From: Geobacteraceae bacterium
GTDB lineage: Bacteria > Desulfobacterota > Desulfuromonadia > Geobacterales > Geobacteraceae
Assembly: GCA_024281055.1 (NCBI GenBank)
Contig: JAMXLF010000016.1
Location: 1 to 38,039, forward strand
DNA: 38,039 bases
Direction: 5' to 3'
Shown: in pieces, positions 1-38,039 of the stretch
Layout of the letters: each line of letters begins with the position of its first letter
Position numbering within the stretch: the first letter of the stretch is position 1
Program-made: the position numbers and the translations under genes
Notes under the pieces: generated by a model
What the model was told of the DNA's origin: nothing
What the model saw: the letters and a program-made list of their open reading frames with translations, nothing else
Databases searched by the model: none

Positions 1-87
1 GTTCCCATCCCGAACACGGAAGTTAAGCCCCTCTGGGCCGATGGTACTGCGCGGGAAGCTGCGTGGGAGAGTAGGTCGCCGCCGGGA
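1..87 (+). rRNA. rrf: 5S ribosomal RNA, 3' part
   Basis: The first bases match the conserved 5S core (CCGAACACGGAAGTTAAG), followed by the GGGAGAGTAGGTCGCCGCC 3' section typical of bacterial 5S rRNA. About 30 bases of the 5' end lie outside the window, so only the 3' three quarters is present. The mature end is placed near position 87 by comparison with the usual end of the molecule. It is presumably the last gene of an rRNA operon whose 16S and 23S genes lie to the left. Confidence 0.95.
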
Positions 88-96
88 ATTATTTCA

Positions 97-139
97 TATG
101 CCCCGCCAGTCTCTTGATTGGCGGGGCATATTATTTTCT
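97..139 (+). terminator. rRNA operon terminator
   Basis: A perfect 12-bp stem (TATGCCCCGCCA at 97-108 with its complement at 119-130) closes a 10-base loop and runs into the T-rich stretch TTATTTTCT. It lies ten bases after the 5S end, the expected place for the intrinsic terminator of an rRNA operon. Confidence 0.9.
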
Positions 140-257
140 CGCCGCCTTAGTGTAGCTGTTGTCGTCGGAGCCTGAGTATGTTTAGCATTCGTGTCCTCGC
201 CTAAAGGGAGAGTTTGTGCTAGAGTAATTGGTACGAAGCTTCCCGATCGGAGCGGCC

Positions 258-1412
258 ATGAGTTCATTTCTTCTCGTCTTTTTTCTGATCTACGGCAGTA
301 CGCATGTCTATTTTTTCCTCAAGGTAAAAGCCGCAGTTCCTCTCGGCATGGTTGCCGGCTCGTGTCTGACACTGTTTCTCGTGATGATGCTCGTTGCTCC
401 TGTCCTGGTGAGGGTTTTCGAAAAAGTGGGAATGGAAGGACCCGCCCGGTTTGCCGCCAATGCCGGGTACTTCTGGATGGGATTTCTGTTTCTGTTTTTC
501 TCCGCATCCTTAGTCATCGACCTTTACCACGGGGTTCTGCACGCCTTCGTTTTTGTCTTTCACCGGGAAATTTCTCCTTTTCTTGTGTCGAGTCGAGCAG
601 CCTTGGTAATTCCTTTGGCATGGGGAGCGGTCACCGCCGTATATGCATACTTTGAAGCCCGCGATTTCAGGACTGAGCATCTCGTTATCAACAGTCCTAA
701 AATCACGAAGGAATGCGGCAAGTTGACCTTAGTCATGCTCTCTGATGTGCATCTCGGGCTGATAGTCAGGGAAAAGCGTTTGAAAATGATGCTGGCCAAG
801 GTAACGGCAGCAGCGCCCGATATTCTCGTAGTTACCGGCGATCTGGTGGACGGTCAGGTGAACGCCCTCAAGAGTTTGGCGGATCTTTTAGGGGAAGTGA
901 GGCCGCGCTATGGGAAATTTGCCGTTACCGGCAACCATGAACTGTATGCCGGCCTCGATTATTCACTGGCTTTCATTCAGTCTGCCGGCTTCAAAGTCCT
1001 GAGGGGGGAGAAAGAGGTTATCATTCCCGGGGTGCTGACCATCGCCGGGGTGGATGATCCTGCCGTCGCGCGGTATGGCGGGTCCTCAGCAGTAGAAGAA
1101 CAACATGTTCTGTCTTGTCCTTCTGTGGGTACTTTCACGATTCTACTCAAGCATCGTCCCGAGATGGCGCCGACGAGTCTGGGTCGGTTTGACCTCCAGC
1201 TCTCCGGGCATGTCCACAAGGGACAGCTTTTCCCCTTCAACTTGGTAACCTACATGTTCTATCCTGTGCGGGCCGGCTTGAACTGCTTTGCGCACGATTC
1301 GGCTCTCTACGTGAGTCGCGGCACCGGAACCTGGGGGCCGCCGATGCGCTTCCTCGCTCCGCCGGAGGTGACGGTAATCGAATTGCGGCCTGTGACGGAC
1401 ATCCGGAAGTAA
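258..1412 (+). CDS. membrane-anchored metallophosphoesterase
   Basis: A calcineurin-like metallophosphoesterase of the YkuE/YaeI type, 384 residues. The first ~135 residues hold several hydrophobic segments that should anchor it in the inner membrane. The two-metal site is complete: DVH near residue 163, GDLVDG near 194, GNHE near 225 and the late GHVH near 317. In this family the domain hydrolyses phosphomonoesters or diesters; related proteins cleave UDP-2,3-diacylglucosamine or phospholipid-like substrates, but the substrate here cannot be read from sequence. The ATG at 258 was chosen because GGAG lies a few bases upstream; an in-frame TTG at 228 would add ten residues and has a poorly spaced site. 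It appears monocistronic, between the rRNA terminator and the bio promoter. Confidence 0.85.
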   Translation: MSSFLLVFFLIYGSTHVYFFLKVKAAVPLGMVAGSCLTLFLVMMLVAPVLVRVFEKVGMEGPARFAANAGYFWMGFLFLFFSASLVIDLYHGVLHAFVFVFHREISPFLVSSRAALVIPLAWGAVTAVYAYFEARDFRTEHLVINSPKITKECGKLTLVMLSDVHLGLIVREKRLKMMLAKVTAAAPDILVVTGDLVDGQVNALKSLADLLGEVRPRYGKFAVTGNHELYAGLDYSLAFIQSAGFKVLRGEKEVIIPGVLTIAGVDDPAVARYGGSSAVEEQHVLSCPSVGTFTILLKHRPEMAPTSLGRFDLQLSGHVHKGQLFPFNLVTYMFYPVRAGLNCFAHDSALYVSRGTGTWGPPMRFLAPPEVTVIELRPVTDIRK

Positions 1413-1489
1413 TCTCCTGGACATCTTCCTTCGCAATTTCTCTCAACTCTACTGATATGGAAAATATACATTTTGGCAATTCGCGATAA

Positions 1490-1543
1490 TTGTTAACCTG
1501 TATAGTGTGTACGGTTGACGATCGACGGCAAGCTGTGTTAAAT
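1490..1543 (+). promoter_or_regulatory. BirA operator overlapping the bioF promoter
   Basis: TTGTTAACC at 1490-1498 and GGTTGACGA at 1513-1521 are separated by 14 bases. They match the known BirA box (TTGTAAACC, about 15 bases, GGTTTACAA) at 8 of 9 and 7 of 9 positions. The right half-site overlaps a -35 element TTGACG (1515-1520), which is 17 bases from the -10 element TTAAAT (1538-1543). Bound BirA would therefore cover the -35. The genes downstream are biotin genes, which supports the reading. The motif and spacing are seen; BirA binding is inferred. Confidence 0.8.
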
Positions 1544-1580
1544 AGAGAATGGTATTCCAGCAAAGATGGGAATCTGACAC

Positions 1581-2753
1581 ATGATGACATTTGGTGAGGA
1601 ACTCGAATCCCTGCGCAAACAGGGGCTGTTCAGAAACATGCGGCTGCTGAGGGGCGAGCAGGCGAGCAGGGTCGTGCTGGACGGTCGTGAGTCTATCCTC
1701 CTTTGCTCAAATAATTACCTGGGGCTGGCCAGTCATCCGCTCTTGAAGGAAGCGTCTATCAGAGCGGTGGAAAGCTATGGCGCCGGGAGTGGGGCGGCGC
1801 GACTGGTGTCCGGGAATATGGAGCTCCACGAAGCGTTGGAAGCGCGGATCGCGGCTTTCAAAGGTACCGAGGCAGCGTTGCTGTTCAACTCAGGGTACGC
1901 CGCCAACACCGGTATCATTCAGGCCCTGGTCGGCAGAGGAGACGTCATTTTTTCTGACCGGCTCAACCATGCGAGCATCGTTGACGGCTCGCTCCTCTCC
2001 AGGGCAAAGCTCCTCCGCTATCCCCACAACGACATGCAGACCCTGCGCCGGCTTCTCGCGGAAACGGACGTCAACGCACGTCGTCTGATCGTGACTGACG
2101 GGGTCTTCAGCATGGATGGCGACTTGGCTCATCTACGCGAACTGGTGGCTCTTAAGAAGGAACACGGTGCGTGTCTTATGGTTGACGATGCCCATGGCAC
2201 GGGTGTTCTCGGGGATACTGGAAGGGGAAGCGCGGAGCTCTGCGGGGTTATGGCCGACATCGACATTCAGATGGGGACGCTGGGGAAGGCACTGGGTGGT
2301 TTTGGCGCCTACGTGGCGGCCTCCAGGGAGATTGTCGACTACCTCGTCAACCGGGCACGGAGTTTCATTTTTTCCACGTCCCTTCCTCCCGCAACGCTTG
2401 CCGCTGCCATCGCCGCTTTCGACGTGGTTGATTCTCAGGAGGGCGCCATCCTGCGTCAGCAGCTCGAACTTAATTCCACCCGTTTCAGGAACGGCCTCAC
2501 AGAAGCTGGTTTTAACACGATGGGAAGTATGACCCAAATCGTGCCGATACTTGTCGGAGGAACTGAAGAGACAATGGATTTTTCCCGACAACTCCTCAAT
2601 TCGGGTGTCTTCGTCCAGGGAATCCGTCCTCCAACTGTTCCGGCCGGCAGTTGCCGGCTGCGCTGCACTCTCATGGCAACCCATACCCGAGAAGATATCG
2701 AAGAAGCTATTGCCTCGATCTCGACGGTCGGCAAGAAATTCGGTGTCATCTGA
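1581..2753 (+). CDS. bioF: 8-amino-7-oxononanoate synthase
   Basis: A PLP-dependent enzyme of the alpha-oxoamine synthase family, 390 residues, the normal length for BioF. It condenses pimeloyl-ACP (or pimeloyl-CoA) with L-alanine to form 8-amino-7-oxononanoate, the first committed ring precursor of biotin, in the cytoplasm. Visible landmarks are the substrate loop [11 protein letters not shown], the DDAHGTG motif that contacts the cofactor, and the PLP lysine in TLGKALGG (about Lys236). ATG codons at 1581 and 1584 are both possible. It is the first gene of a bioF-bioH-bioC operon and its stop overlaps the bioH start. KBL, the 2-amino-3-ketobutyrate ligase of the same family, is the main alternative, but the bioH/bioC neighbours and BirA box argue for BioF. 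Confidence 0.93.
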
Positions 2754-3574
2754 TGCCTTTTCTGGAATCGTCTGACAAGGTAATGATCCATTACGAAGAG
2801 TCAGGGGGGGGCCATCCCCTTGTGTTTGTCCACGGCTGGGCCATGTCCGGGCGCGTCTGGCGTTTCCAGAAAGAGCTGGCCGATATGTACCGTTTTATCA
2901 CTGTTGACCTGCGAGGACATGGCAAATCGTCGGCGGCTCAGGGGTGCTGTAGCCTGGCGGAGTTCTCCGCCGATCTATCTCTTCTCTTTGATACTCTTGG
3001 CCTCGCCCGCGCGACCATCGTTGGCTGGTCCATGGGGGCGGAGGTCGTGCTGGCCTCCTTCCCGGCCCTGCGCAAGCGTCTTGCCGCGATCGTCCTCGTC
3101 GGCGGAACCCCTCGTTTCAGCAAAGGCGACGGTTATCCCCACGGTCTGCCGGTGGAAGAGACTCGGGGGCTTGCCTTGCGGCTGCGCCGCAATTATCAGA
3201 AGGCAATGGGGGAGTTTTTCCGGAGGATGTTCGTCGAGGGGGAGCTTTCACGGGAGCAGGAAAACCGCATCGCTCGGGAGATCGTCATGGGAGGACGGCT
3301 GCCGGCACCGGAAACGGCCCAGATGGCGCTTGCGTTTCTTGCCGAGGCCGACCTGCGCGCGGTGCTGCCGACCGTTGATCTGCCGCTCCTCCTCATCCAT
3401 GGAGCCGCCGACTCGATCTGTCCTGCCGGGGCCTCGCGTTTCATGGCAGAGCGGCTGCCCCAGGCGCAACTGGCAGTCCTGGATGGGGTGGGGCATGCCC
3501 CGTTCCTGTCGCGACCGGCCCAGTTCAATGAAGTAATCCGGAACTTTCTGCGGGACGTTTATGGTACCGATTGA
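2753..3574 (+). CDS. bioH: pimeloyl-ACP methyl ester carboxylesterase
   Basis: An alpha/beta hydrolase of 273 residues. It has the oxyanion region VFVHGWAMSG, the nucleophile elbow GWSMGAE (Ser near 93), a late acidic residue in LIHGAADSICP and a catalytic His in GVGHAPF. BioH removes the methyl group from pimeloyl-ACP methyl ester, ending the disguised fatty-acid rounds that build the pimelate chain. The start ATG at 2753 overlaps the bioF stop (TGATG), which implies translational coupling; the frame is open further upstream but that part lies inside bioF. The bioC start lies inside the end of this gene. The function is assigned from fold plus position between bioF and bioC; hydrolase sequence alone would not separate BioH from other esterases. 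Confidence 0.87.
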   Translation: MPFLESSDKVMIHYEESGGGHPLVFVHGWAMSGRVWRFQKELADMYRFITVDLRGHGKSSAAQGCCSLAEFSADLSLLFDTLGLARATIVGWSMGAEVVLASFPALRKRLAAIVLVGGTPRFSKGDGYPHGLPVEETRGLALRLRRNYQKAMGEFFRRMFVEGELSREQENRIAREIVMGGRLPAPETAQMALAFLAEADLRAVLPTVDLPLLLIHGAADSICPAGASRFMAERLPQAQLAVLDGVGHAPFLSRPAQFNEVIRNFLRDVYGTD

Positions 3575-4367
3575 TCGACGCAGGGTGCGGTTTGCCTTTG
3601 ACCGTCACGCCGTGGAGTATGACCGTTACGCCTGTGTGCAACAGCGCGTTGTGACAAGGTTTATAGAGCTCATACAAGACGAATATCTTCAGCCCGCGCG
3701 GGTGCTCGATATTGGTACCGGTACCGGTCGGCTCTTGGAGAGCATTGCCGCCCGTTACCCCGAGGCTCTGATGGTCGGGATGGATATGGCCTGCGCCATG
3801 AGTCGGACGGCGCGGGACACCTTACGGGGGAGGGGACTATTCGTAACTGCTGATGCGGAACAGCTTCCCTTTACCGATGGTTCATTTGATCTGGTCGCCT
3901 CCACTTCCACCTTTCAATGGCTGGAAAGCCTGGATGCCGCTTACCGGGAGACCTGGCGCATACTGGCACCTGGCGGCACCTTCCGATTCGCATTGTTTGG
4001 TGAGAAGACTCTCTACGAGCTGCGGAGTTCCTACCGTCGTGCCTGCATGGCGGCGGGACAGGGGGAGGAAAACCGGACCCACATCTTTCTTGCCGCCTCC
4101 GCAGTCGAGGCGGCCCTTTTGCGGAGTGGCTTTGCTTCGTGTCGCGTCTGGTCGGAGTTCGAAACTGAGATATACCCCGATGTCCCGGCGCTGCTTCGCG
4201 CAATCCGCGGGGTCGGTGCCGGGACCACGTCCCCTCCCTCTACGCGCGGCTTGGCTGAGAGAAGGATCATGCTCGACATGATGGAGATCTATCGCCGGGA
4301 GTTCAGCGTTCGTGGCCGCATTCCAGCCACCTACGAGGTGATTTACGGGGTGGGGCGCAGAGAATAG
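3561..4367 (+). CDS. bioC: malonyl-ACP O-methyltransferase
   Basis: A class I SAM-dependent methyltransferase of 268 residues. The SAM motif VLDIGTGTGRLLESI lies near residues 49-63, an acidic strand end follows (VGMDMA), and LPFTDGSFDLVASTSTFQW is typical of BioC. The N-terminal RFAFDRHAVEYDRYA also resembles the usual BioC opening. BioC methylates the free carboxyl of malonyl-ACP so that fatty acid synthase can extend it toward pimelate; BioH later removes the methyl group. The gene overlaps bioH by 14 bases and closes the operon. bioA, bioB and bioD are not in this window. It converges with rlmI, 12 bases away, without a visible terminator between them. Confidence 0.9.
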   Translation: MVPIDRRRVRFAFDRHAVEYDRYACVQQRVVTRFIELIQDEYLQPARVLDIGTGTGRLLESIAARYPEALMVGMDMACAMSRTARDTLRGRGLFVTADAEQLPFTDGSFDLVASTSTFQWLESLDAAYRETWRILAPGGTFRFALFGEKTLYELRSSYRRACMAAGQGEENRTHIFLAASAVEAALLRSGFASCRVWSEFETEIYPDVPALLRAIRGVGAGTTSPPSTRGLAERRIMLDMMEIYRREFSVRGRIPATYEVIYGVGRRE

Positions 4368-4379
4368 ATAAATCGCCTC

Positions 4380-5585
4380 TCATTGCACTGCCTGGAGCAC
4401 GAAACATTTGAGATACTCGGTCTCCGGAACGGTGAGAAGTACCGGGTGGTCGGGAGCCTGGGACCTGACCTCGACAATGCGCATGGCTCGCCCTGCCTGC
4501 TGGGCAGCCCTGGCCAAGAGGTTGCGGAACAATTCCCGTTCCATGTGATAGGAACAGGAGCAGGTGATGAGATAGCCGCCTCGTGCAAGGAGCTCCATTG
4601 CCCGGCGGTTGATGGTCAGATACCCTTTTTCGGCCTCCTTCAGGCTCTTTCTGCTCTTCACGAAGGCCGGGGGGTCGAGAACGATGACGCCAAAGCTGCG
4701 TCCTTGTCCCTTGAGGCTCCGCAGGCGGTCGAAGACGTCCACTGTTTCGAAAGTCATGCACCCTTCCAGACCGTTCATGGCCGCATTCACCCGTGCCAGA
4801 GAGATAGCCCGTTCCGAGATATCGAGACAAGTGACATGGGTCGCGCCGAAGGCTGCCGCGTGTACTCCCCAACTTCCTGAATAGGAGAAGCAATCGAGCA
4901 CCTCTTTCCCGCAGGCGATCTTTTCCAGCAGGAGATGATTCTCCTTCTGATCAAGGAAATGCCCGGTTTTCTGGCCGCTGAGGAGATCAACCCTGAAGCG
5001 GAGACCATGCTCCAGCATCTCGATAGTGTCCGGGATATCTCCCGACAGAACCTCCACCGTTTCTTTCAGTCCTTCCAGAGTGCGCACCGCTGCATCATTG
5101 CGTGCCACAATCCCGTGTGGATGGAATATCTCCGTCAGTACTTCGCTGATCAGCGCCCGCCTGCAGTCGATTCCCTGGGTAAGGAACTGCACCGACAGAA
5201 AATCTCCATACCTGTCCACGACGAGGCCGGGAAGGAAATCCCCCTCGCCGTACACAGCCCGGAAGGTTGTGAGCTCCGGATAGATGATACGGCGATAGGC
5301 GAAGGCCCGCTCTATGCGCTCCCGGTAAAAGTCTGCGCTGTCGATGTCGGCGTGTTCCTTTGCCAGGAGTCGGACGGCGATCAGAGATCGGGGGTTGTAG
5401 TAGCCTGTGCCGAGGAAATCTCCCCCCGCGGTATAAACTCCCGCAGCCACCCCTGGGCTTTTTTCGCCCCGGACCTCGCGGATCTCGTTGCTGAACACCC
5501 ATGGATGCCCGCCGCGGATCCTGTGGTCTTCGCCCTTTCCCAATACGATCTTGAGCACATGAAACTCCATGATATGGCATTGCAA
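4380..5585 (-). CDS. rlmI: 23S rRNA (cytosine-C5)-methyltransferase, RlmI type
   Basis: A 401-residue protein with an N-terminal PUA-like RNA-binding part (GGHPWVFSNEI near residues 24-34) and a C-terminal Rossmann methyltransferase domain. Catalytic landmarks are VLDCFSYSGSWGVHAA for SAM binding, CLDISERA, the DPPAFVKSR motif and the cysteine-bearing ITCSCSYHM. RlmI makes m5C1962 in E. coli 23S rRNA; the exact target here is inferred by family. The ATG at 5585 is 13 bases from GAGGGG, which itself sits in the terminator hairpin of the upstream arsR gene. An alternative ATG at 5570 lacks a clear ribosome binding site but fits the usual N-terminus (MEFHVLK). It converges with bioC. Confidence 0.88.
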   Translation of the reverse strand: MQCHIMEFHVLKIVLGKGEDHRIRGGHPWVFSNEIREVRGEKSPGVAAGVYTAGGDFLGTGYYNPRSLIAVRLLAKEHADIDSADFYRERIERAFAYRRIIYPELTTFRAVYGEGDFLPGLVVDRYGDFLSVQFLTQGIDCRRALISEVLTEIFHPHGIVARNDAAVRTLEGLKETVEVLSGDIPDTIEMLEHGLRFRVDLLSGQKTGHFLDQKENHLLLEKIACGKEVLDCFSYSGSWGVHAAAFGATHVTCLDISERAISLARVNAAMNGLEGCMTFETVDVFDRLRSLKGQGRSFGVIVLDPPAFVKSRKSLKEAEKGYLTINRRAMELLARGGYLITCSCSYHMERELFRNLLARAAQQAGRAMRIVEVRSQAPDHPVLLTVPETEYLKCFVLQAVQ

Positions 5586-5611
5586 ACAAAAATCCCCTCA
5601 AAAGAGGGGAT
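5583..5611 (-). terminator. intrinsic terminator after arsR
   Basis: An 8-bp perfect stem (ATCCCCTC at 5592-5599 with GAGGGGAT at 5604-5611) and an AAAA loop, read as TTTT on the minus strand. It is followed on the minus strand by TTTTTGTTTG. It lies about 26 bases after the arsR stop and directly before rlmI, so it could separate the two genes or act as a leader hairpin that hides the rlmI ribosome binding site. Confidence 0.7.
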
Positions 5612-5637
5612 CTGGTTGCGGCGTGTAGGGGAATCCT

Positions 5638-5916
5638 CTAGCCGAGAATATCGACGATCTTCTTAGCCAAGGGGTGAACGACAGTATAATGCACCTCTAC
5701 CCCTTCCCGTTTTCCCTCGATAATTCCCTTGTTCTTCAACAGCGCCAGGTGTTGTGAAACAGTGGCTTGGGGCAGCCCGAGACATTCCCAGATATGTTTG
5801 ACATTGCACTCCTTGGTGCAGAGACCGGCCACGATCTTCAGTCTGATGGGATGTCCGAGGACCTTGAGAATCTCGGCTTCTTCCGTAAAATTCCTGCTCT
5901 TGTCAAACTCTTCCAT
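5638..5916 (-). CDS. ArsR-family winged-helix regulator
   Basis: A 92-residue ArsR/SmtB-type repressor. LKVLGHPIRLKIVAGL forms the first helices, LPQATVSQHLALLKNKGII is the recognition helix-turn-helix, and EGKREGVEVHYTV is the beta-wing. Three cysteines cluster just before and in the turn (CTKEC and WEC), where classical metal-sensing ArsR proteins carry CxC, but the spacing differs, so metal, thiol or persulfide sensing are all open. The ATG at 5916 is chosen because GAGGGAGATGTC precedes it; an ATG at 5943 would add nine residues without a ribosome binding site. It has its own promoter and a terminator, so it is probably monocistronic. The target genes are not obvious; self-regulation is likely for the family. 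Confidence 0.87.
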   Translation of the reverse strand: MEEFDKSRNFTEEAEILKVLGHPIRLKIVAGLCTKECNVKHIWECLGLPQATVSQHLALLKNKGIIEGKREGVEVHYTVVHPLAKKIVDILG

Positions 5917-5948
5917 GACATCTCCCTCTTGGCGCGTTAACACTCTGA

Positions 5949-5981
5949 ATAGTCTATATGATTGAATGGGGTATTTGTCAA
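5949..5981 (-). promoter_or_regulatory. promoter of the arsR-family gene
   Basis: On the minus strand, TTGACA (5976-5981) and TATAGA (5953-5958) are exactly 17 bases apart, close to the sigma-70 consensus. A small palindrome ATAGTCTAT (5949-5957) covers the -10 element and could be part of an operator. The start of transcription would fall near 5946, about 30 bases before the chosen start codon. Confidence 0.7.
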
Positions 5982-5994
5982 TAATTTAATTTTG

Positions 5995-6972
5995 TTAACG
6001 AAACAGCTTTCCACTGAAATGGCAGGAAGCGATGTGGTCGGGTTCCTTCTCTTCAAGGGGTGGGACCGCCGTGCGGCAGAGCGACTCGGCATACGGGCAG
6101 CGCGTATGAAAGGGGCACCCGGGTGGCGGCGCCAGGGGAGAGGGAAGATCGCCTGCGAGAAGAATGGGTTTCCTGCCGGCTGCCGGGCGGACCAAGGGAA
6201 TTGCCGAAAGCAGCGCCTCTGTATAGGGATGGAGAAAGCTGGAAAATACCGCATCCCTTGTGCCTGCTTCGACGATCTTTCCCAGATACATGACGGCAAT
6301 ACGGTCACTCACATGGCGGACAACGGACAGATCATGGGCTATGAAGATGAAGGAGAGCGCCAATTCCTCTTTCAGTTCCTGGAGGAGGTTAATGATTTGA
6401 GCCTGAATGGAGAGATCGAGGGCCGAGACCGGTTCGTCGGCGACGACCAACTGCGGCGAGACCGCCAATGCCCGGGCGATTCCGATCCGCTGCCGTTGGC
6501 CGCCGGAAAATTCGTGGGGATAACGAAAGTAGTGGTCCTCTGCAAGTCCTACCCGTTCCATGAGCCGCAGCACCTGTTCCCTTTTTTCATCGCCTCGGGC
6601 AAGACCATGGATGTCAAACGGTTCGCCGATAATATCCCCCACCCGCATCCGGGGATTGAGGGAGGAAAAGGGATCCTGAAAAATCATCTGTACATTTTTT
6701 CGGAAGACCGCCTGTTCTGTTCTGTTCATCTCGGCAATACTCTTGCCCCGAAATGACACGGAGCCTCCCGACGGTTCCAGCAGGCCGACGATAAGCTTGG
6801 CCACGGTCGATTTTCCGCATCCCGATTCCCCTGCCAAGCCGAGGGTTTCCCCCTGACCCAGATGGAGTTCGACGCCGTCGACCGCCGTGAGATGCTGAAC
6901 AGTGCCAAAGGCACCTCGGGTTACGGAAAACTGTTTCCGCAGGGCAGATGTTTTCAGGATGGGAGCGTTCAT
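5995..6972 (-). CDS. dipeptide/oligopeptide ABC transporter ATPase (DppF/OppF type)
   Basis: A 325-residue ABC ATPase. Walker A is GESGCGKST, the signature is FSGGQRQRIGIARAL, Walker B is LVVADEPVSALD, and the switch His is in IAHDLS. The C-terminal oligopeptide-type extension with the CPFHTRCPYAESLC cysteine cluster is present; in this subfamily it can hold an iron-sulfur cluster. It should energise uptake of peptides, nickel or similar solutes together with the DppD-type partner encoded just upstream. The start at 6972 (MNAPILK) fits the family. An ATG at 7011 overlaps the upstream stop (ATGATG) and would add 13 residues. No permease or binding-protein gene adjoins it, so the substrate is unknown. 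Confidence 0.88.
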   Translation of the reverse strand: MNAPILKTSALRKQFSVTRGAFGTVQHLTAVDGVELHLGQGETLGLAGESGCGKSTVAKLIVGLLEPSGGSVSFRGKSIAEMNRTEQAVFRKNVQMIFQDPFSSLNPRMRVGDIIGEPFDIHGLARGDEKREQVLRLMERVGLAEDHYFRYPHEFSGGQRQRIGIARALAVSPQLVVADEPVSALDLSIQAQIINLLQELKEELALSFIFIAHDLSVVRHVSDRIAVMYLGKIVEAGTRDAVFSSFLHPYTEALLSAIPLVRPAAGRKPILLAGDLPSPLAPPPGCPFHTRCPYAESLCRTAVPPLEEKEPDHIASCHFSGKLFR

Positions 6973-7007
6973 GGGTAATGTATTCCAGCCATTGGGTGCT
7001 GTCAGCA

Positions 7008-7973
7008 TCATCTTTGATATTTCCAGCAGCGGACCTGATGGGCCGGTGCAACCTCTCTGAGCTGCGGCGGTTCCTGCTGGCATTCCCAGCTCTTTACCGG
7101 GCAGCGGTCGCAGAAGCCGCATCCCGGGAGATCGGCGAGAAAGGTCGGGACATTCCCGGCGATTGTTTGCAGGGGGGTCCCGGGAGCAGCGTTCTGCGGG
7201 AGCGAATTGAGAAGCCCTTCCGTGTATGGATGGAGGGGATTGGCCAGTAGTTCCGTGGTAGTGGCGTATTCCACTATTTTGCCGGCGTACATGACAGCCG
7301 TTTTCGCGGCTCTTTCCGCTACGATCCCCAAGTCGTGGCTGATGAGTAGCAGGGCCATACGGTTCGCCTGTTGCAGCTGTCCTATCAACTCCAGTATCTG
7401 AGCCTGGATGGTGACATCGAGAGCCGTTGTCGGCTCATCGGCAATGAGAAGCTGCGGCTTGCAGGCGAGGGCCATGGCTATCATTACCCGTTGCCTCATT
7501 CCGCCGCTCATCTGGTGGGGGTAGCTCTTGTATCTTTCTGCCGGCGAAGGGATGCCTACCTGGCGGAGTAGGTTGAGTGCCTCTTCTCGGGCAGCCTCTC
7601 CGGAAAAGTCTCGATGCAGGCGCAATCCTTCCTCGATCTGGAAACCAACGGATAATACCGGGTTCAGGGAGGTCATCGGTTCCTGGAAAATCATCGAAAT
7701 ACGATTGCCTCGGATTTTGCGCATTTCTTCGGGCGATAGCCGGAGCAGGTCTCGACCCTCAAAAATGATCTCTCCCCCCGCAACCCGCCCCGGCGGGGCG
7801 ACCAGCCCCATGATGGAGAAAGCGGTAACGCTCTTGCCGCAGCCTGATTCGCCTACGATGGCCAGAGATTCCCCTGCAGCTAGCGAGAAGCTCACTCCGT
7901 CAACAGCTTTCAAAATTCCGTGGGAAAGATGAAAATGAGTGGAGAGTTCGTTGAGATGGAGGAGAGTCGCCAC
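7008..7973 (-). CDS. dipeptide/oligopeptide ABC transporter ATPase (DppD/OppD type)
   Basis: A 321-residue ABC ATPase paired with the DppF-type gene 35 bases downstream. Walker A is GESGCGKS, the signature is [15 protein letters not shown], Walker B is [14 protein letters not shown], and the switch His is in ISHDLG. The C-terminal oligopeptide extension carries [14 protein letters not shown]. The frame is open to an ATG at 8048, but homology begins at the GTG near 7973 (ATLLHLNEL), which has GAGG nine bases before it. The two ATPases normally work as a heterodimer with two membrane subunits and a binding protein, none of which is encoded next to them; they must serve permeases encoded elsewhere or be a leftover of a larger operon. 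Confidence 0.88.
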
Positions 7974-8132
7974 GTACACGGACCTCGATGAGTTTGTTTG
8001 CTTTGATGGCCGGGCAACTTGGTGCGTTTGCGCGCCAGATGCCGACAATATTCTTCACCGGAAAAAGTTATACCACGATTTTAGAGGGGGGGCAAACGCT
8101 TTGCGGAAAGCGGTGATGAGTGCCATTGCCTT

Positions 8133-10214
8133 TTATACGGCTGGTGCGCACGACTGGAGAACGGACGGTGCCAGAATGCGGGCGTATTTTCCCTCCAGAA
8201 TTTCCACGAAGAGGGGGACCAGGGCTGGGTCGAACTGGGTTCCTGCATTGTCGCGTAACTCCTTGATCGCTATCTCAAGGGAGAGGGCCTTGCGATAGGG
8301 ACGATCGGACGTCATGGCATCGAAGGCATCGGCGATGGCGAGAATACGCGATTCAAGGAGTAACTGGTCGGCCGGGACATTGTGAGGATACCCCTGGCCA
8401 TCGTAACGCTCATGGTGCTGTCCGATGCAGAGACGAACATCCTGGAGGAAATCGATGGGTTCGAGGATCTTCATGCCGATGACCGGGTGTTGTTGGAGAT
8501 GATGGATGTCTTCCGGAGAAAGCTTTCCTTCCTTGTGAAGTAGAGTGAGGTCAACGCCGATCTTGCCGATGTCGTGAAGAATGGCCGCACGCTCGATGAC
8601 CTTCATCCGTTCGTGGGGAAGGTCCAGTTTTTTAGCGAGTTCGAGACTGTAACGGGTGACCCTCTCGGAATGACCACGGGTGTAACTGTCACTAGCCTCG
8701 ATGGCCGAGACGAGCGCATGAATCGTGTTCATGTAAGTCTTTTGCTGCTCTTCGTACAGCTTGGCGTTCTTGATGGCAATGCTTGCCTGAGCGGCGATAG
8801 TGGTGAGAAGGTCCAATTCGTCGCTGGTGTATACGGAGTTGTCGAGTTTGTTGACCACGGTGATGGTGCCGATGATCTCGTCCTTGATCATGAGCGGGGC
8901 ACAAATGAGGGTTTTGCGCTCATAGCCGAGGGCGCTGAAACGGTCGAATTCCGGGGCCTTGTTGATATCGGCGATCAAGAGAGGCTTGCGAGTGGTAATA
9001 ACCCAGGTAGATACACTCGATGGCTTCATCTGGAGGGAAGTCCCTTCGGGGGCGACATTTTCATGGCCGAGCAGTGTCGTAACCTTAAGGGCATTTCCTT
9101 CGGGGTCGTGGAGGATGATATAGCCGATATGGGCGTGCAGTGTCTCCATGGTGGTCTGCACAATGAGGTTGAAGAGCTTATGTATCTCCATGGTGGAGTT
9201 GATGGCCAATCCGACTTTGTACAGAGTCGAAAGCCGCGCTACGGCATTTTCCAGGTTGGTGTTCTTGTCCTCCAGGTCTCCTGCCAGGTCGGCGATTTTG
9301 TAGTTTGCTTCCTCGATTTCCTCGATCCGTTCCTCAAGGCTTATGTTGAGTGCTTCGATTTCCTCGATCTGCTCTTCCAGTTTCTGGTTCATGAGGTGAA
9401 TCTCGCGGTGATGGGCGAGGTTTTCCTGCGCTCGGGCAAGCTCGCGTTCCTGGTAGATAGCAGACTCCATCATGTTCTTGAATCTGTCGATCATGCGGTT
9501 GAAATGTGATGACAGGAGTTGCATTTCGGCACTGCTCTCGATGGCTGTCTTAGCTTCGAAGTCCCCTTCCTCCAGCCGCTCCATCGATGAAACGAGTTGC
9601 CGGATCGGTTTGTCGACATAGAAAATGAGAAAAGCGAATATAGTGATAATGATGAGAACGACCAGAAGCATGGCCGACAGAGTTGTCGTGTTACGTTGTC
9701 TGGCGATGAAGTCGTTCAGGTAATCTACGGACAGCTCGATCTCCAGAATGCCGAGGACCTTTTGTGACGGGTCGTGGCATCTGTAGCACTCCGGCACGTT
9801 GAGGATACGTGTATACGAATCGTATACCTGTTCACGGCCGGTTCCAGTAATGTGCATGCCGGGCAGAACCGGCAGTTTCAAGTCGGCCCGCTCCTCATCA
9901 GGGACCATCCGGCCAACCTCATCCAGATCGGCAGAGTTCAGGATCTTTCCGGACTCATCCACGATACGCAGACCCTTGATCGGCTTCTGTCCGATGATCC
10001 GTGTGAAAACCTTGTGGATGTCTTCCGCGTGGCCGGATCGCATGGCGTTGTTAAGGCTGTTTTTTATCGTTTCGACCAGGATTCCGGTATGATGACGGGC
10101 AATTTCGTTGAGCATGTCCCGCTGCATCTGGAAGTTGAAGTAGAACACAACGGCGATAATAGTCACGACGATTGTCGTAATCAGCCCGAGGATTTTTATC
10201 TTGAGTGTATTCAT
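8133..10214 (-). CDS. HAMP-GAF-HD-GYP sensor with periplasmic c-heme site
   Basis: A 693-residue inner-membrane sensor. TM1 is about residues 7-28, a periplasmic domain spans 30-178, TM2 is about 179-200, then come HAMP (200-250), a coiled coil rich in EEIEALN-type repeats (to ~320), GAF (about 330-480) and HD-GYP (about 490-680). The HD (HDIGKIG) and GYP (HHERYDGQGYP) motifs are intact, so it probably hydrolyses cyclic di-GMP or, as known for some HD-GYP proteins, cyclic GMP-AMP. The periplasmic part carries CYRCH at residues 143-147 (9774-9788), a canonical covalent heme c site in the right compartment. It therefore probably couples redox state or a gaseous ligand to second-messenger breakdown. 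It is not obviously in an operon with the ABC genes, 160 bases further on. Confidence 0.92.
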   Translation of the reverse strand: MNTLKIKILGLITTIVVTIIAVVFYFNFQMQRDMLNEIARHHTGILVETIKNSLNNAMRSGHAEDIHKVFTRIIGQKPIKGLRIVDESGKILNSADLDEVGRMVPDEERADLKLPVLPGMHITGTGREQVYDSYTRILNVPECYRCHDPSQKVLGILEIELSVDYLNDFIARQRNTTTLSAMLLVVLIIITIFAFLIFYVDKPIRQLVSSMERLEEGDFEAKTAIESSAEMQLLSSHFNRMIDRFKNMMESAIYQERELARAQENLAHHREIHLMNQKLEEQIEEIEALNISLEERIEEIEEANYKIADLAGDLEDKNTNLENAVARLSTLYKVGLAINSTMEIHKLFNLIVQTTMETLHAHIGYIILHDPEGNALKVTTLLGHENVAPEGTSLQMKPSSVSTWVITTRKPLLIADINKAPEFDRFSALGYERKTLICAPLMIKDEIIGTITVVNKLDNSVYTSDELDLLTTIAAQASIAIKNAKLYEEQQKTYMNTIHALVSAIEASDSYTRGHSERVTRYSLELAKKLDLPHERMKVIERAAILHDIGKIGVDLTLLHKEGKLSPEDIHHLQQHPVIGMKILEPIDFLQDVRLCIGQHHERYDGQGYPHNVPADQLLLESRILAIADAFDAMTSDRPYRKALSLEIAIKELRDNAGTQFDPALVPLFVEILEGKYARILAPSVLQSCAPAV

Positions 10215-10931
10215 TATCAGGATGCAGTCTCTTGAATGCTAGGACAGATTTGCTGCTACTCCATATGGCCGAGGTTAGCTGTGATTTGGCGGTTAGTGTG
10301 GATAACGTTACGACGCAAAGTGTCTTTTAGTTTCTGGGACGATCGCATGCGCATCACATCGCACTGAAATGGAATTGCTAGTGATTTCAGCATGATTTCA
10401 ATGGTTGACTCCGAAGTGTCATGCTCATTGGAGTGGCTTCGGGTACCAGAATTATAGCAATTTGCCAGGATCTTGTAATGGATTTTGTCGTAAATAATTT
10501 TTTCAAGCAGGTATTATGCCTTTAAAATGAAAGTAATTTTATATGCAATGAAGCTTTCATGCTCTCCGACTTAATAAGCTGATTCGATAACATTTTCTTG
10601 CATAAGGCTTCGTGTCTAGAAATCTCCCACATCTCTAAGCTGGTGAAGTCTAATTCAAGTGTCGCTTGATTAATGGGTTATGACTGCTGAATATGGACTG
10701 ATTTAGAGTTGTGTCGTCCGAAAGCGCTGAATTGGACATCAAGGGTGGAAACGATCCAGGAGGTTGCTGCCGTTTGAGTCGTTAATCACCGCTTGTTCGT
10801 CTCCGGTTCCCGTTATGACACGGTGTTACGGCCGGAACTGGAATTGGTGCGACCTCCATTAAGGGGCTTGTCCGGAATATACAAAAACGTTGACTTTGCG
10901 ACCGGTTTTGTGGTCTTATCAACCGGTTTGA
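10215..10931. other. 717-base region without a gene
   Basis: No convincing ORF, tRNA or riboswitch was found. The stretch is clearly more AT-rich than its flanks, especially 10480-10720. It contains a likely promoter for the HD-GYP gene (10451-10479, minus strand). It also holds short inverted repeats: CCGAAG/CTTCGG at 10411-10442, ATGAAAG/CTTTCAT near 10527-10560, and ACCGGTT/AACCGGT at 10901-10927 just before the SpoIID-domain gene. It may hold an unrecognised RNA or the remains of a lost gene. Confidence 0.5.
10451..10479 (-). promoter_or_regulatory. possible promoter of the HD-GYP gene
   Basis: On the minus strand a perfect TATAAT (10451-10456) is preceded by ATTACA (10474-10479) at 17 bases. 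It would give a 5' leader of about 230 bases ahead of the start at 10214. The -35 match is only 4 of 6, and the area is AT-rich, so chance is possible. Confidence 0.4.
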
Positions 10932-12059
10932 ATGAGGATTGAACTATTGAAACCTCTTTTTGCCATTCTGCTCTTCCTGCTGCTTGTGCCCGCGGGGAGT
11001 ACCGGTTCTCCCGACATACACCCTGAGATGATCAGGGTGGCGGTGCAGAAGGGGGCGGACAGCGTAAAGCTGGACGGGATCGGTATCCTGCTTACCGATG
11101 AAAACGGCGTGCCGATCCGAAGCATCTTACCTGTGCAGGTGAGAAAAGTTGCAAATGGCTTGGCGGTCAATGGCAAGGTAGTACATGCATTGATCGCGTC
11201 CGCCGCTTCCGTTATCCAGGTCAACGGCAAGGGATACCGCGGCGTCGTGGAATGTACTCCGGCTGACAGGGGAATGGTGATAGTCAATGAGCTCCCGCTG
11301 GAAGATTACCTGGCGGGGCTTATTAACTGCGAGATCTCATCTCAGTGGCCGATGGATGCGGTAAAGGCTCAGGCGGTTGTTGCCCGCACATACGCCCTTT
11401 ACCAGAAAAACCTCCGGAAAAATGCACCGTATCACCTGGAATCGACGGTGATGGATCAGGTGTATGAAGGGTGTGACATCGAAGACAGCCGGGCGGTGCG
11501 AGGCGTGAAGGAGACTGCAGGGCAGGTGCTGACCTATGGCGGAGCACTCGTCCAGGCCTTTTACCACTCCAGTTGTGGAGGGCACACCGAGGCGGCGGAA
11601 AACGTCTGGGGGGATTCTATCCCTTATCTGCGTGGAGTCGATTGCAAATACTGCCTTTCCGCTCCTTCTGTGCGATGGGAACAGAAGCTTTCCCTGAAAA
11701 AGATAGAGGCACTTCTCAGGAATGCCGGTTCGCCGGTTTCCGGGTTGTGGCAGGTACTTCCTGGCGGAAGAAATCAAAGCGGCCGGCTTACCGAGTTGGT
11801 CATGGTGTCTGCCAAGGGGCGACATACCATGTCAGCGGTCAACTTTCGCAAGATTATCGGCTACAGTGTCATCCGAAGCACAAACTTCGACGTGAGCCAA
11901 GCGGGCGGAGAGGTCTTTTTTACCGGGGTCGGATTTGGCCATGGTGTGGGACTTTGTCAATGGGGGGCCAAACAACGGGCGATCGATGGTTTTGATTACC
12001 GGGAGATTCTCACTTATTATTATCCAGGCACGAAGCTGGAGCAGATATACAACGATTAA
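10932..12059 (+). CDS. SpoIID/LytB-domain protein
   Basis: A 375-residue exported protein. A signal peptide covers about residues 1-25 (basic start, then [17 protein letters not shown]). A SpoIID/LytB domain follows from about residue 105, with landmarks [28 protein letters not shown] and the late [14 protein letters not shown]. SpoIID of spore formers is a lytic transglycosylase that cleaves glycan strands lacking stem peptides, and LytB stimulates an amidase. In this presumed Gram-negative the role is probably peptidoglycan remodelling in the periplasm. The stop is two bases before the queA start, so the genes are co-transcribed. The start ATG has only a weak ribosome binding site, and the inverted repeat ACCGGTT/AACCGGT ends four bases before it. 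Confidence 0.88.
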
Positions 12060-12061
12060 CC

Positions 12062-13093
12062 ATGCAGCTAGATGATTTTGACTATTACCTCCCTCCCGAG
12101 CTCATTGCCCAGACGCCTTCCGACAGGAGAGGCAGCTGCCGCCTTATGACCGTCGATCGGGCGACTGGCGTGATAGGAGAGATTTCTTTCTCCGACGTGG
12201 GGAGTCTTTTGCGGGACGGGGACCTCATTGTCGTGAACGACACCCGAGTGATCCCGGCCAGATTGTTCGGGCATAAGGAGAGCGGTGGCCGGGTTGAGGT
12301 ATTTCTCGTAAGGAAACTCTCCGTTCCCGGAGAGGTCTGGGCGTGTCTCATCAGGGCTTCCAAACAGCCGAAACCCGGGACCATGATACATCTCGCGGAA
12401 GGGGTGACAGCATGTGTCCAGGAGCGGGGGGAGGGAGAGACCTGGATCGTCTTGTTTTCTCCTGCTGAGGGATTCGACGAATGGCTTGACCGGCAGGGCG
12501 AGATGCCGCTTCCGCCCTATATCAGAAGGGATGCCGAAGGCTTTGACCGGGAGAGATACCAGACGGTCTTTGCGCGGGTCAAGGGCGCGGTTGCCGCTCC
12601 AACCGCCGGCCTCCATATGACACCCGAACTGATGGAGTCCCTTCGGTTACGCGGCATAGAGATTGTTTCGTTGACGCTGCACGTGGGGCTCGGCACTTTT
12701 TTGCCGGTGCGGGTGGAAGACATTAGGCAGCACCGGATGCACAGGGAATACTATTGCATTCCAGAGCAGACTGCGAGGGCGGTCGGGGAGAGGAAAAAAG
12801 GGAAGGGAAGAGTCGTTGCGCTCGGTACCACAGTCGCCCGGGCCCTCGAGCATGCGGCGACGGAGGACGGCTCGGTCAATCCCGGAGAGGGAGAGGCTGA
12901 CATCTTCATCTATCCCGGCTACCGGTTCAAGGTGGTGGATGCCCTCATTACCAACTTCCATCTCCCGAAATCCACCCTGCTCATGCTAGTGTCGGCCTTT
13001 GCGGGCCGGGAGTTGCTGTTCCGGGCCTATGCCGAAGCAATCAGCCGGCGGTTCAGGTTTTACAGTTATGGCGATGCCATGTTCATTTCCTGA
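12062..13093 (+). CDS. queA: tRNA preQ1(34) S-adenosylmethionine ribosyltransferase-isomerase
   Basis: A 343-residue QueA of full length. It transfers and isomerises the ribosyl part of SAM onto preQ1 at tRNA position 34, giving epoxyqueuosine. Family landmarks are the start [49 protein letters not shown] and the end [18 protein letters not shown]. It follows the SpoIID-domain gene by two bases and precedes tgt, which carries out the preceding base exchange, so the pair forms a queuosine module. No frameshift or odd residue is seen. Confidence 0.96.
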
Positions 13094-13161
13094 AGAACGG
13101 TGCCTCGCTCCTTAGTAATGCGAAAAAATCCTCGTTCCTTTGTGCGCAGGATGTTGTATAG

Positions 13162-14319
<1,158 letters not shown>

Positions 14320-14436
14320 GAGCCGGAACCGTCAAGCGCAATCAGATTGCTAGTAGTACTTCAAAATAGTGGACGGGGCTTGGAAGAAGGGGTTCCCTCC
14401 TTTCTGGTCTCCAGTCCTGATAAACGGAGGTTCAAC

Positions 14437-14757
14437 ATGTTGGGTTTGGCATTCGCGATGGGTACCCCTCCCGGAGGGCAGGCGGGAGGCGGGCAGTCGG
14501 CATTCATGAATCTGGTACCGCTGGTTTTGATGTTCGCTATCTTCTACTTTCTTCTCATCCGCCCCCAGCAGAAGAAAGCGAAAGAGCATCGGGCGCTGCT
14601 GGATTCCTTGAAGAAAGGGGACAACGTGGTCACTGCCGGCGGCATTTTCGGCAAGGTAACGGCCATCGATGAAACTGTCGCTACCCTTGAAATTGCGACA
14701 GGTGTGAATATTAAAGTCAAAAAAGGCCACATTGCGGAAGTGATAAAAAAAGACTGA
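14437..14757 (+). CDS. yajC: preprotein translocase subunit YajC
   Basis: A 106-residue protein with one membrane segment (VPLVLMFAIFYFLLIRPQQKK, about 28-48) followed by the conserved cytoplasmic domain (LKKGDNVVTAGGIFGKVTAI). YajC belongs to the SecDF-YajC complex that helps Sec-dependent export and works with YidC. The start at 14437 is set by ACGGAGG seven bases upstream; the frame is open to 14347 but those codons are not conserved-looking. It lies 28 bases before secD in the same operon. Confidence 0.95.
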   Translation: MLGLAFAMGTPPGGQAGGGQSAFMNLVPLVLMFAIFYFLLIRPQQKKAKEHRALLDSLKKGDNVVTAGGIFGKVTAIDETVATLEIATGVNIKVKKGHIAEVIKKD

Positions 14758-14785
14758 CCGACCTTGTTGAAAGGAGCATCTACCC

Positions 14786-16378
14786 ATGTCCAAGGGCCTC
14801 ACCTGGCGTGTAAGCCTGATTCTGCTGTTTCTCCTGCTGTCGTTCCTCTATCTGACCCCGACTCTTGTGGGCAAGCTGCCGCCCTGGTGGAAGGGGGTTC
14901 TCCCCAAGGATAAAATCCACCTCGGTCTCGACCTGCAAGGGGGAACCCATCTCGTCATGGAGGTGGAAACCCAGAAGGCTGTGGAAGGTACCCTCGACCT
15001 CATCGCCACGGATCTTGAGGATTCCCTGACCGCCCAGAACCTGCGCTTCAAGCGCATCGGCAGAACAGGCCCCGATCGCATCCAGCTTGTTTTGTACGAT
15101 AAGGGGACCGCCGAAACCGCAGAGAAACTCGTCAAGAAAAAATACCCGGAGATGGAGATACTTCCAACCGTTGAGGAAGGTGGCTTTGTTAACCTGCAAC
15201 TGAGGATGAATGAAAAAACTGCTCAGGACAGGAAGGACAAGGCGGTCGCGCAGGCACTGGAGACCATCCGCAACCGGATTGACCAGTTCGGCGTTTCCGA
15301 GCCGGTCATCGCCAGGGAAGGGCTTAATCACATCGTCGTGCAGCTCCCCGGCATCAAGGATCCGAAGCGGGCCATCGAGCTGATCGGCAGGACAGCCAGG
15401 CTCGAGTTCAAGCTCGTGGATGAAAACGTAACCCCGTCCACCACGCCTCTCCCCGAGGACGATGAAATCCTTACAGAGAAAAAGACCGATCCCACTACCG
15501 GTGCTGTTAGTGAGATTCCGCTCGTGGTGAAGAAAAAGGCGATGATCACCGGGGACCTCTTGACCGATGCTCAAGTGCGGATTGATTCCCAATTCAACCA
15601 GCCCTACGTGGCAATCGAGTTCAACTCTACCGGAGCGAAACTGTTCGATCAGGTCACCGCTACCAACGTGGGGAAACGGTTCGCCATCGTACTCGATAAC
15701 AATATCTATTCCGCCCCGGTGATCAGAGAGCGAATTTCCGGGGGGAGTGCCCAGATTACCGGTTCGTTTACTGAGAAAGAGGCCTCGGATCTCGCTATCG
15801 TGCTGCGCGCCGGGTCTCTGCCGGCCCCGGTCCAGATTATCCAGAATGTGACGGTTGGTCCGTCCCTGGGAGCTGATTCTATCCACAAGGGACTTCTGGC
15901 CGGGCTCATCGGCGTGGCCCTCGTGGTCTGCTTCATGGCGGTCTACTACAAGCTGGCGGGTCTCGTGGCCAACCTGGGGATGGTGCTCAACATCATCTAT
16001 CTTATGGGGGCGCTGGCTGCCCTCGGGGCTACCCTGACCCTTCCGGGTATTGCCGCAATCGTCCTTCTCATCGGGATGTCGGTTGACTCCAACGTCCTGA
16101 TCTTCGAACGGATCAGGGAAGAGTTGCGGCTCGGCAAGACCCCCAAGGCAGGGCTCGATGCCGGGTACGACAAGGCGTTCCTTACCATCATGGACTCCCA
16201 TGTCACGACCCTCATAACCGCAGCGGTTCTCTTCCAGTTCGGCACCGGACCGGTCAAGGGGTTTGCGGTCTCACTCAGTCTCGGTATCATCATCAATCTC
16301 TTTACCTCGCTCCTGGCGACCAAGGTTGTATTCGACTTTGTCCTCGCTCGCAAGCACGTAAAGAGTCTCAGTATATAG
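14786..16378 (+). CDS. secD: protein translocase subunit SecD
   Basis: A 530-residue RND-family protein. There is one N-terminal membrane segment (about 8-25), a large periplasmic P1 domain (DLQGGTHLVMEV near 50, NRIDQFGVSEPVI, LPGIKDPKRA), and five C-terminal membrane segments (about 365-520), with GMSVDSNVLIFERIREEL in the cytoplasmic-side conserved motif. With SecF it uses the proton motive force to pull exported proteins out of SecYEG on the periplasmic side. The ribosome binding site AAAGGAG is well placed. It is followed by secF after 10 bases. Confidence 0.97.
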   Translation: MSKGLTWRVSLILLFLLLSFLYLTPTLVGKLPPWWKGVLPKDKIHLGLDLQGGTHLVMEVETQKAVEGTLDLIATDLEDSLTAQNLRFKRIGRTGPDRIQLVLYDKGTAETAEKLVKKKYPEMEILPTVEEGGFVNLQLRMNEKTAQDRKDKAVAQALETIRNRIDQFGVSEPVIAREGLNHIVVQLPGIKDPKRAIELIGRTARLEFKLVDENVTPSTTPLPEDDEILTEKKTDPTTGAVSEIPLVVKKKAMITGDLLTDAQVRIDSQFNQPYVAIEFNSTGAKLFDQVTATNVGKRFAIVLDNNIYSAPVIRERISGGSAQITGSFTEKEASDLAIVLRAGSLPAPVQIIQNVTVGPSLGADSIHKGLLAGLIGVALVVCFMAVYYKLAGLVANLGMVLNIIYLMGALAALGATLTLPGIAAIVLLIGMSVDSNVLIFERIREELRLGKTPKAGLDAGYDKAFLTIMDSHVTTLITAAVLFQFGTGPVKGFAVSLSLGIIINLFTSLLATKVVFDFVLARKHVKSLSI

Positions 16379-16388
16379 GGGGGAAACG

Positions 16389-17300
16389 ATGGAATTAATC
16401 GGTAAGACCACCATAGATTTTATTGGCAAGCGTAATATTTCTTTTGTCATCTCCGGGATCATCGCCATTATCGGCATCATCGGCGTCATCCAGATTGCCC
16501 GGGGCACAGCCAATATGGGGATCGACTTCTCCGGCGGGACCGCCGTGCAACTCAAGTTCTCCCAACCGGTCTCCATTGAGCAGGCGAGGGAGGCACTTGC
16601 CCGGCACAACCTGAAAGAGGCCAATCTGCAGGAGATCAAGGAAGGTAACAAGCTCCTCATCAAGGTCGGCAAGACGACCCTGGCCCAGGGGAAAGTCGCC
16701 GACACCATCCAGGGAGTATTTGCCAAGGAGGTGCCCGGCAACGCCTTCGTTGTGGAGAGTTCCACGGAGATCGGTCCTTCCATCGGCGACAAGCTGCGCA
16801 AGGATACCCTGGTGGCCGTGGCCATTTCGCTCCTTGGCATTATCATCTACATCGCCTGGCGGTTCGATTTCAAGTTCGGGGTCGGTGCGACCGTTGCCAC
16901 TCTCCATGACGTCCTGGCGATGTTTGCGGTCTTCTTCATCATGGGAAAGGAGGTCAACCTCCTCTTCATCACTGCAGTGCTGACCATTGCTGGTTATTCC
17001 CTGACCGACACGGTCGTGGTGTTCGACCGGATCAGGGAAAATCTCCACAAGAACCTCCGTGAGGCCCTCCCAACGACATTCAACCGGAGCATCAACGAGG
17101 TGCTCTCCAGGACCATCGTTACGTCGTTGACCGCGTTTCTGTCCGCCCTTTCCCTCTTTTTCTTCGGCGGCGAGGTGATCCACGACTTCGCCTTTGCCCT
17201 TGTGGTGGGGATCGTGGTCGGCACCTATTCCTCCATATTCGTTGCGAGTCCGCTCGTGGTGCTATGGGAGAGTCGGGCTGGCCAGGAGAAGACGGCATAG
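16389..17300 (+). CDS. secF: protein translocase subunit SecF
   Basis: A 303-residue SecF. A first membrane segment (about 16-37) is followed by MGIDFSGGTAVQLKF, the family signature, a short periplasmic domain, and five membrane segments with YSLTDTVVVFDRIREN. It forms the proton-driven SecDF complex with the preceding gene. AGGGGGGAAACG gives a strong ribosome binding site. The operon continues into the TPR gene after 43 bases. Confidence 0.97.
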   Translation: MELIGKTTIDFIGKRNISFVISGIIAIIGIIGVIQIARGTANMGIDFSGGTAVQLKFSQPVSIEQAREALARHNLKEANLQEIKEGNKLLIKVGKTTLAQGKVADTIQGVFAKEVPGNAFVVESSTEIGPSIGDKLRKDTLVAVAISLLGIIIYIAWRFDFKFGVGATVATLHDVLAMFAVFFIMGKEVNLLFITAVLTIAGYSLTDTVVVFDRIRENLHKNLREALPTTFNRSINEVLSRTIVTSLTAFLSALSLFFFGGEVIHDFAFALVVGIVVGTYSSIFVASPLVVLWESRAGQEKTA

Positions 17301-17343
17301 CAGCATCTTTGCGTTTCCCGAAAGTATCAAGGAGGATTGTCAA

Positions 17344-17919
17344 TTGAAGAAAGAAACCGCGCTTCTCGTTGTCGTGGCACTAGTCGTGGGCTTGCTGGGT
17401 GGATACCTTATTTTCAGCATCAGCGGCAAGACGGAAGTAGCCCCGGTCGGGAACAACCTCCCAGTCGGCGGAGGATCGCCGACCGATTATCAGGCGCGCA
17501 TCGCGCAGGCGGAAAAGATCGTCACACAGGATCCGAAGAACTTGCAGGCCTGGATCCAGCTCGGCAATGACTACTTTGACACCGAGCAGCCCCAGAAGGC
17601 GATCAACGCCTATGCCAAAGCTCTTGAGCTGAAGCCCGACAACCCTAACGTTCTCACCGACCAGGGAGTGATGTATCGGAAGGTCGGCTGGTATGACAAG
17701 GCCATCGCCAATTTCGAAAAAGCCCAGGCGATTGATCCACGGCATCTGCAGAGCATTTACAACCTGGGACTCGTCTATGCCGATGATCTGAAGCAGCCCG
17801 AAAAGGCTATCAAGGCCTGGAACCGTTTCCTGGAGCTTGATTCCACGAGTCCCACTGCCCAGCAGATCAAGAGGATGGTTGAAGATCTCAAGACTCATCC
17901 GGCTACATCCAAGAAATAG
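17344..17919 (+). CDS. membrane-anchored TPR protein
   Basis: A 191-residue protein that starts at TTG 17344, seven bases after AAGGAGG; upstream codons of the same frame overlap secF and are not used. Residues about 5-25 form a membrane anchor or uncleaved signal. A glycine-rich linker leads to three or four tetratricopeptide repeats, for example LQAWIQLGNDYFDTEQPQKA, NVLTDQGVMYRKVGWYDKA and LQSIYNLGLVYADDLKQPEKA. TPRs bind other proteins. Its place directly after secDF and ahead of a terminator suggests a helper in export or envelope assembly, but no specific partner can be named. It may be a CcmG/NrfG-like TPR, which is less likely from the context. Confidence 0.85.
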   Translation: MKKETALLVVVALVVGLLGGYLIFSISGKTEVAPVGNNLPVGGGSPTDYQARIAQAEKIVTQDPKNLQAWIQLGNDYFDTEQPQKAINAYAKALELKPDNPNVLTDQGVMYRKVGWYDKAIANFEKAQAIDPRHLQSIYNLGLVYADDLKQPEKAIKAWNRFLELDSTSPTAQQIKRMVEDLKTHPATSKK

Positions 17920-17932
17920 ATGCGAATACAAG

Positions 17933-17957
17933 ACCCCGCCGCTGCGGGGTTTTTTTT
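17933..17957 (+). terminator. intrinsic terminator after the sec operon
   Basis: ACCCCGC (17933-17939) pairs with GCGGGGT (17944-17950) around a CGCT loop and is followed by eight T residues. It lies 14 bases after the stop of the TPR gene and should end the SpoIID-queA-tgt-sec transcript(s). Confidence 0.93.
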
Positions 17958-17982
17958 CGTGCAGTCAAAATGGCGAAGATCT

Positions 17983-18010
17983 TTGACGAGCGAGCTCTTT
18001 TCATTCTAAG
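17983..18010 (+). promoter_or_regulatory. possible recJ promoter
   Basis: TTGACG (17983-17988) and TCTAAG (18005-18010) are 16 bases apart, just after the sec terminator and 20 bases before the recJ start. The -35 is good; the -10 matches 4 of 6. Confidence 0.4.
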
Positions 18011-18029
18011 TGTTAACCGGAGGGAGTGA

Positions 18030-19763
18030 TTGGAACAGGCGAGGCAGAAGCGGTGGCGCATCAGGGAAACGGACCCTGCCTTGGTCGAGCTGTTGAACCG
18101 TGAGCTGGATCTTTCTTCACTTGTTGCCGGCCTCCTCGTCAACCGGGGCATAGGAGACCCAGCCGAGACCTTGCGGTTCCTTTCCGCGTCCCTTGCCGAT
18201 CTCCATGATCCTTTCCTGCTTCGTGGTATGGAACAGGGGGTTGAACGCTTGCTCCTTGCCGCACAAAGCGGGGAACGGGTTTGCATCTATGGTGACTATG
18301 ACGTGGACGGTGTCACGGCGGTCGCCCTGCTCATCGGTTTTTTCCGTTCCGTCGGCGTTGACTGTTTCTACCACATTCCCAACCGCCTGGAAGATGGCTA
18401 TGGGCTCTCTGCCGAGGGGATAGCCAGTTCAGTTGGCCGGGGAGCCAAGGTCATCGTCACCGTCGACTGCGGGGTAACCGCAGTCGATGAGGCAAGGCTG
18501 TGCAAAGAACTCGGGGTGGATCTCATCATCACCGACCATCACACCCCGGGCGACCGTATCCCCGATGCCTTGGCGGTGATCAATCCGCACCAGCCCGGCT
18601 GTCTGTTCCCGTTCAGGTACCTGGCAGGTGTAGGGGTGGCGTTCAACCTCCTCATTGCCCTGCGTGGCAGACTCAGGGCTGCCGGGTGGTTTGCCGGCAA
18701 AGAGGAACCCGACCTCCGCGACTACCTGGATCTCGTGGCACTCGGTACAATCGCGGATCTGGTGCCTCTCTTGGATGAAAACCGGATCTTTGCCAAGTAC
18801 GGACTTAAGATTCTCTCTGCATCAACACGGCAGGGAGTTCAGTCGCTCAAAAGGGTTGCCGGAGTGAGCGGCCCCGTCGGTTGCGGTGCGGTCGGCTTTC
18901 GCCTGGCACCCCGCCTCAACGCAGTGGGAAGACTGGAAAATGCTGCTCTCGGGGTGGAACTCCTCCTCTGTGACGACCCGCAGCAGGCCGCAGCCATGGC
19001 GGCCGAGCTGGACGCGAACAATACCGAGCGCCAGGCTCTGGAGCAGGAGATTCTGCGCGATGCCCTCGCCATGGTCGGCAGTGCCACGAAAGCCGGTGAA
19101 AAAAAGAGTATCGTTCTTGCTTCCGAGGCGTGGCATCCGGGGGTGATCGGCATCGTTGCCTCGCGGATCGTGGACATGTATAACCGGCCTACGATTCTCA
19201 TCGCGCTTCGGGATGGCAACGGTCGCGGGTCTGGCCGCAGTATCCCCGGCTTTCATCTCCATGAAGCCCTCTGCGCCTGTTCGGAGCACCTCGTGAAATT
19301 CGGCGGTCATAAGTATGCCGCCGGACTGTCCATTGACGAGGCCACTCTGGAGGCCTTCATGGCGAGGTTCGAGGAGGTGGCGGAGGGACGATTGACCCCC
19401 GAGGACCTGACCCCGGAGCTTGCCATCGATGCCGAACTCTCTGCCGGCCAACTCACCGTTTCCCTGGCGGAAACGGTCCAGGGGCTTGCACCATTCGGTA
19501 TCGGGAATCCGGAACCGGTCTTTCTGTTGCGAGGTGTCAAAGTCCTGGAGGGGCGGGTTATCAAGGAGCAGCACCTCAAACTCCAACTGGGAGCGGACGG
19601 TACCCGGTTCGAGTCCATTGGTTTCAATCTGGCAGCGAAAAGACCGGCAGAACACTACGTCGATGTTGCGTTTTCCCTGGACATGGATGACTGGCGGGGA
19701 AGAAACCGCTTGCAGCTTAAGCTGAAGGATATCAAGGCAGCGGAAATCGGGTTCGAGGAATAG
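18030..19763 (+). CDS. recJ: single-stranded-DNA-specific exonuclease RecJ
   Basis: A 577-residue DHH-family nuclease that degrades single-stranded DNA 5' to 3' in recombination and mismatch repair. The conserved motifs are in order: CIYGDYDVDGVTA, VTVDCGVTAVDEA, ITDHHTPGD (the DHH motif), ALGTIADLVPL, and in the DHHA1 domain GSGRSIPGFHL and FGGHKYAAGLSI. An OB-fold region closes the protein. The start is TTG at 18030 with GGAGGGAG directly upstream; no in-frame ATG fits. It is followed 16 bases later by the cation transporter gene, so the two are probably co-transcribed. Confidence 0.95.
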   Translation: MEQARQKRWRIRETDPALVELLNRELDLSSLVAGLLVNRGIGDPAETLRFLSASLADLHDPFLLRGMEQGVERLLLAAQSGERVCIYGDYDVDGVTAVALLIGFFRSVGVDCFYHIPNRLEDGYGLSAEGIASSVGRGAKVIVTVDCGVTAVDEARLCKELGVDLIITDHHTPGDRIPDALAVINPHQPGCLFPFRYLAGVGVAFNLLIALRGRLRAAGWFAGKEEPDLRDYLDLVALGTIADLVPLLDENRIFAKYGLKILSASTRQGVQSLKRVAGVSGPVGCGAVGFRLAPRLNAVGRLENAALGVELLLCDDPQQAAAMAAELDANNTERQALEQEILRDALAMVGSATKAGEKKSIVLASEAWHPGVIGIVASRIVDMYNRPTILIALRDGNGRGSGRSIPGFHLHEALCACSEHLVKFGGHKYAAGLSIDEATLEAFMARFEEVAEGRLTPEDLTPELAIDAELSAGQLTVSLAETVQGLAPFGIGNPEPVFLLRGVKVLEGRVIKEQHLKLQLGADGTRFESIGFNLAAKRPAEHYVDVAFSLDMDDWRGRNRLQLKLKDIKAAEIGFEE

Positions 19764-19779
19764 GGGGCAGGGAAATCCC

Positions 19780-20679
19780 ATGCTGCGGGAAGACCGATTC
19801 AGCCGGGCCGACCGGGTCATAAAAATCGGTTTCTGGTTCAACGCACTACTTATGGCCATGAAACTCCTGGCGGGGTATTTCGGGCGATCGGAGGCGGTGT
19901 TCGCGGACGGGTTGGAGAGCGCCTGCGACTTCGTGGCCCTGCTTTCCACCATGCTGGCGCTTCGGATCGGTCGCAAGCCCTTTGATGCCAAACATCCCTA
20001 TGGCCATGGCAAGGCAGAGAGTCTCTCAGCTATCCTCGTTTCGCTCGTGATCATAGGCACCGGCGCGATGATCCTTGTCAAGTCGGTGCACACCATTGCC
20101 GACGCCAGCTACGAGACGCCACAGTTCATGGCGGTGGCGGCTGCCTTCATCACCATCATCGTCAAGGAATGGCTCTACCGTTTTTCCTTCAAAGTGGGTG
20201 GACAGCTCGAAAGTCCGGCTGTCCTGGCCGTGGCCAAGGACCACCGCAAGGATGCCGTCACCTCCGTTGCCACGCTCGTGGGGGTAACGTGCGCGTTCTT
20301 CGGACTTAATATCATGGACCCCCTGGCGGCGGGGCTTACGGCGTTCTTCATCTTCCATATCGGGTATGAAACCTTTCGCTCCGCTGCCCACGATCTGATG
20401 GATGCCCGCCCCTCGGAGGAGCTCTTGAACGCCATCAACGTTCTCGCCGAGGAAGTACCAGGCGTGGAGCATGTTCACGAGATCAGGGCGCGCCGGTCGG
20501 GGCAGTACGTGATCGTCGACCTGAAGCTGGACATGGACCCTGAGATGACCGTGAAAAGATCCCACGACATCGCTACCGCCGTGAAGCGGCTTATTTTCGA
20601 GCGATTTCCCAATGTGGGTGATGTGATGATCCACATCAACCCCCATGAGGAGGAGCATGAGGATTTGATACGGTTGTAA
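19780..20679 (+). CDS. cation diffusion facilitator family transporter
   Basis: A 299-residue CDF protein with six membrane segments (about 15-210) and a cytoplasmic C-terminal domain (about 215-299, with VEHVHEIRARRSGQYVIVDL). The signature HPYGHGKAES lies near residue 75. CDF proteins export divalent metals by proton antiport. By alignment from memory with E. coli YiiP, the transport site reads ExxxD in TM2 (ESACD) and DxxxD in TM5 (DHRKD), where zinc transporters have DxxxD and HxxxD. The missing His makes Mn(II) or Fe(II) a plausible substrate rather than zinc; this is inference. It ends before a bidirectional terminator shared with htpG. Confidence 0.92.
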   Translation: MLREDRFSRADRVIKIGFWFNALLMAMKLLAGYFGRSEAVFADGLESACDFVALLSTMLALRIGRKPFDAKHPYGHGKAESLSAILVSLVIIGTGAMILVKSVHTIADASYETPQFMAVAAAFITIIVKEWLYRFSFKVGGQLESPAVLAVAKDHRKDAVTSVATLVGVTCAFFGLNIMDPLAAGLTAFFIFHIGYETFRSAAHDLMDARPSEELLNAINVLAEEVPGVEHVHEIRARRSGQYVIVDLKLDMDPEMTVKRSHDIATAVKRLIFERFPNVGDVMIHINPHEEEHEDLIRL

Positions 20680-20752
20680 TTGCTGCGAGCTGTTCAGATG
20701 ATGACGGGATTCCCGCCTCCCGCGAGAAACTCCTTATCGCGGCAGAAACGAA

Positions 20753-20788
20753 AAAGCTCCTCTGCTCTTTGTGGCAGGGGAGCTTTCT
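20753..20788. terminator. bidirectional terminator between CDF gene and htpG
   Basis: AAAGCTCCTCTGC (20753-20765) pairs with GCAGGGGAGCTTT (20774-20786), 13 bp with one G·U. It is flanked by AAAAA on the left and CTTT on the right, so it can stop transcripts from both convergent genes. Confidence 0.85.
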
Positions 20789-20802
20789 TTCGTTGACGGT
20801 GA

Positions 20803-22740
20803 TTATTTCCCCGCAGCAGCAACCATCAGTTCGGCGACGAGTTTCGTGAAACGGAGCGGGTTCTTGATGGCCGATCCTTCGGCGAGGAGAGCCTGGTCGA
20901 GGAGAAGCTCGCAGTAGTCGGCGAGCCTCGGGCTCTCACGGTTCTCATCATACATGTGGGAGAGGGCCTGCATTATGGGGTGGTCCGGGTTAATCTCGAG
21001 AATCCGCTTTGTTTCGGGAACATCCTGGTTCATGGCTTTCAGCAGTCGCTCCATGTGGGCTGAGAGGCCTGCCTGGTCGGCCACCAGGCAACAAGCGCTC
21101 TCGGCGAGACGGCTGGAGAGACGGACTTCCTTGATCCGGTCTTTGAGCTTGTCGCCGATGAAGTCGAGAAGTCCCTTGTATTGCTTCTCGGTTTCCTCCT
21201 TGCGGGCCTCCCGGGCCTTTTTTTCCTCTTCGCTGTCGATTTCCAGATCGCCCCGGTCGACAGGCTTCAGCTTCTTGCCTCCATACTCGGCGAGAGCCTG
21301 CACTACCCATTCGTCCACCGGGTCGGTCATGAAGAGAACTTCGAACCCTTTTTCCCGCAGGACTTCCAGATGGGGTGAATTCTCCACAACACGACGGCTT
21401 TCGCCGGTGATGTAATAGATTTCCGTTTGTTTTGCCGGCATCCGCTCCACATACTCCTTCAGGGAGGCGAACTCGCCCGTACCGGTCTTGGAGCTTTCGA
21501 AAAGGATGAGCTCCTGGAGCTTATCCCGGTTGGCGGTGTCCAAGTGGATTCCCTCCTTCAGGACTGGGCCGAATTCCTTGAAGAAGGTGAGATACTCCTG
21601 CGGCTCCTTTGTTTGCATCTCCGCCAGTGTCGAGAGGATCTTACCCACGAGGTTCTTCTGGATGCGCCGGATCTGTACGTCTTCCTGGAGTATCTCACGG
21701 GAGACATTGAGGGGCAGGTCGCTGGAATCAACCACCCCTTTGACGAAACGGAGATAATCGGGGAGGAGGTTCTCGCAGTTATCGGTGATGAACACCCGCT
21801 TCACATAGAGGTGCACCCCGCGCTTGCGCTCCGGATGGAAGAGGTCGAACGGCCGGTGAGCGGGGACGTAGAGAAGGGCACGGAACTCACTCACCCCTTC
21901 GGCCGCATAATGGATTGTCTTGAGCGGCTTGTCGAAGTCGTGGGAGATGTGCTTGTAGAATTCCTCGTATTCGTCATCGGTTATCTCCCCCTTTGGCCGG
22001 GTCCAGATCGCCTTCATGGAGTTGAGGGTCTCCTCTACGGTTTTCGAGATGGTGCCGGCCCCCTCGATCGGCTTGCCGTCTACCCCCGTGGGAACCTCAT
22101 CTCGGGTTATGTCCATGACGACCGGGTACTGAACATAATCGGAGTATTTCTTTACGATGGAACGGATCTTCCACTCGTCGGGGTACTCCTGCATCTCTTC
22201 CTTGAGGTGGAGGGTGATCTCTGTTCCCCGGCTTTCCTTTGCGCATTCCTCAATGGTGTACGAGCCGTCACCGGTCGATTCCCAGCGGCAGGCGGCGTTC
22301 TTGTCGCCGGCCCGGCGGGTGACGAGGGTGACGCGGTCGGCTACCATGAACGCTGAATAGAAACCGACGCCGAACTGGCCGATCAACTCTGGGTTGTCCG
22401 TTCCTCCCCTTCCCTTGAGGCTGTCCAGGAAGGCACGGGTGCCGGAACGGGCGATGGTGCCGATGTTTTCCTCCACCTCGGCGATTCCCATGCCGATGCC
22501 GTTGTCACTGATGGTCAGGGTGCCTGCCCCCTTGTCGGGGATGATCTTGATCTTCCAGTCGGCATTCCCTTCGAGAAGTGCCTCGTTGGAGTGGGCTTCG
22601 AAGCGGATCTTGTCGATGGCGTCCGAGGCGTTGGAAACGAGTTCCCGGAGAAAGATGTCGCGGTTGGAATAGAGGGAGTGGATGACGAGGTCGAGGAGCT
22701 GCTGAACCTCGGTCTCGAACTTCTTGGTGATCTTGGTCAT
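20803..22740 (-). CDS. htpG: molecular chaperone HtpG (Hsp90)
   Basis: A 645-residue bacterial Hsp90. The GHKL ATPase domain shows [23 protein letters not shown] and [17 protein letters not shown]. The middle domain has [33 protein letters not shown] (broken here only for reference: the catalytic Arg region is NVSREILQ), and the C-terminal dimerisation domain is complete. It refolds or holds client proteins under stress. The ATG at 22740 is set by AAGGAGA about ten bases upstream; the frame stays open to 22926 but that part is leader. A CCCCAT box upstream suggests heat-shock control. It is monocistronic and divergent from the trp operon. Confidence 0.97.
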
Positions 22741-22795
22741 GAACGTGTGTTCTCCTTTTCTGTCCGGTGGAATCTGCAACCCCTTTACGATAATC

Positions 22796-22827
22796 ATGGG
22801 GAGACGTTTTTGCAAGGTTCCCCCAAG
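22796..22827 (-). promoter_or_regulatory. possible sigma-32-like promoter of htpG
   Basis: On the minus strand CCCCAT (22796-22801) is a perfect heat-shock -10 core. Two candidate -35 boxes, CTTGCA (22811-22816) and CTTGGG (22822-22827), lie 9 and 20 bases away, while 13-17 is usual, so the assignment is weak. Confidence 0.3.
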
Positions 22828-22890
22828 ATTTTTCTTCTGGGTCGGTCCGCTTATGTCAGTATCCGTACGATCCGGAATCCCCTGCATTTC

Positions 22891-22919
22891 TTGACAGTAA
22901 GGAGCCTCTGTGCTAGTTT
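22891..22919 (+). promoter_or_regulatory. promoter of the trp operon
   Basis: A perfect -35 TTGACA (22891-22896) is followed after 17 bases by TAGTTT (22914-22919), preceded by TGC as an extended -10. Transcription would start near 22926, leaving a leader of about 86 bases before trpE. I found no leader peptide with tandem Trp codons and no clear terminator/antiterminator pair in that leader. Confidence 0.65.
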
Positions 22920-23011
22920 GATACAATTACGCAGCTGTCCGTGGTTTGCTGTGTAGTGCCTCGTCGCCCTGCGGTGATACCCGCCGTGCGGACTACTCTT
23001 TGGGGACTGTA

Positions 23012-24490
23012 ATGTATTACCCTGACTTTGCCACATTCGAAGACCTTGCTGCGCGGGGAAACCTTATCCCGGTCTACCGTGAGATCATGGCCGATATGGA
23101 TACCCCGGTGAGCGCCTTCAAGAAGATCGACGACGGCCGCTATGCATTTCTCCTGGAAAGCATCGAGGGGGGAGAGAAATGGGCGCGTTATACCTTCCTT
23201 GGCGCAAGCCCGTCGGTTGTCATCCGTTCCCGGGGGAATGCCGTCGAGGTGCTCGGGGAAGGGGGAGAGATCCGGCGTGAGGACGTGGTCGACCCCATGG
23301 CGTTTATCCGCGCTGAACTCGCCCGGTATACCCCCGTGTCGCTGCCGGGATTTCCCCGCTTTTTCGGCGGGGCAGTCGGCTATCTCGGCTACGATATGGT
23401 TCGTCACTTCGAAAGCCTCCCCACGGCAAAACCGGCCATGATCGGAGCTTACGATTCCTACTTTGTCGTCACCGATACCATCCTCATTTTTGATAACGTC
23501 AGCCAGAAGATCAAGGTCGTTTCCAATGCCCACCTCGATGGGGGTACGTCTCCCAAGGCCGCCTATGAACAGGCACTGGCCAAGATCGATGCCTTGATTG
23601 CCAAGCTCAAGACACCCGTTGTCGTCTCCTCGACCGGTCAGACGGCGAAAAAGGTTGCATTTGCCTCCAATGTCACCCGCGAGGGTTTCGAGCAGGCGGT
23701 GGAAAAGGCGAAAGAGTATATCCGGGCTGGGGACATCTTTCAGGTGGTCCTCTCCCAGCGCTTTTCCGGCGACTTGACTGTCGAGCCGCTCGATATCTAT
23801 CGGGTGCTGCGCACGCTTAATCCGTCGCCCTACATGTTCTTTCTCCGTCTCGACGACACCGTCGTAGTGGGCGCCTCCCCTGAGGTCATGGTGCGCAAGG
23901 AAGGGACGAAAGCGGAACTGCGTCCCATCGCCGGGACGCGCCCGCGCAGTGCCGATCCCGTGGAAGATACCCGGCTTGAGCAGGAGATGCTTGCCGATCC
24001 GAAAGAGCGGGCCGAGCACATCATGCTTGTGGACCTGGGTCGCAACGACCTCGGACGGGTCTGCACGACCGGCAGCGTCGAGGTCACCGAACTGATGGTG
24101 GTGGAGCGCTACTCCCACGTCATGCACATCGTCTCCAACGTTCAGGGGGAGTTGGAGGAGGGGCGGGATGCCTTCGACGTAGTGCGGGCCACCTTTCCGG
24201 CGGGTACCCTGTCCGGTGCGCCCAAGGTTCGGGCAATGGAGATTATCGAAGAGCTGGAACCAGTCCGTCGCGAGGTCTACGGCGGAGCAGTCGGCTATTT
24301 TTCCTTCTCCGGCAATATGGACCTGGCCATTGCCATCCGTACCCTCGTGATCAAGGACGGGAAAGTACATCTCCAGTCCGGAGCAGGGATCGTGGCCGAC
24401 TCGAATCCGGCTGCCGAATGGCAGGAGACGGTGAACAAGGCGATGGCGGTGGTGAAGGCGATCGAGGCTGTTGAAAAGGGCCTCGATTAG
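23012..24490 (+). CDS. trpE: anthranilate synthase component I
   Basis: A 492-residue TrpE. It converts chorismate to anthranilate with ammonia supplied by TrpG. The N-terminal tryptophan feedback site is indicated by the LLES motif (FLLESIEGG, about residues 47-55). The catalytic part shows DIFQVVLSQRF, PIAGTRPRS, LVDLGRNDLGRV and FPAGTLSGAPKVRAMEII. ATG at 23012 is chosen because GGGGA precedes it and the sequence MYYPDFATFEDLA fits; an earlier in-frame ATG at 22946 lacks support. It heads the trp operon. Para-aminobenzoate synthase PabB is the main alternative and is excluded by context. Confidence 0.96.
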   Translation: MYYPDFATFEDLAARGNLIPVYREIMADMDTPVSAFKKIDDGRYAFLLESIEGGEKWARYTFLGASPSVVIRSRGNAVEVLGEGGEIRREDVVDPMAFIRAELARYTPVSLPGFPRFFGGAVGYLGYDMVRHFESLPTAKPAMIGAYDSYFVVTDTILIFDNVSQKIKVVSNAHLDGGTSPKAAYEQALAKIDALIAKLKTPVVVSSTGQTAKKVAFASNVTREGFEQAVEKAKEYIRAGDIFQVVLSQRFSGDLTVEPLDIYRVLRTLNPSPYMFFLRLDDTVVVGASPEVMVRKEGTKAELRPIAGTRPRSADPVEDTRLEQEMLADPKERAEHIMLVDLGRNDLGRVCTTGSVEVTELMVVERYSHVMHIVSNVQGELEEGRDAFDVVRATFPAGTLSGAPKVRAMEIIEELEPVRREVYGGAVGYFSFSGNMDLAIAIRTLVIKDGKVHLQSGAGIVADSNPAAEWQETVNKAMAVVKAIEAVEKGLD

Positions 24491-24544
24491 ATGCTTTGTC
24501 CGCTCTCTTTTTTTGTCTAAGTCCTTTTGAGGTTTATTCAAACA

Positions 24545-25114
24545 ATGCTCCTGATGATCGACAACTACGACTCTTTCACCTACAACCTGGTCCAGTATTT
24601 CGGCCAATTGGGTGAGGAAGTGCAGGTTTTTCGCAATGACCGGGTCACCCTCGATGAGATCGAGCGGCTCTCCCCGGCCAGGATCGTCATCTCCCCCGGG
24701 CCCTGCTCTCCCAGCGAGGCGGGCATCTCGCTCCCGCTTGTCGATCGGTTTGCCGGGAAAATTCCCATTTTCGGGGTCTGTCTCGGCCATCAGGCCATCG
24801 GGCAGGCCTTTGGCGGCAAGGTGGTGCGGAGCGATTTTCTCATGCATGGCAAGACCTCCCTCATACACCACGACGGCAAAGGTCTTTTCACGGGACTTTC
24901 CAACCCCTTCGAGGCGACCCGCTACCATTCTCTCGTGGTGGAGCGGGCGTCGTTGCCGTCCTCTCTGGAGATCACCGCCTGGGTGGAGGAAGGTGAGATC
25001 ATGGGATTGCGTCACCGGGAACTGCCGGTCTGGGGAGTACAGTTCCATCCCGAGTCGATCCTGACCGTGGAGGGGATGAATATCCTCAGGAACTTCCTGG
25101 AGATGACAAGATAA
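24545..25114 (+). CDS. trpG: anthranilate synthase component II (glutamine amidotransferase)
   Basis: A 189-residue class I amidotransferase that supplies ammonia to TrpE. The nucleophile is in [11 protein letters not shown] and the His-Glu pair is in VQFHPESI. The opening [19 protein letters not shown] is diagnostic of TrpG/PabA. The start ATG at 24545 follows GAGG by 12 bases; an in-frame TTG at 24527 has no ribosome binding site. It is 54 bases from trpE. It may also serve para-aminobenzoate synthesis, as TrpG does in some bacteria. Confidence 0.95.
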
Positions 25115-25133
25115 GGCGGAAGATGGAGCCGTT

Positions 25134-26186
25134 ATGATCAAAAAAGCCATTGCCAGGGTGGTCGAAAGGGAAAACCTCAGTGAAGCGGAGATGATCGAGG
25201 TGATGGACCAGATCATGTCCGGTGAGGCTACCCCAGCCCAGATCGCTTCGTTCATCACGGCACTCCGGATGAAGGGGGAAACGGTCGAGGAGATCACCGG
25301 CGCTGCCCGGGTGATGCGGGACAAGGTTACTCCCATCCGGGTCGGCAGAAATGTTCTCGATATCGACCGGGACGACATCAACCTCGACCTGGAGACGATC
25401 CTGGATGTCGTGGGAACGGGGGGGGATGGGACGAACTCCTTCAACGTTTCCACCACGGTTGCCTTCGTGGTCTCCGCCTGCGGAGTCAAGGTGGCGAAAC
25501 ACGGCAACCGATCGGTGTCCTCCATTTGCGGCAGCGCCGATGTCCTTGAGGCGCTCGGGGTCAACCTGGACATAACCCCGGAAACCGTGGAAAAGTGCAT
25601 CAACGAGATCGGCATCGGTTTTCTCTATGCCCCGGCTCTCCATGGTGCCATGAAATACGCTATCGGTCCGCGCAAGGAAATCGGCATCCGCACCATATTC
25701 AATATCCTCGGTCCCCTGACCAACCCGGCCGGAGCCGGCTGTCAGGTGCTCGGCGTCTATCGCGAGGAACTCGTCGAGAAGTTGGCCCATGTCCTGAAAA
25801 ACCTCGGCTGCCGGCGGGGGTTCGTGGTCTACGGGATGGACGGGATGGACGAGATCACTCTCACGACCGAGAGCCGTATCGCAGAAGTCACCCCGCAGGG
25901 CGTCGTGGTGAAAATGTTCAAACCCGAGGAATTGGGACTTGCCCGGTGCAGGATGGACGACCTGCGCGGCGGTGATGCCGCCGGAAACGCCGCGATCGTC
26001 CGGGAAATCCTTGCCGGCGCGAAGGGGCCGAAACGGGACATCGTGCAGCTGAACGCCGCCTTTGCCCTGGTTGCTGCCGGGAGGGCGGCCGATCTGGCGG
26101 AGGGACTATGCATGGCTGCCGAGGCCATTGATTCCGGCCGGGCGCTGGCACAGCTTCAGAAACTGGTTGCGTTGACCAATGAGTAA
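25134..26186 (+). CDS. trpD: anthranilate phosphoribosyltransferase
   Basis: A 350-residue TrpD joining anthranilate to phosphoribosyl pyrophosphate. Visible are the PRPP loop [16 protein letters not shown], the KHGNRSVSS loop with [10 protein letters not shown], the GPLTNPA region and the acidic DEITL motif. The Asp-Glu pair that binds magnesium is in GMDEITL. A ribosome binding site GGAG precedes it, and it is 19 bases from trpG and 33 bases from trpC, in the same operon. Confidence 0.97.
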
Positions 26187-26219
26187 CCATCCGCATTGAA
26201 CAGCTAAGCGGGCATCGTT

Positions 26220-27023
26220 ATGAGTACCCCCGATATACTGAAGAAAATCGTCGACTACAAGCGGGACGAATTGGCACAGGCCAAGCGGACGACGTCCCTG
26301 CTCGAATTGAAGGCTCGTTTGGCCGGCCGGGACGACCAGACGCGGGATTTTGTCGGAGCCTTGCTCGCTGCCGAGGAGGAAGAGCGGGCCGCGGTCATCG
26401 CCGAGGTGAAGAAGGGATCGCCGAGCAAGGGGTTGATCCGTGCCGACTTCGATCCCCTTGCCATTGCCGCGACTTATGCGGAAAACGGCGCCGCTTGCCT
26501 GTCGGTGCTGACCGACGAACATTTTTTCATGGGCAAGCTCGACTACCTTGCAGCGATCCGCGCGGTTGCCCCCGTTCCCCTGCTCCGCAAGGATTTCATC
26601 TTCGACCCCTACCAGATCTACGAGGCGCGGCTGGCCGGGGCAGATGCCATCCTGCTCATCGCCGCCATGCTGGAGCTTGGCCAGCTCAGGGATTTTGTCG
26701 AACTGGCCCGCGAGCTGTCCTTGGACGTTCTTCTGGAAGTCCACGACGAAGCTGAGTTGGAGACGGCTTTGCAGGTCAACTGTACGCTAATCGGTATCAA
26801 CAACCGCAGCCTGCGCACCTTTGTCACCGACCTGGCGACCACGGAACGGCTGGCGAAACTCATCCCCGGCGGCCGCGTGATTGTCGCCGAGAGCGGCATC
26901 AACACCCGCGCCGACATCCTCCGTCTGCAGCGGGCTGGAGCACGGGCGTTCCTGGTTGGCGAGTCGCTTATGCGCGAGGCGGACATCGGCGCCAAGCTCC
27001 GGGAACTCCTGGGGAATATATAA
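26220..27023 (+). CDS. trpC: indole-3-glycerol phosphate synthase
   Basis: A 267-residue TIM-barrel enzyme that closes the indole ring from carboxyphenylamino-deoxyribulose phosphate. Catalytic stretches are [13 protein letters not shown] (Lys and Glu on the first strands), [27 protein letters not shown] and [11 protein letters not shown]. It is the stand-alone form, not fused to TrpF; trpF is encoded separately two genes later. Part of the trp operon. Confidence 0.97.
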
Positions 27024-27049
27024 ACCGTGCCTATTTTCAGGGAGTAGCC

Positions 27050-28405
27050 ATGAACACCAAGATCGTGCTCGATGAAAACCGGATCCCGAAGCAGTGGTAT
27101 AATATCATCCCCGACATGCCGGGACCGCTCGCACCGGTGATCAGTCCGCGTACCCTGCAGCCGGTTACTCCAGACGAAATGCTGGCGATCTTTCCGATGT
27201 CGCTGATTGAGCAGGAGATGTCTACACAGCGTTGGATCGATATCCCTGACGAAGTCCGCGAGATTTACAAACTTTGGCGACCGTCCCCCCTTTTCCGTGC
27301 CCACCGGTTGGAAAAGGCGCTCGGCACTCCGGCGAGGATCTACTACAAGTACGAAGGCGGCTCTCCGGCCGGGTCGCACAAGCCGAATACTGCCATCCCA
27401 CAGGCCTATTACAATAAGCAGGCCGGGACCAAGCGCATCGCCACCGAGACTGGCGCCGGCCAATGGGGCTCGTCGATGGCCCTTGCCTGCCAGATTTACG
27501 GTCTTGAGTGTACGGTCTACATGGTGAAGGTCTCCTTCGGCCAGAAGCCCTATCGCAAGAGCATGATGCAGCTCTGGGGGGCTGAAGTCCTTGCTTCACC
27601 CTCAGACCGCACCAATGCCGGCCGCTCCATCCTTGCCAAGGACCCGAACAGCAACGGTTCCCTCGGCATCGCCATCAGCGAGGCGGTTGAGGATGCCGCC
27701 ACTCGCAGCGATACCTGTTATGCCTTGGGGAGCGTTCTCAACCACGTTTGTCTCCACCAGACCATCATTGGTCTGGAAGCAAAGGAACAATTGGCGATGG
27801 CAGGAGACTACCCGGACGTAGTGATCGGGTGTCACGGCGGTGGTTCCAATTTTGCCGGCATCGGGTTTCCGTTCGCTGCTGACAAGGCAAGCGGCCGGGA
27901 TGTGCGCATCGTCGCCATGGAGCCGACCAGTTGTCCGACCCTGACTAAGGGGGTCTATGCCTTCGATTATGGCGACACCGCACAGATGGCGCCCATCTCT
28001 AAGATGTTCACTCTCGGTCACGACTTCATGCCGCCGGGAATTCATGCCGGCGGCTTGCGCTACCACGGTTCCTCGCCGCTTGTCTCGCAGCTTGTCCATG
28101 CCGGTGTGGTCGAGGCCAGAGCCGTGCCGCAGATTGCCTGCTTCGAGGCCGCCGTTCAATTCGCCCGAAGCGAGGGAATCATTCCTGCTCCTGAGTCGTC
28201 ACACGCCATCCGCGGGGCGATCGACGAAGCGCTGCTCGCCAGGGAGGAAGGGAAAGAGAGGGTCATCCTCTTCAACCTGTCCGGTCACGGCCACGTTGAC
28301 ATGGCTGCATACGACGCTTACTTCAGCGGCCAACTGGAGGATTACGAATATCCCGAGGCCGCGATTGCGGAGTCTCTGAAGCATCTGCCCAAGGTTTCCC
28401 TGTAA
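27050..28405 (+). CDS. trpB2: tryptophan synthase beta chain, TrpB2 type
   Basis: A 451-residue PLP enzyme of the TrpB2 branch, longer than classical TrpB. The PLP lysine is in [23 protein letters not shown] and the glycine-rich phosphate loop [11 protein letters not shown] follow. TrpB2 proteins make tryptophan from indole and serine without a TrpA partner, or salvage indole; they lack the segments that contact TrpA. It is set between trpC and trpF, and a second, classical trpB lies downstream, so the cell encodes both types in one operon. In several archaea and bacteria with both, TrpB1 pairs with TrpA while TrpB2 acts alone. Confidence 0.94.
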
Positions 28406-28456
28406 CCTTCTTTTGGTTGGACGCACTCAGTCGTTGCGGTCCAAAGGGGTTTCAGT

Positions 28457-29068
28457 ATGGTTCGCGTCAAGATATGCGGCATTACGAATCGTGACGATGC
28501 GCTCCACGCCGTCGAGGCAGGGGCTGATGCTCTCGGATTCGTCTTCCATGCAGCTTCCCCTCGCAATGTATCGCCGGAGCAGGCGGCGGCAGTGATCGAG
28601 TCGCTCCCCCCCTTCGTGCAGGCGGTGGGACTGTTTGTCAATGCCGGCTTCGACTTTATTAACGCCACTTGTGAACTGTGCCGTCTCGACATCGTCCAAC
28701 TACACGGTGACGAGCAGCCGGAGTTCTGTGACCGGCTTGCCCACCGGGTTATAAAGGCGTTCCGGATCAAGGACATCACCAGCCTGGAGCCCATGAAGGA
28801 TTACCGGGTGGCGGGCTATCTCCTCGATGCCTGGTCTCCCGGCGTTTACGGCGGCACCGGGCTTGCGTTTAACTGGGAGGTGGCGGGGATCGCCAAACGG
28901 TACGGCCCGATCATCCTTGCCGGCGGTCTTACCCCCGACAATGTCCGGCAGGCGGTGGAGCGGGTGGAGCCGTACGGGGTTGATGTTTCTAGTGGAGTGG
29001 AGTCCTCTCCCGGGAAGAAAGACCCCCTAAAGGTAGAGGCGTTTATCCGTCACGCCAAGGGATTGTGA
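28457..29068 (+). CDS. trpF: phosphoribosylanthranilate isomerase
   Basis: A 203-residue TIM-barrel TrpF. The opening [12 protein letters not shown] holds the catalytic Cys, the general-acid Asp lies in [15 protein letters not shown], and the phosphate-binding loops are AGGLTPDNV and SSGVES. It isomerises phosphoribosylanthranilate to the ribulose form used by TrpC. It lies 51 bases after trpB2 and 67 bases before trpB. Confidence 0.96.
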
Positions 29069-29135
29069 CCGGGGCATTCGTTGCGGGTGCCCGTTTGCGG
29101 ACAGGCACTGCGGCCTGCTCCATCATGGAGGTTCA

Positions 29136-30329
29136 ATGCGATTTCCCGACAAGCAGGGACATTTCGGCCAGTTCGGCGGCAAGTACGTTCCGGAGACCTT
29201 GATTCCGGCTCTCAGCGAGTTGGAAGCGGCCTATGATCATTACAAGCACGACAGAGAGTTCCGGGAGGAGTTCACCTACTATCTCAGCCAGTATGTTGGC
29301 CGGCCCAACCCCCTCTATTTTGCCGAGAAGCTTACGAAACGGCTTGGCGGTGCGAAAATCTACCTGAAGCGGGAAGACCTTAACCATACCGGTGCCCACA
29401 AGATCAATAACACCATCGGCCAGGGACTCCTGGCAAAGCGGATGGGGAAGCGGCGGGTCATTGCCGAGACCGGGGCAGGACAGCACGGCGTGGCGACAGC
29501 GACGGTGGCGGCGCTGCTGGGGATGGAGTGCGAGGTCTTCATGGGTGAGGAGGATATTCACCGGCAGTCTCTGAACGTCTTCCGCATGAAGCTCCTGGGT
29601 GCAACGGTTACCCCGGTCACCGCCGGAACCGCGACCCTCAAGGATGCCATGAACGAGGCTCTCCGCAACTGGGTTACCTTCGTGCATACGACCTTTTACG
29701 TGATTGGCACCACTGCCGGTCCGCATCCCTATCCGAAGATGGTTCGTGACTTCCAGTCCGTTATCGGCCGTGAGGCTAAGAGGCAGCACCTCAAGGTCGA
29801 GGGGCGGCTGCCCGATTGTCTCGTGGCAGCGGTCGGCGGCGGGAGTAATGCACTCGGGCTCTTCTATCCCTTTTTCAACGATCGGGAAGTGCGGATGATC
29901 GGGGTCGAGGCGGCAGGATACGGGATTTCGAGCGGCAAGCACGCAGCCCCCCTCTGTGCCGGGTCCGTGGGAGTTCTCCACGGCAACAAGACCTACCTCC
30001 TCCAGGATGAGTTTGGCCAGATACTCAACGCCCACTCCATTTCCGCTGGACTCGACTACCCGGGCGTCGGCCCCGAGCATGCCTGGCTCAAAGATACCGG
30101 TCGGGCCGAATATGTGTCGATTACCGATGAAGAAGCGCTGGAGGGGTTCGAGGTCCTCACCCGGGAAGAGGGGATTCTTCCTGCCCTCGAATCGTCACAC
30201 GCCATTGCTCACGTGCTGAAACTGGCGCCCGCTCTTACCCGGGACAAGACCATTGTCGTCTGTCTGTCCGGGCGGGGGGACAAGGATATCCATACCGTGG
30301 CGGATGCCATGGGGGTAAAACTCACATGA
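29136..30329 (+). CDS. trpB: tryptophan synthase beta chain, TrpB1 type
   Basis: A 397-residue classical TrpB. It opens with [19 protein letters not shown], carries the PLP lysine in [11 protein letters not shown] (about Lys 90), [12 protein letters not shown], and the phosphate loop [10 protein letters not shown]. It normally forms the alpha2beta2 complex with TrpA, which channels indole. No trpA follows: a terminator-like hairpin and unrelated genes come next, so TrpA must be encoded elsewhere if present. AGGTTC precedes the start (TGGAGG at spacing seven). Confidence 0.96.
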
Positions 30330-30383
30330 CAACATATGTTAACCTGTTGAAATAGCAGGCAATAATAGAAATAATGTCACTGA

Positions 30384-30418
30384 CCGTTTGACAAACGGCA
30401 TGTTTTATTGTATATAAT
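30384..30418 (+). promoter_or_regulatory. near-consensus promoter inside a perfect inverted repeat
   Basis: TTGACA (30388-30393) is followed after 17 bases by TATATA (30411-30416), or after 19 by TATAAT (30413-30418). The -35 lies exactly within the palindrome CCGTTTG-A-CAAACGG (30384-30398), which looks like a repressor operator. Transcription would start near 30424, at the first of two hairpins. Confidence 0.65.
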
Positions 30419-30424
30419 CACATA

Positions 30425-30479
30425 CCTGTTTTGTATAACAGGCATGGCAAAAGGGCCCATAATGGCCCTTTTGCCGTTT
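30425..30479 (+). terminator. two hairpins after trpB: terminator, attenuator or short RNA
   Basis: CCTGTT/AACAGG (30425-30430 and 30437-30442) forms a small hairpin. GGCAAAAGGGCC (30446-30457) then pairs perfectly over 12 bp with 30464-30475 around a CATAAT loop, with TTTT in its 3' arm and GTTT after it. It is a good candidate for the trp operon terminator. Because a strong promoter lies directly upstream, it could also end a ~55-base RNA or attenuate transcription of the genes that follow. Confidence 0.7.
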
Positions 30480-30538
30480 AGTGAGTCGTGAAAGCACTTG
30501 ACTTGATTTCGTATATTGTCACTTCTAAGAGGACATTT

Positions 30539-30577
30539 ATGGAACGAGCCACGGAGGGCATGGTGGTTCTACCTTAA
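30539..30577 (+). CDS. possible 12-residue leader peptide
   Basis: ATG GAA CGA start with AGAGGA six bases before it, reading MERATEGMVVLP and ending TAATAG (a double stop). It is too short for any homology statement and may be chance. It lies between the hairpin pair and a second short ORF ahead of the lytic transglycosylase gene. Confidence 0.25.
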   Translation: MERATEGMVVLP

Positions 30578-30590
30578 TAGAAAGGGGGTT

Positions 30591-30632
30591 ATGGCCGGAA
30601 AACGTTACCGCGAAATCCGAGGGTCCGAGTGA
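30591..30632 (+). CDS. possible 13-residue leader peptide
   Basis: ATG preceded by AAAGGGGG, reading MAGKRYREIRGSE. Its TGA overlaps a GTG (GTGA at 30629-30632) that is in frame with the lytic transglycosylase gene, whose ATG at 30671 has no ribosome binding site of its own. The arrangement fits translational coupling, but nothing proves that this peptide is made. Confidence 0.3.
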   Translation: MAGKRYREIRGSE

Positions 30633-30670
30633 CCGTCCGGCAAAGCCGAAAAAACCGACAAAAAATCTCT

Positions 30671-31318
30671 ATGAAAAAAACAATTATCATCATGGCAGTC
30701 ATGCTGCTGCTTGGAGTGTCGTGCGACCAGTCCCATGTCCGCCAGGCCCAATCTCCCACCATGGCGGGAGATTCGGAACTCGACCGGGAGATCCGTCGTG
30801 TCATGGAAAAGGGGATCAACCTGGAGGAGCGAAGACGACAGGTCCCGGCCATTGCCGCCGCCTTTGCGCGCCGTACCGATCCGCAACGGGCCCGCTGGCT
30901 GGCTGCGCTCTGTTATTTCAAGACACTCGGGACGCCATTTATGCCGCTGGATATCGCGGAAATTGCCTTGGCGGAAACTGGCGGCTATGGCCTTTCAGGT
31001 AAGGCAGTGTCGCACAAGGGGGCGCTCGGTGTCTGGCAGTTGATGCCTCATCGGGCAAAAAGCCATGGATATGCGCCCGAGGACATGGAAGATGACGAGA
31101 AATGCGCCGAGGCAGCCGTTCGGGAGTTGGCTAGCAAGCTGGAAATGGCTGCCGGCGACATGGTGAGAGCAAAGAAGCTCTATTGCGGCGTGGGTCCCGA
31201 TGCTGATGCCTACGAAGTAAAACGTCGGCAGTTCAGAAGGGAGATCCTCGATGATTTGGGCGGCGATGGACACCGACGGGCAGGCGATGCGCTGCCCGCA
31301 AAGGGGAGCGCCACCTGA
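30671..31318 (+). CDS. lytic transglycosylase lipoprotein
   Basis: A 215-residue exported protein. Residues 1-17 form a lipoprotein signal ending LLLGVSC (Cys18; the -3 Gly is not the commonest). An SLT-like lytic transglycosylase core lies near residues 93-165, with the catalytic Glu in ALAETGGYG (about Glu102), then GALGVWQLMP. The enzyme should cleave peptidoglycan between MurNAc and GlcNAc. The domain is small and ends with a charged tail. The ATG at 30671 fits the signal peptide but lacks a ribosome binding site; a GTG at 30629 would add 14 basic residues in front. A terminator follows within 40 bases. Confidence 0.8.
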   Translation: MKKTIIIMAVMLLLGVSCDQSHVRQAQSPTMAGDSELDREIRRVMEKGINLEERRRQVPAIAAAFARRTDPQRARWLAALCYFKTLGTPFMPLDIAEIALAETGGYGLSGKAVSHKGALGVWQLMPHRAKSHGYAPEDMEDDEKCAEAAVRELASKLEMAAGDMVRAKKLYCGVGPDADAYEVKRRQFRREILDDLGGDGHRRAGDALPAKGSAT

Positions 31319-31351
31319 GCACTGGTCGCACAGCATGAGATTCTACCTGAC

Positions 31352-31385
31352 AGGCGGACTTCCCCGGAAGCCCGCCTTGTTTTTT
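31352..31385 (+). terminator. intrinsic terminator after the lytic transglycosylase gene
   Basis: AGGCGG-A-CTTCC (31352-31363) pairs with GGAAG-C-CCGCCT (31366-31377), one mismatch, followed by TTGTTTTTT. Confidence 0.85.
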
Positions 31386-31403
31386 GGGAACGGAATTATG
31401 CAA

Positions 31404-31437
31404 CGGGAAAAAGCCCCGCTTTGCGGAAAGCGGGGCT
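31404..31437 (-). terminator. intrinsic terminator after the 12-heme cytochrome gene
   Basis: AGCCCCGCTTT (31412-31422) pairs perfectly with AAAGCGGGGCT (31427-31437). On the minus strand it runs into TTTTTCCCG. It lies about 36 bases beyond the cytochrome stop and faces the plus-strand terminator of the neighbouring gene. Confidence 0.88.
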
Positions 31438-31473
31438 GATAACGCGTCAATGAGAACGGAGCATCAATTCAGA

Positions 31474-33279
31474 TTATGGACGTTCAACAGCATTCCATGC
31501 TCCGGTATTCCGGTTGTACCCGGCCAGATATGTGTAGGCGCCGGTGGTGACAGGATCGTTCGCGGTTGCTCCCTTGACGTAGACAGAGGGGAAATACTTG
31601 ACAGCCGATGCACCCGTCGACATGTTGATGGTGCCATCGTCGAGGAAGTCGATGGTGTCGTAGATAAGCCTGCGGGTATAGGTGCGGGCATGGGCGAAGG
31701 TAGCCGGGTCGCGGTTGAGGAGGTTGATATTGTAACAGGCACCCATCATTCTCTGGCCGAATTTCTGGTTCTTCGTGCCGCGGGTCCAGTCCGTAACCGG
31801 GGTTGTGCCCGTGGGGTCCTTGGCCAAGTCGTAGAAGTATGGATGATTTGCTGGATCGTATTTGATGCTGTATCGGGCCTGCAGGATTGTGACAGCCAGG
31901 GTCACGGCATCCTGGAACACTTCGGACTGCTCCTTCAGGAAGGTGTCCAGATGAGCCTGGGAGTCGACTTCGGTGCTATGGCATTTGCTGCAGAGCTGGT
32001 TGGCTGTGTTTAAGTTGATCGCCAGGGTATGGCTCGTGCCCCGGTTGGGCTGGCCAGCTGCGTTCAGATGGCAGGTCACACAGGGGCCGCCCGAGTCGAA
32101 ATTGCCAGGGGTGAAGGCGGCCGGGTTGTGGCTGTCTCCAGTGATGAGCGGTGTCCCGAGTTTCCGGTGGGTACTGCTGATATAGCCGGCAGGGGCGGTT
32201 CCTGGGCCGTAGAACATGGTGTAGGAATCACCATAGGTATAAGTTGCCGATGCAGGGGCAGTGGCGGTCGTAAAGGATTTGAAGCCTGTCGTCATGTACA
32301 TCATGCCGGCAGCCGCCATGTAGTGGGAGTTTTTGAAGCTGGCTTTGGTAAAGTCGGTTACGGCCTTGATGGTGTCTTCGCTTTCCCGCCCGGCATGGCA
32401 CGGAATGCACAGGTTGGAAGTGCCGGCATCGGGGAACGTCCTGGGGCTCAGGCCGCCATTGTATGGGGCAGTGTACTGGGCCACAGTACGCACGCTTTGC
32501 TTGAAAGCGTAGCTGGCATGGCATGTGTTGCAACCAAGTACCCCATACGTCGGGCTGGCGGCCAGGGGGACGGTGGGAAGAGTGAATGCCGGCGTGCCCG
32601 TCACGTAGTTGATATAACCGGTCGCCGTGTGGCAGCGCAGGCAGCTCGTATTTGACTTGAAATCCTCCGCTGTCCACGGTTGTGCTTTCACATCGCCATG
32701 TCCCGACGTGGCCCAGTCCCTTGCTTCCTGCAAGATCGTGGTGTCGTGGGGGTTGTGGCAATTCCGGCACTTGCCCGAGTTTTGCTGGTCTACGAACTGG
32801 GCATCGTGGGTCGTGCCGGTGATATTGGTGCTGAAATGGGGTGACCCGAGGGTGAGTGCATTGTGACATGTTGAACACGTTCCGGTGTCATCGGGATTAG
32901 CCTTCTGACCGGTAACGTCGTGGCAGTTGCGGCATGAAGTCTGAGGCGATCCGCCGTGGCACTGGCTGCAACTGTTGGAATGGGTGTGGGAGGAATGGCA
33001 GGCGAGGCAGTCGAGGAAGTCAGCGTGGAAGTGGAACGTGGTGTGGCAGTCGGGACAACGGGCGCCATTGGCGGAATTATGAGCAGAGCGTTGCCATTCA
33101 TCAGTAATGCGTGCCCCGGTGACCGGAGAGATGCTTACGCTGTTGCTCGCATGGCAGCCGATGCATTGTTGCGAAGCGGCAAGCGTCGCTGTCGCCTGAC
33201 CATTGTCACTGCCGCAGCCAGCGAACAACACCAGCGGGAGAATAAACAGAAAAAACTGCATTGAACGATGAATTTTCAT
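31474..33279 (-). CDS. 12-heme c-type cytochrome lipoprotein
   Basis: A 601-residue exported cytochrome with twelve CxxCH sites: CIGCH, CPDCH, CLACH, CSQCH, CRNCH, CSTCH, CRNCH, CLRCH, CNTCH, CIPCH, CVTCH and CSKCH, spread over roughly residues 38-440. A lipoprotein signal (about 1-21, ending LFAGC) predicts anchoring, probably in the outer membrane. The last ~160 residues hold no heme site and are rich in aromatic residues. The heme number and lipid anchor match the outer-membrane cytochromes that Geobacter uses for extracellular electron transfer; OmcB, for example, also has twelve hemes, but I cannot claim orthology. The start at 33279 is set by AAGGGGG; an ATG at 33297 is less likely. It is divergent from the heme-porin gene, 557 bases away. 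Confidence 0.92.
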   Translation of the reverse strand: MKIHRSMQFFLFILPLVLFAGCGSDNGQATATLAASQQCIGCHASNSVSISPVTGARITDEWQRSAHNSANGARCPDCHTTFHFHADFLDCLACHSSHTHSNSCSQCHGGSPQTSCRNCHDVTGQKANPDDTGTCSTCHNALTLGSPHFSTNITGTTHDAQFVDQQNSGKCRNCHNPHDTTILQEARDWATSGHGDVKAQPWTAEDFKSNTSCLRCHTATGYINYVTGTPAFTLPTVPLAASPTYGVLGCNTCHASYAFKQSVRTVAQYTAPYNGGLSPRTFPDAGTSNLCIPCHAGRESEDTIKAVTDFTKASFKNSHYMAAAGMMYMTTGFKSFTTATAPASATYTYGDSYTMFYGPGTAPAGYISSTHRKLGTPLITGDSHNPAAFTPGNFDSGGPCVTCHLNAAGQPNRGTSHTLAINLNTANQLCSKCHSTEVDSQAHLDTFLKEQSEVFQDAVTLAVTILQARYSIKYDPANHPYFYDLAKDPTGTTPVTDWTRGTKNQKFGQRMMGACYNINLLNRDPATFAHARTYTRRLIYDTIDFLDDGTINMSTGASAVKYFPSVYVKGATANDPVTTGAYTYLAGYNRNTGAWNAVERP

Positions 33280-33623
33280 GGCAGGCCCCCTTCCCAATTG
33301 CTCGCTTTATATCACTTATTCACACAAAAAAGTAGACCAAAATTAAATTTCCCAAAATAATGACGTGCAGAATTTTTCTCAGCGACGTTTTGTCCAAGAA
33401 CAGGTATAATTTGATGCCTTCGTGGAAGGGTATTGACGGACGGAACTTGCTTTTTGGGTATACCTTGCGCTAGCGTGTAATGATCTCTGCCGGAAAGACT
33501 GGCAGGCACCGAAACATGCGCGCCCTTCGTCCTAGTCACAATGAATTCGACTGTATCTGACGGGCGTTGCGGATTGCTCTAATCTTGTTCTTTTAGAAAG
33601 GGAAATATAGAGAAAGTGTTAAG

Positions 33624-33652
33624 TTGACTTCATGTTTTGATTGTTGTATTAA
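33624..33652 (+). promoter_or_regulatory. promoter of the heme-porin gene
   Basis: TTGACT (33624-33629), a 17-base spacer, and TATTAA (33647-33652). Transcription would start near 33659, giving a long leader of about 178 bases. Confidence 0.6.
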
Positions 33653-33778
33653 ATGGGGGGCGTTTCGCTTTTATGGCTGGGTGGAAAAGCCGCTTTCTCC
33701 GTTGTGCTTTTATACGTATGATGTCGCCAGTAATCTCCGCCTCTTTATGCACTCCGAGTATTATTCCTTCGTGCATGC

Positions 33779-33799
33779 AAAGAGAGGCTGCCTCTTTTT
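33779..33799 (+). promoter_or_regulatory. terminator-like hairpin in the 5' leader of the heme-porin gene
   Basis: AAAGAGAGG (33779-33787) pairs with CCTCTTTTT (33791-33799) with one G·U around a three-base loop, 37 bases before the start codon. A larger stem, ATGCAC/GTGCAT (33747-33776), precedes it. The pair could be part of a conditional leader; a true U-tract beyond the stem is short, so it may be harmless. Confidence 0.4.
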
Positions 33800-33836
33800 C
33801 CATGATAATGCCATTCGTTGTCTCAGGAGGATTGTT

Positions 33837-35132
33837 ATGAAGCACCGGGCTGTTGCCATTTCACCCCTGCTCTTCGTGTTGGCCCTGTCCCTCGTGTATG
33901 CCCAGAAGGCCCACGCCATACCCGCCTTCAGCCGCTTGCACAAGACCGAATGCAGCACCTGCCATACAATCTATCCCGAACTGAACGAATATGGTCAGGC
34001 GTTTCAGAAGAACGGCTACGTCTATTCCATCAAACCGAAAGGTGAATCGCGGCCCGAATCGACGACACCAGCCGGCACGGGTGAAAAGAATGAGGGGCTT
34101 CTGCTTGCCGGTATCCCCGAAATATTGCCCATTTCATTTACGGCGAATCAGAGTATCACTTACAACGACCATGCCACTGACAAGTGGGATTTTACCACCC
34201 GGTCCCTTGTTCTCCAGGGGGGAGGCTCATTTCGTGACCTGGCGGGTTTTTACATGACCTTTGACCTTTTTTCCCACGCACCCCAAAATGGTCAAACTAC
34301 GATACCCAATAGTTCAAGCAGCTCAAGTCTGGACGAACTGTTTCTGGTATGGCGTCATCTCTTCAATACTCCGGTCAACATAAAGTTCGGCAAGTTCGAG
34401 CCGAAAACCAGCCTCTGGAAGAAGAACGATACGATCATTCCCACCGCTTTTGCCACGACGGCGTTTACCACTGCCCTTACCACGTCTTCCTTTTCCATCG
34501 GTTCTCCGTTCAGACTGAACGACACGCAGGATGCCCTCGAGGCCAACGCTGTCGTCGGCAACAGGGTTTTCCTGGCGGGGGGGATAGTGGATGTGGACGG
34601 TCAGAATACCAAGGACGGCTACGGGCACATTTCGGTGAAATTCGGTGGTGCTGATTTTCTCGGCAATGAGCCGGAAGTGGATTTCGAACACGAAAGCATC
34701 TGGGATTATCTGACAGTGACCCTTGCCGCTTACGGTTTCGCCGGGCGCAACTCTGATCCGTTGGGGAGCTCGGTCAGGGACAATTTTTACCGCGCTGGCG
34801 GTGAGATGGATCTTTTATACAAACGGTTTCGCTTGCGTGCCGCCGGGGTGACGGGAAGGGATACCAATGCTTTTTACAGCACTCCTGCGGCGGAGAAGAA
34901 GCCATTGGTCATTGCTTCGGAAGCGCAATACCTGCTCGGTTCTCCGGTGTCCGTCGTCGGCCTGTTCCGGTACGAGTACCAGGATAACGGTACCGGCATC
35001 ACCCGGCGATATATCCCCGCTGTTGCCTACACGCCACTGCAAAATTTGAAGCTCGTGCTCGAATATATTTATGAGGACACACCGACAGACACCAATCAGG
35101 TGACCCTGCTCGATCTGTCGTACAGTTTTTAA
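33837..35132 (+). CDS. porin-like outer-membrane protein with N-terminal heme c site
   Basis: A 431-residue exported protein. The signal peptide ends about residue 27 (AHA before IPAFSR). A single CSTCH follows at residues 39-43 within the pattern IPAFSRLHKTECSTCHTIYPELNEYGQAF. The rest alternates like beta strands with short turns and ends DLSYSF, an outer-membrane barrel ending in Phe. This order, one c-type heme just ahead of a barrel, is the layout of Cyc2, the iron oxidase of Acidithiobacillus and related bacteria; the length is close to Cyc2. Function is inferred: electron passage between the outside and the periplasm. AGGAGG precedes ATG 33837; the frame is open to 33624. The monoheme cytochrome 43 bases later is a natural partner. 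Confidence 0.83.
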   Translation: MKHRAVAISPLLFVLALSLVYAQKAHAIPAFSRLHKTECSTCHTIYPELNEYGQAFQKNGYVYSIKPKGESRPESTTPAGTGEKNEGLLLAGIPEILPISFTANQSITYNDHATDKWDFTTRSLVLQGGGSFRDLAGFYMTFDLFSHAPQNGQTTIPNSSSSSSLDELFLVWRHLFNTPVNIKFGKFEPKTSLWKKNDTIIPTAFATTAFTTALTTSSFSIGSPFRLNDTQDALEANAVVGNRVFLAGGIVDVDGQNTKDGYGHISVKFGGADFLGNEPEVDFEHESIWDYLTVTLAAYGFAGRNSDPLGSSVRDNFYRAGGEMDLLYKRFRLRAAGVTGRDTNAFYSTPAAEKKPLVIASEAQYLLGSPVSVVGLFRYEYQDNGTGITRRYIPAVAYTPLQNLKLVLEYIYEDTPTDTNQVTLLDLSYSF

Positions 35133-35175
35133 GGACCACAATGAGGTAAATCTCAACGCTTGGGAGGATTCAACA

Positions 35176-35535
35176 ATGAAAAGAATTTTGTCTGTTCTGG
35201 TCGCGCTTTGCCTGCTGAGCACTGCCGCTCATGCAGGCCTCAAGGTGCAAGGCAAAGGTGACAGCATGCGCTTTGATCCATCGAATTTTCCTGCCAACAT
35301 GAAGGCGAACTATGAGATCATGAAGGCAAAATGCGTCAAGTGCCACACGCTGGAAAGAACCGTCATTGCCATCACTACCGGTATCGCTCCCATTTCCGGC
35401 CAGCCCTTCGACCGGAATGCCACCAAAGCATACGGCATCAAGATGCTGCGTAAACCGGACTCGAACATGAACAAGCAGGAAGTAAAGGCAACGGTGGAGC
35501 TCATGAACTGGATGCTCGACCAGGTTGCCAAATAG
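35176..35535 (+). CDS. periplasmic monoheme c-type cytochrome
   Basis: A 119-residue exported protein. The signal peptide (1-20) ends STAAHA. CVKCH sits at residues 53-57, and the methionine-bearing KMLRKPDSNM (about 90-98) could supply the distal heme ligand, as in class I cytochromes c. The mature protein is about 99 residues and has no other heme site. A good ribosome binding site (TGGGAGG) precedes it. Its place directly after the heme-porin suggests a periplasmic electron carrier for it. The name of a specific family cannot be given. Confidence 0.88.
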   Translation: MKRILSVLVALCLLSTAAHAGLKVQGKGDSMRFDPSNFPANMKANYEIMKAKCVKCHTLERTVIAITTGIAPISGQPFDRNATKAYGIKMLRKPDSNMNKQEVKATVELMNWMLDQVAK

Positions 35536-35628
35536 AGCAACTGGGGAATCTAGCGTCGATTCTTCGCGAAAGGGCTGAGACCGGCCTTCCTTTGCGCACG
35601 AATCAATGGGACAGAGACAAGAGGCACT

Positions 35629-37836
35629 ATGTTAAAGGATTTGAAACTCGGAGCCAAGCTTACCGCCCTGTTCATGGTCATGGCACTGCTTGTGGCGGTG
35701 ACCGGCTGTTTCGGCATATGGAGTATCCGTACAGTCGGCAATAATGTTCAGGAGATGATCAAAACCCGCGCCGTCCAGGAAAAGCAGGTTGTGCTCATGA
35801 AGGTAGCCCTCCAGGAGTGCAGGGTGCATCTCCTGGAAGCCGCGATGGTGCTGAACGATTCAGACGAGTTCGAGCTCTCCAAAGGGGATTACGAGGCAAA
35901 ACGGGACCTCTTCAAGGGGTATTGCGACATCATCCTGAAGGGGAACAAGAAGCTCGGGATCCCTCCCGCGGCTAAGGGGAGCGCCCTTGAGCAGCGGGCC
36001 TTGGTGGTCGAGCAGAGCCTCTCGGCCTTTGAAACCGTTTCCGAGGAGCTCCTGGCGCGTAAGGCCGAGCTTCTCAAGGGGCTTAAAAAGGGAGTGGTTG
36101 ACCAGGCTGTCATGAAAGCCATGGCCGACGACAAATTGAACCGCCTGGCCCGGGTGACACTCATGGAGGAAACGGACAAGACCAGGGTTGCCGTGGACGA
36201 TCTACTGGTTACCGTCGGGGGGCTGATGACACAGGCGAAGGAAGAGGTCGTGTCCCTCCAACGCAATTCCACCATTGGCTTTGTCGTGGTCATCTTCGGG
36301 GCGATACTGCTCGCGATTATCCTCGGGATCATGGCCACGCGGAGCATGGTAAGACGGATACACGCCATCGCTCAGGCGCTCGATCGGGGCGCCGAAGGTG
36401 ACCTGACCGTTAAGGTCGCCGTCGATTCGGGGGACGAACTGGGACGGCTCGGTAGCGATTTCAATATCATGGCTGAAAAACTCGCTGGAACCGTAGGGAA
36501 CGTGAATAAGGCGAATGTGGAACTGATCGGCATCTCGCAGGATATCTCCGAGACTGCCAAACGGGTGGTGGACGGAGCGCAGCTCCAGGCTGAAGGGGTA
36601 AGTGCGACCTCTTCGGCGGTAACCCAGATCAACGCTTCGGTCAAGGCGGTCGCAGAAGGAGTTGATGGCCTTTCCCTCTCGGCTGCCGAGAGTTCTTCGT
36701 CGATCCTCGAGATGGCAGCCAGTATTGAGGAGGTTGCCCTGAACGTGGAGACACTGGCCCAGTCGGTGGAGGAGGTGAGTTCTTCCATCGGGGAGATGAC
36801 GGTGTCCATCAAGCAGGTCGGCAACAGCGTCGTCAGCCTCATGGAAGCTGCCGGGACTACCGCCTCTTCGGTGCTGGAAATGGACGGCTCTATCAAGCAG
36901 GTGGAGCAGAATGCCCAGGATACCGCTGCCATCTCGGAAGAGGTAAGGCGTGATGCGGAAACGGGCAAGAAGTCCGTAGAGGCTACCATCGCCGGGATCA
37001 ATGAGATCAAGCGCTCCTCACGGATAACCTCTGAGGTCATCGAGACCCTCTCGGTCCGTGCTTCGGATATCGGTGCCATCCTCTCGGTTATCGATGATGT
37101 GGCCGAGCAGACGAACCTGCTGGCGTTGAATGCCGCCATCATTGCGGCGCAGGCGGGCGAGCACGGCAAGGGCTTTGCCGTGGTTGCCGACGAGATCAAG
37201 GAGCTGGCGGAACGGACCAGCAGCTCCACGCGGGAGATAGCCCAGGTGATCAAGGGGGTCCAGGACGAGACGCGACGCGCGGTCGAAGCCATCAACCAAG
37301 CTGAGAAGAGCATCGCCGACGGTGAGCTGCTCTCCCAGAAATCCGGGGAGGCGCTGAACAAGATAGTTGCCGGTGTCCAGCAGGCAACGACCCAGGTTGA
37401 CAATATCGCCCGTGCCACGATGGAACAGGCGCGCGGGAGCAAGATGATCCGCGAGGCCATGGAACAGGTCTCCGAGATGGTGAGCCAGATCGCCAAGGCA
37501 ACCCGCGAGCAGGGTCAGGGGAGCGAGTTGATCATGACTGCAGTGGAGAAGATGAAAGGGCTGACCTCCCAGGTGCGGGCTTCAACCCGCGAGCAGAGCA
37601 AGGTCGGTAATTTCATCGCCAAGTCGACGGAGAATATCACCGGGATGATCCAGCAGATAAAGCGGGCTTGCGACGAGCAGAGCAAAGGGAGTGAGCAGAT
37701 CGTTCATTCCGTCGAAGATATCCAGATGTCGACCAATGTCAATCTCGAAGCGACCCGGGTGCTGGGTGAAGTGGTCGCGAGCCTCTCATGCCAGATCGAG
37801 ATATTGCAGAAGGAAATGGGCACGTTCAGTATCTGA
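35629..37836 (+). CDS. methyl-accepting chemotaxis protein
   Basis: A 735-residue chemoreceptor. TM1 is about residues 11-33, the periplasmic sensor domain 34-214 looks helical (no PAS or heme motif seen), TM2 is about 215-237, HAMP spans about 238-290, and a long signalling coiled coil follows. The hairpin tip reads [27 protein letters not shown] (written here in two parts: [15 protein letters not shown] and [12 protein letters not shown]) near residues 495-520. Canonical tips have IEAARAGE, so a Glu and the central Arg are replaced by Ile and Gln. Such tips are common in Geobacter receptors of the long class, which may signal through Frz- or Alf-like pathways rather than classical flagellar control. 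The ligand is unknown. It follows the cytochrome by 93 bases, and the next gene begins about 180 bases later. Confidence 0.94.
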
Positions 37837-38014
37837 TCCGTAAGTCGGCGGCCGGCAAGCTTCGCCGTCGGCAGAGGATATTGCCATCGCCATTGCCGGG
37901 CCTTTGCAGTTTCCTGGCAGCATTCGCGGCGTTATTCACGGCAGGTCCCTTCCGACCGTCAAACCCGTTTCGGGAGTGTGCGACCTGACAACGTTTTATG
38001 CAGAGGAGCAGTGA

Positions 38015-38039
38015 ATGAGCAGGATTGCTGCAAAGTTTG
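38015..38039 (+). CDS. start of an unidentified gene, cut by the window end
   Basis: ATG at 38015 with AGAGGAG eight bases before it, reading MSRIAAKF and continuing beyond the window. It follows the chemoreceptor gene in the same direction, so it may belong to a chemotaxis-related operon, but nothing in eight residues identifies it. The 178 bases between the two genes show no clear terminator or promoter. Confidence 0.5.

Follow-up and report, generated by a model that had tools for sequence, protein, structure and literature searches.

In a window of 38,039 nucleotides from a Geobacteraceae bacterium (contig JAMXLF010000016.1) we found a Cyc2-like fused cytochrome-porin gene (P0001) followed on the same strand by genes for a monoheme cytochrome (P0002) and a methyl-accepting chemotaxis protein (MCP), with a multiheme lipoprotein cytochrome gene (P0003) divergently oriented upstream (Table 1). 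P0001 has a Sec-like signal peptide, recognised by eye, a single CxxCH and a C-terminal phenylalanine. The initial annotation had described a heme c site after a signal peptide and then a barrel-like remainder ending in Phe, and the open reading frame, the position of the CSTCH and the structural models all agree with this description. In an alignment of 18 rows, C39, C42 and H43 do not vary, nor do several residues flanking them. In Pfam, Porin_O_P (PF07396) matched P0001 at E 0.0053 with 16.5 bits, below the gathering score of 20.9, and an NCBIfam search of P0001 gave no match. A promoter and terminator scan returned signals within the spread of shuffles.

Table 1. Features of the cytochrome-porin cluster and of a second Cyc2-like gene run.
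Feature	Position	Strand	Basis
Cyc2-like fused cytochrome-porin P0001, 431 aa, ATG start	33837..35132	+	ORF, homologues, models, OprO/OprP match
Shine-Dalgarno AGGAGG, 6 bases ahead of the cytochrome-porin ATG	33825..33830	+	
Heme c motif CSTCH, residues 39-43 of P0001, inside AIPAFSRLHKTECSTCHTIYPEL	33951..33965	+	
Predicted 16-strand beta-barrel domain, residues 99-431 of P0001	34131..35129	+	models, OprO/OprP match
Region between the divergent multiheme and barrel genes	33298..33836	.	promoter-like matches no more than in shuffles
Periplasmic monoheme cytochrome P0002, 119 aa; CVKCH codons 35332-35346	35176..35535	+	ORF, homologues
MCP, 735 aa: 4HB/TarH sensor region, HAMP, MCPsignal	35629..37836	+	
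Multiheme lipoprotein cytochrome P0003, 601 aa from first Met, 12 CxxCH, lipobox LFAGC, divergent	31474..33279	-	
Second Cyc2-like subfamily run	L161 8062-12620; L167 6324-10810; L169 6248-10769		

Two AlphaFold2 models of P0001 both form a barrel of 16 strands, and the second (pTM 0.74, pLDDT 75) supersedes the first (pTM 0.63, pLDDT 59). Residues 21-49, which include the heme motif, have a pLDDT below 50 and were modelled without heme, and the structure comparison covers mainly residues 75-431. The 50 matches listed by Foldseek are outer-membrane porins or porin-based designs. OprO was the top structural match (Z 26.6, rmsd 4.5, 311 aligned; also found via an OprO mutant), followed by OprP (Z 26.5, rmsd 3.0, 305 aligned) and, ranking after both, OprB (Z 25.4). 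Consistent with this, a profile of 18 relatives reaches Porin O in the PDB at E 0.0017. We looked for a soluble or non-barrel fold and for best matches to non-barrel families, and found structural matches of porin type throughout; the barrel of about 16 strands expected in the initial annotation is thus present in both models. The OprO/OprP fold and the weak, sub-threshold Porin_O_P match would also suit an ordinary substrate porin of the phosphate or anion type, with a heme that gates the pore or has a structural role, as would the PBP_like_2-type genes that lie between the monoheme and MCP genes at three related loci (L076, L077 and L079). However, the context of the CxxCH is invariant and the barrel co-occurs with a second cytochrome, and we regard a substrate porin as very improbable.

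Full-length homologues of the barrel, in one piece or two, are present in 34 of 48 genomes of the same family (f1, own genome included), and therefore the P0001 reading frame is not a chance one. The match in genome G040 covers the N-terminus only and was left out of this count. In the phylum sample, 12 of 395 genomes carry full-length barrels and 26 more match partly, mostly N-terminally. A scan of named records gave 43 loci, including Geotalea, Geomonas, Citrifermentans, Geomesophilobacter, Geomobilimonas and Oryzomonas as well as metagenome-assembled genomes labelled Geobacter, Geobacteraceae, Desulfuromonadales/-aceae and Deltaproteobacteria. The names G. sulfurreducens and G. metallireducens are absent among these 43 loci; the scan needs exact peptides and also missed G034, a genome that bears the gene. 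In the genome of the window itself two Cyc2-like profiles (A3 and A4) found no second Cyc2-like gene, and a search with P0001 gave one further match, with E 0.09 and two stops. A plasmid collection gave four weak partial matches to the Cyc2-like barrel.

Cyc2 iron oxidases have a heme c site and then an outer-membrane barrel, the order of parts found in P0001. The published definition of Cyc2 asks for AXPXFAR[Q/K][T/Y] just upstream of CXXCH, a PXL, a minimum length of 365 aa and a porin, for which OprO (4RJW) and OprP (2O4V) are the published templates (Keffer 2021, PMC8406198, in part). We compared this definition with the P0001 family, whose 84 rows collapse to 62 distinct sequences. PXL stands four residues after the CXXCH in P0001 (CSTCHTIYPEL) and in 54 of the 62; P0001 and 61 of the 62 reach the 365 aa; and the models of P0001 give a 16-strand OprO/OprP-like porin. 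The upstream motif is AIPAFSRLH in P0001, and AXPXFAR[Q/K][T/Y] itself occurs in two of the 62 barrels (L043 and L044, lineage f5). The full consensus was found in 0/62 distinct members, P0001 included. Among 18 Cyc2-like loci outside the family (L051-L068), ten carry the upstream motif and five the full consensus. The likeness to Cyc2 that the initial annotation proposed is thus borne out for the order of parts, the barrel, the PXL and the length, but not for the published upstream motif.

Profile comparison places the family near Cyc2. Alignment A3 consists of six of the 18 outside loci, four of which have the upstream Cyc2 motif, and the family aligned with it over the full length (391 columns, 25% identity, E 7e-49, a rough value since A3 has just six rows, one of them truncated). 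With two other Cyc2-like groups the heme segment alone aligned, over 65 and 46 N-terminal columns. Since none of the 62 members has the full published motif, we call the P0001 family a putative sister family of Cyc2 within a Cyc2-like superfamily, rather than Cyc2 itself. Most of its members would have been excluded from the published Cyc2 tree, which left out sequences lacking PXFAR[Q/K][T/Y] (PMC8406198, in part).

The family shares with Cyc2/Cyt572, as partly described in PMC8406198, the signal peptide, the single N-terminal heme c motif, the PXL, the OprO/OprP-like 16-strand barrel and a length above 365 aa. Where Cyc2 has FAR[Q/K][T/Y], P0001 has FSRLH and its relatives mostly have F[SAT]RQ[HYF]. 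The family also differs in having a monoheme partner gene together with a multiheme lipoprotein and/or an MCP alongside. Unlike Cyc2, it also occurs in relatives of Fe(III) reducers. In genome G014, which is probably C. bemidjiense, the A3 and A4 profiles find the P0001-family gene and nothing else at E 0.005 or better. FeGenie assigns cyc2 genes of G. sulfurreducens and G. bemidjiensis to cluster 3 and also reports cyc2 for the Fe(II)-oxidizing G. metallireducens. Since the profiles give no other match at that level in G014, the cyc2 reported for G. bemidjiensis is probably a P0001-family gene.

These comparisons bear on whether P0001 is a true Cyc2-type Fe(II) oxidase serving electron uptake and energy, for example in nitrate-dependent Fe(II) oxidation. 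The Cyc2-like barrel and heme layout with its OprO/OprP templates, the end-to-end match to A3 and the FeGenie reports are consistent with such an oxidase. However, the published motif is absent, and the genera of the named relatives are known as Fe(III) reducers. To our knowledge the described Cyc2 pathways also include neither MCPs nor multiheme partners. We therefore consider a Cyc2-type oxidase unlikely.

P0002 starts 43 bp after the barrel gene, with GGGAGG at 35162-35167, and has one CVKCH and, by eye, a signal peptide. Its matches to cytochrome c domains in Pfam and NCBIfam are sub-threshold. PccH, considered as a possible identity of P0002, was dropped; a sequence search of solved structures gave 1ccr alone, at E 0.11.

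The barrel was initially described as paired with a periplasmic monoheme cytochrome, and we found this pairing at every barrel locus with room for it: 41/43 named loci, L074 and L104 being the two without room, and 9/9 further loci. Of the 48 same-family genomes, 34 have barrel and monoheme, two the monoheme without the barrel and 12 neither. The phylum sample has the monoheme in all 12 barrel genomes, alone in five (two of them weakly) and neither gene in 378. The co-occurrence was put to a Fisher test in which kinship was ignored. In lineages f90 and f99 the monoheme lies 2.5-3.2 kb from the barrel. In f27, f90 and f99 the heme motif of the monoheme homologues is widened to CX6CH or CX4CH; such motifs were seen at L144-L146 (f27), L121, L122, L123, L133 and L134.

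At 16 places a monoheme homologue stands without a barrel. An MCP lies within 1.1 kb at five of these (L124, L126, L127, L128 and L133), and at the first four it is of the window type; the other 11 have no MCP within 3 kb. Further monoheme copies (L131, L133, L134 and L135) adjoin a PBP gene or, by eye, a histidine kinase gene. PBP_like_2-type binding proteins recur next to the monoheme, at some loci separating it from the MCP (L076, L077, L079, L126, L128, L131 and L135).

The divergent upstream multiheme lipoprotein, which the initial annotation did not include, belongs to the barrel/monoheme cluster. P0003 has Pfam matches to Cytochrom_c3_2 and MtrC/MtrF, and a PDB sequence search gave one meaningless match (E 0.048). 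A multiheme ORF with 7-13 CxxCH, mostly 9-10, stands beside the barrel at 42/42 named Geobacterales loci with room and at 3/3 f90/f99 loci, and 38 of the 42 match the lipobox pattern. Within 3.5 kb of the barrel in f5 and f27 there is no ORF with at least two CxxCH (0/5 loci).

The genes are arranged in several ways. Layout I, the window type, has the divergent multiheme gene, then the barrel, the monoheme, sometimes PBP_like_2, and the MCP. L069 has no room for the multiheme gene and was assigned to this layout from its MCP together with L020, the row that represents this locus in the tree. L098 shows a layout-I-like divergent multiheme arrangement but groups elsewhere in the tree. Layout II has multiheme, barrel and monoheme genes on one strand, mostly with DUF4388 and membrane protein genes ahead. 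In lineage f5 a divergent MCP precedes barrel and monoheme, and in f27 an upstream MCP on the same strand does so, both without a multiheme gene; in f90 the order is barrel, multiheme, monoheme and then MCP. At L090 (6310-8053) and its orthologues at most layout-II loci, the multiheme gene is preceded by genes for a conserved DUF4388 protein and for a membrane protein that has no match in Pfam.

The constancy of the multiheme ORF in Geobacterales, f90 and f99 and its frequent lipobox argue for a respiratory conduit, in which periplasmic cytochromes would pass electrons to the monoheme, the barrel heme and the multiheme lipoprotein and so to acceptors such as Fe(III) and Mn(IV), with the MCP merely co-regulated. 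Geobacter conduits are redundant, and some electrode activity survives a five-cluster deletion (PMC6148476, in part), which is consistent with a further conduit, as are the 19 other Geobacterales loci that retain the multiheme gene without an MCP. However, f5 and f27 keep barrel and monoheme with no multiheme ORF, MCPs adjoin some barrel-less monohemes, and a 16-strand barrel with one heme should make no direct wire to the surface by the argument put forward for Cyc2 (PMC8406198, in part). We hold a respiratory conduit to be somewhat doubtful.

Known conduits differ from this cluster. The Pcc (OmbB-OmaB-OmcB) and Ext conduits of Geobacter sulfurreducens are likewise encoded as a set of outer-membrane barrel, multiheme lipoprotein and periplasmic cytochrome, but here the heme motif is on the barrel itself and the periplasmic partner is a monoheme cytochrome, whereas theirs is multiheme. 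Part of the description of the Ext conduits gives ExtB 18 and ExtE and ExtI 21 transmembrane segments, against 16 strands here. ExtEFG, with its 21-TM barrel, pentaheme lipoprotein and periplasmic dodecaheme cytochrome (PMC6148476, in part), was ruled out as the identity of the cluster, which has 16 strands, a one-heme barrel and a monoheme partner. A Pcc of the OmbB-OmaB-OmcB type, which combines a periplasmic multiheme cytochrome with a heme-free porin as a distinct protein, was also rejected, the barrel here bearing a CxxCH and the periplasmic partner having one CxxCH.

The MCP gene begins 93 bp after the monoheme gene on the same strand, with no terminator-like site between, and its product matches MCPsignal (PF00015, E 1.4e-48) and HAMP (PF00672, E 4.6e-12). 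The initial annotation did not mention this downstream MCP. An MCP is also present close to barrel and monoheme in three further lineages and beside some barrel-less monohemes. All 23 layout-I loci with room have an MCP, in a broken form at L071; L074 ends too early to show one. An MCP is also present at 2/2 f5 loci (divergent), 3/3 f27 loci and 2/2 f90 loci (3.2-3.3 kb away), so that its position varies by lineage. No MCP was found in the searched flank at the 19 other named Geobacterales loci, several of which have short flanks and among which L098 is counted (as layout I it would make the count 23/24), nor at the one f99 locus. Overall 30/50 family loci with room have an MCP and 20/50 do not. 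MCPs lie near barrel and monoheme in 4/6 lineages, two of which (f5 and f27) have no multiheme gene.

The sensor region of the window MCP (residues 1-236) is 38-57% identical in 22/23 layout-I MCPs, 46-47% in f5 and 40-46% in the MCPs beside the barrel-less monohemes of L124, L126 and L128. It could not be aligned with the MCPs of f27, f90 and L133, whose sensor regions differ. In a tree of 46 rows, drawn with a midpoint root, the A3-type group branches first, and f5 and (f27, (f90, f99)) fall outside the Geobacterales clade. Within Geobacterales the loci without an MCP form two clades (13 rows, and four rows: L092, L093, L097 and L098), and layout I is scattered over several branches. The simplest reading is that the MCP link is old and was lost at least twice; given the length of the deep branches, this is tentative.

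We estimated how often an MCP would lie this close by chance. The 4.44-Mb genome of the window contains 11 MCP genes plus an edge fragment, and 11 other genomes have 12-41 MCP matches each, which puts the probability that an MCP falls within 1.5 kb of a given locus at about 1-5%. All figures of this kind are rough: the density in the 11 genomes comes from matches rather than genes, and the loci were taken as independent, which is generous because they are not. For 3/6 family lineages with an MCP within 1.5 kb the p value is 0.0003-0.002, and for family and outside places together (7/38) it is 0.00005-0.002, or 0.002-0.024 when three alike outside loci are treated as one lineage and two dropped (5/36). 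The outside places alone give 0.009-0.06 (4/32), and with the alike loci counted once (2/30) 0.19-0.41, which is not significant.

These outside places are 32 Cyc2-like genes taken from 38 non-full-length rows in sets of 18 and 14, L175 and L180 being doubtful. Three barrel-only partial matches, the short L136 match and second pieces of genes already counted were left out. The 18-place set shares 17 genomic places with the motif-count set L051-L068. An MCP lies within 1.5 kb at four of the 32 (L161, L165, L167 and L169) and not at the other 28. L161, L167 and L169 have a common run consisting of an MCP with CSSCH or CSGCH, a 332-341-aa CRHCH protein, a Cyc2-like barrel of 390-402 aa of the R.VGRDC..CH type and a 185-195-aa protein. 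At L165 (1219-5504) an MCP and a PBP-like ORF accompany a Cyc2-like barrel of the FARQTG..CHFQH type in one run.

Because of the motif mismatch, the multiheme lipoprotein in the cluster and the recurrent MCP, a sensory role appears no less likely than respiration or electron uptake, as far as sequence can tell. In favour of such a role we counted the pairing of barrel and monoheme, the recurrent MCP, the absence of a multiheme gene in f5 and f27, the MCPs at barrel-less monohemes, the similarity of MCP sensor regions across layout I, f5, L124, L126 and L128, the outside run shared by L161, L167 and L169, the small number of MCP genes in the genome and the low chance of the association. Against it we counted the family loci and the barrel-less monoheme places without an MCP, the DUF4388 and membrane protein genes that most layout-II loci have instead, the differing sensor regions of f27 and f90 and the 28/32 outside places without an MCP. 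We tentatively favour, over the respiratory conduit, a redox wire in which barrel and monoheme would feed chemotaxis, perhaps by sensing Fe(II), with respiratory electron flow secondary. The initial annotation left the direction of electron flow undecided from sequence, and we judge this to be right.

In the favoured redox wire, barrel and monoheme would form a minimal one-electron path through the outer membrane. For Cyc2 it has been argued that a single heme on the periplasmic side cannot bridge the membrane and that the donor enters the pore (PMC8406198, in part). The same should hold here: a lone heme does not reach across the membrane, and the donor has to fit into the pore. The barrel heme would therefore exchange an electron with a small redox partner from outside, for which dissolved Fe(II) is the prime candidate, and in turn with the monoheme, whose redox state the periplasmic domain of the MCP may read, much as Tar reads a binding protein. 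Since f5 and f27 do without the multiheme protein, the core device would consist of the dissolved redox partner, the barrel heme and the monoheme, and in the window the multiheme lipoprotein may act as a contact on the outside that brings solids within range as well. Taxis would be the output, and we infer redox or metal sensing, possibly of Fe(II), because the chemoreceptor is the recurrent neighbour outside the clades that have no MCP.

A broader form of the proposal is that these genes make up a dedicated extracellular redox sensor, in which the Cyc2-like barrel would relay the redox state of an outside donor, Fe(II) in the first place, to a periplasmic cytochrome serving as a redox "binding protein" for the MCP or, in the second subfamily, to an MCP that itself carries heme c. 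On the present sequence comparisons we consider this possible, with limited confidence. The second Cyc2-like run with its heme-bearing MCP raised our estimate both for this sensor and for the sensory reading in general; the 11/16 barrel-less monohemes without an MCP held both down.

Shewanella offers a partial precedent. According to parts of PMC5789149, its congregation, which depends on extracellular electron transfer, requires mtrBC/omcA and an MCP, so that outer-membrane electron transfer is coupled to chemotaxis there as well. The same parts describe a respiratory conduit and no gene cluster with an MCP, whereas here the conduit-like genes adjoin one. Geobacter was proposed in that paper to follow gradients of reduced metal ions, a precedent for sensing; for Shewanella, reduced metal ions were said not to be the signal, which argues against it.

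Cyc2 as a fused cytochrome-porin, cyc2 in Geobacter (FeGenie) and taxis dependent on extracellular electron transfer in Shewanella are already known. We found no description of the barrel cluster or of its link to an MCP in the portions covered of the open-licence literature, which included PMC6148476, PMC13194489, PMC3495685, PMC12133095, PMC8302410, PMC8406198, PMC10654088, PMC5566968, PMC7029218, PMC11475568, PMC2825233, PMC4245776, PMC7005843, PMC2577667 and PMC5789149. Homologues of cyc2 are used as markers from which iron oxidation is read in genomes and metagenomes. Should the Cyc2-like families of metal-reducing lineages be wired to chemotaxis, inference from this marker would need care, and part of the Cyc2-like superfamily would be sensory rather than respiratory. 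The question of how Geobacter-type cells find iron would then gain concrete candidate genes, among them a sensor for Fe(II) taxis.

Two further Cyc2-like loci were observed. L136 (6274-7020, genome G009) encodes a protein of 249 aa whose N-terminal heme segment is Cyc2-like but which is too short for such a barrel, and L158 has, about 3 kb from its Cyc2-like barrel, a 914-aa ORF with 35 CxxCH.
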